From contig DASTAW010000002.1 of NCBI GenBank assembly GCA_035712365.1, forward strand, positions 1 to 64,000: a stretch of 64,000 nt of DNA. The letters are read 5' to 3'. The notes under the pieces are model-generated. The model was not told the origin of the DNA, searched no databases, and worked only from the letters and a program-made list of their open reading frames with translations. Origin of the DNA: Terriglobia bacterium (GTDB lineage: Bacteria > Acidobacteriota > Terriglobia > UBA7540). A program made the translations under genes and the position numbers. This document shows, in pieces, positions 1-64,000 of this stretch (positions are counted from its first letter, which is position 1; every line of letters begins with the position of its first letter).

Positions 1-697
1 AGCCACGCAGGCCACCGGCTGAGACCCTACGAAGGCCCCATGCCTCGGCCGGAATCGGAAAAGCTCCAAAACATCCTCAACACCTCCTGTAATCGGTAAA
101 TTACGTCGCCGCCAAGCCAGTTGCCACACAGACTCTAAAGCTCCGACGTTCGTTGCGCCTCCATCCAGCCGGCTTCAGCCACTGAAGCGATCATCGGGAA
201 ATTCTACAGCACTGACCCGCCGCATACATTCCAAACTGCGGAACGTATGCCCGACCCGCCGCTCCTGACTTTTAGCCTCTCCCGCCGATTTTGCTTGACT
301 TTTGTAAGCTAGTATGGTAGCCTCGACGGTAAGGATGGAGAGCGCGCGGTCTGGCAAGACTTCTGCTAAGCCGGCTGTGGACAGCCCAGGCTCCTGTGGC
401 GTCAAAATATGGGACAAAAAAACACGTTTTTTCAAAAACAAAGCGGAGAAGTTGCTGAAAACACACAGGAATGGCAAAAAAACAAACCTGAACAAACCGG
501 AAAACAAAGCGGAGAACTTATTGAAAACAGGTTCCTGTGGAAAAAAGCAAACCGAAAACAAACCGGAAAACAAAGCGGGCCATGTTATTCAAAATAAAGA
601 ACAGGGAAAAGGCAAGCCAGAGAACAATTGAAACACATCCTACCCGTAAGGCTAGCCATCCGGCCCTGCGCCGCGCTCCAAACGGCGAAATTAACCA
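1..697. other. Gene-free left edge of the window
   Basis: I find no supportable gene in these 697 bases. Several ORFs are open on both strands, but none resembles a known family. The ORF at 314-631 (+) and the antisense ORFs at 175-573 and 272-466 only read through the A-rich tandem repeat listed separately. Bases 1-360 are ordinary G+C-rich sequence in which I see no promoter, RNA gene or protein remnant. Confidence 0.6.
436..600. repeat. Degenerate tandem repeat, exact 66-bp period
   Basis: The core AAACAAAGCGG occurs at 436-446, 502-512 and 568-578, exactly 66 bases apart each time. Copies 2 and 3 share the longer string AACCGGAAAACAAAGCGG. The intervening sequence is also related between copies: both intervals carry an A-rich stretch ending in AACAAACCGG. 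The period is 22 codons, so the plus frame starting at 314 reads a repeated Asn-Lys-Ala-(Glu/Gly) motif and the minus frame reads a Phe/Leu-rich repeat. The plus strand is strongly A-rich, unlike its surroundings. Because the intervals are alike as well as the cores, this is not a CRISPR array. Function unknown. Confidence 0.75.
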
Positions 698-1498
698 ATG
701 ACCAAAGCCTCCGATCGCGCGACGCCCCCGATAAAACATTTGTGGGGGCTCTTCGTAGCTGAATTTATCGGCACCGCATTGCTCGTCGCGGTGGGCGTTT
801 CCATCGTGATCCTCGATTTCGGGAAGGGAAGTCCGGTGGCTGCGCTTTTGCCTGATCCAGGTCTTCGAAGATTGCTGACAGGTTTCATGTTTGGAGTGAC
901 GGGCGCCGCCATCGCTGTCTCGCCTTTGGGAAAAGTCAGTGGCGCGCACATCAATCCGGTTGTGACCCTGGCTTTCTGGATGAAGCGAAAAATGAGCGGG
1001 CCGCATGCACTCGGATACGTGATTTCGCAGGTTGCCGGAGGAATTGCGGGCGCTCTGCCGCTGCTGGCCTGGGGACGCATAGGGGCCAGCGTCGAGTTCG
1101 GCGGGACGTTTCCGGGAAGCGGGTTTACGCTTTTCCAGGCCACGGCGGGGGAAGTCGTCACCACGTTGGGACTGATCGCCGGTTTGTTCCTGTTTCTCGG
1201 GCACCCGCAAATCCGTTGTTACACACCGCTGTTGTTTCCTTTCCTCTACGCGGTGATGGTTTATGTTGAAGCCCCGCTTTCTGGCACCAGCACCAACCCG
1301 GCCCGCAGCATCGGGCCGTCGCTTGTGGCAGGGGCCTGGAGCGGATGGTGGATCTACTGGGTTGGCCCAGCCCTGGGGACTTTCGTGGCGCTGGCGGCCG
1401 GGGAATTGTCCTGGTTGGGTCGCCTGGAAATTGAGGTGGCGAAAATTTATCACTTCGGACACGATCCACATGGCGTCTTTCATCGCTCCCGCTGGTAG
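698..1498 (+). CDS. MIP-family channel (aquaporin/glycerol-facilitator-like)
   Basis: A 266-residue integral membrane protein of the major intrinsic protein family, expected to pass water or small neutral solutes through the inner membrane. The two half-helix signatures are visible: GAHINPVVT (Asn-Pro-Val at residues 86-88) and GTSTNPARSIGPSL (Asn-Pro-Ala at 200-202, followed by the selectivity-filter Arg203). The first NPA box is therefore NPV. Hydrophobic segments at about 14-40, 58-75, 102-125, 152-168, 175-192 and 215-236 fit six helices. The 60-residue gap between the first box and the mid-protein helix and the roughly 30-residue C-terminal tail after the last helix are longer than in compact bacterial AqpZ. 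No clear ribosome-binding site precedes the ATG. Family assignment is firm; the substrate is not predictable. Confidence 0.85.
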   Translation: MTKASDRATPPIKHLWGLFVAEFIGTALLVAVGVSIVILDFGKGSPVAALLPDPGLRRLLTGFMFGVTGAAIAVSPLGKVSGAHINPVVTLAFWMKRKMSGPHALGYVISQVAGGIAGALPLLAWGRIGASVEFGGTFPGSGFTLFQATAGEVVTTLGLIAGLFLFLGHPQIRCYTPLLFPFLYAVMVYVEAPLSGTSTNPARSIGPSLVAGAWSGWWIYWVGPALGTFVALAAGELSWLGRLEIEVAKIYHFGHDPHGVFHRSRW

Positions 1499-1527
1499 CG
1501 GCACTGCTCAATATTTCTGACGTCAAT

Positions 1528-1585
1528 GGCGGCGGTCCCGCCGGGGCGGGGTCGCCACGTTGCTGCCTGAAGCCGCCGTTACATA
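1528..1585. repeat. REP-like G+C-rich element, copy 1
   Basis: The stretch contains CCCGCCGGGGCGGGG, then a CGCCA...GCCTGAAGCCGCCG segment ending in TTACAT. A closely related element lies at 61762-61820 in another intergenic region. Both sit between genes and both can form G+C-rich hairpins, which suggests a dispersed extragenic palindromic family. No transposase is nearby. Confidence 0.55.
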
Positions 1586-1718
1586 AGTTGCTTCTTGCCG
1601 TGTCAGCCCGTCGCGCATGGCTTTTGTTATACTCGAGTGCAGAATTGGTACCGGCTATGGATTTGGCCGCTTGCACGGCCCACAAGTTCTCTGATCTGCA
1701 ACGACTCGGTCAGTTGCC

Positions 1719-2150
1719 ATGATCCGAAAGAAGACTGCAATCCTGACGGTGTCCGGCATCGTGGCCGTCGTTCTCATCTCGGTGGCGGCTTACCGCCTTG
1801 GCGTGCGCCACGCCGCGAAACTCGACAACCGCGCCGGCAGTGCGGAGGGCACGCAAGGAGGATGCGTTGGAATTTCGCAGGCCGGCCTTCATACAGGAGA
1901 GAACACCTGCGTGGAAGGACGAGTGCTGCGTGTTTTCACCGCGCGTTCCGGCAGCACCTTTCTGGATTTTTGTCAGGACTACCGAAATTGCGGTTTTGGC
2001 AGCGTCATCTTTGCGTCGGACCGTTCCCGCTTTGGAAACCTGGGTTCGCTCGAAGGCAAAAGGGTTAAGATTGCAGGCGAGATCACAACTTACAATGGCC
2101 GGGCTGAAATCATTATTCATGATCCAGAGCAAATTCGCGTACGGGATTAG
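1719..2150 (+). CDS. Membrane-anchored small protein with OB-fold-like domain
   Basis: A 143-residue protein. Residues about 6-25 form one hydrophobic N-terminal segment (signal anchor or signal peptide), so the rest probably lies in the periplasm. Residues about 62-140 contain EGRVLRVFTARSG, then SLEGKRVKIAGEI and a GRAEIIIHDPEQI ending. That pattern resembles the small OB-fold domain seen in exported nuclease-associated and tRNA-anti-like proteins, where the final strand reads 'G..qi.v.dp.qi'. There are four cysteines in the exported part (GGCVGIS, ENTCVEG, FCQDY, NCGFG), which could form disulfides. It overlaps the 5' end of the following TPR gene by 32 nt, suggesting co-expression. The exact function is unknown. 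Confidence 0.6.
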   Translation: MIRKKTAILTVSGIVAVVLISVAAYRLGVRHAAKLDNRAGSAEGTQGGCVGISQAGLHTGENTCVEGRVLRVFTARSGSTFLDFCQDYRNCGFGSVIFASDRSRFGNLGSLEGKRVKIAGEITTYNGRAEIIIHDPEQIRVRD

Positions 2151-3618
2151 CGGCGGTCTGAGAGCTGCGCGGCGTCCGCACGGGCTGGTTTTTTCAGGCT
2201 GCTGCTGCGCAGCCCTGCTGCTCGCTGGCGTGGCAGTTTCCGGCACGATTTTAGGCGCCGGACAGAAACCGGAAAGCAGCGTGCGAGCGCCGCAACCCGC
2301 CGCCAAGGGGGCGCCATCGCAGGAGGCCATCGCACTCGTAAACGAGGGCAACGGATTGCTCGATCGCAATGACTTTGCGGGCGCGGAAGCCGACTACCAG
2401 AAAGCTCTCGAGACCTCTCCTGATTTGCCGGCCGCGCATCGGGGGCTAGGCCTCGCCTTGTGGCGCGAAGGAGCGCTTGCGCGGGCGTGGCAGGAACTGA
2501 GCACGGTGGCAAGGCTTGAACCCGACAACGGCCGGGCGCACTTTGAGCTTGGCCAGCTTGCCTGGGCAATCTACAGCGGACCTTCAGAGACGGTCGCAGC
2601 CACCGGCCTAACCGCGGGTGATTTCCGGTCGATGGCGTTAAGCCAGATTCAGAGGGCCTCCGCGCTTGCGCCGCACGACTTCAACATGCGCCTGGAACTT
2701 GCGGAAATCGAGCTTGAGGCTGGGAAGAAAAAAGAAGCCGAGGCCGATGCATTGGGATCAGTCGCGATTGCCTCCACCGCTGCGGAACGCTCGCAAGCGC
2801 ACGTGGCGCTTGCGCGCGCCTATTCCGCGACGGGCGATGAATTGCGATCTGAGACCGAGTTCAGGAAGGCCATTGAAGAAAACGCATCCAGCGGCGCCGC
2901 TTATCTCGGGCTGGGCCAGCTTTCTCTCTCGCAGAGTGACCCAGCCCAGGCGGAAAAGTATTTCAACCAGGCCATCCATGTCACCCCTGAACTTGGCGCC
3001 GCCTACGCTGCCCTCGCCAGGATTTATGTTACGGCCCGGCAGCTCGGGCAGGCCATGGGTTTGTTGAAGAAGGCGGTATCGCTTGATCCGGACGACTGGC
3101 AGAGCGAATTTGAACTTGGCAAGCTCCAGATGCGGTCAGGAGATGCGGCCGGCGCCAAAGAGCTGTTTACGAAGATCGTCGCGGCGCGGCCGGATTTCCT
3201 TCCGGCCGGCGAGCAACTTGCCTTAATGCGTCTTCGCCAGGGAGACGTGCAGGGGGCCATAGCGCAGGCCCAGGCGCTTGCGACACGCGATCCCGGGGCG
3301 GCGGAAGGCCACCGGGTGCTGGCATTGGCGTACTGGCGGGAGCGGCAAAACGATGCATCACTGGCGGAGTGCGCGCAGGCGCTGGCCGCTGATCCACACT
3401 CGACCTCCATGCAGGCGCTCGAGGCGTTCGTGCTTTGGCAGAGCAAGCGGCACGGGGAGGCGCGGCGGGTGCTGCATGAGGCGGCCACCAGAGACCCCGA
3501 AATCCTTTCGCCCGTGACGTTCTGCCGCGAAATCGTGTGCGGAAGTTCGGATGTTCTGCTGGTGGGCGCGTTTCTGCGGGACAATCGCTGGATTCTGAGG
3601 ACTCCGGCAGACCAGTAG
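2119..3618 (+). CDS. Exported tetratricopeptide-repeat protein
   Basis: The protein is almost wholly made of TPR-like helix pairs. From this start it has 499 residues. Residues about 20-45 form a hydrophobic segment with three adjacent cysteines (SGCCCAALLLAG), a signal peptide or membrane anchor. After a Pro/Ala linker come about ten repeats, for example ALVNEGNGLLDRNDFAGAEA and AAYLGLGQLSLSQSDPAQAE. TPR proteins scaffold protein complexes; no enzyme domain is present. The reading frame stays open upstream to 1798, but that part overlaps the preceding gene and looks non-coding, so I chose ATG 2119; ATG 2095 is possible. Neither has a good ribosome-binding site, so translation may depend on coupling to the overlapping upstream gene. 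Confidence 0.75.
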   Translation: MIQSKFAYGISGGLRAARRPHGLVFSGCCCAALLLAGVAVSGTILGAGQKPESSVRAPQPAAKGAPSQEAIALVNEGNGLLDRNDFAGAEADYQKALETSPDLPAAHRGLGLALWREGALARAWQELSTVARLEPDNGRAHFELGQLAWAIYSGPSETVAATGLTAGDFRSMALSQIQRASALAPHDFNMRLELAEIELEAGKKKEAEADALGSVAIASTAAERSQAHVALARAYSATGDELRSETEFRKAIEENASSGAAYLGLGQLSLSQSDPAQAEKYFNQAIHVTPELGAAYAALARIYVTARQLGQAMGLLKKAVSLDPDDWQSEFELGKLQMRSGDAAGAKELFTKIVAARPDFLPAGEQLALMRLRQGDVQGAIAQAQALATRDPGAAEGHRVLALAYWRERQNDASLAECAQALAADPHSTSMQALEAFVLWQSKRHGEARRVLHEAATRDPEILSPVTFCREIVCGSSDVLLVGAFLRDNRWILRTPADQ

Positions 3619-4012
3619 CCGCCAGTTGTCCAACGGGGTGAGGACCGGACCCTCGGGGTTAATTTCAGGAAAAGTCGATCAATGTTTGGGGGTCAGTCGG
3701 TATCGCTCAAACGGCGGTGTCCTGTGCGGTTTGAGACCAGATGATCGGTGGTAACTTGGCTCGATTTGTGGCACGGGCGTCTCGCTCGGGCTTCGGACAA
3801 AAAAGCACAGTCAGGATGGCCCGTGCCACAAAATGGGGAGCAAACTGCGCCACCACCAGATAGTCCGGGTGTTTGACAAACGTACAGGCACGCTGATACA
3901 TTCAAGCCAATGCGACAAAGGGAACCTTTCTCCGACCGGCATTTCCCACTGAAGAAACAACTCTGTGCCTGTCTCTGTGGTAGCCACCCTTCTGTCGACA
4001 TGCGAGGTGTCT
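3619..4012. other. Intergenic region with a perfect inverted repeat, upstream of the cold-shock gene
   Basis: This 394-bp stretch holds no supportable gene; the short ORFs on the minus strand are not family-like. It contains the 14-bp inverted repeat described separately. The last 100 or so bases are the leader of the cold-shock gene at 4013. Confidence 0.55.
3765..3832. repeat. Perfect 14-bp inverted repeat, 40-nt spacer
   Basis: TTTGTGGCACGGGC at 3765-3778 is the exact reverse complement of GCCCGTGCCACAAA at 3819-3832. The 40-base spacer encodes nothing recognisable. It could be a dispersed non-autonomous element, or a hairpin downstream of the TPR gene; there is no U-tract to support a classical terminator. 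Confidence 0.7.
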
Positions 4013-4213
4013 ATGCAAGGAACAATCAAGCGCGTGGTTCGCGACCGCGGATTTGGATTCATCCGGTCGGCTGAAGGGCGTGAGGTTTTTTTTCACCGCA
4101 GCAGCCTTCAGGGACTTAACTTCGATACGTTGAAGGAAGGTGATACGGTGGAGTTTGAGATCGAGGACGGCCCCAAGGGTCCCAGGGCTGCTTCGGTCCG
4201 GGCCGCGGAATAG
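4013..4213 (+). CDS. Cold-shock-domain protein (CspA family)
   Basis: A 66-residue single cold-shock domain, the usual CspA length. RNP1 is visible as DRGFGFIRS and RNP2 as EVFFHRSSL, the aromatic strands that stack on single-stranded nucleic acid. The family acts as RNA chaperones in the cytoplasm. I start at ATG 4013 (MQGTIKRVV), which matches the family's N-terminus and follows a GAGGTG ribosome-binding site; an upstream ATG at 3965 would add 16 unrelated residues. It is monocistronic, convergent with the GH78 gene. The roughly 100-nt leader could hold cold-responsive structure, as in other csp genes, but I cannot demonstrate that. Confidence 0.9.
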   Translation: MQGTIKRVVRDRGFGFIRSAEGREVFFHRSSLQGLNFDTLKEGDTVEFEIEDGPKGPRAASVRAAE

Positions 4214-4328
4214 GGCGCTCGCTCCTTGCAGTTTCCAAGCAATGGAAATCTGGAACAACGCGGACGGACCGTTTGAAGCCGCGACCTTGCAGGGAAGGGT
4301 CCTCCGTCATCCGAGGTGATTGCGGCGG

Positions 4329-6710
4329 CTACCTTGAAACCTGCACGTGCTGTTCGCCCGCGTGCAGTTCCAGCTTTTGTCCTCCCCACGCAAGCCAGCC
4401 TGTAGTGCCCTGAGGCAGCGTGATATCAGCGGCCAGGAGGTCATCGTGCCGGTCGTATTTCACCACGATGCTGCCTTGAGGGACGGGGACCGTGGCCGAA
4501 AGATGATCGAGCGTCCCCAGGTGCGGCTGGATCAAAACCTTGTTGAAGCCCGGCGCGGCGGGTCCTATTCCTGCCACCGTGTTGAGGAAGTCGAAGTTCG
4601 GATGGGCGCTCCAGGCGTGGCAGTCGGACCGCACGGGTTCGGGTTCCTCTGCCCAGGTGGTCAGGCCAAGATCGAGCATCTGCCGCCAGGGCCCAAGCAG
4701 GTTGAGATAATCATTGCCCAGCCCAACTTTCTTAAGGGCGCGGAACAGATAGAACCGAAAGTAGTATGAGCACTGGGCGAGTGTAGAATCCGTCAAAACC
4801 TTCTGCATGACGCCTTTCTGTTGCTGCTCGGGGATGGCGTTGGCAAGGACGCCCAGGATGCTGGCATGCTGGCTGAAGCTCTGGCGCGCGGGAGTGTCCG
4901 CCAGCAGGCGGCGTGCCGGATCCCAGCACTTGTCGTAAACGGCGCGTGCAATTTTTGCCGCCATAGCGCGGTCCTGTTCCGCGAAGTTCTTGTTGCCGAT
5001 ACTCGATTCCAGGTCGGCGGCGTCTTGGAGGGCCGCGACAAATTGCAGCGTCAGGATTGAAGATTGCCCGTCCGCTTCTTCCGGAGGCACGCCATCTTTG
5101 AACTGCGGAGTCCAGTCAACAAAGTTCCACCATTCGAGCCGTCCCAGCAGGCCGGACGGACCCATCCGGCGTTCAAACCAGCCGAGGACGTCCCTCATGC
5201 CGGGAAGGTACTGCTGGAGAAATGCCGTATCGCCGTGATACCACCAAAGGTCATGCATCATGCCGATCCAGAAGAGAGAAAACGGCGGAATGAACTGCGG
5301 CAGACGCGATGGGTAGCGGCTTTGCGTGATGCCTTCAGGAATGCGCGACTCGTTCAGCAGTTCGATGGCATTCTTCGCCAGACGGTCGTCACCCGTCATG
5401 TAGAGCGATATCAATATCTGGATTCGCGTGTCACCGCCGTACTGCAATCGTTCATAGTACGGGCAGTCCATATAGGTTGTGTGGGCGCAAAGCCGCGCAG
5501 TGCGCCAGCCGACCTCCCACATCTTCTGGAGGGTTGGGTCTCCGCTGTCAAAGCTGGCCTCGACGGTGAAGGGGTAGGCGGTGAAAATCCCGCGAAGGTC
5601 ATCGAGCGTGAGCGGTTCGTCGCCGGTCCTTATCGCGAGCTGCAGGTAACGGTAAGTGCGCCACCAGAGTGTCCGGAACATTCGCTGCTGGCCGCCATCG
5701 GGAAGAAACTGGTCCTGCATCCCCAGCATCTTCTTGCCCTGGATGTCGTTCCGGTTTCCCTTGTCGCGGCCTTTCCACAACGCCTCCGCATAGGTCAGCG
5801 TGATCACCGAGCCCTTTCCGCCACTGACCACGAGTTCCGGATAGGCGGTTGTTTCAAAGCTCTGGTCGAAAAGCACCGTGGTGGTTGTGTTGGCCGGGAC
5901 CGTCACCGGCGAACCTCCTTGCAGAAAGGCGTCCGGGACCTCGACGCCCTGCGACCTCCTCACGCTGGCCAGACGCTGAAGTCTCTGTTCCATCATGGGG
6001 ATGGTGCGCGGCACCAGCATCCACGGCGAGTGGCTGTCCTGAATTCCGCGTGGCCCTCCTTCGACGAGCATTTCCGCCGGTTTCCAGCTCGAATCGTCAA
6101 ATCCCACATCCTGCCATCCCCAGGGAACGCGGGATGCGTCAACGCGAATCCCCGGACCCACCACCATATAGAAGGGAATTGTCTTGCGGTCGATAGGGAT
6201 CATCCGGACAGCCTGACTCTCCAGAACCTTCCAGCTTGCGTTTGTATTGACCTCTGCTTCCTGAGCGGTGTCGCCCTGCACGATCAATCCCGTCTCATGG
6301 CTCATCTGAGCCATGGGGGCGAGTTCGGCAAAGTTCCAGACGATGGCGGCGATAGTGTTATGTCCGGTCTGGAGGTGGCTGGCGATGTCGAGCGTTTCGT
6401 ACCGCCAATGGAACAGGTCGCCTCGCGCCGGGCCTGTGGAGACTCGCGTACTGTTTACAAAAAGCTGGTAATGGTTGTCGGCGCTCACGTGAATGACAAA
6501 ATGCTCCGGCTTGCTCGAAAGCGAGAACTCTTTTCGGAAATAATAGACCCCAAACTCGCGATGCGGGCTGCCGGGACACGCAATCCATTGGGCTGTCCAG
6601 TGCTGATGGAGGATGGCAGGGTTTGACTCGCCGGAACTGGAACTCATGGAAGGGAACGTGCTCAGAAAGAGTGCAACAAAAATCAATGCTCGAGTACGGC
6701 TCGCGCTCAT
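4329..6710 (-). CDS. Secreted GH78-like alpha-L-rhamnosidase
   Basis: Predicted to hydrolyse terminal alpha-L-rhamnose from plant or microbial glycans. From the start chosen the protein has 793 residues: a signal peptide (about 1-25), an N-terminal beta-sandwich with WTAQWIACPG and FRKEFSLS typical of rhamnosidases, a carbohydrate-binding-like region, then an (alpha/alpha)6 catalytic barrel with the hallmark MDCPYYERLQYGGDTRIQ (about residue 415). The acidic residues of that motif include the expected general acid. The C-terminal beta-domain ends in HLGTLDHLSATVPVPQG, also a family signature. The ATG at 6710 has AGGAG 6-7 nt upstream, favouring it over ATG 6752. The gene stands alone. The 520-residue ORF on the opposite strand is a shadow. 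Confidence 0.85.
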   Translation of the reverse strand: MSASRTRALIFVALFLSTFPSMSSSSGESNPAILHQHWTAQWIACPGSPHREFGVYYFRKEFSLSSKPEHFVIHVSADNHYQLFVNSTRVSTGPARGDLFHWRYETLDIASHLQTGHNTIAAIVWNFAELAPMAQMSHETGLIVQGDTAQEAEVNTNASWKVLESQAVRMIPIDRKTIPFYMVVGPGIRVDASRVPWGWQDVGFDDSSWKPAEMLVEGGPRGIQDSHSPWMLVPRTIPMMEQRLQRLASVRRSQGVEVPDAFLQGGSPVTVPANTTTTVLFDQSFETTAYPELVVSGGKGSVITLTYAEALWKGRDKGNRNDIQGKKMLGMQDQFLPDGGQQRMFRTLWWRTYRYLQLAIRTGDEPLTLDDLRGIFTAYPFTVEASFDSGDPTLQKMWEVGWRTARLCAHTTYMDCPYYERLQYGGDTRIQILISLYMTGDDRLAKNAIELLNESRIPEGITQSRYPSRLPQFIPPFSLFWIGMMHDLWWYHGDTAFLQQYLPGMRDVLGWFERRMGPSGLLGRLEWWNFVDWTPQFKDGVPPEEADGQSSILTLQFVAALQDAADLESSIGNKNFAEQDRAMAAKIARAVYDKCWDPARRLLADTPARQSFSQHASILGVLANAIPEQQQKGVMQKVLTDSTLAQCSYYFRFYLFRALKKVGLGNDYLNLLGPWRQMLDLGLTTWAEEPEPVRSDCHAWSAHPNFDFLNTVAGIGPAAPGFNKVLIQPHLGTLDHLSATVPVPQGSIVVKYDRHDDLLAADITLPQGTTGWLAWGGQKLELHAGEQHVQVSR

Positions 6711-7010
6711 GACGGGAATCTCCTGAAGCTTGAGTCTTGCCGCGCACTGCAACTGGCATTACGACGGATGCTGAATCAGTTCAAGGCGGCGATTATGGCT
6801 ATTTCACGTCTGGAAGTCAAAGGAGAAAGCCCGAATGTGCGCGGGGCAGTTTGAGCCGGGAAGAGTGCAGGGGAGAGGGGTAATGAGGTTGAACAGATCG
6901 GGCGAAAGCAATCTATCGACGAGGTATCAACTGGAACGACGGCGGGAAACGTGCGGGCACACAAGCTGGAAGGAGTCGAGATGGCTGTCATCCGGCGCCA
7001 GCCATTCTGC

Positions 7011-7985
7011 TCATCGTCCCTGAAGCTGATTATTATTCATGTGGTCGCTTAATTCTGTTGGAACGGCGAGTGTTCCTGAAACTTCTCCTCTTCCAATCTG
7101 TGAAACAATCAGCCGAAGAGGGTACTTGCTCCGTGAAGTGTAGAACTGCACGATTTCATTGAGGGCGCGGTCTTTCAACACAACGGACTTGTCATCCACC
7201 ATCATGCGAACGGTGTAGTGCTGCTCTCTGACGCTGGTGGATTCCAGCTCCATTGGGATTGGGCCGATACGATGGAGACCCGCTCCCTTTGAGAGCGTGA
7301 AGGAGACATCGGACGCTTGCACCCTTTCCAGAAGGTAGTTAACGCCATTCTGCGTCTGCTGGATGGCTGAGCGCTGCGTATCGAGTTCGCCCACGACGTT
7401 GCCCAGGCGGTCGGTTGCTGCACGCCATTCATCATGGCTGGCTGCGAGGTTTCCCTGTATCGCATTCAGCTCTTTAGTGGGGACCGTCTGGCCGTTGGTA
7501 GCCGGTGCTTTGGTTGCAAGCTCTGGCGCCTTCACCGAAGCGGGCGCCGTGGCAGCAAGCTTTGTCGATATCGATCGACTGCTTGTGGAATGACTTGGAT
7601 CGCTGGCAGGCGTTTCGCCGCGAAGGCGAGCACCAGGCCGCGCCAAAGATGCAGCCAGCAGACTGCTCTGGCCGGGGGCCGCTTTGGCGGTGGTCGTGCC
7701 GGGCGTTCGTCTGCCGGGCGCCGCGTGCCTTCGCCTTTCAAGTTCGTTCACGCGGTCCTGCATCGACTTCAGTCTGGTCTGGAGCTCCGCGATTCGGGCT
7801 TTGTCGGCGGCGTCTGAAGGGCCTTTGCCGCCAGCCTTCACGTACCGGTAGGTGGCAAAAGCCGACAGTGCGGCAACGAGCAATAGCACCAAGCCTCCTG
7901 GCAGCGGAGATCTCGACAGAGGAGGTTTCGGCTCAACCTTTTTAACGAACACCTGCCTGTCAAATACTGGACCGCCCATGCTCAA
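7011..7985 (-). CDS. Membrane-anchored coiled-coil protein of unknown function
   Basis: A 324-residue protein with a cytoplasmic N-terminus, one transmembrane helix (about residues 29-46), a coiled coil (about 60-90, ARIAELQTRLKSMQDRV), a low-complexity Ala/Thr/Pro linker (about 95-170), a second helical stretch (about 175-225) and a C-terminal beta-rich domain of about 90 residues. I recognise no family. Its ATG follows GGGAG at good spacing, and it lies 9 nt after the PEGA protein gene, so the two are an operon. By context it may act at the envelope with that partner, but no function can be assigned. Confidence 0.7.
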   Translation of the reverse strand: MSMGGPVFDRQVFVKKVEPKPPLSRSPLPGGLVLLLVAALSAFATYRYVKAGGKGPSDAADKARIAELQTRLKSMQDRVNELERRRHAAPGRRTPGTTTAKAAPGQSSLLAASLARPGARLRGETPASDPSHSTSSRSISTKLAATAPASVKAPELATKAPATNGQTVPTKELNAIQGNLAASHDEWRAATDRLGNVVGELDTQRSAIQQTQNGVNYLLERVQASDVSFTLSKGAGLHRIGPIPMELESTSVREQHYTVRMMVDDKSVVLKDRALNEIVQFYTSRSKYPLRLIVSQIGRGEVSGTLAVPTELSDHMNNNQLQGR

Positions 7986-7994
7986 CTCCCTGCT

Positions 7995-8612
7995 TTAGTG
8001 CAGCCCAATCTTCACGGTAGTCGGATAAAGCTGTTTGAGAGGCAGCAGGAACTCTCTTGTCTCGTTCGGCAGGAGATCAATCTCCTGCTCTGCATGGTCC
8101 ATCCGTGGTCCGTTCATCGCCACGTCATATTGACCAGGAGGCAGGACCAGCAGAATCGGTGTTTTGCCCACTGGTTTGCCATCAATCTTCACGTCGGCAT
8201 GGGTTGGTGTCGAACGGAGCATGAGCTTGGCCGCGTTCTTGCCGGCCTGTTTCTCCAGCACTTTTCGGTTTTCCGCCACCGAGCCCTGCTTCATGGAGTC
8301 GAATATATACTTCGGGTTTGCGCCGTCGGTCCGGATTGGTTGGCTCATGATGACCGACGATTTGTCGCCGCCGTTCGCGGTCAGGTCAGGAACTGCCACC
8401 TTGTTCATCATGTTGCTCCTGCTGATGCTGCCGGCAATACCTGAAGTTGCACCGCCGTATTCCGCCGCAGCCTGTGCGTAGAGACAGCTACTTGCCAGAA
8501 CCAAGAGCAGTGATAATTCGATTGCGTGCCAAAGCGGCATCGACACGGATCGCAAAAAGTTGGGCAGCCGCATTGGTTCGGGGTGCTGAAGTCTGCTGTG
8601 GAGTGGGGTCAT
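7995..8612 (-). CDS. PEGA-domain envelope protein
   Basis: Roughly 205 residues. A signal peptide (LSLLLVLASSCLYAQA) is followed by an unremarkable region with KVAVPDLTANGGDKSSV, and then a PEGA domain near residues 135-195: ADVKIDGKPVGKTPILLVL and LPPGQYDVAMNG. PEGA domains are small extracytoplasmic beta-sandwiches, common in Acidobacteria and usually attached to envelope or signalling proteins. Two ATGs lie six bases apart (8618 and 8612); GGAAAGGA is spaced correctly for 8612. First gene of a two-gene operon with the coiled-coil membrane protein. Confidence 0.75.
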   Translation of the reverse strand: MTPLHSRLQHPEPMRLPNFLRSVSMPLWHAIELSLLLVLASSCLYAQAAAEYGGATSGIAGSISRSNMMNKVAVPDLTANGGDKSSVIMSQPIRTDGANPKYIFDSMKQGSVAENRKVLEKQAGKNAAKLMLRSTPTHADVKIDGKPVGKTPILLVLPPGQYDVAMNGPRMDHAEQEIDLLPNETREFLLPLKQLYPTTVKIGLH

Positions 8613-9019
8613 GTTCATCCTTTCCGGTTATCAGTGTTCACTCTGGCACGCGAAGGATCCAGCCCAAACCAGCATTTAGCTGCCCGGCCCTTCAGTCCCT
8701 GGCGCGGGACCCCCTCCCGGCTGCCCCCCGTAGTGTTGGCCTTCCAGAACTTACGTCCTAGGATATATCCTGAATGCGTTTTCGGCAAGCTCCAGATGAG
8801 CTCTCGGGAAGTTGGAAATAGCGATGTGCAGTCAGTTGCAACTTCACAGCCCGACAGAATGTGGTATCGCCTGTGATTTCAGAGGGTTACAAAAAAGAGA
8901 ATTTCAGGGAGTGGATACATTGCAGGATCTGATGAATCAGGCGGACGGATCAATCATGGGCAGGCGATTTTCGGCGGTTTTGGCGGGTAACGGCGGGAAC
9001 CTGCCCCGTTGTGGGAAGT
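8613..9019. other. Gene-free region
   Basis: About 400 bp between two minus-strand genes. Short ORFs on the plus strand are not family-like. It should hold the promoter of the PEGA operon, reading leftward; I see no convincing -35/-10 pair, and no terminator for the dehydrogenase operon. Confidence 0.5.
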
Positions 9020-10078
9020 TCATGGGATCACCGCCATTTTTAATTCTCCGTTGCGGTGCTTCATTTTCTGGAAGAAATGCGGCAATTCGTCAAGCGGGAT
9101 TTCCCCTGTCACAAAATCTGAGGCACGGATTTCTCCTTTCGCCACCGCATCGAGGGCCTTACGGACAAATTGCGGAGTGTGATGGAAGGTCGAGCGCAGC
9201 GTGATTTCTGAATAGTGAAGGAGCGAGGGATCAAACTGCACCTGGCTGCCGCGCGGACACCCTCCGAATAGATTAACGGTGCCGCCGCGACGCACCATCT
9301 GGACGGCCCACTGCCAGGTCTGTGGGATTCCGACTGCTTCAATTACCGAATCAGCGCCGTGACCTCCTTCAGTGAGCTGGCGGACTGCGGAAACCGGGTC
9401 TTCCATCTGTGAGATGTCAAACCCGGCATAGGCGCCAAGCCGTTCCGCAGTACGGACCTGGCTCCTCCTTTTGCCGAGGGCAATCACCCGTGCGCCGCGA
9501 ACTGACAGCACTCGGATGAACTTCAGCCCGATGGGCCCGCATCCCACCACCACCGTGGTGTCGCCGGCTTGAATCCCTGTTTCTTCGATGCCCCGCAGAA
9601 TGCACGCAAGCGGTTCAACCAGGGCGGCGTCCCGGAAGGGCACGTGTGGGGGAATCTCCAGTGTATTTTCCCGAACGATGCGCCCCGGAATCCGGATGTA
9701 CTCAGCGTAGGCGCCGTTGTTAAACAGGAGCGAATTGCAAAGGTTCGACTGGCCTTTGCGGCAAAATATGCAGCTATTACAGGGGGCAGAATTGGCAGGC
9801 ACCACCCAGGATCCAGGCTTCAGCCCGTTAGCGACATCGCTTCCAACTGCTTCGACAATTCCTGAGAGTTCGTGTCCAAAAACAGCCGGAGGTACAATCA
9901 TCTTGGCGTGATAACCTTGCCGCCAGACTTTCAAGTCCGTTCCGCAGGTCAGGGCCACCTTCACCCGTACCAGGACTTCATCCGGAGTGAAGGTCGGTAT
10001 CGGAATTCGTTCAATTTTCAGGTCTTCGCGACCATATAACACCGCGGCGTTCATATCGCCGCTGAGATGAGTTTCCAT
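9020..10078 (-). CDS. Zinc-dependent MDR alcohol dehydrogenase, likely NADP(H)-type (hopanoid operon)
   Basis: A 352-residue medium-chain dehydrogenase/reductase that interconverts an alcohol and a carbonyl. Catalytic-zinc ligands are visible as LTCGTD (Cys45), FGHE (His69, Glu70) and VEP (Glu155). The structural zinc site is PCNSCIFCRKGQSNLC (Cys100, 103, 106, 114). The nucleotide fold has GCGPIG at 179-184. After the second strand, where NAD enzymes carry an acidic residue, this protein has LGKRRS (203-205), which suggests preference for NADP(H) and a reductive role. The ATG overlaps the stop of the upstream dehydrogenase by one base (TAATG). As the last gene of the coupled hpn cluster it may reduce a hopanoid polyol precursor; this is inference. 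An internal ATG at 10054 is an alternative start. Confidence 0.85.
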   Translation of the reverse strand: METHLSGDMNAAVLYGREDLKIERIPIPTFTPDEVLVRVKVALTCGTDLKVWRQGYHAKMIVPPAVFGHELSGIVEAVGSDVANGLKPGSWVVPANSAPCNSCIFCRKGQSNLCNSLLFNNGAYAEYIRIPGRIVRENTLEIPPHVPFRDAALVEPLACILRGIEETGIQAGDTTVVVGCGPIGLKFIRVLSVRGARVIALGKRRSQVRTAERLGAYAGFDISQMEDPVSAVRQLTEGGHGADSVIEAVGIPQTWQWAVQMVRRGGTVNLFGGCPRGSQVQFDPSLLHYSEITLRSTFHHTPQFVRKALDAVAKGEIRASDFVTGEIPLDELPHFFQKMKHRNGELKMAVIP

Positions 10079-11184
10079 TAAGGCACCACTATGATTTTCA
10101 GAGACTCCTCAGTAGGATGAGCTGCCAGATTTAAAGCTTGTTCAATTTCAAAAAGGGGAAACCGGTGAGAAATCAACTTCTGCACCGGAAGTACACGTTC
10201 AAAAATCAGACGGGCAGATTCTTGCTGCAGATCATATGAAGCGCTATAACTGCCGAGGATTTCTTTTTCGTCAATTCCCACCGCCGCGGCAGGAAATTCG
10301 ACGCGCAGCAACGGATCGTTATAGGCAAAAAGGAGGACACGACCTCCGGGGCGGGTCAGTGTCAGGGCCTGCTCCAAGAGTTCACGCTGGGGCGCAGCAA
10401 CCAGCACGACGTCTGCGCCACGGCCCGAAGTGCGAGTGCGGATGGCTTCAACCAGATCCACGCCCACAGGATCAAAGGACTCCTCAGCCCCGAGTTCGAT
10501 GCTTTTCCGGCGGCGTGCCGGCACCGGATCGGCCGTCACCACTCTGCTGCCGGCGCAGATCCGCGCCAACATCATCAGCAGCATGCCGATAGGGCCCTGG
10601 CCCAACACTAGGACCTTGTCCCGCTCCTCGACACGGGCTTTGTAGATGGCCTTCAGGCATGTATTGACAGGTTCGACAAATGAGGCTTCCTCAAAGGAAA
10701 CATGTGGCGGAATCCGGACCATTCCCCGTTCGGCGATCCAATCCATTACACGCACGTATTCCGCGAAGCCTCCTCCGCTGGGGCGGAAGCCGCTGGTGAC
10801 TCCCACCTTCTTGTAGGTGGGGCACTGGGAGTAGAGTTTCTGATCGCAGTAGAAACAAGCGCCGCAGGGAATGTGATGAAATGTCAACACCCTGTCACCC
10901 GTCCGCCACTCTCGTACGCCGGCACCAACCGTTTCAACTGTTCCGGCGATTTCGTGCCCGAATATCTGTGGCGGAGGGAGGAACCCGTGCTTGATCTTCT
11001 TAATGTCAGTTCCGCAGATGCCGCAGGCGCGGACTCGCACCAGCACTTCGCCCTCGGAAATTGCAGGCAGCGGCACCTCCTCAGCGACCACGCGGCCCTG
11101 GCCGCGGTAGACCCCAGCCCACATCCGTTTGCTCGGCTGCTGGAGTTCCGTCGGCGTCCCGGCTTCTGTTCTGATGGTTGTCAT
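10078..11184 (-). CDS. Zinc-dependent MDR alcohol/polyol dehydrogenase, likely NAD-type (hopanoid operon)
   Basis: A 368-residue paralogue-like companion of the next gene. It shows catalytic-zinc residues GICGTD (Cys57), FGHE (His77, Glu78) and VEP (Glu171), a structural-zinc quartet PCGACFYCDQKLYSQC (Cys107, 110, 113, 121), and GQGPIG at 195-200. The second strand ends TADP (Asp219), the usual NAD-binding acid, so its cofactor choice probably differs from its neighbour's. Its ATG overlaps the stop of hpnG as ATGA, and its own stop overlaps the next start. Sorbitol and threonine dehydrogenases are its nearest general relatives, but the tight coupling to hpnG points to hopanoid side-chain chemistry (inference). 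Confidence 0.85.
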   Translation of the reverse strand: MTTIRTEAGTPTELQQPSKRMWAGVYRGQGRVVAEEVPLPAISEGEVLVRVRACGICGTDIKKIKHGFLPPPQIFGHEIAGTVETVGAGVREWRTGDRVLTFHHIPCGACFYCDQKLYSQCPTYKKVGVTSGFRPSGGGFAEYVRVMDWIAERGMVRIPPHVSFEEASFVEPVNTCLKAIYKARVEERDKVLVLGQGPIGMLLMMLARICAGSRVVTADPVPARRRKSIELGAEESFDPVGVDLVEAIRTRTSGRGADVVLVAAPQRELLEQALTLTRPGGRVLLFAYNDPLLRVEFPAAAVGIDEKEILGSYSASYDLQQESARLIFERVLPVQKLISHRFPLFEIEQALNLAAHPTEESLKIIVVP

Positions 11185-11936
11185 TGGCTGATGGCTGGGA
11201 CGCCCAGGTCCATTTTCTCCTGATGTCCGGTTAAAAAAGTTGTGTACCTCTCAAGGTACCGGGCAAGGGCTGTGGCAGCGCGCGCACTTCGCACACCGAG
11301 CTGCGCCAGTGGCCACAGGCGTCGCGGGTCGCCAGCAACCTGGCTTAAGACCTGGACAATGCGAATGCGCCCCGAGTCGTCAAGAGCGCGGTCAAAATCA
11401 CAAGGGACTTCCATCTCAGCGGAATCGGCTACCACTCGCACTGCAACGCAGGGAACATCCAGGCGGCCCATTTCTTGCATCACTGCAAAGGCTTCCATAT
11501 CCACTGCGTCGGCTGCAGCCCCGAGGCGAAATTTCTCCTGCGCCGTTCGCACCACATGGCCGCTGGAAAAAAAACGGTCCACGGGTTTTGCTCCGCACTC
11601 AACGGCAGCGCTGAAAAGACCCTGATCGCTTTCATACGAAACTCCGGCGCTGGCTTTCTGGACTGCCCTTGCAGCCAGAATTTCTCCCGACCGATGCTGA
11701 GGTTTCAGTCCGCCCGCCAGCCCCGAGGCGATACAGATGTCGGGACGGCAATCGGTGAACTTTCTGATTGCCCGCGCCGCGTTCGCCGCTCCGATTCCGG
11801 TGAGGAGCACCCTGACATCCTTTCCTGCTGCCCGTGCGATGAAGACCATGCCGTCGCCGGGAGACGCCTGAAATTTCCGCAGGCGAAGCCATGGTTTGAA
11901 TTCCCACTCCAACGCAAATGTCACCAGAATTCTCAT
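11181..11936 (-). CDS. hpnG: Adenosylhopane nucleoside phosphorylase/nucleosidase HpnG
   Basis: HpnG removes adenine from adenosylhopane, giving (phospho)ribosylhopane, the second step of side-chain elongation. The 251-residue protein has the purine nucleoside phosphorylase/MTA nucleosidase fold: TGIGAANAARAI near residue 46, ASGLAGGLK near 70, and the ribose-binding acidic motif VDMEAFAVMQEMG near 143, followed by VRVVADSA. The N-terminus MRILVTFALEWEFKPW matches the family, and its ATG overlaps the hpnA stop as ATGA. The gene lies directly after hpnA and hpnH, as in many hopanoid clusters. The C-terminal 40 residues extend beyond a minimal nucleosidase. Confidence 0.88.
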   Translation of the reverse strand: MRILVTFALEWEFKPWLRLRKFQASPGDGMVFIARAAGKDVRVLLTGIGAANAARAIRKFTDCRPDICIASGLAGGLKPQHRSGEILAARAVQKASAGVSYESDQGLFSAAVECGAKPVDRFFSSGHVVRTAQEKFRLGAAADAVDMEAFAVMQEMGRLDVPCVAVRVVADSAEMEVPCDFDRALDDSGRIRIVQVLSQVAGDPRRLWPLAQLGVRSARAATALARYLERYTTFLTGHQEKMDLGVPAISQ

Positions 11937-12976
11937 TCGCGTTCCCGGCTTGCTAATGCCGCACGTCCGAAGCCTCTTGCGAGGTTGCTATGGTTGGCGT
12001 AGCCATTCTGTATGTACCAGGCGACGGCCCTCTCGAGTGCAGCCTCCACCGGGCCAGCTCTGAAGCCGAGTTCAGCGGCAGCTTTGGAGCAATCCACGAA
12101 CATTTTGTGCCGCGCCATTCGAACTCCCTCCAACGGGATTCGTGGCTGGCGGTTCAACACGCGCGAACAGACCTGGTCGGCATATCCGGCAGCCATAGCG
12201 ACGGAATGCGGCAGACGAAGACGAGGGCCGGTACGTCCGCTGATTCGCGCCAGAGCATCTAGAACTTCTTTCAGCATCATGTTGCGACCGCCGAGGACGT
12301 ACCGCTCGCCGACGCGTCCGCGCTCCGCAGCTATCCAGTGCCCGAATGCAACGTCTTCAACAGGCACCCAGTTGAGGCCGGTCTCGACGTATGCCGGAAT
12401 CTTGCCGTTCAGGAAATCCACGATGACCTGGCCAGTCGGCGTCGGTTTCCAGTCACCCGGGCCTACCGGAGTGGTGGGATTGACAACCACCAGGGGCAGT
12501 CCTTCGCGCGCCGCCCTCAGCGCTTCTTTCTCGGCGAGGAACTTTGAGCGTTTATAGTGGCCAATCATTTCCTCGATTCCCGCCTCGGTTGCTTCGTTGG
12601 GCAGGGTGACACCGCGGTCTACTGCAATGGTTGCAACGCTGCTGGTGACCACGATTCGCTGAACTCCCACTCTGCGTGCTGCTTCCAGTAAATTCCGTGT
12701 ACCGGTTACGTTGGAATCGTAAATCTCCTGAGGGCGGGAAGCACCCAGGCGGTAATCGGCCGCAACGTGAAAGACCCGATCGGCGCCTTTAATGGCGGGA
12801 CCCAGCGAGCTGAGATCTCGCAGATCGCCGTATACCTTTTCTACCGGCACTCCTTCGAGCGCCAAAAGGCTGCTTTGCGGGCGCACGAGGACCCGGACCT
12901 TTTCGCCACGTTCGGCCAGCGTTCGAGCTACGTGGCTACCCACAAAGCCGCTTGCCCCGGTTACAAGAGAAATCAT
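11933..12976 (-). CDS. hpnA: Hopanoid-associated sugar epimerase-like SDR HpnA
   Basis: An extended short-chain dehydrogenase/reductase of the NAD-dependent epimerase/dehydratase type. The Rossmann motif is VTGASGFVGSHVA at the extreme N-terminus, the catalytic Ser/Thr lies in VVTSSVATIA, and the active-site Tyr and Lys are in HYKRSKFLAE (YxxxK). HpnA is a conserved member of hopanoid clusters whose exact reaction is unsettled. I start at ATG 12976, which overlaps the hpnH stop (ATGA) and puts the Rossmann motif within ten residues; the open frame upstream to 13045 only reads through hpnH. Length from this start is 347 residues. Confidence 0.88.
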   Translation of the reverse strand: MISLVTGASGFVGSHVARTLAERGEKVRVLVRPQSSLLALEGVPVEKVYGDLRDLSSLGPAIKGADRVFHVAADYRLGASRPQEIYDSNVTGTRNLLEAARRVGVQRIVVTSSVATIAVDRGVTLPNEATEAGIEEMIGHYKRSKFLAEKEALRAAREGLPLVVVNPTTPVGPGDWKPTPTGQVIVDFLNGKIPAYVETGLNWVPVEDVAFGHWIAAERGRVGERYVLGGRNMMLKEVLDALARISGRTGPRLRLPHSVAMAAGYADQVCSRVLNRQPRIPLEGVRMARHKMFVDCSKAAAELGFRAGPVEAALERAVAWYIQNGYANHSNLARGFGRAALASRERE

Positions 12977-14034
12977 CCTACGAGTCCATTTGCGTACTGG
13001 GCGCCGTTGCCGTTGCGCCCGCTCTTCGGTTTCGTAAGCTGCCACCTGAGGAGTTTCCAGGTATCGGGGAAATTGCGGTTGGCTCCCAGCACCGCGGAAG
13101 GTTCAAAGCCCACGTGGACCATACAGTGTTCGCATCGAGGATCCTTCCCCGGCCCGTACTTTTCCCAGGGAGTGGATTGCATGAACTCTTTGAAGGTGGC
13201 GTAGTGCCCGTCCGTGATCAGGTAGCACGGACCCTTCCAGCCGCGCGGATTATAAGTAGGATTGCCCCATGCCGTACACTCCAGTTCGCGCTCGCCGCGC
13301 AGATATTCCAAATAGATCGGCGAAGTCATGACGCAGTATTTTTCCAGCAGACGGCTGGCCAGGCGGAACTTCTGATGAATTTCCTGGCGAGACATGAAGA
13401 TTTCTTTGGTCTGGACGGCAAGATAGGAGTAAGCCGGTGAAAGCATGTGCCCGTCCACGCCGAGGCCTCGCAGGAATTCAAACAGTTCCGCGATCTCGTT
13501 CAGGTCTGTCTGCTTGTAAATGGTGGTGTTGGTACACACCTGGAAACCGCGGTCTTTGGCGAACTTGATGGCCTCGACCGCCTCGCGGAAAACCCCGTTG
13601 CGTTCTACGCAGAGGTCGTGGGTGGCCTCCATGCCGTCCAGGTGGATGTTGAAAAACATGCGTGAGGTGGGCTTGTAATCCTGCAGACGTTTTCGAATGA
13701 ACATCCCATTCGTGCAAAGGTAGATGTTCTTCTTGCGGTCCAGGATTTCACTTACCAGGCGCGGCAAGTCAGGATAGATCATTGGCTCGCCGCCGCAAAT
13801 GGAAACGACAGGCGCGCCGCACTCATCCACTGCATTGAGGCATTGCTCGACGGTCAGCTTGTCGCGGATGGTATCTTTATATTCTCGAATGCGTCCACAG
13901 CCTGTGCATGTCAGGTTACAGGCGTGCAACGGTTCCAGCATCATGACCAAAGGAAATTTATCAACGCGATGAAGCCTCTTTCCAGCAATATAGGTACTCA
14001 GATTTGCCGTCAAACTGAGCGGAAATCTCATCAA
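12973..14034 (-). CDS. hpnH: Adenosylhopane synthase HpnH (radical SAM)
   Basis: HpnH joins the 5'-deoxyadenosyl radical to diploptene, forming adenosylhopane, the first committed step of extended hopanoids. The 353-residue protein has the radical SAM cluster motif ACNLTCTGC (Cys39, 43, 46), the SAM-binding GGEPMIYPD near residue 81, and a C-terminal cysteine-containing region (DPRCEHCMVHVGFEPSA) typical of HpnH. The N-terminus MRFPLSLTANLSTYIAGKRL also fits the family. The start overlaps the hpnF stop by 4 nt, so translation is likely coupled to hpnF. Confidence 0.93.
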   Translation of the reverse strand: MMRFPLSLTANLSTYIAGKRLHRVDKFPLVMMLEPLHACNLTCTGCGRIREYKDTIRDKLTVEQCLNAVDECGAPVVSICGGEPMIYPDLPRLVSEILDRKKNIYLCTNGMFIRKRLQDYKPTSRMFFNIHLDGMEATHDLCVERNGVFREAVEAIKFAKDRGFQVCTNTTIYKQTDLNEIAELFEFLRGLGVDGHMLSPAYSYLAVQTKEIFMSRQEIHQKFRLASRLLEKYCVMTSPIYLEYLRGERELECTAWGNPTYNPRGWKGPCYLITDGHYATFKEFMQSTPWEKYGPGKDPRCEHCMVHVGFEPSAVLGANRNFPDTWKLLRWQLTKPKSGRNGNGAQYANGLVG

Positions 14035-16073
14035 TTCCTCCCGTTTTTCTTTCCGTTTCCATTGTGCGGCTCGAATTCGGCTGGCGAAAGGCGAACGGAC
14101 TCCGCCTGCGTTCTGTTCAGACGGAGGTTTTGGTAATGCGCCAGCGCATAAAGTGGGAAGGTATTACGATATAAGGTGTAACACAGATAGAAGACCCGCG
14201 GGAAGCCGGTCCCGGTAAATTCGTTTTCTTTCCAGAAACCCTCTTCGGTCTGTTCGTCCAACAGATATTGCACCGCGTTAGTGACGGCCGGATCATTGAC
14301 GCCGCGGGTGGCCAGCAATCCGATCAGTCCCCATGCCGTTTGTGACGGTGTGCACGGCCCCCTTCCTTTGAGGGAAGGGTCGTCGTAGGAAGCGCATGAT
14401 TCTCCAAAACCGCCCCCCCTGTTCTGAACGGAACAGAGCCAGTCAGCCCCCCTTAGAGCTTCCGGAGTCCGGCCCAGGCCGAAAGCTTCCAGCATCCGCA
14501 GAACGCCGCTGGTTCCGTAGACGTAGTTCACACCCCACCGGCCGTACCACGCTCCTTCCGCCCCCTGCTGTCTTCGCAGATAGCCGAGAGCGCGCTGCAC
14601 CGCAGGGTGCGTAGCCGGCCACCCGAGGCGCGCAACGCACTCCAGCACCCGCGCGGTGACGTCCGCCGTTGAAGGGTCGATCATGGCATTGTGATCAGCA
14701 AACGGTACACGGGTAAGGACTGCACAGTCATTATCACGGTCGAAGGCGCCCCAGCCTCCATCGCGGTTCTGCATGCTGACCAGCCAGTGGAACCCGCGCC
14801 GGAGTGCATGCTCAAGCCGGACCTTGTCCGGATAGGCGACCCGCTGCAGCGCCATCATCACAAAGGAGGCGTCGTCAACATCGGGATAAAAGTCATTCAG
14901 AAATTCAAACGCCCAACCTCCCGGCGGGGCGTCCTGATTCTTCACCTGCCAGTCGCCGGGACCGACAATCTGGCGATCCAGCAGCCATCGCGCGGCATTC
15001 ACCAGGGCCGGATGGTCTGAAGGCAGACCCGCCTCCTCAAGCGAGTACATTGCAATCGCGGTATCCCAGACAGGTGACCGGCAAGGTTGCAGGGAAATCG
15101 TGTCCCCCTTCTCAACCTCGAACCCGCGCAAATGCGCGAGCTCCCGTGCCGTCAGAGGGTCATCAGCAGGATGTCCCATGGCTAGCAAGGCAAAGAGCGA
15201 GTTGAGCATGGCCGGGTAAATAGCCCCCAATCCCTCGCTCCTCTCCAGATGTTCCAGCATCCATCTCTGTGCCCGCGCAAGAGCCATCTTACGCAAGGGC
15301 CTCCAGGGGAGGGACTCGTGCAACTTGAACAAGCGGTCGATGGCAAGAAACAGGTTCCGCCAGGTGATGATTTTCCGGTCCCAGTCAAAGGCCGGAATGT
15401 GACCAGACGCCTCGCGGAAAAGTTCATCAACTCGCGCATGCTTGGGCAGGGGCCAGTGCGGACGCAGAGCGTAGAGGATCGTGAGCGGCACCACGATCGC
15501 GCGCGTCCACGACGACAGGGAGTAAACGTTAAAGAAAAACCAGGACGGAGAAAGCATTAACTCGGGAGGGATTGCCGGCACGTGCTTCCATTCCAAAGCG
15601 CCCCCCAGCGCCAGGTAAAACCGCGTGTAAGAATTGGTCTGTTCAAGCCCCCCGAGGTCGTGGATTCTCAGGCGGGCAGCCGCCATGGCGGGCTCATCCG
15701 GGGAATGGCCGGCCAGCTTCAGTGCGAAGTAAGCTTTGACGGTGGCGTTGAGCTCGGAGGGGCCGCCCAGGTAGATATTCCACCCTCCGTCCGGCAGCTG
15801 CCTGCGGCGTATGGAGTTCGACAGCTTCGCTATCCGCCCGGGAACAAATTGCCCGGCCACGTAAAGAAAAAATATGTAGTCAGATTCCAGAGTGGAATCG
15901 GCGTGTAGTTCGCCGACCCAGTAGCCCTCTGGTGATTGCAAGGAAAGCAGATGCTCGGACGCCCGGGCAATCGCCCGTTCGACGCGTTGATCGAGGCCAG
16001 CATCCAATGCTCCGACCGCACCGCCGTCTTTGAACGATTCGAGCTCTACTCTCGCTTCCTGTGTCATGAACAC
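14031..16073 (-). CDS. hpnF: Squalene-hopene cyclase HpnF/Shc
   Basis: Cyclises squalene to hopene/diplopterol at the membrane. The 680-residue length is typical. QW-type repeats are seen along the chain: QSPEGYWVGELHADST, QNRDGGWGAFD, QGAEGAWYGRWGVNYVYG, QNRGGGFGE and QTEEGFWKE. The upstream signature LQPCRSPVWDTA (about 329-339) is present. The catalytic DXDDTA box reads DVDDAS (398-403): all three acids are kept but Thr is Ala. The ATG could be codon 1 or codon 3. It lies 20 nt after ispH and overlaps hpnH. The organism must supply squalene from genes outside the window. Confidence 0.93.
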   Translation of the reverse strand: MFMTQEARVELESFKDGGAVGALDAGLDQRVERAIARASEHLLSLQSPEGYWVGELHADSTLESDYIFFLYVAGQFVPGRIAKLSNSIRRRQLPDGGWNIYLGGPSELNATVKAYFALKLAGHSPDEPAMAAARLRIHDLGGLEQTNSYTRFYLALGGALEWKHVPAIPPELMLSPSWFFFNVYSLSSWTRAIVVPLTILYALRPHWPLPKHARVDELFREASGHIPAFDWDRKIITWRNLFLAIDRLFKLHESLPWRPLRKMALARAQRWMLEHLERSEGLGAIYPAMLNSLFALLAMGHPADDPLTARELAHLRGFEVEKGDTISLQPCRSPVWDTAIAMYSLEEAGLPSDHPALVNAARWLLDRQIVGPGDWQVKNQDAPPGGWAFEFLNDFYPDVDDASFVMMALQRVAYPDKVRLEHALRRGFHWLVSMQNRDGGWGAFDRDNDCAVLTRVPFADHNAMIDPSTADVTARVLECVARLGWPATHPAVQRALGYLRRQQGAEGAWYGRWGVNYVYGTSGVLRMLEAFGLGRTPEALRGADWLCSVQNRGGGFGESCASYDDPSLKGRGPCTPSQTAWGLIGLLATRGVNDPAVTNAVQYLLDEQTEEGFWKENEFTGTGFPRVFYLCYTLYRNTFPLYALAHYQNLRLNRTQAESVRLSPAEFEPHNGNGKKNGRN

Positions 16074-16093
16074 CCCGTACTCACTAAGTGCCT

Positions 16094-17062
16094 TTAGACC
16101 TTCAATTCCGCAGGCAGGGCAAAGCGAACGTCTTCTTCAATCCACTCGACTTCCTCTACTCGCGTAAAGCCCCATTCCTTCAGGCGATCGACAACTTGCC
16201 GGACCAGCACTTCCGGCGTCGACGCACCTGCGGTGACACCAATACGGCGGTGGCCGTTGACCCATTCAGGGAGGATATCGTCAGCGTTGCCGATCAGGTA
16301 TGCGACCGTCCCTCCGCGCCGCGCAACTTCCACCAGCCGGTTTGAATTGGAACTGTTTTGGGCTCCCACCACCAGGATTCCATCAGCCTTGGGGGCGATG
16401 GCCTTGACGGCCATCTGCCGGTTCTGAGTGGCGTAGCAGATGTCCTGTCCCGGCGGCCCGATAATGGCGGGGAATCGCTGTTTGAGCCGGTCCACGATTT
16501 CCGCTGTGTCGTCAAGGCTTAAGGTGGTCTGCGTCAGATAGACGATCCGGTTGGGATCAGGTGGATCCAGGGTCTCCACGTCCTCGACTGAGGAAATCAA
16601 CCGGATTACTTCGGGGGCTTCCCCGAGCGTACCGATCATCTCGTCGTGGTCCCGGTGGCCGATAAGGACAATGGTATATTTTTCGCGGGCGTACCGGATC
16701 ACCTCCAGATGGACCTTAGTGACCAGTGGGCAGGTGGCGTCAATGATGCGAAGCTGCCGGGCGCGTGCTTCCTCGCGAACTGCCGGCGAGACTCCATGAG
16801 CACTGAAAATAACTGCTGCCCCTGTCGGCACCTCTTCAAGGTTTTCGACAAATACGGCGCCCTGGCCGGCCAACTCGTCTACAACATAACGGTTATGAAC
16901 AATCTCCCGCCGCACATAAACCGGAGGTCCCAGCTTGTCGAGAACCATGCGGACAACATCAATGGCGCGAATGACGCCCGCGCAAAAGCCTCTGGGTCGC
17001 AACAGCATCAAAGTTCCTGGTTCAGCGCGAGACGAGTTCTCGACGTGAGGAGCCACGTTCAT
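16094..17062 (-). CDS. ispH: 4-hydroxy-3-methylbut-2-enyl diphosphate reductase IspH
   Basis: Last enzyme of the MEP isoprenoid pathway, making IPP and DMAPP with a [4Fe-4S] cluster in the cytoplasm. The three cluster cysteines are in PRGFCAGVIRAID, DATCPLVTKVH and QDICYATQNRQ. The substrate-binding motifs FSAHGVSP and NSSNSNRL are also visible. I place the start at ATG 17062, giving 322 residues, close to the family norm; the frame is open to 17188 but the extra 42 residues are not IspH-like. First gene of the ispH-hpnF-hpnH-hpnA-hpnG-MDR-MDR run, which links precursor supply to hopanoid synthesis. Confidence 0.93.
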   Translation of the reverse strand: MNVAPHVENSSRAEPGTLMLLRPRGFCAGVIRAIDVVRMVLDKLGPPVYVRREIVHNRYVVDELAGQGAVFVENLEEVPTGAAVIFSAHGVSPAVREEARARQLRIIDATCPLVTKVHLEVIRYAREKYTIVLIGHRDHDEMIGTLGEAPEVIRLISSVEDVETLDPPDPNRIVYLTQTTLSLDDTAEIVDRLKQRFPAIIGPPGQDICYATQNRQMAVKAIAPKADGILVVGAQNSSNSNRLVEVARRGGTVAYLIGNADDILPEWVNGHRRIGVTAGASTPEVLVRQVVDRLKEWGFTRVEEVEWIEEDVRFALPAELKV

Positions 17063-17276
17063 TGGTTTACCATCATCCTTTCCTGTTACATACCCTCTAA
17101 AGATAATCCTCTCATGGTCTTTCCGCACCGTCAAGATAAGCGCAGGATCCAATCCTTTCCGGACCGCGAGGGTTTGGTCGCTGCGCATACCTGACCCTCT
17201 GGATTTATTGATGTACCCATCCGGCGAAACGATGCATCATATCCACGGAGGGTTTACTATTTCTGTCACTGCTCTC

Positions 17277-17305
17277 TGTACACTTGCGGTGGCTTTTGAT
17301 ACAAT
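17277..17305 (+). promoter_or_regulatory. Putative sigma-70-like promoter before the TPR gene
   Basis: TGTACA (17277-17282, 4 of 6 matches to TTGACA) and TACAAT (17300-17305, 5 of 6 to TATAAT) are separated by exactly 17 bp. Transcription would begin about 75 nt upstream of the ATG at 17386. This lies in the 323-bp divergent region between ispH and the plus-strand half of the hopanoid island, which otherwise holds no gene. Confidence 0.45.
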
Positions 17306-17385
17306 GCCCTGATTATGGATTGTTCCCACAACGGAGGCCTGCCTCAAGTAATTTCCTAACCCCTGGCTACCAACGTTTTTGAACT

Positions 17386-18387
17386 ATGAAATTTTTGAAA
17401 CTACCAGTACTCGCAGCGTTACTTTGTTTTTGCGCTCAGGGCGCTCGCGGATGGGCGTCTGGTAACCCCTCGCCCAGTCCGTGTCCTGCTCGGCCGGCAA
17501 TTGCCAATGACCTGGACGCCGGGAAGTACGCTGAGTCCGCGTCAATACTCCAGCGACAGGTGGCCAAGAACCCCGCGGACGCCCAAGCCACGTTATGGCT
17601 GGCGCGATCCTTCATGGACCTTGGCAGTTACGACAAGGCAGTTGCATTTGCCGAACGCGCGGCCCAATTGTCGCCCGACTGTTCAGAATCGCACTTCTGG
17701 CTGGCGCGTTCTTACGGAATGAAGGCCGATACGGACCGCAGCTTCTGGCTCGCCCGAAAGGCCAAACTGGAATATCAGAAAGCCATCCAGCTTGATCCGG
17801 ACAATCTTGCCGCGCGCCGCGATTTAATGGAGTTCTATCTCCAGGCCCCGTGGATACTGGGCGGGAGCAGGGATAAGGCCGAGGCCCAGGTGCAAGCCAT
17901 CGCGTCCCGTGACGCTACCGAAGGCCATCTGGCGCGCGCCATTTATTGGCGCGATCTGGGCAGATCGGACCTTGCCGCCACGGAGTATCGCAGGGTTTTG
18001 GAGGCACGGCCGTCACAGCCAGAAGCCTACTTTCAGATTGCGGATTTTTATGAGTCTGATCAGAAGCCGGTCCAACTGGATGCCGCCGTACAGGCGGTCT
18101 CTTTGATTGTGCCGAATGACCCGCGCCTGAATTACTACAGCGCAGTGGCTGACGTGATGAAACGCCGGGACCTCGCAGGGGCTGAGCAGAACCTGAAGGC
18201 GTACCTTGCCGGGACCCCGCGCCGGGACGATTTCCCGCCGCATGCGGCGGCGCATGACTGGCTGGGCCGGATTTACGAAATATGGGGGAAGAAGGCGCAA
18301 GCGATCGAGCAATACCGTGTGGCCCTCGGGCTGAGCCCCGACAACCAGGGGGCACTGGATGCTCTCAAGCGCCTGGATGCAAATTAG
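17386..18387 (+). CDS. Exported tetratricopeptide-repeat protein
   Basis: A 333-residue protein with a clear signal peptide (VLAALLCFCAQGARGWA) followed by about six or seven TPR-like repeats, for example ATLWLARSFMDLGSYDKAVA and AHDWLGRIYEIWGKKAQAIE. No catalytic domain is evident; such proteins usually scaffold periplasmic or membrane assemblies. It stands between the divergent ispH gene and hpnJ, 215 nt before the latter, so a role in hopanoid handling is possible only by position. Confidence 0.75.
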   Translation: MKFLKLPVLAALLCFCAQGARGWASGNPSPSPCPARPAIANDLDAGKYAESASILQRQVAKNPADAQATLWLARSFMDLGSYDKAVAFAERAAQLSPDCSESHFWLARSYGMKADTDRSFWLARKAKLEYQKAIQLDPDNLAARRDLMEFYLQAPWILGGSRDKAEAQVQAIASRDATEGHLARAIYWRDLGRSDLAATEYRRVLEARPSQPEAYFQIADFYESDQKPVQLDAAVQAVSLIVPNDPRLNYYSAVADVMKRRDLAGAEQNLKAYLAGTPRRDDFPPHAAAHDWLGRIYEIWGKKAQAIEQYRVALGLSPDNQGALDALKRLDAN

Positions 18388-18602
18388 CCGGGCAGCCGAC
18401 TGTCTGAAGACCAAAGGCCACAGAGTGGGGTGGCCAGTTTTGGTACATAGCGTTAGAATCGTAAACGGGACGTTGCGGATGCGGGTCGGTTTTGCAGCAA
18501 GTAAATTCCAAAGAAGTTATAGCTTTCGGGTACAATGCAATTCAACGGATGGCGGAAGATATACAGCCTCGTGGCATCAGGACGTTATAGAAGGGAGTCT
18601 GT

Positions 18603-20111
18603 ATGGTGTCTGTTTTGAAGACGCTGTTGCTGAATCCTCCGAGTTTCGAGAAGTTTGATGGCGGCGCAAGTTCGAGGTGGCCCGCCACGCGCGAGATTGA
18701 GTCTTACTGGTACCCCGTGTGGCTCACCTATCCCGCGGGAATGCTGCCCGGCAGCCGCCTGCTGGATGCCCCTCCGCACAAAATTACTCCTCAGCAGACC
18801 GTCGAAATCGCCAAGGACTATGAGTTTGTGGTCCTTTTCACGTCCGCTGTCGGTTTTGAGAACGACGTTGAGCTTGTCCGCCGGATGAAGGAGGCAAAGC
18901 CCGGCCTCCGAGTAGCCTTTGTGGGACCTCCCGTGCAGGTGAAGCCCGATGAAAGCTTGATGGCCAGCGACGACATCGATTTTATTGTGCGCGGCGAATT
19001 TGATTATGCCGTGGTGGAGTTTGCGCAGGGTAAGCCGCTCAGCGAGATTCTCGGCGCCAGTTATCGCAAGGACGGGAAAATCGTCCACAATCCGCCGCGA
19101 AAGGAACTGCAGACGGAGGATTTGGACCGCCTGCCGTTTGCCACGGAGGTCTACAAGCGCGACCTGAGCATTGAGAATTACAACGTTCCTTTTCTGCTTC
19201 ATCCCTTCGTCTCGTTCTATTCTTCGCGCGGGTGTCCCGCCCTTTGCACCTTCTGCCTGTGGCCGCAGACACTTTCGGGTCATGCCTGGCGGACACGCTC
19301 CGTCGACAACGTGGTTACGGAAATCGGGCAGGCTCTCAAGCTGTTCCCGCAGGCGAAGGAATTCTTCTTCGATGATGACACTTTCAATATCCGTAAGGAC
19401 CGCGTCATCGAACTGTCAAAGAAATTCAAACCGCTGGGTTTCCGCTGGTCCTGCACGGCCCGCGTCCACAGCGACTATGAAACCCTCAAAGCCATGGCTG
19501 ACGGCGGCGCCCGGCTCTTTATCGTGGGTTTTGAATCCGGCGACGATCAGATACTGAAGAACATCAAGAAAGGCGCAACCGCGGAAATGGGCCGCAGGTT
19601 CGCGAAGAACTGCAAGCAGCTCGGCATAGCAATCCACGCCGACTTCATCATCGGGCTTCCGGGTGAGACACCCGAAACCATCGAGCGCACCATCGATTTT
19701 GCGAGGGAATTGGACTCGGAAACCATCCAGGTTTCCCTTGCGCACGGCTATCCGGGGACGGAAATGTACAACCAGTTGTTGCAGGCTGGCCAGTTGGTGA
19801 ATCTTCCCATGTCTGACACCAACGGCCACCAACTGCCTCACATTCAATATCCGGGCCTGTCGACGGCGCAGATGATGGACGCCGTCAACCGCTTCTACGA
19901 TGAGTATTACTTCAGGCCGCGAGTGGTGTGGCGAATCGTACGCAAGGCGCTCTGGGACAAAGACGAGCGTAAGCGCCTGTACCAGGAAGGCGTGGAGTTT
20001 CTCCGGTTGCGGAGTGAGCGGCTTAAATTTGCCCGCCAGGGACCCGTGAAGGCAACCTCCATCAGCGTGCCGGCGATCGACCTGGCTTCCGAGCCTCCAT
20101 CGAACTCCTGA
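18603..20111 (+). CDS. hpnJ: Hopanoid biosynthesis radical SAM enzyme HpnJ
   Basis: In other bacteria HpnJ converts bacteriohopanetetrol glucosamine to the cyclitol ether, by radical ring contraction. The 502-residue protein has an N-terminal B12-binding-like domain (VVLFTSAVGFENDVELV, FVGPPVQVKPDESL), then the radical SAM motif RGCPALCTFCLWPQT (Cys211, 215, 218) and FFFDDDTFN, and the IGLPGETPETIE motif near residue 350. The order and sequence match HpnJ rather than generic B12 radical SAM proteins. A weak TACAAT -10 lies at 18531-18536. It heads a plus-strand run with two small transporters and an HpnI-type transferase. HpnK, its usual partner, is not in the window. Confidence 0.88.
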   Translation: MVSVLKTLLLNPPSFEKFDGGASSRWPATREIESYWYPVWLTYPAGMLPGSRLLDAPPHKITPQQTVEIAKDYEFVVLFTSAVGFENDVELVRRMKEAKPGLRVAFVGPPVQVKPDESLMASDDIDFIVRGEFDYAVVEFAQGKPLSEILGASYRKDGKIVHNPPRKELQTEDLDRLPFATEVYKRDLSIENYNVPFLLHPFVSFYSSRGCPALCTFCLWPQTLSGHAWRTRSVDNVVTEIGQALKLFPQAKEFFFDDDTFNIRKDRVIELSKKFKPLGFRWSCTARVHSDYETLKAMADGGARLFIVGFESGDDQILKNIKKGATAEMGRRFAKNCKQLGIAIHADFIIGLPGETPETIERTIDFARELDSETIQVSLAHGYPGTEMYNQLLQAGQLVNLPMSDTNGHQLPHIQYPGLSTAQMMDAVNRFYDEYYFRPRVVWRIVRKALWDKDERKRLYQEGVEFLRLRSERLKFARQGPVKATSISVPAIDLASEPPSNS

Positions 20112-20132
20112 GCGGTTGGGCTATGAGAGCTC

Positions 20133-20549
20133 ATGCCTGAATTGAGAAGCCCGCGAGCCAAGACCTTCATCCTGCTGGCGTTTATGGTCACCTTCGGGTC
20201 ATCCGGTGACGTACTGCTCAGCCGGGGGATGAAGCGGCTGGGCGAGCTCCGTAGCTGGGCCCCGGGGACCGCAGCGGCTTTTTTTGCACGGGCCTTCGAG
20301 AGCGGCACCATCTGGTTGGCTATCGCCCTGTTGATGCTGTTCCTGGTGAGCTATATGCTCGTGCTTTCCTGGGCGGATTTCAGCTACGTTTCACCCGCCT
20401 CGGCCATTGGCTATGTTTTGGTGGCCCTGATGGGATACTTCTTTCTGGGAGAGCATGTCCCAACCACACGCTGGGTTGGCGTTGGCCTGATCTGCGTGGG
20501 GGTTTTTGTGGTTGGCGGCACGCACCCCAGCACAAATCACAACTCATGA
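20133..20549 (+). CDS. Half-size EamA/SMR-like transporter subunit A
   Basis: A 138-residue membrane protein with four predicted helices (about 12-30, 48-72, 83-100 and 112-130), the size of one EamA repeat or an ArnE/ArnF-type subunit. The sequence VSPASAIGYVLVALMGYFFLGE is the usual end-of-domain signature of the drug/metabolite transporter superfamily. Its stop overlaps the next gene by 4 nt (ATGA), and that gene encodes a second half transporter, so they probably form a heterodimer. In this position, between hpnJ and hpnI, a lipid-linked sugar or hopanoid flippase role is plausible (inference). Confidence 0.75.
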   Translation: MPELRSPRAKTFILLAFMVTFGSSGDVLLSRGMKRLGELRSWAPGTAAAFFARAFESGTIWLAIALLMLFLVSYMLVLSWADFSYVSPASAIGYVLVALMGYFFLGEHVPTTRWVGVGLICVGVFVVGGTHPSTNHNS

Positions 20550-20917
20550 CGGGTCAGACAGCGCTGTTCATTGCGGTTATTGTTGTGGCCGGGCAACTGG
20601 GCGATATTTGCCTGTCGCTCGCCATGAAGACCGTTGGAGAATTCAAGCGTTTCACTCCCGTGAGCGTTTTGCGATTTCTCGGCCGCGCCCTCAGAGTAAA
20701 ATGGCTGTGGATCGGAGTAGGTCTGATGGCCGTGGCTTTTTTTTCACTGCTGGCGCTCCTTTCTTGGGCCGATGTGAGCCTGGTGGTGCCGGCCACGGCT
20801 GCAAGTTACGCAGTCGGCGCCTTGGGTGCTAAGTTTCTGCTGGGTGAATATGTGAACCGGGAGAGGTGGATCGGCGTCTTTATCGTCTGTATCGGAGTGG
20901 CCCTGGTCTGCATCTGA
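20546..20917 (+). CDS. Half-size EamA/SMR-like transporter subunit B
   Basis: A 123-residue protein with four hydrophobic helices and the same tail as its neighbour (VVPATAASYAVGALGAKFLLGE, then RWIGVFIVCIGVAL). The two share the helix-1 motif GQLGDICLSLAMK / GSSGDVLLSRGMK, with a charged residue inside the membrane as in SMR proteins. The start ATG overlaps the stop of subunit A, so the two are translationally coupled. It lies 16 nt before the glycosyltransferase gene. The paired arrangement recalls ArnE/ArnF, which flip undecaprenyl-phosphate aminoarabinose. Confidence 0.75.
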   Translation: MTGQTALFIAVIVVAGQLGDICLSLAMKTVGEFKRFTPVSVLRFLGRALRVKWLWIGVGLMAVAFFSLLALLSWADVSLVVPATAASYAVGALGAKFLLGEYVNRERWIGVFIVCIGVALVCI

Positions 20918-20933
20918 AAAAGAGGACGAAGGC

Positions 20934-22094
20934 ATGCATGCGCACTTTCACCCGGTAGAGTGGCTTATTTCAGTCGGCGCCATCGTTTCGCTGCTTTACT
21001 ATGTGGCCGCACTGTTCAGCGCCTGGAGATATTTTCGCCGTCCTGTCTACCGCGATCCTGAGTTCGCGCCCCCGGTCAGCATCCTGAAACCTGTCAGGGG
21101 GCTTGACCGCGAATGCTACGAGAACTTCGCCAGCTTCTGCAATCTTAATTACCCTGAATACGAGATTTTGTTTGGAGTGATGGACGTTGATGATCCCGTC
21201 ATTCCTGTCATCCGGAAGCTCATCGAAGACCACCCCAGCCGGGCCATCCGCCTTTTTGTCGGTTCTCCCGGCAGAGGCTGGAACCGAAAGGTACGGCAAT
21301 TGTGCCGTCTGTCGCGCGAAGCCCGTTACCCCACCCTGGTGATCAGTGACAGCGACATTCGGGTCCAGCCGGATTATCTGCGAGCGATTGTGGGCCCGCT
21401 TCGTAACCCGGGAGTTGGCGCTGTCACCTGCATGTACCGCCTGCAATCAGAACCCCGACTGGCTTCTGAGATTGAGGCGGTCGGGCTCTCTTCCGACTTC
21501 ATGCCCGGAGTAGTCGTGGCCCGGCAGTTGGAGGGCGTGAAGTTTGCGCTGGGCGCGAGCATCGCCGTGGCCGCCGAGCGACTGGAGGACCTTGGCGGAT
21601 TCGAGGCCATGGCGGATTGCTTTTCCGACGATTTTGAACTGGGGAGGCGGATCGCTGATGAGGGCCATGAGGTCGAGCTCATCCCGTACACCGTGGCCAG
21701 CGTTTCCCCGTCGCAAGGGCTGTTAGGTTCGATCCAGCACCAGCTTCGCTGGGCCGTTGGCATTACCAATTCGCGTCCGTGGGGCCAGTTTGGCAGGCTG
21801 CTGACCCAGGCGCTGCCATGGGTGGTGGCCGCGAGCCTGGTGCATCGCACTTGGGAAGCCACCGTGGGATTTTGCGGAGCTTACCTCGTGCTTCGGCTGG
21901 CCGTCGCCTGGACGGTTGGCGTGTGGGGCCTGAAAGATCCACTGCTGCGCAGGAAATGGTGGCTGGTGCCTGCATGGGATGCTCTCGCATTCTTCATCCT
22001 GGCCATCAGCTTTTCCAAGCGGCGCATCGAGTGGCGCGGGACCTCATTTTATATCCGCAAAGGCCGCCTGAGTCCTGCGCCCAGCAAGGATTGA
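20934..22094 (+). CDS. hpnI: HpnI-type membrane glycosyltransferase (GT2/GT21), first copy
   Basis: A 386-residue inverting glycosyltransferase related to ceramide glucosyltransferase. HpnI in other bacteria adds N-acetylglucosamine to bacteriohopanetetrol. One N-terminal transmembrane helix precedes the GT-A domain: PPVSILKPVRGLD, the DxD at ISDSDIRV (Asp139, Asp141), FSDDFELGRR, and the (Q)xxRW-type box HQLRWAVG. C-terminal helices follow. A second HpnI-like gene at 23334 is separated from this one by the TIR-PIN pair, so this copy may use a different acceptor or sugar. Which copy is the true hpnI cannot be settled by eye. Confidence 0.8.
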   Translation: MHAHFHPVEWLISVGAIVSLLYYVAALFSAWRYFRRPVYRDPEFAPPVSILKPVRGLDRECYENFASFCNLNYPEYEILFGVMDVDDPVIPVIRKLIEDHPSRAIRLFVGSPGRGWNRKVRQLCRLSREARYPTLVISDSDIRVQPDYLRAIVGPLRNPGVGAVTCMYRLQSEPRLASEIEAVGLSSDFMPGVVVARQLEGVKFALGASIAVAAERLEDLGGFEAMADCFSDDFELGRRIADEGHEVELIPYTVASVSPSQGLLGSIQHQLRWAVGITNSRPWGQFGRLLTQALPWVVAASLVHRTWEATVGFCGAYLVLRLAVAWTVGVWGLKDPLLRRKWWLVPAWDALAFFILAISFSKRRIEWRGTSFYIRKGRLSPAPSKD

Positions 22095-22227
22095 GCCACC
22101 GCGGTTATGGGGAAGCAGACCTGAGCTATGAGATGAAGATCGGTGCGCGTCTCCTTGGACTGGAAGGGCGTTCGATGAGCAGCGATGAGTAGTATTGCAA
22201 TTCCAGAAAGGGTAGAATACTCATGCG

Positions 22228-22710
22228 ATGGGATTCAAAGTCTTTCTAAGCTATAGCCTTGATGCTGCCGAACAGGCGCTTGCCTGGCGGTTACAAACAC
22301 TTGCCGCAGCGCACGGCGTTGAAATGTATGTGCCCCCACGCGGACCGCTCGCACCACAGCAGTCGGCCTCATCCATTGCGATTCACAATGCGATTGACCG
22401 GGCTGATTGCGTGCTGGCTATCATTACTGCCAAAGCAAGCGCAAATGTCGAAAGGGAACTCCGCTATGCTCTGACAAAACAAAAACTTGTCATACCAATC
22501 GTCCGTTCGGACCTTGCCGGTCATCCTCTCCTAGCGCAATTCCCCCAAGTATTTACATTCTCTCCGTGGGACAATCCTGGGCAAGTCGAGGGAGGGATTG
22601 TTGAATTCCTCAAGGAAAAAAAGATCAGTAAAGAACAACAGCAAGCTATAGGTGCCCTCGCCGCGGTAGGAATTGGGCTACTCCTGCTCTTTTCTCTGAG
22701 TGAAAAATAG
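22228..22710 (+). CDS. Small TIR-domain protein with C-terminal membrane helix
   Basis: A 160-residue protein. Residues 3-130 form a TIR-like domain: box 1 is KVFLSYSLDAAE, the central helix carries ASANVERELRYAL with Glu77 at the position of the NAD-cleaving glutamate of catalytic TIR proteins, and the strand KLVIPIVRSD follows. Residues about 140-156 are a hydrophobic helix (IGALAAVGIGLLLLF), so the TIR domain is probably membrane-tethered with its N-terminus in the cytoplasm. The next gene, a PIN nuclease, starts at the last base of this stop codon. Hand-counted G+C of lines within the pair is 42-50 percent, against 62-73 percent in flanking lines, suggesting recent acquisition. Enzymatic activity is unproven; a regulatory TIR is possible. 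Confidence 0.75.
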   Translation: MGFKVFLSYSLDAAEQALAWRLQTLAAAHGVEMYVPPRGPLAPQQSASSIAIHNAIDRADCVLAIITAKASANVERELRYALTKQKLVIPIVRSDLAGHPLLAQFPQVFTFSPWDNPGQVEGGIVEFLKEKKISKEQQQAIGALAAVGIGLLLLFSLSEK

Positions 22711-23204
22711 TGCGGATCGCGGTTGTTGACAGCACACCGCTCATTCATCTTGTACACTTGGGTCTATGCGGAGAGATATCCCTCTTCTTTGACGTCGTGT
22801 ATGTCCCCATGGCCGTCCAGCGGGAAGTTAATCGAAAGAGCAGGTTCCGCTACCGCCTCAAGAAGCTTTATGAGACGGGTTATTTCTTAAGGTGTACCAC
22901 AGCGAATGCCGAGAATGTAAAGCTGCTGAGGCCTGATGTTGACGAGGGTGAGGCGGAGGCGCTGATTCAGGCGCAGGAGAGAACAGCAACGCACTTTATA
23001 GGGGACGACAGGCGGGCACGGGAAATCGGTAGCAATATGGGATTTAGGTGTGTTGGAACTGTGCGGATTCTTGCTCGACTGTTTTTAGAGGGACGGGCGT
23101 CGGAAACTCGTAGTCTCGTGCGAAAATTGCAGCGCGACCTTCGATTTCGAGTTTCCGAACAGGTTATTCAGCAGGCGATTGCAATGGCTGAAGAGCCCAT
23201 TTGA
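22710..23204 (+). CDS. PIN-domain nuclease (DUF3368-like), coupled to TIR gene
   Basis: A 164-residue PIN-domain protein, a metal-dependent RNase fold usually met as the toxin of toxin-antitoxin pairs. The acidic quartet is complete: VVDSTPLIHL (Asp7), VQREV (Glu39), DEGEAEAL (Glu79/Glu81) and FIGDDRRAREI (Asp99/Asp100). The DEGEAEA...DDRRAR pattern matches the DUF3368 branch. It starts with GTG overlapping the TAG of the TIR gene by one base, so translation is coupled. The usual antitoxin of this branch (a small UPF0175 protein) is absent; a membrane TIR protein takes its place. Low G+C like its partner. Confidence 0.75.
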   Translation: MRIAVVDSTPLIHLVHLGLCGEISLFFDVVYVPMAVQREVNRKSRFRYRLKKLYETGYFLRCTTANAENVKLLRPDVDEGEAEALIQAQERTATHFIGDDRRAREIGSNMGFRCVGTVRILARLFLEGRASETRSLVRKLQRDLRFRVSEQVIQQAIAMAEEPI

Positions 23205-23333
23205 TTCTGGTGCAAGAAGGGGAACTTGTCCAGGTCTGCTGTAATTGCAAGAAAACGGTTCTCATGTTGTAGATGGTTGTGATTCCTTGCGCCTGTCTTA
23301 TGATATTTCACGCGCGTTGTCTCTGTGTGTTCC

Positions 23334-24548
23334 ATGTTTGAACACGCCCTGTTCATCATCGCCGGCGCCGGGCTGTCCGCTGCCAGCGTTTATCTCGTGC
23401 TGGTGATGGTCGCCGCTGTGCGTTTTCGGATCTCGGCCCAGCGTTACTCCGCTTTAAGTGGGTCCGATGCACACCTTCCTCCGGTGAGCGTCCTGAAGCC
23501 GTTGCACGGCGCCGAGCCCTTGCTTGAAGAATGTCTGGAGAGCTTTTTTCGCCAGGATTACCCGGAGTACGAACTGATCTTTGGCGCCCGGATCCAATCA
23601 GATCCGGCGCTCGCCCTTGTCGAAGTCCTCGAAAAGAAATATCCGCACGTGGCAACTCAGACCATCGTGTCTGGTCATCCGGGCCATCCGAATGCCAAGG
23701 TGTGCCTGATGGAGAAGATGGCGCCGCTCGCTACCCATCCGATATTGTTCATCGCCGACAGCGACGTGCATGTTGCCCCGGACTATCTCGCACAGGTGGT
23801 AAGGCCCATGCTGGATCCGAAGGTCGGCATGGTCACTTGTCTCTATCGGGGCGTTTCTACCGGAGGCTTCTGGGCGCTGCTCGAAGCGCTGGGCATGTCG
23901 ATTGAATTGGCTTCCGGCGTGCTCGTGGCTGATCTGCTGGAAGGCATGAAATTCGCGCTGGGGCCCACTATGGTCATCCGAAAAGAAGTGCTGGAAGGAT
24001 GGGGCGGCTTAGGGGTTTTGCGCGATTACTGCGCCGACGATTTCGTCATGGGCGCCTTGACGCATGCAGCCGGCAGGAAGGTGGTGCTTTCGCACTATGT
24101 GATAAACCACATCGTCCTGGGCCGCTCCGCGCGGACCTCCATGCTCCATCAGCTTCGCTGGATGAAGAGTTCGCGATTTTCGCGAAGCCTGGGCCATCTT
24201 GGAACGGGGTTGACGTTTGCCATGCCGTTTGGTGCGCTCGCCTTGGTTGCGGGATGGCTGTCGGGCAACTGGGTCCTGGGGTTGGGGATGTTGTCGGTTG
24301 CTGTTGCCAACCGACTGGTCCAGGCGCTGGTGGTTGGATGGGGTGTTAATCGGGACCGCGATTCCGCGCTCTACTGCTGGCTCTATCCGCTCCGCGACCT
24401 TCTTGGATTCACTCTGTGGTGCGCCAGCTTCTGGGGTTCGGAGATAGACTGGCGCGGAGAGCGCTACCAACTCGTTTCTGGCGGACGAATGGTCCCCAAA
24501 AGCCGTCCAGGCGAGACGGACTCCAACGACGCAGGATGCCCTGTGTAG
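23334..24548 (+). CDS. hpnI: HpnI-type membrane glycosyltransferase (GT2/GT21), second copy
   Basis: Second HpnI-like protein (404 residues from ATG 23334; a GTG three codons earlier is possible). It has an N-terminal helix, PPVSVLKPLHGAEPLLEE, HPNAKVCLMEKM, the DxD at IADSDVHV, CADDFVMGALTH and the HQLRWMKSS box, then three or four C-terminal helices. The LKPLHGAEP and NAKV strings are very close to classical HpnI, so this copy is the better candidate for the GlcNAc transferase acting on bacteriohopanetetrol. It converges with the ArnT-like gene, with only 5 nt between stop codons. Confidence 0.85.
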   Translation: MFEHALFIIAGAGLSAASVYLVLVMVAAVRFRISAQRYSALSGSDAHLPPVSVLKPLHGAEPLLEECLESFFRQDYPEYELIFGARIQSDPALALVEVLEKKYPHVATQTIVSGHPGHPNAKVCLMEKMAPLATHPILFIADSDVHVAPDYLAQVVRPMLDPKVGMVTCLYRGVSTGGFWALLEALGMSIELASGVLVADLLEGMKFALGPTMVIRKEVLEGWGGLGVLRDYCADDFVMGALTHAAGRKVVLSHYVINHIVLGRSARTSMLHQLRWMKSSRFSRSLGHLGTGLTFAMPFGALALVAGWLSGNWVLGLGMLSVAVANRLVQALVVGWGVNRDRDSALYCWLYPLRDLLGFTLWCASFWGSEIDWRGERYQLVSGGRMVPKSRPGETDSNDAGCPV

Positions 24549-24553
24549 CGCCA

Positions 24554-26392
24554 TCACGGCTGGTTGCTGTAGACAACTTTTCCCGAACTCTCAGCGACAA
24601 CATATCGAGGCTGTGGCAGTGTTTTCTTTACGTCGTCAAGTTGCCCCGGAGGAACAAACAGGAATATCCTGTGATCGCCGCCCCAGTCGCGGGCCAGATC
24701 GGCATTATCCAAAAAGATGTGCGGCGCATCGGGGAAGGTCGATCCGAACCACATGGAAGTCGTTCTTCCGTTAACCAGATCAATCGGCCTCTTCAAATAG
24801 AACAGCAGCGACGACCCGTATGCCTGGTCGCCATAAATCATCACCTGATCTCCGGGCTCTTCGCGGATGCGGATCGCATCGGCCAACCGCTTGGAGGAGA
24901 GAAACGGCCCGAAACGGGCAAAGGCGAGTTGGGCAGCAATCAGGAAGACCGCGGTGGCAAGGCCCGTTGTCCACGTGGCGGCTACGTGCTTATTTCGGAG
25001 GCGCAGAATGAGGGCCGCGAGCGGGCCGACGAGCAGCACGGCGGCCGCCAGTCCCGCGGGCAGGCGCAGTGCAGCAAACGCCGAGGTAGTGAGATCAAAA
25101 AGTTTTGACATTGATAGCGTGTCGTTGGCAACATCGCGATGGACCAGCAATTGACCCAGGTCTGTAGTGGGCGGAACGTTTCTTGAAGCCCACAGCGCGG
25201 CCACCAGGACAGAGCCGGCCGCGAGTCCTGCCGCCGCGTAAAGTCCATTACCTAAGATGGTCCATCGGCTTGACCGTTTCTGCTCTTCATCGCGAGCCAG
25301 ACTTCCGGCAATCAGCAGCAGCAGCGGAAGGTAGGCGGGAAAGGTATAGTATTCCTGGTTGGTCGAAAACGAGAAGAAAACCAGCACGATGCCTGCCCAT
25401 ATCCAGCATAGCGCCCGCGTCCGGACGGCGAAGTTAAGCGCCGACAGATTTCGCGCTGCGGTGATGTCCCGCTTGAGGTCGCGGAAGACCAGCGGAAAGT
25501 AAAGACTCCAGGGAAACAGCCAGACGAGGTGGAGTCCCCAGTAGAGGGCAGGGGGCAGCTTGTTGTAGTCGTGTGGGTAGCGTTCTCCCAGAAAACGCAG
25601 AAACTGCTCGTTGACGAAATAGAACCAAAAGAATCCGTGATTGCGGATGCCCGCCAGGATATGCCACGGAGCGCCAACCAGCAGGAACATCAGAATGCCT
25701 TTGCCGAGACGCAGCTCTCGCCACCGCCGCCATTCTCTGGTCAGGAGCAGATAGCCCATGGCGGGAACGCCGACAAAGACCAGCGCCACCAGACCCTTGG
25801 TGAGCACAGCCAGGGCGATGATGGCATATGCAGCATACCATCGCCACTCGCGCTGCCGCCGTGATTGGAGCGCCGAGAGGAAGAAATAGAGGGCGAGGGC
25901 GATCAGGAGGCTGAGAATGACGTCAGGGATAAAGATTCGCGTGAAAAGAAAGCAGCCGAGACATGTGGCTACAAATAGCCCGGTATAGATTCCCCCGCGG
26001 TGGCCGAACGCTCGCAACCCCCAAAGCGCGCCCAGGCCGATCATCAGCAGGATGGAAAGAATAATTGGCAGGCGCACTGCAAACTCCGAAACACCGAAGA
26101 CCGTGAATCCAAGGGACACCAGCCAGTAGGGGAGAGGAGCTTTTTCAAGATAGCGGATGCCGTTCACCCGCAGTGTGACGTAATCGCCCGACTGGTGCAT
26201 CTCCCGCGCCGCTTCGGCGTGTGTGGAGTCGGCGTCATCCAGCAGGGGAGGATGGAACGCACCCTGAAAATAAACAGACACCCAGACGATGAGGATCAAA
26301 ATCCAAGGGATGGCACTGCGGGCTGGGGCCGATGCTGCGTGCCGAGGCTGGTCTGACTTCAGTGTGTCGCGCTCCACTTCGTATTGAGGCAT
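24554..26392 (-). CDS. ArnT-like polyprenyl-phosphate sugar transferase (GT83/GT39 type)
   Basis: A 612-residue multi-spanning glycosyltransferase of the GT-C fold, expected to move a sugar from a polyprenyl-phosphate donor to a lipid or protein on the periplasmic face. About twelve hydrophobic segments are present. The first periplasmic loop carries the catalytic acid motif LLDDADSTHAEAAREM, and EKAPLPYWLVSL follows as in ArnT. A soluble C-terminal domain (about residues 500-612) has GDQVMIYGDQAYGSSLLFYL. It lies tail to tail with the second hpnI. Together with the half-transporters it resembles the Arn lipid A modification logic; its acceptor here is unknown. Confidence 0.8.
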   Translation of the reverse strand: MPQYEVERDTLKSDQPRHAASAPARSAIPWILILIVWVSVYFQGAFHPPLLDDADSTHAEAAREMHQSGDYVTLRVNGIRYLEKAPLPYWLVSLGFTVFGVSEFAVRLPIILSILLMIGLGALWGLRAFGHRGGIYTGLFVATCLGCFLFTRIFIPDVILSLLIALALYFFLSALQSRRQREWRWYAAYAIIALAVLTKGLVALVFVGVPAMGYLLLTREWRRWRELRLGKGILMFLLVGAPWHILAGIRNHGFFWFYFVNEQFLRFLGERYPHDYNKLPPALYWGLHLVWLFPWSLYFPLVFRDLKRDITAARNLSALNFAVRTRALCWIWAGIVLVFFSFSTNQEYYTFPAYLPLLLLIAGSLARDEEQKRSSRWTILGNGLYAAAGLAAGSVLVAALWASRNVPPTTDLGQLLVHRDVANDTLSMSKLFDLTTSAFAALRLPAGLAAAVLLVGPLAALILRLRNKHVAATWTTGLATAVFLIAAQLAFARFGPFLSSKRLADAIRIREEPGDQVMIYGDQAYGSSLLFYLKRPIDLVNGRTTSMWFGSTFPDAPHIFLDNADLARDWGGDHRIFLFVPPGQLDDVKKTLPQPRYVVAESSGKVVYSNQP

Positions 26393-26497
26393 CAGTTAAA
26401 TCCAAGCGCGGGCCTGCAGCCGGACCTTTCGTCAGGGCTTGCGCAGAGCGAGGGAGTCCCCCTACAAACCGCGGCGGCAGTATGCACTGAAAAAAGA

Positions 26498-29152
26498 TTA
26501 TTCTCCCGTGTCCACATTGACCTCGATCACCCGATGCTGGAACCCGACAAAGTGGCCAAAATTAGGAGAAGTGATATTGTTGTAAACGTCTCGTGCATCG
26601 CGAGCATCTGTCAGGTTACGCACTCCAATTCCCCACCGCAGCTTGAAACCGCCTCCCCAGGGTAGCCAGCGTGGCAGAGGTAGCACCTTCCAGATCTTGA
26701 AGTCTAAGGAGAAAAATGCCGGAAACCGGTTGCTGTTGGGGGCGCCAACGTAGTTCTGGAACTCGTCCACCTTTGACCAGGGGAATCCCGTGTGCAAATC
26801 GATAACCGGAGCAAAGACGACCTTCTTCGGGAGGTGAAAGATTCCCCATGCAATCATACGGTCCGGGACGTCGGCGTCGAGGCTGGCATAAACGTCAGTA
26901 CGAATAACGGGGTCTTCAAATGGGACATAGATATGCGACACGGAATTCAGGTCACCGATCGTTCTGCTGCGAACGTACGACGCGTTCAACTGATTTCCCC
27001 GGTCGTCACGGTAGCTCACCATGGCTTCAAGTTCGTGGTATCGCGCTGCACCTCGGTTGGAGAGCAGCATCATACCTTCAACAGGGGAGGTCAGCACAGG
27101 GTTGACGACGAAATCCTTGTAGGTGCTGCTGCCAAGGAAGCTGGCCCGGACCGCAACGCGGCTGGTGATCTGGCGGTCGAACTCGGCGTTCCATGTCACG
27201 TTGTAAGGCGTGGCATCGAGGTCAGAACAATCCGAAACGAGCCTCAGTCCTGTGCGGACCCTTGTGGCGCATTGGCTCATGTAAGTGACAGGAACACCGA
27301 TCGGTGTTTGCGTGGCGTCGAACAGGGATATCACCCGCGCGGGGTTGCTGCCATAGTCCGCCTCCAGCAGTGGTATGCGCGACTTGAAAATCCCGACCCC
27401 GGCCCGGAGGATGGTCCGGCCACTCTTGCCGGGAGTGAACACCATTCCCAATCGCGGCGCGAAAGTGGCGGGGTCGCCTACGGCCTGGCCGTAGTAGCGA
27501 AATCCGAAATCCACGGCAGCACGTTCAGTCAGCATCCAGTGGTCGCCCACATACGCTGCCCCCTCCGCATTGCTGGTCGAAAACAACGCCGGAGATTGGG
27601 TGGAAGGAACTCCGCCTGGACCCAGGAAGTCGATCTGTTTCGCCACCGTACCATCCAGCCGTGTGACGAGTACCGTACGGGAAAGGCTGGTGCCAGTATA
27701 AGACCGATAGATAAAATCACCCCCGAGTTCAGACTGGTGTTTGCCAAGCCACTTCCAGCCAGGGAATCGGTAAATCAGGCTGCCCTCTTCCTGATTACTC
27801 TTTCGTCCCCATTCATTGAAATAGTTTCCGCCGTAACCGTTGGGCGTAACGAGCATTGTCTCAAGGCCCTGTCCGTGCGAGTTGGCGTCAAACCGGGTGT
27901 ACTTGAAGAAGCTGTTCAAGATGCTGCCTGATTCAAACTGGACGCTGTCATTTCCCTGGGCGGAATAGCCGCGCTCGGAAAGATTTGCGGAGGCAGGCTG
28001 CGCGATCAGCGAATCGATGTTGGCGAACTCCTGCTTGCGCGGGAACAGGTGAAAGTTGAATGAGAAGAGATGCCGGGGCGAGAAGACATACTGAAGTGTA
28101 GTGAGTGAATTGTAGCCTTCCTTCTTCGTCTCGTTGTTGGGCCAGGCAAGCCCCCGGACAGGGACCTTCAAGATGTCATAGATGAATGACTCGGAGAAGT
28201 TGAGACGGTTTTTCAGAATCGGCCCGGTAAAGCTGATCCTGGGTTCCCAGTCGTTGATGCCCACCAGATGGCCGCTTCGGCCGCGAAATCCGGGAAAAAA
28301 GTCGTTGAGGTCCCAGCCCCACTGATAGGAAGGCGCCTTGGTATCAATCGTTGTCAACCCGCCGGAGAAGCCGCCATACTGGGCGTCAAACGGCGCCTTG
28401 TAAACATTCAGTGACTGGATGGCGTCGATGGAAAGATCGATATCAAAGGCGCCTGTGATGGGATCTACGGCCTGTGCGCCGTCAATCAGGAGCATGCCCT
28501 GGTTCTCTACCGTTCCTTTGATGTTGATCTTACCGTTAGGAGACCGGATGACCCCCGGAACCAGCGGCAGGAATGCCTTAAACTTTTGTTCGGCGATAGG
28601 CAAAGTTGTAAGTTCTTCCGCACCAAGTGTGGCCGGAGGCGCAGAGATCTGCTCCGCGGCGGTGCCCGCCTTCGCTCGAACCTCCACCTTCTGGATGATT
28701 TTTTGTTGCGTCGGCATGACCGCCCGAACGTAGTTAGCCTGGCCCGCGGTTATGGCCAGATCGGTCTTGACATACGGCTCATATCCAAGCGCTGTGCAGG
28801 TCAGGACGTACTTACCCGGCAACAGACCCCGAACGCTGAAGTCACCACTGGAGTCTGTGGTGACGGAGATCCCCTGGCTGGGCAGCAGACCTCCCTGGAG
28901 TATGCAATCAACGCCGGCAATGGGAACGCTGTTTTCATTTACAATCTGGCCTCTCAACTCCTGAGTCGGTTGGGGGGCATCCCCATAGGAGATGGGGCCT
29001 TTGAGGCTGACGACTGCGAGAAGGACAACAAGAGTGCAAAAAACAGCCTGCCTGAATTTAGAGCGGTGTGCGTCAGTGTGCAAAAAGCTTACCAGTCCTT
29101 CCTGATCTTTGGTTGAGCGTCGCCTGGTGATTCTGCCGAACCTCCGCCGCAT
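26498..29152 (-). CDS. Oar-type TonB-dependent outer-membrane receptor
   Basis: An outer-membrane beta-barrel importer or adhesin of the type expanded in Acidobacteria. From the start chosen (884 residues): an N-terminal positively charged stretch, a hydrophobic export signal (about 36-55), a carboxypeptidase-regulatory-like domain (about 63-146, ELRGQIVNENSVPIAGVDC), a plug domain (GTVENQGMLLIDGAQAVDP, VYKAPFDAQYGGFSGG), then the barrel. The frame is open to 29314, but the leading residues look non-coding. None of the candidate starts has a good ribosome-binding site, so the start is uncertain. It is divergent from the M1 peptidase gene. The substrate is not predictable. Confidence 0.85.
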   Translation of the reverse strand: MRRRFGRITRRRSTKDQEGLVSFLHTDAHRSKFRQAVFCTLVVLLAVVSLKGPISYGDAPQPTQELRGQIVNENSVPIAGVDCILQGGLLPSQGISVTTDSSGDFSVRGLLPGKYVLTCTALGYEPYVKTDLAITAGQANYVRAVMPTQQKIIQKVEVRAKAGTAAEQISAPPATLGAEELTTLPIAEQKFKAFLPLVPGVIRSPNGKINIKGTVENQGMLLIDGAQAVDPITGAFDIDLSIDAIQSLNVYKAPFDAQYGGFSGGLTTIDTKAPSYQWGWDLNDFFPGFRGRSGHLVGINDWEPRISFTGPILKNRLNFSESFIYDILKVPVRGLAWPNNETKKEGYNSLTTLQYVFSPRHLFSFNFHLFPRKQEFANIDSLIAQPASANLSERGYSAQGNDSVQFESGSILNSFFKYTRFDANSHGQGLETMLVTPNGYGGNYFNEWGRKSNQEEGSLIYRFPGWKWLGKHQSELGGDFIYRSYTGTSLSRTVLVTRLDGTVAKQIDFLGPGGVPSTQSPALFSTSNAEGAAYVGDHWMLTERAAVDFGFRYYGQAVGDPATFAPRLGMVFTPGKSGRTILRAGVGIFKSRIPLLEADYGSNPARVISLFDATQTPIGVPVTYMSQCATRVRTGLRLVSDCSDLDATPYNVTWNAEFDRQITSRVAVRASFLGSSTYKDFVVNPVLTSPVEGMMLLSNRGAARYHELEAMVSYRDDRGNQLNASYVRSRTIGDLNSVSHIYVPFEDPVIRTDVYASLDADVPDRMIAWGIFHLPKKVVFAPVIDLHTGFPWSKVDEFQNYVGAPNSNRFPAFFSLDFKIWKVLPLPRWLPWGGGFKLRWGIGVRNLTDARDARDVYNNITSPNFGHFVGFQHRVIEVNVDTGE

Positions 29153-29272
29153 AACGCTGTATACGCAACAACTTAACGAGCACAAAATTCCAAGTATACC
29201 TGCTGAAGTTCCTTGCTGCATAGCCTGTGCTGCTTCGGGCTCCGACCACGAGGACCTTTTGGATGCCGAAAA

Positions 29273-29290
29273 AACGGTTACCGTTACGGT
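29273..29290. promoter_or_regulatory. Palindromic candidate operator in divergent region
   Basis: AACGGT-T-ACCGTT (29273-29285) is a perfect odd-centred palindrome, followed at once by a further ACGGT (29286-29290). It lies between the divergent TonB-dependent receptor and M1 peptidase genes, where a regulator could act on both. No regulator gene is adjacent. Confidence 0.3.
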
Positions 29291-29431
29291 CTTCCTCCGG
29301 AGGTCTGCTGGCAACCGGGTGAATGTCTCCCCGTACCGACCCTCTTTTGATAAAATACCTCCGTTCCGAGGAGCAGTTGGCAGGGAACTGTATTCATTTA
29401 AACCTTCGGGAACGTTTGTGAGGCGGAATCG

Positions 29432-31621
29432 ATGCGCCGTTCCTGCATACTCCTGGTGGGCAGCCTGGTTGCTTGCTTAACGGCAGTCCGCGTCACCACG
29501 GCGCAGACCTACCAGTCGCACATCGAACACCTCATTGTTCAGTACAAAATTTCGGCATCGCTGTATCCCGGCACGAAAACCATCAAGGGACACTACGTGC
29601 TGACGTGGTGGAACCACACCGACGATACCATCCCAGACCTCTATTTCCACCTGTACCTGAACGCCTTCAAAAACCTTGACAGCACCTTCATGCGCCGGGA
29701 CCCCATCGCAAGAGAACATGATTCGCTAACGGATTGGCTCACCATTCCCGGTAAGGAAAAATGGGGCTGGGAACAGATTGACAAGATTCAGATTGTCAAC
29801 GGAGTTGACCTGACACCGCTCATCACCTACATCCATCCGGACGACACCAATGCTGATGACAGGACAGTGGTCCGAATCCAGCTCCCTCAGCCCATATCTC
29901 CAAAAGGAACCATTGAACTCTCCGTTGACTTTACCGCAAAGCTGCCGCGGGTTTTTGCCCGAACCGGTTACGACGGGGACTATTACCTGGTCAGCCAGTG
30001 GTTTCCCAAGATCGGCGTATATGAAGGGCCCGGAGAGCGCGGCCGGACAACCGGTGGATGGAATTGCCACCAGTTCCATCGCTACACGGAGTTTTACGCC
30101 GACTACGGGAGCTACGACGTTGATTTGACGGTTCCCTCCGACTACATCCTGGGCGCCACGGGGTTCGAGCGCTCTGAAAAGAAAGATCCGGACGGTACCA
30201 CGACTTACAATTTCTACCAGCAGGACGTCCACGATTTTGCCTGGACGGCCAGCCCGGATTTCAAGAAGATCACACGCCTTTTCGATTGGGGGAAGGAGGT
30301 TCGGGGCGACGAAGTCGCCAGGTGGAGTGAGATTCTGGCGCTGCCCGCCTCCGAAATTGCGCTGCGTAACGTTTCAGTAACGCTGCTGCTGCAACCGTAC
30401 CACCGCAATCTCGAGGAGCGTTATTTTCGCGCGGCTTTCAGCGGACTCAAGTATTACGGATTGCGGTTTGGCGCCTACCCCTATGACACGTTGACAGTAG
30501 TTGATCCGCCCCGCAATTCCTACACCTCGGGCATGGAGTATCCAACGCTGTTCGTTGCGGGCAGCACCTTCTGGCCGGGGAAGCACGAATTTGAGCCGGA
30601 GGGAGTGACTATCCACGAATTCGGGCATCAGTTCTGGTACGGACTGGTAGGCAACAATGAGTTTGAAGAGCCGTGGCTCGATGAGGGGTTTGTCACATAC
30701 TCCACGGCCAAGGTACTGGAAACGGCCTATGGCAATCCGTGTTCGTACCTTCGCTTCCTGGGTATTCCGTACCAGGCGTACGCCTGGCTGCAGGTCCCAT
30801 TGCCCAGCTTTCCGTTTCTGGGGGTCGGGTCCATTCCCGTCGGGCCTTACTTTTCGTGCGTGAGACTGCCGGAACAAACCTCGGGCCGCAGCTTATACCT
30901 GCAGCACGCTACTGATGACAACTTGGTGCGAAACGGCTGGCAGTACCGGAGCCGCCTCAGCTACGTCGTGAATTCCTACATGAGACCAGGGCTGGACCTG
31001 GACACGCTCGAGCAATACCTCGGCTCGACCGTCATGGCGCGCGTGATGCGGACCTATCAGCAGGAGTGGCGATACCGTCATCCAACCACCCGGGATTTTA
31101 TCGACGTGGTCAATAAGGCTTCAGGTCGGGACATGGACTGGTTCTTTCAGCAGTTCTTCTACAATTCCAACCTTGCGGATTATTCAGTGGCAAGCATCTG
31201 GAACGAGCCGATGTACGGCCACACCGGTATCTATGACGAGGGTGGAAAAAAGACTTACTATTCCCGGCAGAATGCTTTAAAACAGTATAAGGCAAGCAAG
31301 CAGAAGCAATATCGCTCTACCATCACCATTCGACGTCTGGGCGGCGCCTCGGCGCCGGTGGACATCGAGGTCCGGTTTGATAACGGCAAGGTTGCTCATG
31401 AACAATGGGATGGCAGATACCGTTGGACGACATTCACCTATGATGGCCCCCAAAAGGTAGTGGCTGCCGTGGTCGATCCGTCCCGCAAACTTTTGCTGGA
31501 TTCCAATTACACGAACAACAGCCGCACCGTGAAGGCGAATTCCGCCTTTGCCCTCAAATGGTATATCCGATGGATATTCTGGATCGAAAATCTCTTTTTT
31601 GCGGCAGCATTCTTCAGCTAG
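29432..31621 (+). CDS. Secreted or membrane M1-family metallopeptidase
   Basis: A zinc aminopeptidase-like enzyme of 729 residues. The signal peptide (about 1-24) is followed by an N-terminal beta-saddle domain, then the thermolysin-like domain with HEFGHQFWYGLVGNNEFEEP and DE: zinc ligands His395, His399 and Glu418, catalytic Glu396. The substrate N-terminus-binding GxMEN box is represented by TSGMEYPT, as in many bacterial M1 outliers. A hydrophobic C-terminal segment (FALKWYIRWIFWIENLFFAAAFF) could anchor it in the membrane. It is followed within 80 nt by a multi-spanning membrane protein, perhaps co-transcribed. Physiological substrates are unknown. Confidence 0.87.
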   Translation: MRRSCILLVGSLVACLTAVRVTTAQTYQSHIEHLIVQYKISASLYPGTKTIKGHYVLTWWNHTDDTIPDLYFHLYLNAFKNLDSTFMRRDPIAREHDSLTDWLTIPGKEKWGWEQIDKIQIVNGVDLTPLITYIHPDDTNADDRTVVRIQLPQPISPKGTIELSVDFTAKLPRVFARTGYDGDYYLVSQWFPKIGVYEGPGERGRTTGGWNCHQFHRYTEFYADYGSYDVDLTVPSDYILGATGFERSEKKDPDGTTTYNFYQQDVHDFAWTASPDFKKITRLFDWGKEVRGDEVARWSEILALPASEIALRNVSVTLLLQPYHRNLEERYFRAAFSGLKYYGLRFGAYPYDTLTVVDPPRNSYTSGMEYPTLFVAGSTFWPGKHEFEPEGVTIHEFGHQFWYGLVGNNEFEEPWLDEGFVTYSTAKVLETAYGNPCSYLRFLGIPYQAYAWLQVPLPSFPFLGVGSIPVGPYFSCVRLPEQTSGRSLYLQHATDDNLVRNGWQYRSRLSYVVNSYMRPGLDLDTLEQYLGSTVMARVMRTYQQEWRYRHPTTRDFIDVVNKASGRDMDWFFQQFFYNSNLADYSVASIWNEPMYGHTGIYDEGGKKTYYSRQNALKQYKASKQKQYRSTITIRRLGGASAPVDIEVRFDNGKVAHEQWDGRYRWTTFTYDGPQKVVAAVVDPSRKLLLDSNYTNNSRTVKANSAFALKWYIRWIFWIENLFFAAAFFS

Positions 31622-31699
31622 CACTCGGCAAGCACTAAGCATGAACCCGCGCAGCGCTGTGAGGTTTGATCTGGAAACAATCCGGGAACTGGAGTGGAC

Positions 31700-32647
31700 A
31701 TGGTAAGCGGACGGATGGCCATCCGCCAGGGGTTCCGGCTGGTGCCGCGCACGCGATCGGCCGTGTGGATCCTGTTTGCAGCCAACTTGCTCCTGGCCAT
31801 CGTTGCAGGTCTGCCGATCTACCATGGAATGCTTCAGTTCACCTCCCACAGCTTGGTGAGCCGAAATCTGCTGACTGGGTTTTCGGTGGACTGGCTGACG
31901 GATTTTGCATTCAACAACACGGGGGCCCTCGAACAATATGCTCAATTCATCATGGTGATAGGCCTGATCGCGCTGCCGGTGAACGCCATTCTGGCCGGTG
32001 GAGTGCTGGCCCGCTTTCAGCAGCCTCAGCGGTTCCGGCTTGGAACCTTCTTCCGTGACTGCGGCTTCTACGCCTGGCGAATGCTCTGGTTGATGGTCGT
32101 CGCGCTGATTTGCTACTGGGCGGTGTTCCGTTTTGTGAATGTCGGCCTGGGAAGTGCGGTGGACCGGGCGACGCTCTATTGGATGAATGACCGCTCGGCA
32201 TTCGCGGCGCATCTCGGCGTGGGCCTGCTGGTCCTCCTGTTGTTTGCCTTCATAAATATGGTGATCGATTTTGCCCAGATCAGGATTGTCTATGGCGAAG
32301 GCTGTGGGTTTATAGAAGCCTTCCTGGGTGCGCTGGGATTTTCAATCGGCCGCCTGCCCAGGGCCATTCTTGTTTACGCCATCCCGTCGCTTTGCGGGCT
32401 TGCCTTGCTGGGAATTTATCGCCTGGTAACGCCCTGGCGCATGATCCATGCAGCCCTGGGTGGGAGTACCGGCCCATCATACGAGGTCGCGCTGGTGCTT
32501 GGTCTCCTTTTCGTCGGGCAGCAACTGGTGATGTTCGGCCGCTACTGGTTCCGTGTTGCCACCTGGGCCAGCGAGTGGTCATTGTTCGCAAGCACGCGCG
32601 GCCCGGCAAGTCCGACGGATAAGTCCGGTCAGCGAGCAACGGCCTGA
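31700..32647 (+). CDS. Multi-spanning membrane protein, unknown function
   Basis: A 315-residue protein with about five or six hydrophobic helices (near 22-40, 85-105, 130-150, 175-200, 230-250 and 270-290) and the string FINMVIDFAQIRIVYGEG in the middle, a feature of uncharacterised bacterial membrane proteins related to the DUF4013/YciC-like group. I prefer ATG 31700, which has GGAG seven bases upstream, over GTG 31694. It lies between the M1 peptidase and a small protein, on the same strand with short gaps. Confidence 0.65.
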   Translation: MVSGRMAIRQGFRLVPRTRSAVWILFAANLLLAIVAGLPIYHGMLQFTSHSLVSRNLLTGFSVDWLTDFAFNNTGALEQYAQFIMVIGLIALPVNAILAGGVLARFQQPQRFRLGTFFRDCGFYAWRMLWLMVVALICYWAVFRFVNVGLGSAVDRATLYWMNDRSAFAAHLGVGLLVLLLFAFINMVIDFAQIRIVYGEGCGFIEAFLGALGFSIGRLPRAILVYAIPSLCGLALLGIYRLVTPWRMIHAALGGSTGPSYEVALVLGLLFVGQQLVMFGRYWFRVATWASEWSLFASTRGPASPTDKSGQRATA

Positions 32648-32658
32648 CGCGCGCTCCA

Positions 32659-32970
32659 ATGGGGAAGGACCTTAACTTCGAAAAATTTGTGCTGCGACTA
32701 CTGTGCGCTGGAACTTCGCAAGGGCCCCTGCGAGCCAGCCTGATTCCACTGGTGCAAAGCTACGCATGGAGTAGCGCGCTGCACCGGGCGATTTTCAGGG
32801 CAGTCGTGTCGATCCCTTCTGACGATCTGGCGCTCCTTCGTCAATTGCTCCCCGCAAAGCTCACCCGCATGGGATTTCCCGATGTCGAATGGGAGGAACT
32901 ATTCGCGCCGGTGTCAATCTCGAGCGACGAAGCAATCGAGTCGGTCAGAAAAGTGCTTGCTGGAGCATAG
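32659..32970 (+). CDS. Small hypothetical protein
   Basis: A 103-residue, probably cytoplasmic and largely helical protein with no recognisable motif. It lies 11 nt after the membrane protein and 59 nt before the CPBP-like gene on the same strand, so it is likely part of that operon. No ribosome-binding site precedes its ATG, which weakens the call; the downstream frame overlapping it is not a better candidate. Confidence 0.5.
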   Translation: MGKDLNFEKFVLRLLCAGTSQGPLRASLIPLVQSYAWSSALHRAIFRAVVSIPSDDLALLRQLLPAKLTRMGFPDVEWEELFAPVSISSDEAIESVRKVLAGA

Positions 32971-33029
32971 CTGCTTGCAGCTTCGCATGCGTTCCTGGAC
33001 TGTGCCGTAAAATGAGAACAGGGGCATTG

Positions 33030-33716
33030 ATGTCCGCATTAACTCCGGAAGTTGACCGCCAGCCTTTGCGCGCGGTGCGCGCCATCAATCCGGTGATTAC
33101 GGCCAGTGAAGTTCTGGCCATTTACGCCGCTGTTCTGCTTTACATCTGGCGATGGCAGGATGCTCACCCGTTTCTGTGGCTTCCGATGCTGGCCGTCGTT
33201 GTTTTCAGCCAGTGGTTTTGCGGCGAGACTCTGGAAGAACTGGGCGTGACCGGAATGGAATTCTGGCCTTGTGCCCGGGCCAGCCTTCCGCTCCTCGCCG
33301 TGGTGATCGGTGGAGCGGTCTGTTACGGCTTGTGGGTTCGCTACAATGTTTTCCGGTTTGCTTCCTGGCACGTGTGGCTGTCACTTGGCGGCTACTTTGT
33401 CTGGTGCTCTTTTCAGCAGTATCTCACGCAGTCATACTTTCATCGGCAATTAATGAAAGTGATGCAATCTCCGCACCTGCGTTCGCTTGCCATTGGGCTT
33501 CTGTTTGCCGGTGCGCACATTCCAAACCCTATTCTAATGGCGGCAACCTTTGCGGGCGGGATCGTCTTCGCGGAAATCTTCTTTCGGCATCGCAACATCT
33601 GGCCGCTGGCATTTGTGCAGGCCGTTGCCGGATTCCTTATCGGGATGCTTGCCCCTCCGTGGATCATCCACGGCATGCGGGTCGGCCCCGGATACTTCCT
33701 CTTTCACGTTCGCTAA
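33030..33716 (+). CDS. CPBP/Abi-like intramembrane protein with altered active-site motif
   Basis: A 228-residue protein with about seven hydrophobic segments, resembling the CPBP (CAAX protease and bacteriocin-processing) family. Motif 2/3 residues are present as LLFAGAHIPNP and FAEIFFRHRNIWPLAFVQAV. The usual first motif, a Glu-Glu pair followed by Arg, reads FQQYLTQSYFHRQL, so both acids are Gln. That may mean it is not a protease. I start at ATG 33030, preceded by AGGGG at correct spacing; ATG 33012 is possible. Convergent with amrS. Confidence 0.65.
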   Translation: MSALTPEVDRQPLRAVRAINPVITASEVLAIYAAVLLYIWRWQDAHPFLWLPMLAVVVFSQWFCGETLEELGVTGMEFWPCARASLPLLAVVIGGAVCYGLWVRYNVFRFASWHVWLSLGGYFVWCSFQQYLTQSYFHRQLMKVMQSPHLRSLAIGLLFAGAHIPNPILMAATFAGGIVFAEIFFRHRNIWPLAFVQAVAGFLIGMLAPPWIIHGMRVGPGYFLFHVR

Positions 33717-33761
33717 CCCGTGGGATTGTTCTTGAGCCGGCAGGGAATCAGTCGAGTGCGG

Positions 33762-34877
33762 TCAATTGCGCGCCGCGCTGCGGAACTGGGGCAGATAAGG
33801 AGAGCTGGCAAGCTGGCCCTCAAACCGCTCGGCCCAGCGGCCGGGAATGGATGAATTGCACGACGGGCAGCGACCCTCGGACGTAATCAGATATTTTGAA
33901 ATGTGGTAGCCGTAACGTTCGATGAGCGTCTTGCCGCAGACTGGGCAGTGCGTGTCTTCAAGGTCGCCCACCCGGCCCGGCATGTTGCCCGCGTACACGA
34001 AGCGCAACCCTGCGACCCGGCCGACGTCCGCTGCCCGCCGCAACATGTCCGGCGTGGTGTCCGCGGGATCCGTCATCTTGTAATCCTTGTGGAAGGCAGT
34101 AACGTGCCAAGGTATGTCGGGTGAAACGCTTACAAGAAATTTCGCCAGCCGCATGAGTTCCTCGTCGGAATCGTTGAATCCCTTGATCAGCAGCGTTACG
34201 ATCTCCACCCAGAAGCCCAGTTCATACGTCCGCCGGATGCTATCCAGGATAGGCTGTATGCGCCCGCCCAATTGCCGGTAGTGGCGGTCATCGAAACTCT
34301 TCAGGTCGATTTTATAGAGATCAATCCAGGGACGTAGGTATTCCAGTGCTTCCGGAGTTGCGTTGCCGTTTGAGACATATGCGGTCTTCAATCCCGCGTG
34401 GCGAGCTTCCTTAAAGACGGCCACGGCCCACTCGCTGGTGATCAGCGGCTCATTGTATGTGCTCACCATGACCTTGGCGCCCTGGACGACCGCGTCCTCC
34501 ACCAGCAATTCCGGTGTTGCCCCGAGAGGCGACGAAACGGCCCGAGGATCGCGAAGGGCCTGAGAAGTTACCCAGTTCTGGCAGTATGAACAATGGAGGT
34601 CGCAACCGAGCATGCCGAAGCTGTAAGCCAGAGCTCCAGGATAGGCGTGATTGAACGGTTTTTTTTCAATCGGATCGCACTGGACCCCACCGACATAGCC
34701 CCACGGAACGTAGAGCTTTCCGTTGCGGTTGAAGCGCACCTTGCAAACGCCTGACTGGCCGTCAGGTATAGGACAGCGGTGGCCGCATGCCACGCAGCGG
34801 ACAAAGCCTTTGTCCATCCTTTCGCACAGGTCGCCTTCTCGGATGGATTTCTGCAGGATGTCGCTGAGTGTTTTCAT
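33762..34877 (-). CDS. amrS: AmmeMemoRadiSam system radical SAM enzyme AmrS
   Basis: A 371-residue radical SAM protein of the AmrS family, related to pyruvate formate-lyase activating enzymes; the function of the family is still unsettled. An N-terminal cysteine box (RCVACGHRCPIPDGQSGVC) precedes the radical SAM motif GCDLHCSYC (Cys92, 96, 99). A C-terminal zinc-ribbon-like pair is seen: HCPVCGKTL and RCPSCNSS. The partner AmrA and MEMO-type proteins are not in the window. The gene is single, with a TATAAT box upstream. Confidence 0.9.
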   Translation of the reverse strand: MKTLSDILQKSIREGDLCERMDKGFVRCVACGHRCPIPDGQSGVCKVRFNRNGKLYVPWGYVGGVQCDPIEKKPFNHAYPGALAYSFGMLGCDLHCSYCQNWVTSQALRDPRAVSSPLGATPELLVEDAVVQGAKVMVSTYNEPLITSEWAVAVFKEARHAGLKTAYVSNGNATPEALEYLRPWIDLYKIDLKSFDDRHYRQLGGRIQPILDSIRRTYELGFWVEIVTLLIKGFNDSDEELMRLAKFLVSVSPDIPWHVTAFHKDYKMTDPADTTPDMLRRAADVGRVAGLRFVYAGNMPGRVGDLEDTHCPVCGKTLIERYGYHISKYLITSEGRCPSCNSSIPGRWAERFEGQLASSPYLPQFRSAARN

Positions 34878-34913
34878 AGCTTGCCAGCGTCGGAAGCCGG
34901 CGCTTCTATTGAT

Positions 34914-34919
34914 ATTATA
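34914..34919 (-). promoter_or_regulatory. Candidate -10 box for amrS
   Basis: On the minus strand TATAAT matches the consensus perfectly and would put the transcription start about 30 nt before the amrS ATG. I see no good -35 element at 16-18 bp, so the call rests on the -10 box and its position alone. Confidence 0.35.
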
Positions 34920-35106
34920 CTCGCCCTTAACTTTTGCGGGAGCGCGTCAGCGGAGATGGACAAACCCACATGAATGGATTCTGAAGAACCGAAAGGCGAC
35001 CGCCAGGCCCTGGCTTTGTGGCAAGTGCGCCGCGACCCTCTGCACGTTAAGTTCGGCGCGGTTTGAGACGCGGCCGGGAATTCAGGAAGTCATAGCAGGG
35101 CAGGGC

Positions 35107-35553
35107 CTACTTTTTCCTGAGGGCCCCAATGCGTTCCCTGGAAGCGCCAATTGCCTCTGGAGCGCGCTTATTCATCCACTCCTCATAGCTTTCCGCCATC
35201 TTTTCCAAATTTTTCCAAAGGAAAGGGTTCTTAAAACTGTCGCGTAAAGCGGGCACCAGCAGTTTAATCTTTTCCCACACAACGAAGAATTCGCCTGTGT
35301 TCTGGAAAAAGAAATCCTGCTCAATCAGCCCGCTGTTGACGATCGACCCCACCATCTCCCAATACGTCACCACCATCCGGGTGAAGGCATTCTCCTCGGA
35401 ATCCGGCGGGTACTTTTTAACATAATCATCGCTGGGCTTAACCTCGAACTCGCGAATGAACCAGTCCCGTGCGCGGCGTAATTTCTCTTCGCGGCGCAAA
35501 TCATAAAGCCTCAGCATCAGCTCTGCGTCGTGATGATCTACACTCACTCTCAC
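35107..35553 (-). CDS. Conserved-looking hypothetical protein
   Basis: About 148 residues, charged and helical, with no signal peptide. It begins RVSVDHHDAELMLRLYDLRREEKLRRARDW-like and carries several conserved-looking Trp and aromatic residues (DWFIREF, TYWEMVG, PFLWKNLEKM). I do not recognise a family. A GTG at 35553 has GGAGG just upstream on the minus strand, and is favoured over ATG 35583, which leaves that sequence inside the gene. It is 57 nt downstream of the GNAT gene on the same strand. Confidence 0.65.
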   Translation of the reverse strand: MRVSVDHHDAELMLRLYDLRREEKLRRARDWFIREFEVKPSDDYVKKYPPDSEENAFTRMVVTYWEMVGSIVNSGLIEQDFFFQNTGEFFVVWEKIKLLVPALRDSFKNPFLWKNLEKMAESYEEWMNKRAPEAIGASRERIGALRKK

Positions 35554-35610
35554 ATTTCCTCCATGTTTAACAGGATCAGTCAAGATTTTAACGGCAACCG
35601 TCCTCTTAGC

Positions 35611-36474
35611 TCAAGTTTCTGTCGCGCTGCCGTTGCCAGGCGGCTTCTGCACCAGCGCCGCCCGCGTGTAGAGCACCTGAAATCCGCGGCGTTCAGCATT
35701 GCGCTGGGAAGTTGATCCCGGCTGGGTTACAACCCGCGCCAGGTCGCAGCCGGCGCTCAATGCGTGTGCGAGCCGCGCAAAATGGAGGGCCGAATGTGCT
35801 CCCCGCCGGCGAAAAGCTGCGAGTGTGCTGGCGCCGTTCAACATCGCCACGCATTCGTGGATAAACAGGCTTCCGCCCCCGATCATTCGTCCGCCAAGGG
35901 AAGCCGCAAAAGTAGAGTATCCTTTCGCCTCTTCCCCTGCCATGAGTAATCGGATGAAAGCCTCATCCAGCTTCAAATTGCTGCCCGCTGGCATAAATTC
36001 GGGCTGCTCGATAAAACCGCGAGCCACTGTTTCTGCCCACTCGCGGCCCTCGCCTCGCTGAACGGGCCGGACCTCAACCTCGCTGGCGGGCGCGCATGCC
36101 ACCGATTGGGCGTCGAGCGGCATCGCCAGGACGTTCTCCATTTCAGCGACAGTATATCCGCGCCTCGACAATCCTTCGAGGAGCGAAGGGTGCGCCAGGG
36201 GACAAACCACTACCTGCGCCCGGCTATTTCGCGAGAAGAAGAAATCTTCAATCGCGTCAAACTCGTCCCCGCCCACAGACCCGCGGATTCCCGCTCCCTG
36301 GACCTGCGTTACAGGGGAATCGCGTCCGGCAAAGACCGCACATCCGCCAGCGACTTCCAGCCACGCGACCCTGTCAGCCGGAAATAGCCGCTGATAGCCC
36401 TCCGCCCAGGCGCGCGCGCCGGCGGCTTCACCGCCTTCGATTCGGCAGGCCAAGGCGTGACCGGCGTGGATCAT
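35611..36474 (-). CDS. GNAT-family N-acetyltransferase
   Basis: A 287-residue protein with the acetyl-CoA-binding GNAT fold in its C-terminal half: GASTLAAFRRRGAHSALHFA carries the pyrophosphate-binding Arg/Gly-rich loop, and TQPGSTSQRNAERRGFQVLYTR is the classic end of the fold. The N-terminal half is a less conserved second GNAT-like domain. Acceptor unknown. It lies upstream of the hypothetical gene at 35107. Confidence 0.8.
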   Translation of the reverse strand: MIHAGHALACRIEGGEAAGARAWAEGYQRLFPADRVAWLEVAGGCAVFAGRDSPVTQVQGAGIRGSVGGDEFDAIEDFFFSRNSRAQVVVCPLAHPSLLEGLSRRGYTVAEMENVLAMPLDAQSVACAPASEVEVRPVQRGEGREWAETVARGFIEQPEFMPAGSNLKLDEAFIRLLMAGEEAKGYSTFAASLGGRMIGGGSLFIHECVAMLNGASTLAAFRRRGAHSALHFARLAHALSAGCDLARVVTQPGSTSQRNAERRGFQVLYTRAALVQKPPGNGSATET

Positions 36475-36598
36475 TCGAGACTCCCAGCTCTTGCTGCTGT
36501 CATGCGGCTGTGCCGCAAGCTTCCTGCACTGGCAAGCGCCCGTTTCAGTGCCTGTCTATCGTGCTGACGCGGCGCGGCCGTTTCCGGCCCCCAGATTT

Positions 36599-38494
36599 TC
36601 ACTTCGGGATCACGGGCAGGACCACGTGCGAAGGGTGGGCCTTGTCCATATAGATGGTGTTCATGGTTGCCACCGCTCCGCGTTCGTCGCCGAGCGCAGC
36701 GCCGGTATTTGGGTTCAGATCAAAGCGCGGAAAATTGCTGCTGGAAATGTCCAGCCGGATGCGATGGCCGGCCTTGAAAACGTTTGAAGTGGGATAAAGG
36801 TGAATGGTGAATTCGTAAATCTGGCCCGGCTTCATCAGCGCGGGCTTCTGGAGCGAATCACGGTAGCGCGCTCGGATGATGCCGTCCTCCAGGTTCATGT
36901 CAATGCCCGCCGGGAAATCGTTGTTCGGGGGATGCACATCAATCAGCTTGGCGGTGAAATCCGTATCAACCGCGGCTGACGAAGCCCAGAGCTTCACATC
37001 AATCGGCCCGGTCACTTCAACGTCGTGATCGAGTGGCGGCGTCGTAAATACCACCACGTCCTGCCGCGCGGAAAGTGGACGCGTGTCTTTGCAGTTCCAG
37101 ACAGCGGACGAGCATTTCTGGTCCCACGCCCCCTGCAGCATGATGCCATCGCCCGACGAGATGTTGCCACCAATCGTCGGCACCGGATTCGCAGGATCGT
37201 ACTTGTAGGTGATTTTGACATCCGATTCGGAAGGCCCGTCAGTAGACAGCGTGCCGTTGCGGTGGAGATAGAAGGAGGTCCAGCGCGTGCGGGCGAGCGG
37301 CCATTCATGCTCATCTCGCCAGTAGCCGCCGTGCTCGTGCGTGCCGTCGCCAAGCTTTGCCTCGCTGCCGCCGCCCATCACAAAGATCTTGACGGGGGCA
37401 TCGTTCTCAACTCCGTTCGCGATCCCTTTAAGCCAATGGTCGTACCAGCGCAAGCCGAACGCTTCCTGGTCGATCGCGGCGCTCGGCCCGAAATCCACCT
37501 GACCGTTCGAGCGACGTTCGTGCATGCCGTGAATCCACGGCCCGAGGATCATTTTTACAGGACCCTTCTTTGCCTTCGACAGCGCCATGTAGGTCATGGT
37601 TGTCTGGAGGTCCCAGGAGTCGTACCAGCCGCCGATCAGATACGTGGGAACGTCTTTGTAGCGGGCCACGTTGTCAACCACGTTAAAGCCGGGCTGCTTC
37701 CACAGGGGATCTTCGGGTCCGTGGCTCAGCTCAAACACCAGCCAGTCTTCGTACTCAGGCGCAATTTTGAACGGTGTTGTGCCTTTGCGGATGGGAAGGT
37801 CCATCAAGTATTCGCGCACGTGCTGATGCGCCTCTTCCAGCACAGCCCGGATTTCGGGATCGCGCGCCTCCCGGCTGCCCAGAGGAGCTGTGAAGAAGAT
37901 CCAGTTGACGAACCGTAGCTCCAGGGCCCCGCCGTTCCGAATTCCAAAATAGCCTGCATTGGCCACGGCGTCCGCGGGTATGGTTGCCGTCAGGCCTGGC
38001 GCACCGGTTTCCGCCATGGCGTGCTGCGTTCCGCCCACATACGAGGTCCCGATCATGGCGAACTTTCCGCTGCTCCATGGCTGCGCCACGAGCCATTTGG
38101 CGGTGTCGTAACCGTCGTTCACGTCGTCAGTCATCATGTGCCAGACGCCCTCGGAATGATACCGGCCACGCGTGTCCTGTGCGACATATATATATCCGTG
38201 GCCGGCATAAAAAGCCGCGAGATCCTCGGAATGATCTTTGTCGTATGGCGTTCGTTCCAGAATCGCCGGAAGCTTTCCTTCGGTGCGCGCTCCATTCCGA
38301 GCAGGGAAATAAACGTCGGTAGCGAGCCGGACCCCATCCCGCATGGAAATCATCACGTTCTTGAGAACCGCATAAGATTTCGGCCCATCCGCACTTGGCT
38401 GGCCACTCAGCGCACGATCGCGCGCTACGAGAATGGCGCAGGCCAGAAGCATTGCCAGCAGCAATGCCCGGCAGAAGGAATCGATGGGTCGCAT
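36599..38494 (-). CDS. CocE/NonD-family serine hydrolase, secreted
   Basis: An alpha/beta-hydrolase of the X-Pro dipeptidyl-peptidase/cocaine-esterase type (631 residues). The N-terminal hydrophobic segment (about 8-23) is a signal peptide. The N-terminal domain has KNVMISMRDGVRLATDVYFP and the oxyanion-side RTPYDK; the nucleophile elbow is MIGTSYVGG (Ser151). The C-terminal jelly-roll ends with HRIRLDISSSNFPRFDLNPN, a strong family signature. Substrates are probably esters or N-blocked amides. It is monocistronic. Confidence 0.88.
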   Translation of the reverse strand: MRPIDSFCRALLLAMLLACAILVARDRALSGQPSADGPKSYAVLKNVMISMRDGVRLATDVYFPARNGARTEGKLPAILERTPYDKDHSEDLAAFYAGHGYIYVAQDTRGRYHSEGVWHMMTDDVNDGYDTAKWLVAQPWSSGKFAMIGTSYVGGTQHAMAETGAPGLTATIPADAVANAGYFGIRNGGALELRFVNWIFFTAPLGSREARDPEIRAVLEEAHQHVREYLMDLPIRKGTTPFKIAPEYEDWLVFELSHGPEDPLWKQPGFNVVDNVARYKDVPTYLIGGWYDSWDLQTTMTYMALSKAKKGPVKMILGPWIHGMHERRSNGQVDFGPSAAIDQEAFGLRWYDHWLKGIANGVENDAPVKIFVMGGGSEAKLGDGTHEHGGYWRDEHEWPLARTRWTSFYLHRNGTLSTDGPSESDVKITYKYDPANPVPTIGGNISSGDGIMLQGAWDQKCSSAVWNCKDTRPLSARQDVVVFTTPPLDHDVEVTGPIDVKLWASSAAVDTDFTAKLIDVHPPNNDFPAGIDMNLEDGIIRARYRDSLQKPALMKPGQIYEFTIHLYPTSNVFKAGHRIRLDISSSNFPRFDLNPNTGAALGDERGAVATMNTIYMDKAHPSHVVLPVIPK

Positions 38495-38566
38495 GAGTGC
38501 CTCCAGAGGGCACCGATCGTATCACAACTGCTGCATCAGCGTGCGATCCTGCTTATGCCCGCGGCT

Positions 38567-39157
38567 TCAACTCGATGCTGCCTTTTTGAGGAAATAGCGG
38601 TGGATGGTTTCGTCGGCAGTCAACTCCGGGTGGAAAGTGGCAGCCAGCAGATTGCCTTGCTCCACCAGAACAGGCAATTCTCCAGTGCGGCCCAGGACTT
38701 TAACCTCCTTGCCGACGCGGCGGATGATGGGAGCGCGGATAAAAACCATTTCCACTGGGTGGGCGGAAATTTCCGGGCATTCGCCCTGCTGGACGGAACT
38801 GTCCACTTGTCGCCCGTAAGCATTACGCTCAATGGAAATGTCGATCAACCCCAGGCGTTCCTGTTCCGGGTTGAGGACTTCCTTGGCCATCAGGATCGCG
38901 CCGGCACACGTGCCGAAGACGGGCTTGTTCTCTTTTGCGAAACTCTGGATGGCGTCGCCGATTTTTCGTTCGGCCAGAAACTTCAGCATGGTGGTGGTCT
39001 CGCCGCCGGGCAGGATGAGCGCATCGATATCGGCAAAGTCTTCCACGTGCTTCACCAGTTTCCATGGAACGCCGATCCGGTCCAGCATCCGGGCGTGCAT
39101 GGCGAAGTCACCCTGGACCGCGAGAATGCCAATCGTTTTCTGTTCCTTGCTTCCCAT
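38567..39157 (-). CDS. pdxT: Pyridoxal 5'-phosphate synthase glutaminase subunit PdxT
   Basis: The class I glutaminase that delivers ammonia to PdxS for de novo pyridoxal 5'-phosphate synthesis. The 196-residue length is normal. It starts with IGILAVQGDFAMHA, has PGGETTTMLKF, the nucleophile Cys84 in GTCAGAILMA, and the His-Glu pair in TFHPELTAD. Unlike many bacteria, where pdxT directly follows pdxS, the two genes here are 2.2 kb apart with proline dehydrogenase, OsmC and DinB genes between, all on the minus strand. Confidence 0.93.
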   Translation of the reverse strand: MGSKEQKTIGILAVQGDFAMHARMLDRIGVPWKLVKHVEDFADIDALILPGGETTTMLKFLAERKIGDAIQSFAKENKPVFGTCAGAILMAKEVLNPEQERLGLIDISIERNAYGRQVDSSVQQGECPEISAHPVEMVFIRAPIIRRVGKEVKVLGRTGELPVLVEQGNLLAATFHPELTADETIHRYFLKKAASS

Positions 39158-39194
39158 GGTGTTGGCCCCGGCTTGAGGGCCCGAGGCGAGTACC

Positions 39195-40127
39195 TCATCC
39201 TCCCAGAAGATTCCTGATCACAAATCCAATGTTTTCGGGCCGCTCGGCCAGCCGCCGCATGTACCACGGAAACCAGAACGTTCCGTAGGAGATCAGCACG
39301 GTGGATCTCCATCCCTCTCGCGCCAGCCGGAGCTGCTCCGCCCGTTGAATGCCGTACAACATCACAAACTGAAAGTCTGCCGCGGTCAATGTTTCGGCAC
39401 GCGCCAGTGCTTCCACGCGGTGGATGAGATTGACATCGTGCGTAGCAATTGCCGTGCGAACACCGCCGCTTCTCGCCTGTCTGTTCAGGAGCCTGGCAGC
39501 CAGAACAAAGTAGTTTTCGTCCACGTCCGCTTTTCGAGGGAAGGCCACTCTGGCCGGTTCAAGGTATGCGCCCTTCACCAGCCGGACGGCCGGGCCCATC
39601 GGCAGCAGTGAAGCCAGGTCGTCGTCGGTCCGATAAAGATACGCCTGGAGGCAGACGCCGACGTTGGAATAGGTCCGCCGAAGCCTGCGGTACAAACCGA
39701 GCGTCGCATCCACGTATCTGCTAGATTCCATATCAATCCAGACGATGGAGTCCGAGCCGGCCGCCTGAATGAGCTTCTCAACATTGGCCTGGCAAAGTTC
39801 ACGGCTGAGATCGAGGCCCAGGTGAGTCAGCTTCACGGAGAGTTCAGACCCGAGGCCGCTCTCTCGCACCCGCTCAAGAGCGCCCAGATAATGCCGGGTG
39901 ACGGTTTCGGCTTCCCCGGCGGTCGAGACGTTTTCGCCAAGGTGCGTCAGCACTGTGCCCAGACCCTGACTTTCCAGATTGCGCGCGGCGGCCAGAGCGT
40001 CTCCAAGTTCTTCGCCCGGCATGAATCGCGCCACGCTGCGGCGGACAAATTTGTACCGGGCCGCACGCTCGCGCAACCAGTTGTTTCGAGAAGCCCACAA
40101 CAAGGCCCCTCGCATCGTTCCCGGCAT
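39195..40127 (-). CDS. Proline dehydrogenase (monofunctional, FAD)
   Basis: Oxidises L-proline to pyrroline-5-carboxylate, feeding electrons to quinone. The 310-residue TIM-barrel protein corresponds to the catalytic core of PutA: ELSVKLTHLGLD, VWIDMESSRYVDAT, RLVKGAYLEP, IATHDVNLIHR, and the substrate-binding FWFPWYMRRLAERPEN, with the two arginines that clasp proline's carboxylate. The P5C dehydrogenase partner is not in the window. It lies 37 nt before pdxT on the same strand, possibly co-transcribed. Confidence 0.88.
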   Translation of the reverse strand: MPGTMRGALLWASRNNWLRERAARYKFVRRSVARFMPGEELGDALAAARNLESQGLGTVLTHLGENVSTAGEAETVTRHYLGALERVRESGLGSELSVKLTHLGLDLSRELCQANVEKLIQAAGSDSIVWIDMESSRYVDATLGLYRRLRRTYSNVGVCLQAYLYRTDDDLASLLPMGPAVRLVKGAYLEPARVAFPRKADVDENYFVLAARLLNRQARSGGVRTAIATHDVNLIHRVEALARAETLTAADFQFVMLYGIQRAEQLRLAREGWRSTVLISYGTFWFPWYMRRLAERPENIGFVIRNLLGG

Positions 40128-40219
40128 GGGTTCAGGCTCTCAGCATGAAAAGTTGCCAGCAGCCAGGCGCCAGGGCATTGCTTTGCGTGGCCGGTGCATA
40201 GCTGCGGCGGGACCTGCGG

Positions 40220-40648
40220 TTACTGGACGAGCCTGGCTTTCAGTTTGATGGTGGTTCCAGCCAGTGCTTTTGATACCGGGCAGCCCTTCTTGGCCGCTTC
40301 CGCCAGCTCCTGGAATTTGGCTTCGTCAATCCCGGGAATCTGTGCTTCTGTTTCAAGATCAATGCTGGTAATGGCGAAACCTGCCTCCACTTTGTCGAAG
40401 TGAACGGAGGCGGTTGTGTGAACGCTCTTCGGCGTGAACCCGGCCTTGCCGACGGTCGCAGAGAAGGCCATGGAGTAGCACCCCGCATGCGCGGCTGCGA
40501 TGAGTTCCTCGGGGTTCGTGCCTGCGCCGTTCTCCATCCGTGATTTGAAGGTGAACGGGCCGTCATAGGAGCCCGTGGCCATTTTCATGTGACCGTTCCC
40601 CTCAAGAAGTGTTCCGTTCCATTGTGCTTCAGCCTTGCGAACTGGCAT
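40220..40648 (-). CDS. OsmC-family peroxiredoxin-like protein
   Basis: A cytoplasmic thiol peroxidase-like protein that reduces organic hydroperoxides. The 142-residue protein has both catalytic cysteines: AAAHAGCYSMAFS (Cys57) and AKKGCPVSKA (Cys123). It is the OsmC branch, shown by GTNPEELIAAAHAGC. The start MPVRKAEAQWNG fits the family. It stands alone within the minus-strand gene run. Confidence 0.9.
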   Translation of the reverse strand: MPVRKAEAQWNGTLLEGNGHMKMATGSYDGPFTFKSRMENGAGTNPEELIAAAHAGCYSMAFSATVGKAGFTPKSVHTTASVHFDKVEAGFAITSIDLETEAQIPGIDEAKFQELAEAAKKGCPVSKALAGTTIKLKARLVQ

Positions 40649-40798
40649 GCTTCCTCCCTTTGTATGCTGAATTCAAGATCAATTGGTGCTGCAAAAAGCC
40701 CGTGTGGTGGTCATCTCGGTCCGTTACGCCAAATTGCCCACTGAACAACCAGCCGGAGACGAAACTTTAAGCCCGCTGTTCCTGCCGTTGACTCGCAA

Positions 40799-41323
40799 TT
40801 ACCATCCCATGCGGTCGCGCAGCGCAGTGATGTGCGCAACATGATGGCGTCCGTGCCACGCGTAGAGGCTGAGGTAGCGGTCAAGAGACACGATGCCTTG
40901 CTCCGGGTGGTCCATCGTGCGGGCGAAGTCGGCGGCGCTCATCGACTGCAGAAGCGCCACGAAACGCTTATGCACTGAATCAACCAGATTCAGCGATACC
41001 ACGACCGGCGCCGTCTTGGCGTCGGGCAGTTCCGCCCAGCGCTCCTGTTGATACGGCTTGACTGTGGGTTGGTCTTCGGTCATCGCCAGCTTGAAACGGA
41101 TGAATGCGTTCATGTGGCTGTCCGCAAGATGGTGTACCACCTGGCGCACCGTCCATCCGCCCTCGCGGTAGGGCGTGTCGAGCTGCTGTTCTGAAAGCCC
41201 TGTTACTGCGGACCACAAACTCGCCGGGGCATCTTCGATCTGCTGGATGAATGCCTGCCGGTCGCGATCCGAGATCTTCTCGGGCGGCTGGAATTTGCCA
41301 ATGGGATATTGAAGGTCTGTCAT
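40799..41323 (-). CDS. DinB/YfiT-family metal-dependent protein
   Basis: A four-helix-bundle protein of the YfiT/DinB group, which includes bacillithiol and related thiol transferases. The 174-residue protein begins with LQYPIGKFQPPE, a YfiT signature. Metal-binding histidines are in QVVHHLADSH and AWHGRHHVAHITALR. The function in this organism is not predictable, since the cofactor thiol is unknown. Confidence 0.85.
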   Translation of the reverse strand: MTDLQYPIGKFQPPEKISDRDRQAFIQQIEDAPASLWSAVTGLSEQQLDTPYREGGWTVRQVVHHLADSHMNAFIRFKLAMTEDQPTVKPYQQERWAELPDAKTAPVVVSLNLVDSVHKRFVALLQSMSAADFARTMDHPEQGIVSLDRYLSLYAWHGRHHVAHITALRDRMGW

Positions 41324-41342
41324 CGGTTATGCCATTCAGCCG

Positions 41343-41388
41343 TCAGAATTCTGAATTCCAAACTCAGCATTCAGAACTCAGAACTACT
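41343..41388. repeat. Short degenerate TCAGAA/GAATTC repeat
   Basis: Between the DinB-type gene and pdxS, the motif TCAGAA or its relatives (TCAGAATTCTGAATTC, then ATTCAGAACTCAGAAC) recurs about five times in 45 bp. Its head includes the palindrome CAGAATTCTG. It occupies the spacer right after the pdxS stop; function unknown. Confidence 0.5.
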
Positions 41389-42275
41389 TACCATCCGCGC
41401 GTTTGCAGCATCTCTTTCGGGTCCATCTTGGCAACGTCGAGACCGCGCATGGCTTCGCCCAGTTCTTCTGAGCACTCGGCCACGATGGCGGGTTCGTTGT
41501 AGTGTGTTGTGGCGCGAACGATGGCTTTGGCGCGCTTGGCCGGATCGGCCGACTTGAAGATCCCTGAGCCCACAAACACGGCTTCAGCGCCCAGTTGCAT
41601 CACCAGCGAGGCATCAGCCGGAGTGGCAATGCCACCGGCGGAAAAGTTCGGCACCGGCAGTTTACCGTTCTCCGACACCCATTTCACCAGGTCGAGTGGC
41701 GCGCCCAGATCCTTTGCCTTCGCCATGAGTTCTTCCTCGCGCAGCGTTGTCAGCAGGCGAATCTCACTGGTAATAGCGCGCATGTGCCGGACCGCTTCCA
41801 CGATGTTGCCCGAGCCGGCTTCGCCCTTGGTGCGTACCATCGCCGCGCCTTCGCCAATCCTCCTCAGCGCCTCGCCGAGATTGCGAGCGCCGCAAACGAA
41901 CGGGACTTTGTAGGGCCATTTATGGATGTGATGCTCTTCGTCAGCCGGTGTGAGCACTTCGCTCTCATCGATATAATCAACACCCACAGACTCCAGCACC
42001 TGCGCCTCGGCGAAATGGCCGATGCGCGCTTTGGCCATCACCGGAATAGTGACCGCCTTCATGATCTCCTTGATAATCTTGATGGATGCCATGCGGGCCA
42101 CGCCGCCCTCTTTGCGGATGTCCGCAGGGACGCGCTCCAGCGCCATCACCGAGCACGCGCCGGCATCTTCGGCGATTTTGGCCTGCTCGGCGTTCGTGAC
42201 GTCCATGATCACGCCGCCTTTCAGCATTTCGGCCAGGCCGATCTTCAATTTCATTTGCTGGTCATACTCCCACAT
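41388..42275 (-). CDS. pdxS: Pyridoxal 5'-phosphate synthase lyase subunit PdxS
   Basis: Builds pyridoxal 5'-phosphate from ribose 5-phosphate, glyceraldehyde 3-phosphate and ammonia from PdxT. The 295-residue TIM barrel is typical: [18 protein letters not shown], the catalytic lysine region [29 protein letters not shown], the second lysine in [12 protein letters not shown], and [17 protein letters not shown] 42275 follows GAGGAGGAG, a very strong ribosome-binding site. A 16-bp perfect palindrome lies 25 nt upstream. Confidence 0.95.
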
Positions 42276-42299
42276 CGCTCCTCCTCACCAGAACGCAGT

Positions 42300-42315
42300 T
42301 CGGTTTGCAAACCGA
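42300..42315. promoter_or_regulatory. 16-bp perfect palindrome upstream of pdxS
   Basis: TCGGTTTGCAAACCGA is fully self-complementary. It is 25 nt before the pdxS ATG, just beyond the ribosome-binding site, where a repressor would block transcription or where an mRNA hairpin would form. No regulator gene is adjacent. Confidence 0.45.
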
Positions 42316-42535
42316 TGGCGGTGCGAGAGCCGCCCAATACTGTGTGCGGGCGCTCTTTTTGTTTCGAGCGCACCCGGCAAATCGCAGGGAATGGGCCCCA
42401 GTCACTGTTTATCTTTCAATTGCCGATGAGGCCAGGCCATCAGCGCTCCGCATACTTCATTATTGGCCGAATAGCGTAAATTGGCAATTGGCAGAGAGGT
42501 TTCGCCGCCAGAGGACGGCCTTTTTCTTCATGTAC

Positions 42536-45280
42536 TCACAGCGTCAGGGCCAACTGGTCGCCGGCAGTCAGAGTGACGTCCGGCGTAAAGACGAAACTAA
42601 CATCGTCACCCTCCTGCTGGACCTTGTAAGGTAGCGGTTTGTTGCGGATTTTACCCGTGGACCCACCGCTGGGCGCGTTTTGAGCCCGGATGCTTACTTT
42701 CCGGCATGCCAAACTGCCTTCGGCAACAGAAAGGCTGAATCGGGTTCTCCCGCCTCGCGTGTGCAGCGAGAAATTCCCCCACGCCGTCCCTGCTGACCAG
42801 AATGAAGAAAAGTTGCCCTGGTTCACCAGCGGCCTGGCGGACACCGCCTTTTCGACTCCGTCATAACGGAATCCGCTAAGGGCCACGAGAGGCGACCAGC
42901 TCGACAAGGGCCGGGCATAATGATAGCCGCACTCCGCCTCGTTCCAGGGATTGCGCTTTTCGCCGTCAAAACGCCGCCGGGTGTTCTCCACAATCTGGAT
43001 GCCCTCATCCACCATTCCAAGGCTGATCATCAAAGCGGCAGCCGCATATTCTGAGCCGCTCCAGACCTCCGCAAAATAGGGAAACGGAACCTGTGGGCGC
43101 TCGCCGTGCGGGTACGCGCACATCACGAGCCCTGCCTCGTCGTTCAGAGCATAGGCCCGCTGCACACTGGCGTGGTCACCGAGGTTCTGCTTGTAGTTGT
43201 ATTTCCAGATTGATCGCAGCGTGTTCTCGGCGTTACTGCGATTCACCAGCAGCCCCAGTCCGGCAATCAGCGCAAAGTACTGGCCCATCAACTGATCGCT
43301 CAGGCAGCCTGCGCCCACCTGATAGGTCGGATGCTCCGTGTCTACTGCACCCATGCCGGCCTGCAATCCTTTCGCGATATCAGCTTTGGCGATGGAGCCA
43401 ACCTTCTGAGCGTAAAATTCCCCGTTAAAGAGATTGGCGTCTACCCATTTGCTGCCCTGGCGAAAGATGCGCTGGTATTCCGCGGCGGAAGTGTCGCCCA
43501 TCGCGCGCGCCATCTCTTCTCCGGCGCGCAGCGCCGCCAGATACCACATTCCGCAGAACGGGTTGGGGCCGATAAATTCAATGTCGTAGGTGTTATGCTG
43601 CACACCTTCCATTACGCCGTCGCGGTTGGAGTCCCATCCGCCTTTGATCCAAGCGAATTCCAACGCGCGCTTCACTCCGGGCCACTGGCGTCGCAGCCAT
43701 TCCGTGTCGCCGGAGAGCCGCCAGTCGAGGTATGCCTTCACCACGCAGGCCATCTGCCCGTCAGCGGCTGCGGTGCCGAAATGCTCAATGCCAAAAGGAA
43801 GCAGTTCGCGGAAGTCCATCAGGCCCTGGGCATCGGTGGAATAGCCGAATTGCTGTTCGCGCAACGAACGGGACAGGGCGGGGAAGACGTGCGCCGTGGC
43901 GAGCTCATAGGCGTAGACGTGTGTACAACTGCCGAAGCAGCATCCCGCGTCGTCCACGCAGCCTTCAAATCCGTGGAACGCGCCATCGCTGGTCCGGAAA
44001 GCGGTCGGTGTTGTCAGAGTGGACAGATTGGCCAACGCCGCATCTTTCACCGCCCCTGGCAGCGTCGTGTTCCGAACCGCGTCAAGAAATTTGTGCATTC
44101 GTTCTTCAAGGCGGCCAAGATTCGCGGCCGCGTATTCTGCCACCGCCCAGGCATCTTTAAACCGGGTGCAGTAGTAATTCCCGATGAGGTCATTTTCATG
44201 GCCTTTGGGCGCCGACCAGCCGCAGCGTTTGGGGGTGCGGTTGGGGAAATGCCAGGTGAGCAGGAAAGTAAATTCCGCGCTTGCGTTCGCGGAAACGTCT
44301 TTTTCCATGCACAGCGCTCCCACCGGGCCTGGAGATGCCGTCTGGGGGCCGAGCCGGCCATCGTCTGTAAAGTCGTCCCAGAAGTGCAGCGGGCTACCCC
44401 ACCAGCGAGCGCTGGGCCAGCCGCGGAGATAGCTGAGACTTTCCGAGTCTCGGTTCAACACCGAGAGTGCAAACGTTCCGGCTTGCGAGTTCGAGGCGCC
44501 GAGGAACGGGTTCTTCATCAGCAGACCCTTGACGCCGCTGCCTTCACGATAATCGTTCTGCCTACCGTGGCCGAAGCTCGCCTGGCCGCTGCCGTCGCGC
44601 TCCATGCCGACTGGATTTTCAATCGACCAGGCGATCGAGACCTTTGCGTCTGACGCGCCCGGATTCGTCACCCGGTAGCGCAGCACCGCCAGCGGCAGGC
44701 CGGATTCGTCCGCGTCCAGAGGAATGAAAGGCGTAAAGGCTTCGAGCTCGACCCGCACCGGCAAATCCGCATCCTCAAAGTTGATTCGGGCCATCGGGTA
44801 CTCGCCCGTAAAAGTGCAGGTATCAAGGCGGGGCAGGCCAGGTACGTTTTCTGAACCAAGGTCGCTGGGGCCGCGCGAATACGGCGGCATGATGCGCGCT
44901 TCGAGAACCCTGGCAACAGGCTTCTTGCCGGCCGCCGCAACGCGAATGGCCGGGAAAGCGTAGTCCGGCGAGCGGCCCTTGTCCGGGCGGTTGAATATCC
45001 ACCACTCCTCCAGTTGCCCGCGTCCGCCGAGCTTGATGCATCCCGCCGCGACTCCGCCCAGCGGAAACCCGATCATCTCTCGCTGGCGCCCGCGATAGAT
45101 GCGTGGGTAGCGGATGGCCTCGCCGTTGGATTCTTCCAGCGGAACGACCGGTGGCGCGGCTGATCCCGAGGACGCTGCTGAATTTGCTGGAAGGGCAAGC
45201 GTGCTAACTCCCAGCGTCATGGTCTTCAGAAACTTGCGGCGTCCTTTTCCGTTTCTCTGTTTTCTGGGTGACCTCGGCAT
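42536..45280 (-). CDS. GH116-like glucosylceramidase/beta-glucosidase family protein, Tat-exported
   Basis: A 914-residue glycosidase of the non-lysosomal glucosylceramidase type. The N-terminus has a twin-arginine signal (GRRKFLKTMTLG). The N-terminal beta-domain contains IGFPLGGVAAGCIKLGGRG and LPLAVLRYRVTN; the (alpha/alpha)6 catalytic domain has the cysteine-rich GCVDDAGCCFGSCTHVYAYE, HNTYDIEFIGPNPFCGMWY with the expected acid/base Asp, and ECGYHYARPLSSWSPLVALSG. Substrates are likely beta-glucosides or related glycosides. The 440-residue ORF opposite is a shadow. The gene is flanked by pdxS and an MBL hydrolase on the same strand. Confidence 0.85.
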   Translation of the reverse strand: MPRSPRKQRNGKGRRKFLKTMTLGVSTLALPANSAASSGSAAPPVVPLEESNGEAIRYPRIYRGRQREMIGFPLGGVAAGCIKLGGRGQLEEWWIFNRPDKGRSPDYAFPAIRVAAAGKKPVARVLEARIMPPYSRGPSDLGSENVPGLPRLDTCTFTGEYPMARINFEDADLPVRVELEAFTPFIPLDADESGLPLAVLRYRVTNPGASDAKVSIAWSIENPVGMERDGSGQASFGHGRQNDYREGSGVKGLLMKNPFLGASNSQAGTFALSVLNRDSESLSYLRGWPSARWWGSPLHFWDDFTDDGRLGPQTASPGPVGALCMEKDVSANASAEFTFLLTWHFPNRTPKRCGWSAPKGHENDLIGNYYCTRFKDAWAVAEYAAANLGRLEERMHKFLDAVRNTTLPGAVKDAALANLSTLTTPTAFRTSDGAFHGFEGCVDDAGCCFGSCTHVYAYELATAHVFPALSRSLREQQFGYSTDAQGLMDFRELLPFGIEHFGTAAADGQMACVVKAYLDWRLSGDTEWLRRQWPGVKRALEFAWIKGGWDSNRDGVMEGVQHNTYDIEFIGPNPFCGMWYLAALRAGEEMARAMGDTSAAEYQRIFRQGSKWVDANLFNGEFYAQKVGSIAKADIAKGLQAGMGAVDTEHPTYQVGAGCLSDQLMGQYFALIAGLGLLVNRSNAENTLRSIWKYNYKQNLGDHASVQRAYALNDEAGLVMCAYPHGERPQVPFPYFAEVWSGSEYAAAALMISLGMVDEGIQIVENTRRRFDGEKRNPWNEAECGYHYARPLSSWSPLVALSGFRYDGVEKAVSARPLVNQGNFSSFWSAGTAWGNFSLHTRGGRTRFSLSVAEGSLACRKVSIRAQNAPSGGSTGKIRNKPLPYKVQQEGDDVSFVFTPDVTLTAGDQLALTL

Positions 45281-45346
45281 GGTCTGTGCGCCCTCCTTTT
45301 CGGGAGAAAATCATACCTGCGCCGGGCGCCGGATGCAAAACCGCGC

Positions 45347-45982
45347 CTATAAATCCTGGAGGAAGGGATTCAATTCGCGTTCGCGACCGATGGTGGTGCT
45401 GAGGCCGTGGCCGGGGAAGACGGGAGTTTCGTCCGGGAACGGCAGAAGCTTTTCTTGGATGGAGCGAATGAGTTGCTGATGGGAGCCGCCCCACAGGTCC
45501 GAGCGCCCGACGCTGCCCTGGAACAGCGTGTCGCCGGCAAACAGGCGCGCGGTTTCGCCCGGAAGGTGCAGCGAAAGACTTCCCGGTGAATGGCCTGGCG
45601 TGTGGAGAACTTCAACCGAGAGCGAGCCCCAGCGCAGGCGGTCGCCTTCCTTGAGAAACTGATCAACCTCCACCATGCCTGGCGCCGCCACGCCCAGCCA
45701 GGCGGCCTGAGCGGCCAGGTTTTGATAGAGCGGCAGGTCGGCTTCATGCATCAGCACGGGAGCGCCCGTGCTTTCGTGCAATTTCTTCAGCCCGCCCACG
45801 TGGTCAATGTGCGCGTGCGTGGCGATGATGTATCGCACCTTCAGATCGTGCCGCGTGAGGACCTTCTGCACGCGCTCGATCTCGTCGCCGGGATCGATGA
45901 TGATGGCTTCTTTGGTCGCATCGTCAGCCACCACTGAACAGTTGCACTCCAGCATGCCAACCGGAAGAATTTCATGGAACAT
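45347..45982 (-). CDS. MBL-fold metallo-hydrolase (glyoxalase II-like)
   Basis: A 211-residue zinc hydrolase of the metallo-beta-lactamase fold. Metal ligands are THAHIDHVGG, HTPGHSPGSLSL, AGDTLFQGSVGRSD and FPGHG, in the order of the YcbL/glyoxalase II-like branch, which usually acts on S-lactoyl thiols. I start at MFHEILPVG (45982), the family's usual N-terminus; ATG 45994 adds four residues. Stand-alone gene. Confidence 0.88.
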   Translation of the reverse strand: MFHEILPVGMLECNCSVVADDATKEAIIIDPGDEIERVQKVLTRHDLKVRYIIATHAHIDHVGGLKKLHESTGAPVLMHEADLPLYQNLAAQAAWLGVAAPGMVEVDQFLKEGDRLRWGSLSVEVLHTPGHSPGSLSLHLPGETARLFAGDTLFQGSVGRSDLWGGSHQQLIRSIQEKLLPFPDETPVFPGHGLSTTIGRERELNPFLQDL

Positions 45983-46054
45983 GGTCAACACCATTCTAGC
46001 AGCTTGGCGAGGGGCCGCTCGGGGATTGTGGGTGCCAATCGGTTCTGGCAGATA

Positions 46055-46095
46055 GGCGACGACATGTCGCCGGATTGAATGCCTGGTAGCCAGGC
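46055..46095. repeat. Two adjacent short hairpins
   Basis: GGCGAC-GACAT-GTCGCC (46055-46071) and GCCTGG-TAG-CCAGGC (46081-46095) are two perfect 6-bp stems separated by 9 nt. They lie downstream of the TlpA-like gene (minus strand) and upstream of the MBL gene. Without a U-tract they are more likely extragenic palindromes than a rho-independent terminator. Confidence 0.45.
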
Positions 46096-46203
46096 GACGG
46101 CAACACCCGGCGCACGAGTTGCACAGTCGAAGCTAGTTGGATGTAGCCGCAGGAATAAAGCTTGCAGACGTCCGCCGACCCTTCAGGGACAAGACCGCGC
46201 CGC

Positions 46204-46841
46204 TTACGGCCGGCCAGGCTCGGCCAAGGCTCTATCGATCAGTTTTTCTACCTTGCCCGACATTGAATCGTCCCAGCCTATCCAGTGATACGCAATATAT
46301 CCATTCTTGTCAATCAGGAAGAAATTAGGGACGCCGTGGGCTTCGAACAGACGCGCCATTGTCAAATTGCTGTCCAGGTACTGCGGCCATCCATGTGATG
46401 CTCTTCGATGTAGTTGCGCCAGGCGTCCGAGTCCTTGCCGCCACAGATACCGATTATGGTGAAAGAGGCGTTGGCATACTCACTGGCAAGATCGTTCATG
46501 TGCGGCATGGCAGCCCGGCAGTAGGGGCACCACGTTGCCCAAAAGAACAGCAAAACGACATTACCCTTCAAATAATCCGGAGTGTAAGTCTGGCCATCAT
46601 TGGCCATAATCGAAAAATCGGGAGCTTTTGGCGCAGTGTCTGCCCGGGAAGCAGCCACCACGGGGCGCGGGCCAGCGGCAACAAAAACTGCAAAGGCAGC
46701 GAGTAAGGCCAAAATGTTCAATCGGCCAATATGCGCGCTCCGGCCCTTGGAGGGACGTACTGATTCAAGCTCGCTCGCTGGATAACTCCGGCCCTTGTTC
46801 TTACGCGAAGCTTTCGATAGTTCCTCGCTGGCACTGTTCAT
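46204..46841 (-). pseudogene. TlpA-like thioredoxin-fold protein, interrupted by a frameshift
   Basis: The first frame (46841 to a TGA at 46362-46364) encodes a hydrophobic signal anchor (about residues 41-62), the thioredoxin active site FFWATWCPYCRAAMPH and FTIIGICGGK, then breaks off. In the next frame the fold resumes at a TGG codon at 46389 and runs 61 residues to TAA at 46204-46206: WPQYLDSNLTMARL, then the cis-proline loop HGVPNFFLIDKNG, and AYHWIGWDD. Only one base is missing near 46390-46391. Joined, the protein is about 212 residues, a normal periplasmic TlpA/ResA-type thiol-disulfide reductase. The downstream frame shows no stop or decay, so this is either a very recent mutation or an assembly error. 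Confidence 0.85.
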
Positions 46842-47355
46842 GGTCTACTCCTTTAGGGAACGAGAGAAAACACGTTTCGAATAACAGATGCCTCGCCGGT
46901 AGTGAGGACATACCTGTCGGTCTCATTCAACATCAACCTTCTTGCGTCATTGCCTCCGGAGGCAGGCTGTAGGCACGCGCATGCTAACGTGGAGGATATT
47001 ACAGGGTCAATGGAACGAAAGTTCCACGCGGGTGGAGCCCATGCTTGCCTTGTACAGTCTGATGCGATCTTGCGAAGCGAAAGGCTTCCTCAGGATTTGT
47101 ACCTGCCCTCGTTGTGACTGTCGAGGCGCAACCACCCAAGCCGTTCTCGCGCCGCTCGGTCTGACCCCACTCAGCCTTGCCGACCGCCGAAAGGCTCGGA
47201 ATATCAATGTCATTGCCGACCATCCAGGAGTTCTAGAACTTCCGTTCGTTGACTGGAGTTCTAAGTAGCTCTATGGTAACCGCGTCAAAGGCTGGTTCGG
47301 GGACGACCAGCCGGCGATGGTGCCTTGGAAGCAAGGCATCCACAGAACGACCATA
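46842..47355. other. Gene-free region
   Basis: About 510 bp between the TlpA-like gene and the divergent M23 peptidase gene. ORFs on both strands (for example 46942-47268) have no family resemblance. I see no RNA gene; promoters of both neighbours must lie here, but I find no clear consensus pair. Confidence 0.55.
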
Positions 47356-48249
47356 ATGAACCGCAAGTTCTACACAGTCCTCATCACACCTGGAGCACAC
47401 GGCAAGATCCACAAACTACAGCTTCCGCTTTATGTCGTCCCTTTGGTCGCTGCTCTCAGCATCTTTGGGCTTCTCATGGTGGTTGGACTGGCAACCAGCT
47501 ACGCTTGGATGCTCGTCAAAGTTGAGAAATACAATACGGTACGCAACGAGCGTGAGGTCCTGAAGAAGCAATACCAGAGCCTTGAGGACAGGGTCAGTCG
47601 CGCCAATGCCAAGCTGAACTCTTTGCAATCACTCGCGGCGGAAGTTGCCGTGACGTACGGCTCCGGCAACCGCCGTAGATTACGAGTCACTCCTGCCCTC
47701 TTGACTTTTGCCAGCCTGAGCAACTCCACCGTTGACACTGGCTACCGCACGTCGTCCAATGCAATCAAAACGGTCAGCTACGGCACAGGCCATGGCCTGC
47801 TGGGTCGAAGCCTGTTTCCCAACATGGCGGAGGTCGGTGCGGCGATTCCTGCCGTCTGGCCGGTACGCGGGTACATTACCGGGAGATTTGGGAAGCGTTT
47901 GGACCCCATCAGCGGAGAGGGCGCATTCCATCCAGGCGTGGATATCGGCGCTCGATACGGTACGGACGTTAAAGCAACCGGTGACGGCATGGTGATCGAA
48001 GCCCAACGCGACGCCGGTTACGGACGGAGTATTTTGCTTGACCACGGCAACGGAATCACCACCCGCTATGCTCACATGAGCAGGCTATTTGTGGTTGTGG
48101 GAGAAGAAGTCAAGCGGGGAGAAGTGATCGGGGCCGTCGGCATGAGCGGTCGGACCACCGGCCCGCACCTGCATTACGAAGTCCGGTTTCACGGGGCCCC
48201 CGTGAATCCTTCCAGGTTCCTTCCAGCCAGGCTCCTCGCTTTTCGTTGA
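47356..48249 (+). CDS. Membrane-anchored M23-family peptidase (LytM/DipM type)
   Basis: Predicted envelope peptidoglycan endopeptidase or activator. From ATG 47356 (297 residues): an N-terminal basic stretch, one transmembrane helix (about residues 23-48), a coiled coil (about 60-92), and a C-terminal M23 domain with HPGVDIGARYGTDVKAT, LDHGNGITTRYAHMS and TTGPHLHYEVR. The zinc ligands (His of HPG, Asp of VDIG, and the last His of HLH) and the catalytic His are all kept, so it should be active. The upstream in-frame ATG at 47317 is less likely. Confidence 0.88.
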   Translation: MNRKFYTVLITPGAHGKIHKLQLPLYVVPLVAALSIFGLLMVVGLATSYAWMLVKVEKYNTVRNEREVLKKQYQSLEDRVSRANAKLNSLQSLAAEVAVTYGSGNRRRLRVTPALLTFASLSNSTVDTGYRTSSNAIKTVSYGTGHGLLGRSLFPNMAEVGAAIPAVWPVRGYITGRFGKRLDPISGEGAFHPGVDIGARYGTDVKATGDGMVIEAQRDAGYGRSILLDHGNGITTRYAHMSRLFVVVGEEVKRGEVIGAVGMSGRTTGPHLHYEVRFHGAPVNPSRFLPARLLAFR

Positions 48250-48475
48250 CCACCCAAAGCGCGAACTCTGCGGTTCAAATTTATGCGCTGCCCGCCGTGG
48301 CGCGTGCAGGCAATATGCCCAGCCATCCCGCTCGCCGCCGCAAGGATAAAAATGTGATCGCTTCCACCCAAGGGTTGTATACTTTCGGTCGTTGGAGGGA
48401 TAAAAGGTCAAATCCGGTTCATACCTGGTTCCCAGACACTACATGGGCGCCATCAGCGTAAAATGAAGGTCATTA

Positions 48476-49477
48476 ATGGTAGACCAGTCTTCAGCACGGA
48501 TCGTTAGAGGCCCCGAAAGGTCTACCATACATTGCCCCCGGAGTACGCTTACCACGCGAGGAAGACTTGCGAACCTGCAACTGGCCATCGTTCTTTGTTG
48601 CCTTGCGTCCGCTGCTCTTCACGCGCAAAGCGACCAGGTCCTGACGCAAGTGCTGGTCACGCCTCCCCCTTCTCTGGCAGTGGGCAGACTTACGCCATCC
48701 GACATCGAAATTCAGCAGGGCAAACACAACACTGAGCAGGTCACCGCGCTGGTCCGGGAGGCCCCACCGCTTGAAGTAGGTATTCTGTTAGACGAGAGCG
48801 GCTCAGCCCGCCACTCGGCTCTCGAACCTTTTCTTGCGGCCAGTGCACTGGCTTGGACAACGGCGGCGTTGAGAAGGTGCGGGGGCAACGCATTCCTACT
48901 GGCATTTAACGATCAGGTCATCGTCTCGACGGGATTCACCGACGATGTTTCTCAGCTCAAGCAGACGCTGAAGCAATTGCGGCCGGTCGGAGGTTCGGCA
49001 GTCTGGGACGCTCTGATCAGCGCGGCCGAGAAATTCGATTCGCTCAGCCCCATCGGAAGCTCAGCCGCCAGGGTGGTAGTTCTAATCACGGACGGATCTG
49101 ACAACGCCTCGCGCGCGAACGAACGAGAATGCTTGAAATACTTGCAGATGAGTGGAGTTCGTGTTTATGTCGTTGCTTTCTCATCCCGGGCAGCGCCGGC
49201 GGGCAGGAAATTGCTAGGCGATGTGCCTGACCAGACGGGAGGCAAGGCGTTCTTTCCGGGCGGAGAATCAGAGGTGGACGCTGTGTTCACGGAGTTGGAC
49301 CAGGACCTTTCAAGCAGTTTTCTGGTCGGTTTTGCCCCTCAGGGCAAGGATGGCAGGATGCATCCCTTGAGGATTTCGCTGAAGAACAGCCCGAATGTTG
49401 CCCTGCGCAGTCAGTCTGGATACTTTGCTCCTCTCGAACCCAGCCGAATTTCCTCCATCGACTCAACCAGTGATTGA
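48476..49477 (+). CDS. Exported VWA-domain protein of the acidobacterial type
   Basis: A 333-residue protein with a long N-terminal leader ending in a hydrophobic signal peptide (LQLAIVLCCLASAALHA). A von Willebrand A domain follows: the metal-site DxSxS is DESGS (106-110), and VVLITDGSDNASR carries the distal Asp. The order, with a short beta-region before the domain and FLVGFAPQGKDGRMHPLRI after it, is that of the VWFA-related proteins that are numerous in Acidobacteria. Role unknown; protein-protein interaction at the envelope is likely. The ATG has AAGG upstream. Confidence 0.82.
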   Translation: MVDQSSARIVRGPERSTIHCPRSTLTTRGRLANLQLAIVLCCLASAALHAQSDQVLTQVLVTPPPSLAVGRLTPSDIEIQQGKHNTEQVTALVREAPPLEVGILLDESGSARHSALEPFLAASALAWTTAALRRCGGNAFLLAFNDQVIVSTGFTDDVSQLKQTLKQLRPVGGSAVWDALISAAEKFDSLSPIGSSAARVVVLITDGSDNASRANERECLKYLQMSGVRVYVVAFSSRAAPAGRKLLGDVPDQTGGKAFFPGGESEVDAVFTELDQDLSSSFLVGFAPQGKDGRMHPLRISLKNSPNVALRSQSGYFAPLEPSRISSIDSTSD

Positions 49478-49662
49478 CAAGAGTGGCAGACCGGGGAGGC
49501 GGCGGAGTCAAGAAGAAGGGGTGCAACCCGCCAAGATCCTCATTTCCGTGGGGCAGGTGCACTTTCAGAGACCCTCTATCTCCTATCAATTACTAATTCT
49601 CCACCACGCGCCTCCGAAGGGTGGCGGTTTCAAAAGCCTCTGCCTCCTATCACGATCGTCCG

Positions 49663-49691
49663 TTGACTTGTCTTGTCCGCCTTTTTATACT
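49663..49691 (+). promoter_or_regulatory. Sigma-70-like promoter of the pterin dehydratase gene
   Basis: TTGACT (49663-49668) and TATACT (49686-49691) are separated by exactly 17 bp, each with five of six consensus matches. The start of transcription would be about 27 nt before the ATG at 49725, leaving room for its GGGAGG ribosome-binding site. Confidence 0.7.
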
Positions 49692-49724
49692 CAACTGCGA
49701 AGGCAGCGAGGGGAGGGAGGCGCA

Positions 49725-50015
49725 ATGGCGGCACTCAGCAAAAATGAAATCCAGGAAAAACTCAGAGACATACGAGGCTGGTCGCACGTGGGGAAGTCGA
49801 TCCAGAAGCGGTACTCGCTTAAATCGTTCGTGCCCGCAATCGGCCTGGTGAACAAGATCGCCGAGGTGGCGGAAAAAGCGGGGCATCACCCCGACATCAC
49901 CATCAACTACAACGTGGTGAGCATCTCGCTTTCCACGCATAGCGAAGGAGGCGTTACGCAGAAAGATTTCGATCTCGCGCGGCAGATCGACGAGCTGGCG
50001 GAAACCGGCGCATAG
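49725..50015 (+). CDS. phhB: 4a-hydroxytetrahydrobiopterin dehydratase (PCD/PhhB)
   Basis: Dehydrates 4a-hydroxytetrahydropterin, recycling the cofactor of aromatic amino-acid hydroxylases; in many bacteria it also serves folate or molybdopterin metabolism. The 96-residue protein has the conserved ends of the family: VNKIAEVAEKAGHHPDITINYN with the catalytic HHP, and TQKDFDLARQID. ATG 49725 is preceded by GGGAGGGAGG, so the long upstream open frame (to 49395) is not used. Phenylalanine hydroxylase is not nearby. Confidence 0.92.
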   Translation: MAALSKNEIQEKLRDIRGWSHVGKSIQKRYSLKSFVPAIGLVNKIAEVAEKAGHHPDITINYNVVSISLSTHSEGGVTQKDFDLARQIDELAETGA

Positions 50016-50185
50016 GGCGCGCCGTTGCCTCGACTGCAAGGCCGGGAGCGGCCCATCCCGCCGAGGCCGGACCGGGACACCCAGGCATCCTGATCCCTTC
50101 TTTTGATTGGTTCTGACGCTCCAGCAAGTGACGGCGGGCGCTCGGTGTGCAAGCGGAAACAGAGTTGTTCACGAAGGAAAGATGA

Positions 50186-50605
50186 TTGGCCACGTTCGTA
50201 CAATGGGTCCACCTAAGCTCAGCAGTAATCGGCGTGGGAGGAATCGCTTTCATGCTGTTCGTTCTTTTTCCGTCTGCCGGCACCCTGAATAGCGAGCAGC
50301 AGGCCGGACTCCAGAAAGCCGTGTTGGGAAGATTTAACTGGGTGTGGTGGTCGGTGATCTTCCTGCTGCTGGCTTCAGGACTCTACAACGTCAAGCTGGT
50401 GTGGCTGGCGCCGCAGGGGACGTACTGGAAGTTTCTCACCATAAAAATTGCTCTTTCACTCGTCGTCTTTATCGTCGTTCTATTCCTCACCATCCCGCTC
50501 AGTATCTTTAACTGGTTCCGTAAACACAGCAGCATCTGGCTTTCCATTGCCTTGGTCCTCGCCCTGATGGTCATCCTGCTTTCCGCCTACCTGCGGCGTG
50601 GATAA
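50186..50605 (+). CDS. Small membrane protein (CopD/DUF2269-like)
   Basis: A 139-residue integral membrane protein with four hydrophobic helices (about 5-28, 48-68, 82-103 and 115-135). The N-terminal WVHLSSAVIGVGGIAFMLFV, with a His inside the first helix, and the overall size resemble CopD-domain and DUF2269-type proteins, which may bind haem or copper; this is a weak match. It starts at TTG 50186, preceded by AAGGAAAG. Convergent with the next gene, with a hairpin between. Confidence 0.65.
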   Translation: MATFVQWVHLSSAVIGVGGIAFMLFVLFPSAGTLNSEQQAGLQKAVLGRFNWVWWSVIFLLLASGLYNVKLVWLAPQGTYWKFLTIKIALSLVVFIVVLFLTIPLSIFNWFRKHSSIWLSIALVLALMVILLSAYLRRG

Positions 50606-50627
50606 TTGTGGAACAGGGGCAGTTATC

Positions 50628-50656
50628 ATGCTGATCCCGCAAAGCGGGAGAAGCAT
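50628..50656. terminator. Hairpin between convergent genes, candidate bidirectional terminator
   Basis: ATGCT-GA-TCCCGC-AAA-GCGGGA-GA-AGCAT: a perfect 6-bp inner stem with a 3-nt loop and a 5-bp outer stem, separated by a GA/GA internal loop. It lies 22 nt after the stop at 50605 and 58 nt after the stop of the opposing gene. There is no long U-tract on either side, so termination strength is uncertain. Confidence 0.5.
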
Positions 50657-50670
50657 CTGCTGTTGGTTCC

Positions 50671-50689
50671 CCTTCGCGCCTTTGCGTGA
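50671..50689. repeat. Dispersed 19-bp repeat, copy 1
   Basis: CCTTCGCGCCTTTGCGTGA is repeated exactly at 51912-51930, on the other side of the dehydrogenase gene. Both copies are intergenic. Confidence 0.7.
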
Positions 50690-50714
50690 GATGCTTTTGC
50701 TCTTTTCGGGCGCT

Positions 50715-51743
50715 TCACGGCCGCAGCAGGATTTTTCCAAAAAAGTCGCGACCCTCCATTTTCCGCTGCGCTTGGCGGACTTCTGCCAGCGGAAAGACGG
50801 AATCGATCACGGGCTTCAGCTTGCGCTGGCCGATCAGCTTGAGAACGTCCATCAATTCCCCTTTGCCGCCCATGTAGGAGCCCAGGATGCTCCGCTGCCG
50901 CCCGAACAGTGCCTGGATGTTCAGCTTGACTTCAGGGCCGGTGGTCGCGCCGCAAGTGACGAGGCGCCCATAGGTGGCCAGTGAGTTGAAGCAGCCCTCC
51001 CACACGGCATGGCCCACGTGCTCCACAATCACGTCCACGCCGCGCTTGCCGGTCAGCCGCGCCACTTCTTCGGCAACGGACTGCTGCGTGTGATTGATGC
51101 CTTCGTCGGCGCCAAGCTCGCGCGCTTTGGTAAGCTTTTCGTCGCTGCCCGCTGTAGCGATCACGCGGCATCCCACAAGCTTTGCCACCTGGATAGCAGC
51201 GATGCCCACTCCCGATCCCGCTCCGACCACCAGGACGTCTTCGCCAGGCCGCAGCACGGCCCGGCTGATGAGCATGTGCCAGGCCGTCAGAAAAACCAGC
51301 GGTACGGAAGCGGCTTCTTCAAAATTCAGATCGCCGGGAATTGGAACCACGTTCATCGCTGGCGACTTCACATATTCGGCATAGCCGCCGTCCGCCATCA
51401 CGCCGAAAATAGTGAAGCTGCGGCAGGCGCTGTCCAGGCCTTTCCAGCAGGTCTCGCACTGCCCGCAACTAATCCCCGGAGCCAGCAGGACCCGGTCGCC
51501 CGGCTTTGCATTCGTCACTAGCGCGCCAACCTGCGCCACCTCGCCAGAGATGTCGCTGCCTACAATGTGCGGCATGGGCAATTTCCAGACGCGCACGCCG
51601 CTGCGCATCCAGAGGTCAAGATGGTTCAGCGCGCAGGCTTTCACCTTCACCAGGACCTCCGTCGGCTGGATTACCGGATCAGGCGCGTCTTCATATTTCA
51701 AAACTTCCAGGCCGCCGTGCTCATGGAATCGGACTGCTTTCAT
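50715..51743 (-). CDS. Zinc-binding-type MDR oxidoreductase (quinone oxidoreductase-like)
   Basis: A 342-residue medium-chain dehydrogenase. The N-terminus MKAVRFHEHGGLEVLKYED is of the quinone-oxidoreductase branch, but structural-zinc cysteines are present (GISCGQCETCWKGLDSAC), and catalytic-site Asn replaces Cys in ALNHLDLW, followed by VGSDISG where GHE would be. So it has kept a structural zinc but probably not a catalytic one. The nucleotide motif is GAGSGVG. The C-terminus ends in GRDFFGKILLRP, typical of the family. Substrate unknown; monocistronic. Confidence 0.85.
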   Translation of the reverse strand: MKAVRFHEHGGLEVLKYEDAPDPVIQPTEVLVKVKACALNHLDLWMRSGVRVWKLPMPHIVGSDISGEVAQVGALVTNAKPGDRVLLAPGISCGQCETCWKGLDSACRSFTIFGVMADGGYAEYVKSPAMNVVPIPGDLNFEEAASVPLVFLTAWHMLISRAVLRPGEDVLVVGAGSGVGIAAIQVAKLVGCRVIATAGSDEKLTKARELGADEGINHTQQSVAEEVARLTGKRGVDVIVEHVGHAVWEGCFNSLATYGRLVTCGATTGPEVKLNIQALFGRQRSILGSYMGGKGELMDVLKLIGQRKLKPVIDSVFPLAEVRQAQRKMEGRDFFGKILLRP

Positions 51744-51843
51744 GGTTTGCCTCCGGCTCGCGGGGTCACTGGTATGGTATCAGAACGTGCCCAGATAGCG
51801 GCTGCGTCTGAACTCACGTTCTCCACACGAGAAAAAGCATTCT

Positions 51844-51930
51844 CTCGCAAAGACGCAAAGCCGCTAAGGCTCGAAAGGCTGGGAATGCGCATTTTGCCTG
51901 CAAGCTTTGCGCCTTCGCGCCTTTGCGTGA
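51844..51930. repeat. Imperfect inverted repeat containing 19-bp repeat copy 2
   Basis: TCGCAAAGACGCAAAG near 51844-51860 is nearly the reverse complement of GCCTTTGCGTGA at 51919-51930. The right arm includes the 19-bp string CCTTCGCGCCTTTGCGTGA (51912-51930) also found at 50671. This arrangement suggests a small dispersed palindromic element in the 273-bp spacer between the oxidoreductase and XdhC genes. Confidence 0.55.
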
Positions 51931-52016
51931 TGAGCCTTTGCTTCTGGAATGGGTCCATGCGTGGAGGCGCCCGCATTGACATTGCCCGTCACGGAGTTTA
52001 ACCTGAAAATAATTTT

Positions 52017-52841
52017 ATGGGCGACGTGTTCAATGAAATTGTCAAGCTGCGGAAAGAAGGCCGCAAGGGAGCACTTGCCACCATCATTCAGGTGCAGGGA
52101 TCGATTCCCAGCTACGAATGTTCAAAAATCCTGATTCGCGACGACGGCTCGATTGTGGGCACGGTCGGCGGCGGCTGCGTTGAGGCTGAGGTGTGGTCCG
52201 TTGCCCAGGACGTGATGCGGGAAGAAAAACCGCGCCGCCTGCACTTCAACCTGAATGCCAATCCGGAATTTGACACGGGCTTGGTCTGCGGCGGCTCGCT
52301 CGATATCTTCGTTGAGCCGATTTTAGCCACGCCCACGCTCTATCTTTTCGGCGGTGGCCACGTTTCGCTCAGCGTATCGAAAGTGGCTGCACTGGCTGGA
52401 TTTGACATCGTGGTCTGCGATGACCGCGAAGCGTTCGCCAACCAGGAGCGCTTTCCCTCCGCCGTCGCCACTCACGCCGGGCCGTGGGAAGAAATTTTCC
52501 CTCAGATCTCGCCCAACGGCCTCTCTTATGTCGTGATCGCCACTCGCGGCCACAAGGGCGATCTTGACTGTCTGCGCTGGGCCGTCTCGACGCAGGCGCG
52601 CTACATCGGCATGGTGGGCAGCAAGCGGAAGCTGGCCGAGTTCTTCAAAATTCTCGGCAGCGAGGGCGTTGCCGCCGAGCGCCTCGAGCAGGTGCACTCG
52701 CCCGTGGGCCTTGATATCGGCGCCCTCACGCCCGAAGAGATTGCCGTCTCCATCGTGGCGGAAATGATTGCTGTGCGCAGAAACGTGTCTCCTTCCGCCG
52801 CTTCGCTCACCTGGAAGCCCAGGGTGCAGCACACCTCATGA
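52017..52841 (+). CDS. XdhC/CoxI-family molybdenum-enzyme maturation protein
   Basis: XdhC proteins bind molybdenum cofactor and help its sulfuration and insertion into xanthine dehydrogenase or CO dehydrogenase-type enzymes. The 274-residue protein has the N-terminal XdhC domain (GTVGGGCVEAEVW, FDTGLVCGGSLDIFVE) and a C-terminal Rossmann-like domain (LFGGGHVSLSVSKVAALAGF, GMVGSKRKLAEFFK, VHSPVGLDIGALTPEEIAVSI). It overlaps the MocA gene by 4 nt. The molybdoenzyme subunits themselves are not in the window. Confidence 0.9.
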   Translation: MGDVFNEIVKLRKEGRKGALATIIQVQGSIPSYECSKILIRDDGSIVGTVGGGCVEAEVWSVAQDVMREEKPRRLHFNLNANPEFDTGLVCGGSLDIFVEPILATPTLYLFGGGHVSLSVSKVAALAGFDIVVCDDREAFANQERFPSAVATHAGPWEEIFPQISPNGLSYVVIATRGHKGDLDCLRWAVSTQARYIGMVGSKRKLAEFFKILGSEGVAAERLEQVHSPVGLDIGALTPEEIAVSIVAEMIAVRRNVSPSAASLTWKPRVQHTS

Positions 52842-53470
52842 GCGTTCCGCCGGGACCCCACTCGGAAGCTCCCTCATCGCGGGCTATCGCAGGCATTGTG
52901 CTCGCCGCAGGCGAATCTTCGCGCATGGGCGCTGATAAAGCGCTGCTGATGTATCGCGGCCGGACGTTTCTTGAAAATCTTATCTCGGCGCTGAAGGACG
53001 CCAGCATAAGCCGTGTCATCGTGGTTCTGGGCCACCACGCGGAACAAATCCAACAGCGTACGGATCTTGCGGCGGTTGAAGTGGTCCTCAACCATGATTA
53101 TCGCCGCGGTCAAACCTCATCGCTGCAGGCGGGGTTGCTCGCGCTGGCAGGAAACGAGCCGGAAGGCGTGGTCCTTTGCCTCATAGATCATCCAGTAGCA
53201 TCACCGGATACGATAAGGAAGCTAATCCATAGCTTTAAGTCTACCCGCAGATCCATTGTCATTCCGCAGATCAATGGCACGCATGGCCATCCGGTGCTGT
53301 TGGGCAGGGAATTGTTCAGCCAGGTGCTGGCTCTTGGGCCCGATGAGGGCGCCGACACGGTCATCCACCAGAACCGCGACCAGACGATGTTCGTGGAAGT
53401 CGCGGACCCTGGCATCCTTATCGACGTGGACGACCCAGAAAGCTACCGCAAGTTGGCTACGCAAGAGTAG
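52838..53470 (+). CDS. MocA-type molybdenum cofactor nucleotidyltransferase
   Basis: Probably attaches CMP (or GMP) to molybdopterin, making the dinucleotide cofactor for the enzyme served by XdhC. The 210-residue protein has the NTP-binding signature IVLAAGESSRMGADKAL, then GQTSSLQAGLLAL, LIDHPVASPDTI and GTHGHPVLLGR, and ends with IDVDDPESYRKL. The start ATG overlaps the XdhC stop (ATGA), so expression is coupled. Confidence 0.9.
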   Translation: MSVPPGPHSEAPSSRAIAGIVLAAGESSRMGADKALLMYRGRTFLENLISALKDASISRVIVVLGHHAEQIQQRTDLAAVEVVLNHDYRRGQTSSLQAGLLALAGNEPEGVVLCLIDHPVASPDTIRKLIHSFKSTRRSIVIPQINGTHGHPVLLGRELFSQVLALGPDEGADTVIHQNRDQTMFVEVADPGILIDVDDPESYRKLATQE

Positions 53471-53617
53471 GGGATGGGCTCGGGCCGTCCGGAAGCGGCC
53501 AAGAGCGCAGATGGAACGCAGAAGTTTTCTCCGCCACTTCGCCCTTTCCGTTGCATTTCAGAGAACACCATCCCACGCATGCCTCTGGCGTAACCCTAAG
53601 TCGCCGAGGCTTCGTGC

Positions 53618-53848
53618 CTAGCGCAACCGGTCCATGTCTCGAATCATTAATCGGATCGCCTGAATGAAGCCGGCGATCACGCCGATTGCCACGCACGCCC
53701 AGAACACGGCGACATTGTAAGGAATCAGGTATTGGTGAGATTGCCAATCGATCGTAAAGACAGATGAGGCGGGCACCATACCCTGCAGGATATAGCCCGC
53801 ACCAGAAAGGCTGGCAACGATCAATAAGGCGATCGAAATTGCGCGCAT
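53618..53848 (-). CDS. Small two-helix membrane protein
   Basis: A 76-residue protein with two clear hydrophobic helices (about 4-24 and 46-67), a short polar loop and a basic C-terminus. AGG seven bases upstream of the ATG supports it. I recognise no family. It is in a spacer between the MocA gene and the sorbosone dehydrogenase-like gene; the 285 bp beyond it on the right hold nothing that I can support. Confidence 0.5.
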   Translation of the reverse strand: MRAISIALLIVASLSGAGYILQGMVPASSVFTIDWQSHQYLIPYNVAVFWACVAIGVIAGFIQAIRLMIRDMDRLR

Positions 53849-54133
53849 GTGCTAACCTGGCGCCCCGTTGACGCAATTATAACCTATCGCGCAAGCCGAA
53901 AGAAGTCTTACCGCCGGTCTGAGGCAAACTCGCGGACCAATCGCCTTGGGGCAAGTTTGCAGGGTACGGAGCGTACAGGCTTGATCGAACCACGGAACTT
54001 ATTGAAAATGAGCGGAAACCAAGCCGACAGCAGGAGCATATCCATTCCCAGACCCAACGCCAGCTCGACTGGCCTAATGGCCGGACTGGGGGCTGAGCGA
54101 CATTCAAGCTTGCACCGGCCCAGGCCAGCAGGG

Positions 54134-55327
54134 CTACTCCTTGGACACTCGCCAGACCACGTTGCCGACATCGTCAGAAACCAACAGCGAGCCATCCCTG
54201 GCCACGGCAACGCCGACGGGGCGTCCTTCCACGGCCTTCTGGTGCGGGTTGGGATCGAAGCCGGTCAGGAAGTTCTCCGGGTTAGCAGTAGGCTCGCCGT
54301 TCTTGAAAGGAACGAATATTACCTCGTATCCCGAATGGACGCTGCGGTTCCAGGAGCCGTGTAAGGCAATGAAAGCTCCGTGTTGGTAGCTTTCAGGAAA
54401 CTGCTTGCCCATATAGAAATTAGATTCCAGCGGCGCCGTGTGCGGACCCACGAGAACGTCGGGAACAATGGCTTTGGCCACCAGATCAGGCCGCTGCTTT
54501 TTCACGCGCGGATCGAGGTTTTTGCCGATGTAGCTGTAGGGCCATCCCAGAAATCCGCCATCAGGCACGTGAGTAAAGTAGTCGGGCGGCAGGTTGTCGC
54601 CCAGCATGTCGCGCTCGTTGACGTCGGCCCAAAGCACGCCGTTATCGGGATTCACGGCCAGGCCCACGGCGTTGCGGAGGCCGCTGGCGTAGATTCTTGC
54701 GTTTTTGCCATCGGGATCAGCCACCTGGATGGCGGCACGGCGAGGATCAGACTCAACGCAAACATTGCAGTCGGAGCCGGCGGAAACAAACATCTCTTTG
54801 CCGTCGCGGCTGAAGACGACGGTGCGGGTTGAGTGCATGCCGCCGCTCGGCAGGCCCAGGATACGCTCGCTGCCGCCGGTGGGTTTCGAGGTCTCCGGGT
54901 CGTAGGGAAAGCGGATGACTTCATCGGTGTCTGCAATGTAGACGTAGTTGCCATGGAAAGCAATGCCGAAGGGTTCATTCAAGTGATTGGCGAACCTAAA
55001 CCGGCCGTCGGATGCCTTTCCGTTGCCCGGATCGTGCAAGACGTAAACCGTGTTGCCGCTCGTATCCGCGAGAAAGACGTCACCGTTGGGCGCCACCGCC
55101 AGATAGCGCGGCTCTTTGAACCCTTTGGCGAACAGGGAAACATGGAAGCCTGGCGGCGCTTTGGGTGTGAAGCCGGGCGAGGTATTGCCAGTCGGCGGAT
55201 TAGCCACGGTAGGCCCGCTAAACGGCTTGGGCAGCGTCGGCTCCTGGCCATGGGTCACGCCCCTGACCTGTGCAAAGCCCACAGAGCCACCCAACAAGAC
55301 GAGAAACAGCAGGTTGATGATCTTCAT
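54134..55327 (-). CDS. Secreted beta-propeller sugar dehydrogenase-like protein (sorbosone dehydrogenase family)
   Basis: A 397-residue periplasmic protein with a signal peptide (LLFLVLLGGSVGFAQ) and a six-bladed propeller like PQQ-dependent soluble aldose and sorbosone dehydrogenases: GFKEPRYLAVAPNGDVFLAD, HLNEPFGIAFHGNYVYIAD, ASGLRNAVGLAVNPDNG, WADVNERDMLGDNLPPDYF and IALHGSWNRS. PQQ and Ca-binding residues of this family (notably the RNAVG and HGSWNRS strings) are present. The sugar substrate is unknown. Confidence 0.85.
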   Translation of the reverse strand: MKIINLLFLVLLGGSVGFAQVRGVTHGQEPTLPKPFSGPTVANPPTGNTSPGFTPKAPPGFHVSLFAKGFKEPRYLAVAPNGDVFLADTSGNTVYVLHDPGNGKASDGRFRFANHLNEPFGIAFHGNYVYIADTDEVIRFPYDPETSKPTGGSERILGLPSGGMHSTRTVVFSRDGKEMFVSAGSDCNVCVESDPRRAAIQVADPDGKNARIYASGLRNAVGLAVNPDNGVLWADVNERDMLGDNLPPDYFTHVPDGGFLGWPYSYIGKNLDPRVKKQRPDLVAKAIVPDVLVGPHTAPLESNFYMGKQFPESYQHGAFIALHGSWNRSVHSGYEVIFVPFKNGEPTANPENFLTGFDPNPHQKAVEGRPVGVAVARDGSLLVSDDVGNVVWRVSKE

Positions 55328-55383
55328 TCGCTCTCCTTAGCAGGTCACGGTTCAAAAAAAGCTTCAACTTCTATTCTGCCACT

Positions 55384-55743
55384 TCATAAGACCAGCTTGT
55401 CGAGCGCCTCGCGCAGCGCGGTGATCGCCAGCATGCTGGCGTGGCGCGAGGCCGCAGGAAGGCCGCCCAGGCCCGTTTCGATATGTTCGGCGTTGATGGC
55501 CGCAATGTCCGGGAGGGGCATTCCTTTGATGGCCTCGGTAAGCCAGGAGCCACAGGCCACCGCCGGAACGCAGCCTTGGACCTTAAATCTCGCCTCGAAC
55601 ACTATTCCATCACGAACCAGAATCCACAGCTTCATGGCGTCGCCGCAGACGGGATTCGCGGCCGTGACCACGGCAGTTGGCTTGTCAATCTCGCCCACGT
55701 TGCGTGGATTCTGGAAATGGTCAAGGACCTGGCGCGAATACAT
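55384..55743 (-). CDS. IscU/NifU-N-like iron-sulfur scaffold with rearranged cysteines
   Basis: A 119-residue scaffold-like protein. It begins YSRQVLDHFQNPRNVGEID as in IscU/NifU. The first ligand (NPVCGD, Cys33) and second (QGCVPAVACGS, Cys58) are present, plus an extra Cys64. The usual third cysteine, in an HCS motif, is replaced: the segment reads SRHASMLAI (His101, Ala102). The start ATG shares a base with the ZIP transporter stop (TGATG). Cluster assembly remains possible with Cys64, but a different metal role is conceivable given the zinc-transporter partner. Confidence 0.82.
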   Translation of the reverse strand: MYSRQVLDHFQNPRNVGEIDKPTAVVTAANPVCGDAMKLWILVRDGIVFEARFKVQGCVPAVACGSWLTEAIKGMPLPDIAAINAEHIETGLGGLPAASRHASMLAITALREALDKLVL

Positions 55744-56480
55744 CAGGCTCCTGGTACAACAAATAATTTGAGCAATATGACCATGACCACGCCCGTGCCC
55801 ACCGTCAGCGCGATCCGGATGTCCGGCTTCTTATTTACCTCGGGAATCAGGTCAGAGGCCGCTACGTAAAGCGTTGCCCCTGCGGAAAGCGCCAGCCCAA
55901 GAGCTGCCCAGCGGTACGCAAAGCCCATGGCCAGAACGCCCAGAATTCTTGAGATGCCGAGAGCCCCCGCCGCTTTCATGCCCGAACCGCGGCCCTTGCC
56001 CGCCGTCACCATCACCGAGGCAATCGTAAAACCTTCGGGTATGTTGTGCAGGATGGTGGCGCCGAAAATCACCATTCCCAGCCAGGTTGAAACCATGAAG
56101 CCGGAAGCAATGGCGACGCCGTCGAGAAAAGTGTGGACCAGCAGGCCGCCCAGCGCCGTGTATGCCACGCGGCTGTGGACAAACTCTTCGGGATGGGTTT
56201 CCTCGCCAAAATGGAAATGGCCGGGCCACACGTGCTCGAAGATATGAACAACCAGATAGCCTGCCAGGATCAGGACAGGTCCTTCCACCGGCGCCAGGCG
56301 CAGGCTTTCCGGAATCATCTCCATCATGGCAGTGGCCAGCATAAAACCGGAGCCCAGGGCAAGGAAGTATGCCAGAAAAGACCGGCTCCACGCTCTGGCG
56401 GATACGATGGAAGCGCCAAACAGATTGGCGAGCCCGGCGGCCACCGCGAGGACAAGGCTGATCTCAATGGCAAGTAGCAT
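55743..56480 (-). CDS. ZIP-family metal transporter
   Basis: A 245-residue inner-membrane transporter with eight hydrophobic segments. Helix IV and V metal-binding motifs are visible: VHTFLDGVAIASGF and LHNIPEGFTIASV, the HxxxD and HNxPEG signatures of ZIP proteins, plus a His-rich loop (HFHFGEETHPEE) before them. Such proteins import zinc, iron or manganese. It overlaps the NifU-like gene by one base and is 28 nt downstream of ychF on the same strand. Confidence 0.9.
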   Translation of the reverse strand: MLLAIEISLVLAVAAGLANLFGASIVSARAWSRSFLAYFLALGSGFMLATAMMEMIPESLRLAPVEGPVLILAGYLVVHIFEHVWPGHFHFGEETHPEEFVHSRVAYTALGGLLVHTFLDGVAIASGFMVSTWLGMVIFGATILHNIPEGFTIASVMVTAGKGRGSGMKAAGALGISRILGVLAMGFAYRWAALGLALSAGATLYVAASDLIPEVNKKPDIRIALTVGTGVVMVILLKLFVVPGA

Positions 56481-56508
56481 GGCAGTTGGTTGAAGATGCG
56501 AAATGGCC

Positions 56509-57591
56509 TCAGCCCGAATGCCGGAAGTGTACGATCTCTCCGTCGTGGACCACGTATTCTTTGCCTTCCAGTCTCAACGAGCCGCGCGCGCGGGCCTCGG
56601 CGAAGCCGCCGGCATCCACCAACTCATCATAGGTAATCACTTCAGCACGGATGAAACCACGCTGAATGTCTGAATGGATTTCGCCGGCGGCGTCGAACGC
56701 TGTCATTCCTTCGCGAATGGTCCAGGCGCGGCACTCGTCCTCGCCTACAGTAAAGAACGAGATCAGGCCCAGCAGTTGGTAGCTGGAGCGAATCAGCCGC
56801 GCGATGGCCGACGCCTTCAGCCCGTAACTGGCCAGGAATTCGCCTGCTTCCTCGTCGCTCAATTCGGAAAGCTCCTCCTCGACTTTGCCGCACACGGCGG
56901 TGACGGCGGTGCGCGGCCGCTGCCTCAGCCCGGCCTGGTGCGCAAACTGATCGGCAGCGTTGGCGCGGGGCGCGTCCTGTTCTCCCAGGTTCAGCACGTA
57001 GAGCATGGGCTTGAGGGAGAGAAAAGTGAATCCACGCAGGGCGCGTTCTTCCTCAGGCGTCAGATCGAGCTCGCGCAGCGGTTTTTGCGCTTCCAGGGCT
57101 TCCTTCGCCTTCAACAGGGACTGATGTTCCTTTTCAAGAGACGTGGTTTTCTGCTTCTTGATGTCCTTGTCCAGCCGCTCCAGTCGCTTTTCAACGATCG
57201 CCAGATCGGAAAGCACAAGTTCAAGTTCGACGGATTCGACGTCGCGTTTGGGATCGACTGTTTCATTCTCGGCAGGAATAGCAGGGTCCTCGAAGGCGCG
57301 CACCACGTGCGCGAGGGCGTCCATTTCCTTCAATGCGGCAGAATGCGTTCCGGTCCGCGCCAACTGGATGACGCTGGCCGGTGTATCTACGTACTCGATG
57401 CTGGCGTGGACCACTTTTTTTGGATTGAACATCCCGGTCAGGCGGTCGAGGCGCGCGTCGGGCACCTTCACGACGCCCAGGCGAGCTTCCGGCTTGCCGC
57501 TGGCCAACCTGTTATCCTGGGCATGGGTGAGGATTTTGAACAAGGTTGTCTTGCCCACCATGCTGAGGCCTACAATCCCAGTCTTGAGCAC
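56509..57591 (-). CDS. ychF: YchF/OLA1-family ATPase
   Basis: An Obg-related P-loop protein that binds ATP and ribosomes. From GTG 57591 (360 residues): G1 is GLSMVGKTTLFKILT, the NxxE of YchF is YVLNLGEQD, and a coiled coil (about 130-195) is followed by the C-terminal TGS domain with DECRAWTIREGMTAFDAAG, SDIQRGFIRAEVI and EYVVHDGEIVHFR. The G3 region reads YVDTPASV instead of the usual DIAGLVKGAS, so this is a divergent branch. The GTG has AAAGGAAG upstream and fits the family N-terminus better than ATG 57642. Confidence 0.87.
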   Translation of the reverse strand: MLKTGIVGLSMVGKTTLFKILTHAQDNRLASGKPEARLGVVKVPDARLDRLTGMFNPKKVVHASIEYVDTPASVIQLARTGTHSAALKEMDALAHVVRAFEDPAIPAENETVDPKRDVESVELELVLSDLAIVEKRLERLDKDIKKQKTTSLEKEHQSLLKAKEALEAQKPLRELDLTPEEERALRGFTFLSLKPMLYVLNLGEQDAPRANAADQFAHQAGLRQRPRTAVTAVCGKVEEELSELSDEEAGEFLASYGLKASAIARLIRSSYQLLGLISFFTVGEDECRAWTIREGMTAFDAAGEIHSDIQRGFIRAEVITYDELVDAGGFAEARARGSLRLEGKEYVVHDGEIVHFRHSG

Positions 57592-57799
57592 AACTTCCTT
57601 TCGACTTTGCTGATGAGGTGTAGTGATTTCCAGAACTGTCAAACTTTCGATACTAACACATCAGCCCGACGGTGTAGAGGTTGGGAAGGCGGTCACGCGG
57701 CGCAGGTACGCATTGACAAAGCAGGTTTGGGTTGCAGGAGGAGAGAGGGAGCCGGCGGTGGCGAGGGTTCCGCCGGCCCTTGCACGGAAATGGAAAGGT

Positions 57800-58168
57800 T
57801 CAGGCTGCTCTGGTTCCGTGAGCAACTTCTGAAGTGGCCACGCTTGGCGCGGTCACCCTTTCAGGAAACTCGGCAAAGCCAGTTCGGGTCTTTGCCATCA
57901 TTTTGCAAACAGCAGCGATCATAAACGCACTTGAGAATGCGCCGAGGAACGCGGGGATGATGTACTGGCCGCCAATGGCGACACCGGCAAACCAGTGGCC
58001 CAACACCGGCGTGGCAACCCATGCTCCCAGCCAGCCCAAGATCCACTTGGCAAAGAATCCATCAACACCGCCGAGAAAGCGATAACGAATGCCACTATGG
58101 ATTACGATTGCCGCGATAAAACTGATGATGAACAGTGTAAGAAACGCTCCAAATCCCATTCCAATCAT
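57800..58168 (-). CDS. Small membrane protein
   Basis: A 122-residue protein with three hydrophobic helices (about 3-24, 40-62 and 70-92), GVAIGGQYIIPAFLGAFSSA in the last, and a polar Thr/Ala-rich tail. ATG 58168 has AGGAGGTGA five bases upstream, an ideal ribosome-binding site, and so is preferred over ATG 58288. I recognise no family with confidence. Monocistronic. Confidence 0.7.
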   Translation of the reverse strand: MIGMGFGAFLTLFIISFIAAIVIHSGIRYRFLGGVDGFFAKWILGWLGAWVATPVLGHWFAGVAIGGQYIIPAFLGAFSSAFMIAAVCKMMAKTRTGFAEFPERVTAPSVATSEVAHGTRAA

Positions 58169-58599
58169 TGAAGTCACCTCCTGTTGAATTTTCGAACATT
58201 CCGGGCGCCGGACGGGCCGAAACCCGGAATTTCGGGCCCGCATATCGTGCACAAGGTCAGGGTGGAACACGGACAACGGGTTGTTCAAATTCCGCCCTTA
58301 AATACGATTTACTTTTGTTGCGAAAAGGTTGTCCGCGGCCAGCACTTTCAGTTTGTTGAGGAGGAAACGGGCACAGTGCCCAGCCTGTTCTGGCCCTTGC
58401 GGCGTGGAAGGCGTCGTAAGAGCGAATGAACCGAGTTGATGAGTGCAGCCAGGTGAGAGGCATCGCCTATCTCCCGCGCGAGCATCGGTTCGCTCGTCTC
58501 TTTTACACAAACGATTATCTCACTTTGAGGCGCAGCCGTCAAGGGGAATATAGCCTCGCGCCGAGGCTACGCCTGGCGGCAAGCAGAACGTGCTGCGCG
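58169..58599. other. Gene-free region
   Basis: About 430 bp between two minus-strand genes. Several short ORFs exist on both strands, none family-like. It should contain the promoter for the small membrane protein; I see no clear terminator or RNA. Confidence 0.5.
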
Positions 58600-59382
58600 T
58601 CAGAAACGCCCGCGGGCCCTCTCCTTGTGGGGAAGAACTTCCAGGCAAGTGGTCCACCAGCCGGTGGTGATCGTTTCGGCAAATTCTGCTGGCAGGTTTT
58701 CCGCTCGCATTTCACCGGCCAGCTTTTCAAAGTCGTACTCGACGGGAATAAATTCCACTTTCACACTAGCGCCGCTGATGGTCAGCAGCGTGTACCAGAC
58801 GTTCGTGGCGCCGTCATTTTCCGGCCGGCCCAGCACTCCGACGTTGATGAAGTGGCGCTTCTCCGGCAGCTCGCGGTGCCATTTGATGCCCGAATGGGTT
58901 ACGCAACCGATGTCGGCGTTTGCCTGGGCCAGAAGGTATTCGAGAAAAGCATCGGGGCTGGTGGATTCCCAGAGGAATTCGTTCATCCGGCGGGGCGATC
59001 CGTGGCACAACAAGACCGACCTGCCTTCAATCTCAAGGCGGAGCGCCTCCGGCAGGGTGCGCAGCCAGGCCTTGTTGTCTGCTGACGTGTTCCTGAAGGT
59101 GTAGTTATAGCTGAGGCGCGCAAAGTGATTGTCGCGCGGGTCGGTGTATCCGCACTGGCAGTCAGCGAGTCCGCCGGCCAGAGAATTGTCATAGTTCCCC
59201 TGGATGCATTGCACGCTGTTCTCGCGCAGGAGCGGATAGACGCGGTCGGGATGAGGGCCAAACGCGCCCAGGTCGCCGAGGCAGTAGAGGCCGTCAGCAT
59301 GGCGGCGGCGGGCATCATCAAGTGCCGCTTCAAGCGCCAGGTAGTTGTTGTAGATGCCGCCGAAAAGCGCAAGCCGTTTCAT
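58600..59382 (-). CDS. Metallophosphoesterase-fold protein with degenerate first motif
   Basis: A 260-residue protein of the calcineurin-like phosphoesterase fold (YfcE/MJ0936-like). GDLGAFGPHPDRVYP (Asp37) and GNYDN (Asn63) match motifs 2 and 3, and CHGSP matches motif 4. But the first motif, normally GDxHGN, reads GGIYNN: both the Asp and the His that bind metal are missing, and the last GHTH motif is THSG. It may therefore have lost or changed its activity. The start overlaps the radical SAM gene stop by 4 nt (ATGA). Confidence 0.8.
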   Translation of the reverse strand: MKRLALFGGIYNNYLALEAALDDARRRHADGLYCLGDLGAFGPHPDRVYPLLRENSVQCIQGNYDNSLAGGLADCQCGYTDPRDNHFARLSYNYTFRNTSADNKAWLRTLPEALRLEIEGRSVLLCHGSPRRMNEFLWESTSPDAFLEYLLAQANADIGCVTHSGIKWHRELPEKRHFINVGVLGRPENDGATNVWYTLLTISGASVKVEFIPVEYDFEKLAGEMRAENLPAEFAETITTGWWTTCLEVLPHKERARGRF

Positions 59383-60293
59383 GGAAGTTTATTCGCACCC
59401 GCTTCTGACGCGGGGCCCTCAATCAGCGAACTCACATTGCCGCAGATCGTTCCGTAGTGGTAGCAGGTGACGCAGGCGTTGTGGCCCAGCGCAAAGTTTG
59501 GCCGGGCATCGGCGAGAGTTTGCCCCAGCCGGGCGTCGGGCTTCTCCACCAACAGCGGACAGACCCAGATGCCGCGGTCGGTAACAACACGAGAATTCGA
59601 GCACATCAGCAGTTCACGGTCAAAGCCATCCAGCATCTCTTCACTGAGCAGCGAGCCCGTATCGATTCCAGCGCGGCGTTCGAGTTCGCGGCCCAGCGGC
59701 AGGGCAGGAAGCACCTTGATGCGCGGACGGTCGTATCCGGCGGCGCGCAGAATCGCGGAAAACGCGGCCAGGGCATGAAGCTCCTCGTCGTCGCTCCAGG
59801 TTCGTACCACGGTGACCAGCGGCAGCAGGCCGCGCCCGCTGAGGCGTCGCACGCCTTCGAGCGCGCTATGAAACACGCCCTCGCCGCGGATGGCGTCATT
59901 CATCTCTTCTGTGTAGCCATCCAGGCTGACGCGAATTTCGAGCGAATACCTTGCCGATCGCTCGATGGCCGCCAGACGGCCGGCGATTCGGTCGTTGATT
60001 AACATGCCGTTGGTCAACACCGTGGTTGGCGCATGTTTCAGCGCAAACGCCAGCATCTCCGGCAGGCGGGGATGCAGAAAGGGTTCGCCGCCGGTGAAGA
60101 ATATTTCTTTCACCCCGGCATGGGCCGCGCATTCGATTTCTTCGCGTATCGTTTCAATACTGAGGAAGCCGAATGTCCTCACGTTGGGACCGCTGTTGTT
60201 GAAGCAGTGTAAACAGGCGATGTTACAAAGTGTTCCGCTCACCTGGAACCAGAGATTGTCGAGGTGGGTGAGGGTGACTTCAGGAAAATTCAT
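59379..60293 (-). CDS. Radical SAM protein with C-terminal cysteine-rich extension
   Basis: A 304-residue radical SAM enzyme. The cluster motif is GTLCNIACLHC (Cys23, 27, 30 from ATG 60293), with FFTGGEPFLHP for SAM binding. The C-terminal part holds further cysteines (MCSNSR, WVCPLLV, ACVTCYHYGTICGN), suggesting one or two auxiliary clusters of the SPASM/twitch type. The reaction is unknown. The ATG overlaps the MFS gene stop (ATGA), and the stop overlaps the phosphoesterase start, so MFS, radical SAM and phosphoesterase are one coupled operon. Confidence 0.82.
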   Translation of the reverse strand: MNFPEVTLTHLDNLWFQVSGTLCNIACLHCFNNSGPNVRTFGFLSIETIREEIECAAHAGVKEIFFTGGEPFLHPRLPEMLAFALKHAPTTVLTNGMLINDRIAGRLAAIERSARYSLEIRVSLDGYTEEMNDAIRGEGVFHSALEGVRRLSGRGLLPLVTVVRTWSDDEELHALAAFSAILRAAGYDRPRIKVLPALPLGRELERRAGIDTGSLLSEEMLDGFDRELLMCSNSRVVTDRGIWVCPLLVEKPDARLGQTLADARPNFALGHNACVTCYHYGTICGNVSSLIEGPASEAGANKLP

Positions 60294-61696
60294 GCCTCGA
60301 TGCTTTCTCCTCCCAGAATTTCCAGTGCCTTGCCGCGCCCTTCTGGTCCCCACAGAATCCACGGAACCATGCCGGCGACGCCCAGCACGTAAAACCCGCC
60401 CAGCACCGCAAAAGCGTCCATGATGGAGACCCGCTCGGCCAGCGCCACCAGGATGAGCGGCGAGATCGCTGCGCCGATCCTGCCAAACGCTACGGAAAAT
60501 CCGATGCCGGTTGAGCGCAATCGGGTCGGGAAGATTTCAGAAAAGGTCGGGTAGGCGGACACCCAGCTTCCGGTCGCGCAGAAATTCACCACTACGAAAG
60601 CCGCCAGCACTCCTTCCGCGCTCCCGTGGAGCGTCGCCACGCCCATCACCAGCATGGAAACCGCGGCCAGCAGATAGAAGAGCGTCACCGTCCACTTGCG
60701 CCCGGCCTTGTCCAGCGCCACGGCTGCCAGCGCGCCGCCCGCCACCGCGCCCAGATTTCCGATCAGGAAAAACCACGGCGCCTTTTCATCTGCAATGTTA
60801 ACATGCGGTAAAACCACCAGCGGCAGGAAGGCGAAGATGCCGTAATAGCCCGCGGCCTCTGAAAAGTCGAGCAGCGAACCGAGCGCCAGCCGCGCGGGGT
60901 GGTCGCGCATCAGCAGCCACACCTGGCTGAAAAATCCAGCCGAGATGCTTTCCGAGCGCTCCGTCTGCGAAGCGGTCAAATCAAAATGGTCCGCTCGCGC
61001 CTCGATTTGCTGCATCACTTGCAGAGCTTCCTGGCGGCGGCCACGCTCGAGCAGCCAGCGCGGAGACTCCGGCAGAATCCTGCGCGCCCAGACAGTAAAC
61101 AGGGCGACGATGGCGCCGAGGCCAAAAGCAAACCGCCATCCAATCGACGGCGGCAGCAGGTTGATGAAGTAAAGGCTGAGCAGCGCGGCAAGAATTGCGC
61201 CTACCGGCCAGAAGTTCATCACCGTGGCGTTGGCGCGGCCGCGAAACCGCGCGGGAATCATTTCTCCGATGGCGGCATTGATGGCGGAATATTCCGCGCC
61301 GACGCCGATGGCCGTCAGGAAGCGGAAGACCATGAAGAAGTAATAGCCCGGCGAAAGCGCCGAGATCACTGTGAAGCCGGAGTAGAGCAGCAGGGTCAGG
61401 ATAAACAGCTTGCGGCGGCCGAATCGGTCTGCAAGATAGCCGAACAGCAGCGCGCCGATCATGATGCCGATTAGCCACACCGTCACCAGCGCCGAGGCCT
61501 GGACGTCGGTCACCTGCCACAGCTTCTTCAAGATGCCGAGCACGTTGCCGATGACGTTCACTTCAAACGCGTCGAGCAGCCAGCCGATGCCGAGCGCCAG
61601 CGTCACGCGCGAATGGAAACGCGTCCAGGGCATGCGGTCAAGCCGCTCGCCGATGCCGGCGGTCGTTTTGCCTTCATGCTCAGCTCGAATTGGCAT
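60290..61696 (-). CDS. MFS transporter (metabolite:H+ symporter branch)
   Basis: A 468-residue, twelve-helix major facilitator protein. The loop 2-3 signature is GYLADRFGRRKLF and the second-half equivalent is ALDKAGRKWT. PESPRWLLERGR between helices 6 and 7 is the sugar/metabolite-porter signature. NiaP- and benzoate-type importers are relatives. I start at ATG 61696 (MPIRAEHEGK), which has GGAGG just upstream; the open frame further upstream to 61795 is not transporter-like. First gene of the operon with the radical SAM and phosphoesterase genes, so it may import the substrate or export the product. Confidence 0.82.
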   Translation of the reverse strand: MPIRAEHEGKTTAGIGERLDRMPWTRFHSRVTLALGIGWLLDAFEVNVIGNVLGILKKLWQVTDVQASALVTVWLIGIMIGALLFGYLADRFGRRKLFILTLLLYSGFTVISALSPGYYFFMVFRFLTAIGVGAEYSAINAAIGEMIPARFRGRANATVMNFWPVGAILAALLSLYFINLLPPSIGWRFAFGLGAIVALFTVWARRILPESPRWLLERGRRQEALQVMQQIEARADHFDLTASQTERSESISAGFFSQVWLLMRDHPARLALGSLLDFSEAAGYYGIFAFLPLVVLPHVNIADEKAPWFFLIGNLGAVAGGALAAVALDKAGRKWTVTLFYLLAAVSMLVMGVATLHGSAEGVLAAFVVVNFCATGSWVSAYPTFSEIFPTRLRSTGIGFSVAFGRIGAAISPLILVALAERVSIMDAFAVLGGFYVLGVAGMVPWILWGPEGRGKALEILGGESIEA

Positions 61697-61761
61697 TCCT
61701 CCAGCAGGCTGACGAAAAACTCCGGCCGTAGCGGCGAGTTCATCTCGCCATATAGCACACC

Positions 61762-61820
61762 CGTAGCAGCGAACCCGCCGGGGCGGGGCCGCCAAGTGGC
61801 GGCGTAAAGCCGCCGCTACA
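61762..61820. repeat. REP-like G+C-rich element, copy 2
   Basis: The element begins CGTAGCAGCG and ends CGCCGCTACA, with CCCGCCGGGGCGGGG and GCCAAGTGGCGGCG inside, so its ends are imperfect inverted repeats. It shares the CCCGCCGGGGCGGGG core and the AGCCGCCG(C/T)TACAT end with 1528-1585. It lies between the porin stop and the MFS gene start. Confidence 0.6.
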
Positions 61821-61835
61821 TTGTTTCAGCGCCTC

Positions 61836-63176
61836 TCAAAAATGGTACAGCAGAACCAGGTTCAAACTCCGGTCAAGAGTTGTTGGCTTCATTACTGAGA
61901 GCTCCCGCCAGAAGTCAAATTCATAAATGAAGGTCAGATTGTCGGCGAGCCGGATATTGATGCCCGGCTGCAGGATGTATTCCCGCCGCCCGCTGAGGCC
62001 ATGGTAATTCGCCTGGCTGTAATTCAGCCGTGGCTGATAGCGCCCGCGCGCCCAGCGGATGCCCTCAAGAGTATAGGTGGCATCCTGCGGCGGCTGAACG
62101 GCCTGGCCGCTGACCGTCTGGCGCAGCACTTCGCCATAGGCCAGCACCGGGCCGAGCTGCAACGTTGCGTCGGCTGCAACCTGGCGCCGCCGATTGTGTG
62201 GCGCCGTGTCGCGCTCGATGGTGCCCTGGGCAAACGATCCTCCCACGTTGAGCGATGCCCAATTGTTGAAATGCCACACCGGCGCAAAACGTGCCGTCAC
62301 GTCGTTTTTGGCGCGAGCGCCGGGTTCAGACACAAAGTCGCGGCCCGGCAGCGAACCGTTGACAGGCGCGTTGGTGGAGAAGTATTGCAAGGAATATTCC
62401 GCGCCCAGGCGGCCCGAAAGCTCGTGCGAGCCCTCGAACCCGACGCCAAATTCCGGATCGAGCATGAATCCGTCAAAATATTCGATGTTGCCAAAGAAGG
62501 AATCGTCCCATTCGAGGCCCACGCGCCGGTAGAAGCTGCCTGCCTTGAACTCTCCGTAAGCCGTCCGATAGCGGACGTAGCCCTGCTGCAGCCAGGTATT
62601 GCCGGGATAAAAGCTGCGAAGCTTCGTGGTGCGAAGACGGTAATCGGCGTGGAAGCCCCATGGCCCTTTCTGCCCATCAACAAGCGCCGAAAAAGCGTAG
62701 AGCTCAAATTTGGGCCGCGCGCCGGAAATGCCGAGCGGCACGTACTGGTAGAGATAAACATCACCTCCAAAATGGACAGGAGCAAGCGCGGCGCGGATGG
62801 TTTTCTCAGGCTGTGGGCGCGTTTCCTGTTTAACTGGCGCTGCAGCGCTGGTTGCCGCTTGTGTTGAAGGAACCTGGGCATCACCCGTGGTTGCCATTGC
62901 CGTTGATTCGGTTTTGGCAGCGCTCTGGGCCGGCTTTGAGTTTCCGTTGTTTGCCGGAATGGCAGCCGTTTTCTGCTGGCCCAGCAGTGCCCGGACCTGC
63001 TGCTCCAATTGCTCGATGCGCTGGTTTTGTTCGGCCACTTGCTTTTCGAGCGCCAGGATCCGGCCATCTTCCGAGAGCGGTTCGGTGTCCGATGCAGGCG
63101 TCTCGCCATGGGCCGCGAGCGCGAAGCCCAGCGCCATCACCACCGCCAACCATCCACGAACGAATGAACGTCGCAT
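61836..63176 (-). CDS. Outer-membrane porin-like beta-barrel with N-terminal coiled coil
   Basis: A 446-residue outer-membrane protein. The signal peptide (WLAVVMALGFALAAHG) is followed by a coiled coil (about 40-70, ALEKQVAEQNQRIEQLEQQ), a Ser/Thr/Ala/Gln-rich linker and a barrel of about 310 residues rich in alternating aromatic and polar strands. The last residue is Phe (LLYHF), the recognition end for barrel insertion. This layout matches coiled-coil porins of the O/P or OprB type. The substrate is unknown. Confidence 0.75.
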   Translation of the reverse strand: MRRSFVRGWLAVVMALGFALAAHGETPASDTEPLSEDGRILALEKQVAEQNQRIEQLEQQVRALLGQQKTAAIPANNGNSKPAQSAAKTESTAMATTGDAQVPSTQAATSAAAPVKQETRPQPEKTIRAALAPVHFGGDVYLYQYVPLGISGARPKFELYAFSALVDGQKGPWGFHADYRLRTTKLRSFYPGNTWLQQGYVRYRTAYGEFKAGSFYRRVGLEWDDSFFGNIEYFDGFMLDPEFGVGFEGSHELSGRLGAEYSLQYFSTNAPVNGSLPGRDFVSEPGARAKNDVTARFAPVWHFNNWASLNVGGSFAQGTIERDTAPHNRRRQVAADATLQLGPVLAYGEVLRQTVSGQAVQPPQDATYTLEGIRWARGRYQPRLNYSQANYHGLSGRREYILQPGINIRLADNLTFIYEFDFWRELSVMKPTTLDRSLNLVLLYHF

Positions 63177-63425
63177 GTGTATACTCCACTCTTGTTGTCC
63201 CGCCCAATCAGAGGGAACTCACCAGCATCCAGAAGCTGTAATAGAGTTCATAGAATACCGCAGCCGCTTACGAAGTCGTGCAGCAGATTATTGGAAAATG
63301 CAGCAATCCGTTGAACTGTTGCGGAAGTATTAGCGCACTTCTTGGGGGCCCGCCACAGCGGACGAGGCAGAGAATTCTTGCCTGGCACGGGACTGTCGGA
63401 AAGAGAAAAGAAGCGGAAAAGCTTG

Positions 63426-64000
63426 TCAGAACAGGCGGAAGCTGACTTCCACCATCACCTTGACGGGCACAGCGCCGCCGTTGCGCATGGCGGGTTTGAA
63501 CTTCCAGGTCTTGACGGTGGTCTCAGCGTTCTCGTCGAGCCCCATGCCGAGCGGCTTCACCACCTGCGCATCGGTCACATTGCCCTGCGCATCCACCACA
63601 ATCCAGAGAACCACCGTGCCCTGGTATTTGGCTTTGCGGGCCTGCTCGGAATAGGGAGGCTCAGGTTTGTAGATCGGGATCGGGGCGCTGACGTTGCCGC
63701 CCACGCTGTAGACGCCGCCACCTGTATTTCCGCCCTCGCCAGGACCAAAGCCGCCGCCTTTGCCGGGCCCAACTCCAGTCCCCTGGCCGGTGCCAATTCC
63801 TCCCCCAAAACCCGAACCGGCGGAAGGCGGCGCCGCAACGCCTTGGAGCGGATCACCAAACTGAACGTTCTTCGCCATATCGGGGAGCTTCATTTCCGGC
63901 GGCCCAAGGATTGTGGGCTTCACGGGCAGGATAGGCTGGACCTTGGGAATGGTGACCTCAGGCGGCGCCATCTGGATCTTCGCCATTTCCGGTATCTTGC
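63426..64000 (-). CDS. TonB-family energy transducer, partial
   Basis: The gene is cut by the window end: the frame is open to base 64000, and the codons before the internal ATG at 63986 (Lys-Ile-Pro-Glu) continue the Pro-rich pattern, so the true start lies outside. The visible part has a Pro/Lys-rich linker with repeated 'Pro-Glu-(Met/Val)' steps, a Gly-rich region (GIGTGQGTGVGPGKGGG) and a C-terminal TonB domain: PEPPYSEQARKAKYQGTVVL, WIVVDAQGNVTDAQVVKPLG and WKFKPAMRNGGAVPV. It would span the periplasm and energise outer-membrane receptors such as the one at 26498. Confidence 0.88.
   Translation of the reverse strand, partial: KIPEMAKIQMAPPEVTIPKVQPILPVKPTILGPPEMKLPDMAKNVQFGDPLQGVAAPPSAGSGFGGGIGTGQGTGVGPGKGGGFGPGEGGNTGGGVYSVGGNVSAPIPIYKPEPPYSEQARKAKYQGTVVLWIVVDAQGNVTDAQVVKPLGMGLDENAETTVKTWKFKPAMRNGGAVPVKVMVEVSFRLF

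Follow-up and report, generated by a model that had tools for sequence, protein, structure and literature searches.

In the 64,000-nucleotide stretch of DNA that was analysed (referred to here as the window), the gene for an HpnG-like protein is followed by two zinc dehydrogenase genes, encoding dehydrogenase B (DhB) and dehydrogenase A (DhA). The link of this pair to hopanoids is strong, and the results support its description as a module of the hopanoid pathway that is conserved in both Acidobacteriota and Armatimonadota. The order of the genes, their domains, the zinc and cofactor residues, and the orthology, linkage and co-occurrence of the pair are shown by the data, and its place in the pathway is inferred. 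There is perhaps an even chance that DhB and DhA are zinc polyol dehydrogenases that act together on the ribose-derived C35 side chain of hopanoids, and our best specific guess is that they are a candidate ribosylhopane reductase.

Gene organization of the hopanoid locus

The locus is a run of genes on the minus strand. The first is ispH (16094..17188; NF002189, 455.9 bits against a cut-off of 444, with TIGR00216 also above cut-off), which lies 20 nt ahead of shc. There follow, in this order, shc, hpnH, hpnA, hpnG, dhB and dhA, with successive overlaps of 4, 4, 4, 4 and 1 nt. The squalene-hopene cyclase Shc (14031..16073; TIGR01507, 740.6 bits, cut-off 431.1), the adenosylhopane synthase HpnH (12973..14034; 432.7 bits against 225.05 for the equivalog model TIGR03470) and the extended SDR protein HpnA (11933..12976; TIGR03466, 445.8 bits, cut-off 367.65) are all identified above cut-off. 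HpnA has a possible longer GTG start at 13045. The hopanoid radical SAM protein HpnJ is encoded divergently, on the plus strand (18603..20111; TIGR03471, 715.8 bits, cut-off 577.6).

The nucleoside phosphorylase encoded after hpnA (11181..11936, minus strand) has PF01048 above cut-off, and its best NCBIfam match is TIGR03468; the score of 99.7 bits is below the cut-off of 187.1, and we therefore describe the protein as HpnG-like. In a set of 52 genomes from Acidobacteriota and Armatimonadota, no protein reaches the TIGR03468 cut-off. The genes for DhB (10078..11184) and DhA (9020..10078), both also on the minus strand, come next. The letters at the junctions are ATGA for the 4-nt overlap of hpnG with dhB and TAATG for the 1-nt overlap of dhB with dhA; the arrangement described in an earlier note on this DNA, with the three genes overlapping in the same chain as hpnH and hpnA, can thus be read directly in the sequence.

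Family, zinc sites and cofactor types of the two dehydrogenases

Both proteins are zinc MDR enzymes of the polyol-dehydrogenase type, containing PF08240 (ADH_N, cut-off 23.5 bits) and PF00107 (ADH_zinc_N, cut-off 31.8 bits) at 82.3 and 74.1 bits in DhA and at 96.5 and 70.1 bits in DhB. Residues were counted across orthologues from the two phyla, 43 for DhB and 44 for DhA. The catalytic zinc site, consisting of C57, H77 and E78 with second-shell E171 in DhB and of C45, H69 and E70 with second-shell E155 in DhA, is invariant throughout, as is the structural zinc site (C107, C110, C113 and C121 in DhB; C100, C103, C106 and C114 in DhA). The retention of both sets of ligands in both enzymes, noted earlier for the window alone, therefore extends to all the orthologues. 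The sequences place DhA and DhB, both intact, among the zinc MDR dehydrogenases of the sorbitol-dehydrogenase/ketose-reductase type.

The AlphaFold models have pLDDT values of 94.6 (DhB) and 94.3 (DhA). The DhB model has a sorbitol-dehydrogenase-like fold, with a zinc dehydrogenase as its best PDB match (Z 42), and the solved structure nearest to the DhA model is 4ej6/4ejm (Z 44), of which 4ejm is NADP-bound; sorbitol dehydrogenase structures match the models at Z 39–41. The two proteins have their fold (Z 39–44), and the combination of a catalytic Cys-His-Glu site with a structural four-Cys zinc site, in common with sorbitol dehydrogenase (1pl6), the NADP(H)-dependent ketose reductase 1e3j and the Sinorhizobium dehydrogenase 4ejm, and the basic residues in the DhA cofactor loop resemble those of the NADP-type members of this group. 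However, the identity is only 25–34%, and DhA and DhB fall into clades of their own, with support of 0.98 for DhA and 0.999 for DhB (a node that also includes four distant relatives). Where substrates are known in this group, they are small polyols rather than membrane lipids. The best-scoring named families are the scyllo-inosose 3-dehydrogenase IolM (NF041097; DhA 165.4 and DhB 145.1 bits, cut-off 450) and L-threonine 3-dehydrogenase (TIGR00692; DhA 142.2 and DhB 150.2 bits, cut-off 458.35). At 142–165 bits the scores are far under the curated cut-offs, and neither protein is a member of these families.

The cofactor type was called from the residue that follows the second Rossmann strand, according to whether it is acidic or basic. 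Position 219 of DhB is D in 41 and E in 2 of the 43 orthologues. For DhA, 43 of the 44 orthologues have K or R at position 203 and 38 have R204, and position 207 is Q, R or K in all 44. DhB is predicted from these residues to be NAD(H)-type and DhA NADP(H)-type, and the split is conserved across the two phyla. The earlier note had pointed to this difference in the cofactor loops: Asp219 of DhB and K203 and R204 of DhA are conserved to the extent just given, but R205, the last residue of its Lys-Arg-Arg motif, is not conserved.

Linkage and co-occurrence with hopanoid genes

The survey of loci covered the best 80 of 157 matches, a sample biased to close relatives, and surveys of 149 Acidobacteriota and 151 Armatimonadota genomes were added as a counterweight. 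Among these best 80 matches there are 78 acidobacterial loci, in 73 of which DhA lies directly behind DhB (three of the remaining five end at a contig edge); in 76 of the 78, another hopanoid gene is found within 10 kb. The gene order of the window recurs in dozens of genomes, and it is therefore clear that the arrangement is more than chance. One genus of the window's class has DhA split off from DhB, with both genes retained.

In Acidobacteriota, HpnH is present in 19 of the 20 genomes that have DhB, compared to 35 of 149 overall (Fisher 1.5e-13, kinship ignored); the corresponding figures for Armatimonadota are 14 of 17 and 30 of 151 (Fisher 3.5e-9, kinship again ignored). The armatimonadotal pair is not part of the shc-hpnH-hpnA-hpnG cluster, and operon hitch-hiking therefore does not explain the co-occurrence; in 6 of 17 loci its neighbours are hpnC-hpnD-hpnE. 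Armatimonadota with and without the pair are interspersed in the HpnH tree. An artefact of a single clade is less likely for this reason, although the HpnH tree is no substitute for a species-tree test. The association with hpnG and hpnH that the earlier note had proposed to survey is thus found in Acidobacteriota, and the opposite outcome that it had considered, with most homologues away from hopanoid clusters and near other polyol genes, is not what we observe.

Genomes that break the pattern

The orthologous pair is absent from 16 of the 35 Acidobacteriota and 16 of the 30 Armatimonadota that have HpnH. The absence of the pair from roughly half of the HpnH genomes argues against a universal role in the synthesis of bacteriohopanetetrol (BHT). 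Three Armatimonadota genomes have DhB without HpnH, HpnG or HpnA. The genomes G078 and G132, in which both HpnH and Shc are missing, contain pairs related at 31–44%, and G132 has an additional DhA relative at 52%. Since the presence of Shc and that of HpnH nearly coincide across the surveyed genomes, a role of the pair at a different hopanoid step could give the same pattern. A further genome (G007), with HpnH but without HpnG, HpnA or the pair, was dropped as a telling exception: HpnE is also missing and the contig ends soon past hpnH, and the absences may represent an assembly gap.

The neighbours of hpnG and hpnH were clustered in 28 stretches from HpnH genomes without the orthologous pair, and selected ones were annotated. 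Among these selected neighbours no recurrent aldehyde reductase was found beside hpnG or hpnH; those annotated were IPP isomerase, HMG-CoA reductase, squalene synthase, an F420-type oxidoreductase, outer-membrane efflux proteins, HisA-like proteins and a GFO/IDH/MocA oxidoreductase.

Relation to earlier work

The 2017 survey of acidobacterial hopanoids (Sinninghe Damsté et al., PMC5462960) describes two genes in the clusters, ug1, which comes after hpnA-hpnG in the position of DhB, and ug2, which comes ahead of hpnC-hpnD-hpnE in the position of DhA. The product of ug2, about 350 amino acids long, frequently carries the annotation of a Zn-binding alcohol dehydrogenase. From these positions, DhB is very likely ug1 and DhA ug2, and the cluster is therefore not new. 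The text of that survey gives no side-chain function for either gene and ties ug2 to the squalene genes hpnC-E; it also reports BHT in Chloracidobacterium without ug2, and relied on Rohmer degradation. Compared to it, we treat the two genes as a pair and include cofactor residues and Armatimonadota, so that the additions are the cross-phylum co-occurrence and the cofactor split.

Proposed role in side-chain synthesis

The earlier note held that the reductase of ribosylhopane had no firm assignment, in agreement with the 2017 survey, where it is stated as unknown (PMC5462960), and with a paper of 2025, where it is still not established (PMC12583986). Cell-free extract of Methylobacterium organophilum is described as reducing ribosylhopane (Bodlenner et al. 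2015, as cited in PMC12583986). This is the same reaction as we propose for the pair. The Methylobacterium activity reportedly uses NADPH.

In the pathway, HpnH attaches the 5'-deoxyadenosyl group and HpnG removes adenine to give ribosylhopane. Most probably, DhA, as the NADP(H)-type enzyme, would then convert open-chain ribosylhopane to BHT by reducing its C-35 aldehyde, with zinc polarising the carbonyl. The substrate of the NAD(H)-type DhB would be the same polyol tail, on which it might serve, for instance, as polyol oxidase or second carbonyl reductase, or reset a hydroxyl. We give slightly less than an even chance to the proposal that the pair is the missing step from ribosylhopane to BHT (or an obligate two-enzyme step via a keto intermediate) in Acidobacteriota and Armatimonadota, as one of several unrelated bacterial solutions. 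The suggestion of the earlier note, that one or both enzymes fill the reductase gap, is supported in part, as a hopanoid module in two phyla but not as a universal role, given the HpnH genomes without the pair. It is weakened further because one reductase would suffice, and because the close solved homologues, whose main substrates we take to be secondary alcohols and ketones, differ in this from an enzyme for ribosylhopane, where an aldehyde must be reduced.

A different role on the same side chain, which we consider rather unlikely, would be redox epimerisation or other tailoring of the finished tetrol. DhB could oxidise a secondary hydroxyl (for example at C-34) with NAD+ and DhA reduce the ketone with NADPH from the opposite face; the outcome would be a stereoisomer, or a keto intermediate that is modified further. 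A separate, unlinked enzyme would reduce ribosylhopane. The conserved opposite cofactor types would suit oxidation followed by reduction better than two reductases, although cofactor type by itself does not set the direction of a reaction. A ketose reductase and polyol dehydrogenases that act on secondary alcohols are the nearest relatives with solved structures, and the absence of the pair from about half of the HpnH genomes is expected for a tailoring step. Against this, we know of no acidobacterial or armatimonadotal hopanoid product that needs redox tailoring. Rohmer degradation gives no side-chain stereochemistry.

Roles outside the side chain are less probable than either of these. Both proteins are ordinary MDR enzymes, some armatimonadotal pairs and distant relatives lie among unrelated genes, and the distant pairs of G078 and G132 occur without hopanoid genes, all of which could reflect a general sugar or polyol metabolism linked to hopanoids by chance or history; we find this improbable, given the linkage in two phyla, the co-occurrence even where the pair is outside the hpnH cluster, and the lack of a recurrent sugar transport or catabolic gene among the annotated neighbours.

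A function in squalene synthesis with HpnC, HpnD and HpnE, the association proposed for ug2 in 2017 (PMC5462960), is more improbable still. It would fit the common position of hpnC-hpnD-hpnE after DhA in Acidobacteriota (among the best 80 of 157 matches) and the armatimonadotal loci mentioned above. However, the pair occurs in none of the 19 Acidobacteriota with HpnE but not HpnH, which argues against such a role, compared to 15 of the 19 with both (Fisher 5e-7, kinship ignored), and five pair-bearing genomes lack HpnE; on these patterns of presence and absence we disfavour it. To our knowledge, no HpnCDE step from farnesyl diphosphate to squalene needs a zinc polyol dehydrogenase, which also counts against it.

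It is highly improbable that the pair makes or processes a sugar headgroup used with HpnJ (in lipids of the BHT cyclitol ether type), for example by sugar or cyclitol oxidation. In favour of it, HpnJ is found close to the pair in the window and at 32 of 78 loci, and scyllo-inosose 3-dehydrogenase is the NCBIfam family with the highest score for DhA, though far under cut-off. However, it is hpnA, hpnG and hpnC-E, rather than hpnJ, that lie nearest to the pair and recur most constantly (both neighbour results among the best 80 of 157 matches), and the known route from BHT to the cyclitol ether uses HpnI, HpnK and HpnJ and no dehydrogenase (PMC12583986).

Significance

Most bacterial hopanoid polyols derive from BHT, which is also one source of the hopane biomarkers that are read in rocks. 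With a conserved gene pair that accompanies hpnH in two phyla, the ribosylhopane-reductase gap becomes testable, and the pair provides a marker for the hopanoid side-chain branch in soil Acidobacteriota. If the pair instead alters side-chain stereochemistry, this would matter where tetrol isomers are used as environmental markers.

Gene organization and linkage

The minus strand of the window carries, in order, ispH, shc, hpnH (12973–14034), hpnA, an hpnG-like gene (11181–11936) and the genes for two zinc MDR dehydrogenases, DhB (10078–11184) and DhA (9020–10078). Successive intergenic gaps, read at the junctions in the sequence, are 20, −4, −4, −4, −4 and −1 nt. The overlapping pair of zinc MDR genes in the hpn operon described by the earlier note is confirmed by gene order, junctions and residues, and its coordinates, overlaps and residue claims are correct. 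The ispH, shc, hpnH and hpnA genes and a plus-strand hpnJ pass curated cut-offs; the hpnG-like gene, which scores 99.7 bits where the cut-off is 187.1, fits by context and domain family. HpnG-like proteins from 52 acidobacterial and armatimonadotal genomes all fall below the TIGR03468 cut-off (best 140 against 187.1 bits), and hpnG is therefore probably missed by automatic annotation in these phyla.

In the HpnH tree, the proteins of the window and of genome G095 are placed away from their counterparts in the rest of the class as sampled, whereas the remaining cluster genes, including the pair, are orthologous to those of the class. This suggests a probable replacement of HpnH within a conserved cluster, which the pair would have outlasted. 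We note that two genes downstream of DhA (7011–8618) encode one PEGA-domain protein and one protein of no known family, with relatives only in stretch L010 among the loci examined. Another zinc-binding dehydrogenase gene (50715–51743; PF00107, 118.8 bits) lies beyond the hopanoid cluster and clusters with neither DhA nor DhB in the tree.

The loci of the best 80 of 157 DhB homologues in GTDB genomes comprise 78 acidobacterial and two armatimonadotal ones. Among these 78, DhA immediately follows DhB in 73 (of the five exceptions, three stop at a contig edge), and the neighbours include HpnG in 65, HpnA in 64, HpnC/D-type synthases in 69 and HpnE in 52. The earlier note had set against its proposal the case of homologues mostly outside hopanoid clusters; the opposite is seen, 76 of the same 78 having one or more further hopanoid genes within 10 kb. 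The commonest acidobacterial order is ispH, shc, (hpnH), hpnA, hpnG, DhB, DhA, hpnC, hpnD, hpnE. Within the window's class, one genus has DhA relocated away from DhB, and both are retained.

This order agrees with the acidobacterial clusters of PMC5462960, which have one unknown gene, ug1, after hpnG and another, ug2, before hpnC; the latter frequently carries the annotation zinc alcohol dehydrogenase. Because the positions match those in that account, DhB is very probably ug1 and DhA ug2, and the genes themselves were thus already noticed in 2017. The paper ties ug2 to the squalene genes and reports bacteriohopanetetrol from Chloracidobacterium, without ug2.

Predicted structures and cofactor types

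DhA and DhB are 29% identical, and neither belongs to a named NCBIfam equivalog. Their AlphaFold models (pLDDT 94.3 and 94.6, respectively) align over the full length with solved polyol and alcohol dehydrogenases. The DhA model is nearest to 4ej6/4ejm (Z 44), 4ejm being NADP-bound, followed at about Z 41 by sorbitol dehydrogenases and the ketose reductase 1e3j; the DhB model matches the same structures at Z 39–42. Sequence profiles likewise place 1e3j and 4ej6 as the top solved relatives of both.

The zinc ligands are invariant among the orthologues compared from Acidobacteriota and Armatimonadota, 43 for DhB and 44 for DhA. Residue 219 of DhB is Asp or Glu in all 43, residue 203 of DhA is Lys or Arg in 43 of 44, and residue 207 of DhA is Gln, Arg or Lys in all 44. 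By these residues DhB is predicted to be NAD-type and DhA NADP-type. Since they are kept in both phyla, the opposite cofactor types would be old and conserved rather than a quirk of one genome.

Co-occurrence with HpnH

HpnH exceeds its cut-off in 35 of 149 acidobacterial genomes. Twenty carry an orthologue of DhB, at 48% identity and above (the next best being at 39%), and the co-occurrence with HpnH that the earlier note proposed to check holds in 19 of these, a count uncorrected for shared ancestry; the remaining genome (G113) has Shc. In 151 armatimonadotal genomes HpnH is found in 30 and DhB, at 41% and above with the next best at 39%, in 17, of which 14 have HpnH, again uncorrected for shared ancestry. 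Here shc-hpnH-hpnA-ispH-hpnG make up the hopanoid core and the pair is located apart from it, so that the co-occurrence does not depend on one common operon. In six of the 17 loci the pair immediately precedes hpnC-hpnD-hpnE, and these include two of the three genomes with DhB in which no HpnH was found. The armatimonadotal ispH between hpnA and hpnG (stretches L266, 11189–12313; L267, 7873–8796; L268, 11592–12527) recalls the acidobacterial ispH beside shc.

In each of the two phyla the pair is missing from roughly half of the genomes that have HpnH, and among the neighbours of hpnG in genomes without the pair no substitute reductase was seen. Distant pairs (31–44%) are present in the HpnH-bearing families f47 and f32, but two genomes that lack hopanoid genes have them as well. 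In G089, an HpnH-positive genome of f47 without a close pair, an F420-type luciferase-like oxidoreductase directly follows hpnG (L196, 6746–7801). Two tandem HisA-like isomerase genes do so in the Armatimonadota G183 and G197 (L310, 5921–7397; L312, 8640–10115), one a clear HisA and the other scoring too low for the HisA cut-offs. As the substrate of HisA is a ribose-derived aldose, the second copy may be worth a look. In G029, hpnH is broken by a TAA stop separating two readable parts (L194, 9942–10946).

Proposed function

HpnH and HpnG lead to ribosylhopane, and PMC12583986 describes the enzyme that reduces it at C-35 to bacteriohopanetetrol as not established. As the earlier note proposed, the pair may fill this step: HpnH and HpnG would supply ribosylhopane, and an NADPH-type zinc polyol dehydrogenase, which DhA matches in cofactor type, would reduce it, with the NAD-type DhB, retained beside hpnG, as the partner enzyme of the pair. 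That at least one of the two is the ribosylhopane reductase is the reading we favour, tentatively and at close to an even chance. Redox tailoring of the tetrol by the pair ranks second and seems rather unlikely; the opposite cofactor types would also suit epimerisation of a hydroxyl by oxidation and subsequent reduction. The squalene association suggested for ug2 in 2017 is disfavoured, as the orthologous pair is absent from all 19 of the 38 HpnE-positive Acidobacteriota that have no HpnH, and HpnE is missing from five of the genomes that carry the pair.

Because its presence follows HpnH and not HpnE, a role of the pair in the side chain, or at least in a post-cyclisation step, is favoured over squalene. 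The distributions of Shc and HpnH nearly coincide, so presence data alone cannot assign the pair to a step after HpnG. The link to hopanoids is strong, and it is very likely that the pair acts, in whatever role, somewhere in side-chain or post-cyclisation metabolism. What is new is that the two genes form a conserved pair, predicted to be NAD-type and NADP-type, that this pair tracks HpnH rather than HpnE, and that the association with HpnH extends to a second phylum, Armatimonadota, where the pair lies outside the hpnH cluster.

Follow-up and report, generated by a model that had tools for sequence, protein, structure and literature searches.

A recurrent gene pair in soil Acidobacteria couples a membrane-anchored TIR protein to a PIN nuclease of a toxin family

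Two small genes, one for a TIR-domain protein with a hydrophobic C-terminal helix and the next for a PIN-domain nuclease, lie together between two hpnI-type genes of a Terriglobia bacterium. What kind of module do they form, and what does a TIR protein do next to a PIN nuclease? The question was addressed in a stretch of 64,000 nucleotides of contig DASTAW010000002.1 (the window) and in related loci of other genomes. A first-pass annotation, made from the window alone, had proposed a defence or toxin-antitoxin-like module.

A pair inserted between two hpnI genes

The two reading frames overlap by one base (TAGTG), at position 22710, the GTG of the PIN gene beginning on the G of the TIR stop codon TAG. 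The genes on either side both score above the HpnI equivalog cut-off. The first-pass annotation, which had the PIN gene start on the last base of the TIR stop and the pair split two hpnI-type genes, was correct on both points.

Table 1. Features of the TIR-PIN locus in the window.
Feature	Position	Strand	Evidence
TIR-domain protein with C-terminal hydrophobic (tail-anchor) helix, 160 aa	22228..22710	+	TIR_2, SARM1/AbTIR profile matches, AlphaFold, tail hydropathy
PIN-domain nuclease, DUF3368 / PDC-S70 family, 164 aa, GTG start	22710..23204	+	PDC-S70, AlphaFold, acidic residues
Putative -10 element TAGAAT, 9 bases 5' of the TIR ATG	22213..22218	+	TANAAT pattern across pair loci
Inserted segment between two hpnI-type genes, approximate extent	22095..23285	+	Comparison with sister species

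The same two hpnI genes were found in two sister species of the genus and in one more distant species, where they are only about 100-110 bp apart and no pair is present. The pair was inserted between them (the downstream edge of the insert, 23285, was estimated by eye from a shared promoter-like sequence), and ordinary hopanoid-operon content was rejected because the sister species have both hpnI genes side by side. GC3 is 0.47 and 0.56 in the TIR and PIN genes versus 0.70 in both hpnI genes, and at 51.8% G+C the pair ranks among the lowest 0.5% of all 977-bp stretches in the window. The first-pass contrast of 42-50 percent G+C inside the pair against 62-73 percent around it was overstated, as 60-base lines range from 40 to 62% in the pair (median 52) and from 40 to 73% in the flanking genes (medians 58-60); the low rank of the pair within the window stands.

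The pair is horizontally mobile and is inserted at new sites. It is surrounded by different genes at each locus, most of them housekeeping genes. At the one clade B locus (see below) checked for tRNA genes, only 13 bases separate the pair from an upstream tRNA-Leu gene (L047 of genome G741, 1401-1487), and tRNA genes are common insertion sites. No tRNA gene was found in the window, and no Rfam family between 20000 and 26000. Ten bases close to one end of the insert (22114-22123) recur as a perfect inverted repeat close to the other (23231-23240); this was rejected as an insertion signature, since by our own estimate about one is expected by chance in such a stretch.

A TANAAT sequence is placed 7-10 nt 5' of the ATG in five of nine pair loci, compared with 0.03 expected in shuffled sequences, the pattern having been chosen after inspection. 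With a promoter-like element so close to the start codon, the mRNA of the pair is probably leaderless or nearly so. Further upstream in the window, between hpnJ and hpnI (20133-20917), two tandem genes encode small EamA/SMR-like membrane proteins, similar to ArnE/ArnF, possibly the flippase pair of the hopanoid cluster.

The TIR and PIN proteins

The first-pass description of the upstream protein, a 160-residue TIR domain with Glu77 at the NADase position and a C-terminal membrane helix, held up well. The protein matches Pfam TIR_2 with 35 bits (cut-off 28, E 2.4e-8), as do 7/10 of the paired TIRs, and a profile of the family matches SARM1 and AbTIR. In the profile alignment, Glu77 coincides with the catalytic Glu of SARM1 (helix C), and it is invariant in 18/18 relatives, among them 11/11 paired TIRs. 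The tail (residues 141-157) has a mean hydropathy of 2.48, and is retained in the paired relatives with the exception of one damaged copy, L005. The AlphaFold model (pLDDT 84.5) has a TIR-like fold whose last helix continues into the hydrophobic tail. Structure comparison of this model returned plant TIRs and SARM1 with VIA-align Z values of 12.7 to 14.1, nucleoside-deoxyribosyltransferase folds scoring equally. The match to ThsB, the TIR of Thoeris, is weak (E 0.008), and is better for relatives of the protein that are tail-anchored and solo (E 1e-6 to 2e-11).

In known TIR enzymes, the BB loop takes part in NAD binding. Here the loop (residues 37-52) is hypervariable: within clade A its identity is only 21%, compared with 80% over residues 1-30 and 67% over the tail. 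With its catalytic Glu kept, the TIR may cleave NAD, though the divergent loop makes this less certain.

The downstream protein carries Asp7, Glu39, Glu81 and Asp99, the full set of four acidic PIN positions seen on first reading, and these are kept throughout its relatives, position 39 being Glu or Asp. Its AlphaFold model (pLDDT 96.5) has a VapC-like fold, for which structure comparison finds VapC-type PIN proteins. The protein is a bare PIN domain, devoid of a SLOG, Macro or other ligand-binding domain. Its earlier label, DUF3368-type, is right as to family, but the Pfam DUF3368 model alone would support it weakly, with 23.5 bits under a cut-off of 27.3. The protein also matches PDC-S70 (E 9.6e-26), listed in PADLOC as a single-gene phage defence candidate with a PIN nuclease and discussed in PMC12988326; PDC-S70 models match the PINs of 10/10 pairs.

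A weak match of the PIN domain to TPR-GreAB-C-PIN conflict systems (Pfam PF20698) was found in 6/10 members. Unlike in those systems, no TPR or GreAB-C protein was recognised nearby, and the PIN of the window scores under the PF20698 cut-off.

Recurrence of the pair and exchange of the PIN partner

Sampling within Acidobacteriota, we found the intact TIR-PIN pair in 10 genomes, all of one class and belonging to three families, together with one damaged copy (L005) and two remnants in two further genomes (L052 and L053). The intact count includes one locus, L004, whose TIR gene is cut at its first codons by a contig end. A sample of 396 genomes across the phylum yielded no pair besides that of the window. 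The hosts are soil Acidobacteria. The pairs form two clades, A, which includes the window, and B, which are about 30% identical to each other and have the same gene order; order and tight spacing are constant across the 10 intact pairs. On the points by which the first-pass annotation had proposed to judge its module, the outcome was favourable to it: the adjacency recurs in many genomes, is absent from the hpnI site of the sister species, and has an atypical base composition.

The first-pass annotation had stated that DUF3368 PIN proteins usually pair with a small UPF0175 antitoxin. UPF0175 (COG2886)-DUF3368 pairs are VapBC-like toxin-antitoxin systems (Makarova et al. 2009, PMC2701414), and the statement was borne out at every locus checked without a TIR. 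All 11 of the closest PIN relatives found have a TIR gene upstream, and the 47 more distant relatives that were checked all carry a UPF0175 antitoxin gene at or near the upstream slot. These 47 loci (L014-L042 and L121-L139, L125 being a TIR-PIN remnant and set aside) comprise 29 recognised by Pfam in the phylum sample, where UPF0175 fills the slot itself, and 18 recognised in the class sample by a profile built here. A score gap separates the two groups in the class sample: the 11 best PIN matches are paired with TIR, E values then pass from 5e-33 to 7e-25, and the 18 loci that follow are paired with UPF0175. The TIR therefore occupies the slot of the antitoxin. In all 47 of these loci the PDC-S70 family, a single-gene candidate in PADLOC, adjoins UPF0175; instead of a defence gene acting alone, it may represent the toxin of a toxin-antitoxin pair.

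In a tree of 54 PINs, those paired with TIR form one clade (support 99/98), sister to the UPF0175-paired PINs, with one partner change. The PIN-paired TIRs likewise form one clade (99/98) against seven unpaired small TIRs. One partner swap therefore explains the pairing. Distances among the TIRs correlate with those among the PINs, both overall (r 0.95, Mantel p 0.0002) and inside clade A (r 0.69, p 0.04). In L005 (around 1935-2100 in G032) both partners are decaying, the TIR having lost its hydrophobic tail and the PIN having an insertion; in the three decayed loci, no intact PIN was seen beside a broken TIR.

Some residues are conserved only in the paired forms. On the TIR side these are Q16, R21, L22, Q23, V35, P36, L63, L78 and E121. 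The first six, of which Q16, R21, L22 and Q23 are on the first helix and V35-P36 on the next strand, are present in both clades and in 11/11 paired TIRs, versus at most 1/7 unpaired ones. On the PIN side, H16, L19, R49, L50, R61, C62 and Q87 are conserved with a TIR partner and nearly absent with UPF0175. Both sets may mark a surface of contact between the proteins; shared ancestry by itself could account for them as well.

No relative of the TIR was found in IMG/VR viral contigs, phage records or plasmids. No PIN relative was confirmed in viral contigs, and the only two plasmid matches, both distant, adjoin UPF0175.

What the TIR may do to the PIN

As a genetic unit, a toxin-antitoxin-like module is well supported. 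The pair has the PIN toxin family, the gene order, the tight overlap with the upstream gene and the isolated chromosomal insertions of UPF0175-DUF3368 pairs; it differs in that the upstream gene encodes a membrane-anchored TIR instead of a small HTH-type UPF0175 antitoxin. Our preferred reading, to which we give a probability of about one half, is a horizontally mobile, self-contained two-gene module of this kind, with the tail-anchored TIR keeping the PIN RNase in check. The recurrence of the pair, its single origin, the partner swap, the retained catalytic residues and the insertion at new sites are observed; that the TIR performs the job of the antitoxin we infer.

In this branch of a PIN RNase toxin family normally under UPF0175 control, a small membrane-anchored TIR has taken the place of the antitoxin gene in a single event. 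The TIR would bind the PIN, probably via its first helix, and keep it inactive at the inner membrane. Infection, a change in NAD or membrane damage would act as a trigger on the TIR and so free or activate the PIN, which would then cut RNA and stop growth. Tentatively, we propose that binding and silencing are direct and that release follows infection, a domain of immune type then serving as both sensor and antitoxin within one protein.

Three observations count against an antitoxin role of the TIR. It has no DNA-binding domain, and so cannot replace the autoregulatory part of UPF0175. Its intact Glu, going by the alignment, points to an enzyme more than to a protein that only inhibits. Finally, five of the 11 pair-bearing genomes carry UPF0175 genes elsewhere. 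In favour of an antitoxin role, no UPF0175 gene was found in the other six, among them the window's genome, which is 98.9% complete.

In the main rival, the TIR would act as in Thoeris, sensing infection, using NAD as an enzyme and, through its product or its assembly, switching on the PIN, a cell-killing effector; the TIR would then be an activator. The likeness to Thoeris (ThsB TIR plus ThsA effector) lies in two genes, a TIR with the NADase Glu, here invariant and aligned to that of SARM1, and a second, potentially cell-killing protein, here with its active site intact; the ThsB matches, weak for the paired TIR and stronger for its solo relatives, point the same way. However, the module has no SLOG, Macro or SIR2 effector, the PIN being a bare domain with no added domain to bind a ligand such as an NAD-derived signal, and its TIR has a membrane tail, only a weak ThsB score and a hypervariable BB loop. 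It also sits in the antitoxin slot. We regard activation by the TIR as unlikely.

It is improbable that the two are cargo genes travelling together without joint function, or two independent effectors. Membrane-anchored TIRs and DUF3368 PINs do each occur without the other, but the one-base overlap, the single origin of the pairing, the correlated distances and the partner-specific conservation, maintained through divergence down to about 30% identity, argue for joint function, and no unpaired member of either clade was found among intact copies. Least probable is a TIR toxin that depletes NAD at the membrane and is restrained by the PIN, through binding or cutting of the TIR mRNA: Glu77 is kept, small TIRs of similar kind occur alone and a PIN might cut the message of its own operon, but the PIN relatives hold the toxin position of UPF0175 pairs at 47/47 loci, and TIRs that are solo, without any PIN, have no need of one.

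As to defence, one pair is placed 36 bp downstream of a Type IIG-like methylase, and two solo, tail-anchored TIR relatives directly adjoin DNA methylase genes (L050 of G445, 1492-1974, and L051 of G568, 1489-1959), one of the Eco57I type, the other an N6_N4 methylase with an Mrr-like restriction endonuclease domain. The neighbours, mainly housekeeping genes and different at each locus, speak for the most part against a general defence-island setting. Thus, of the module first proposed, the toxin-antitoxin-like unit stands by its recurrence and its use of the antitoxin slot, and a defence role is only weakly supported, most pairs sitting by themselves in housekeeping surroundings.

A TIR-PIN pair was not found in the part of the open-access literature that we covered, nor was an open-access paper combining a TIR domain, a PIN domain and DUF3368. 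The 2009 survey of PIN partners (PMC2701414) does not mention a TIR, and the literature searched treats PDC-S70 solely as one of the single-gene candidates, with a PIN gene. Here it is half of a pair, as in every Acidobacteriota locus checked, which suggests that this candidate is better understood as a member of a pair. Spanning about 1 kb, the TIR-PIN pair is a minimal system of two genes, amenable to testing in E. coli. If our preferred reading is true, a TIR protein can stand in for a classical antitoxin, and toxin-antitoxin modules would be linked to TIR-based immunity by a simple swap of partner.
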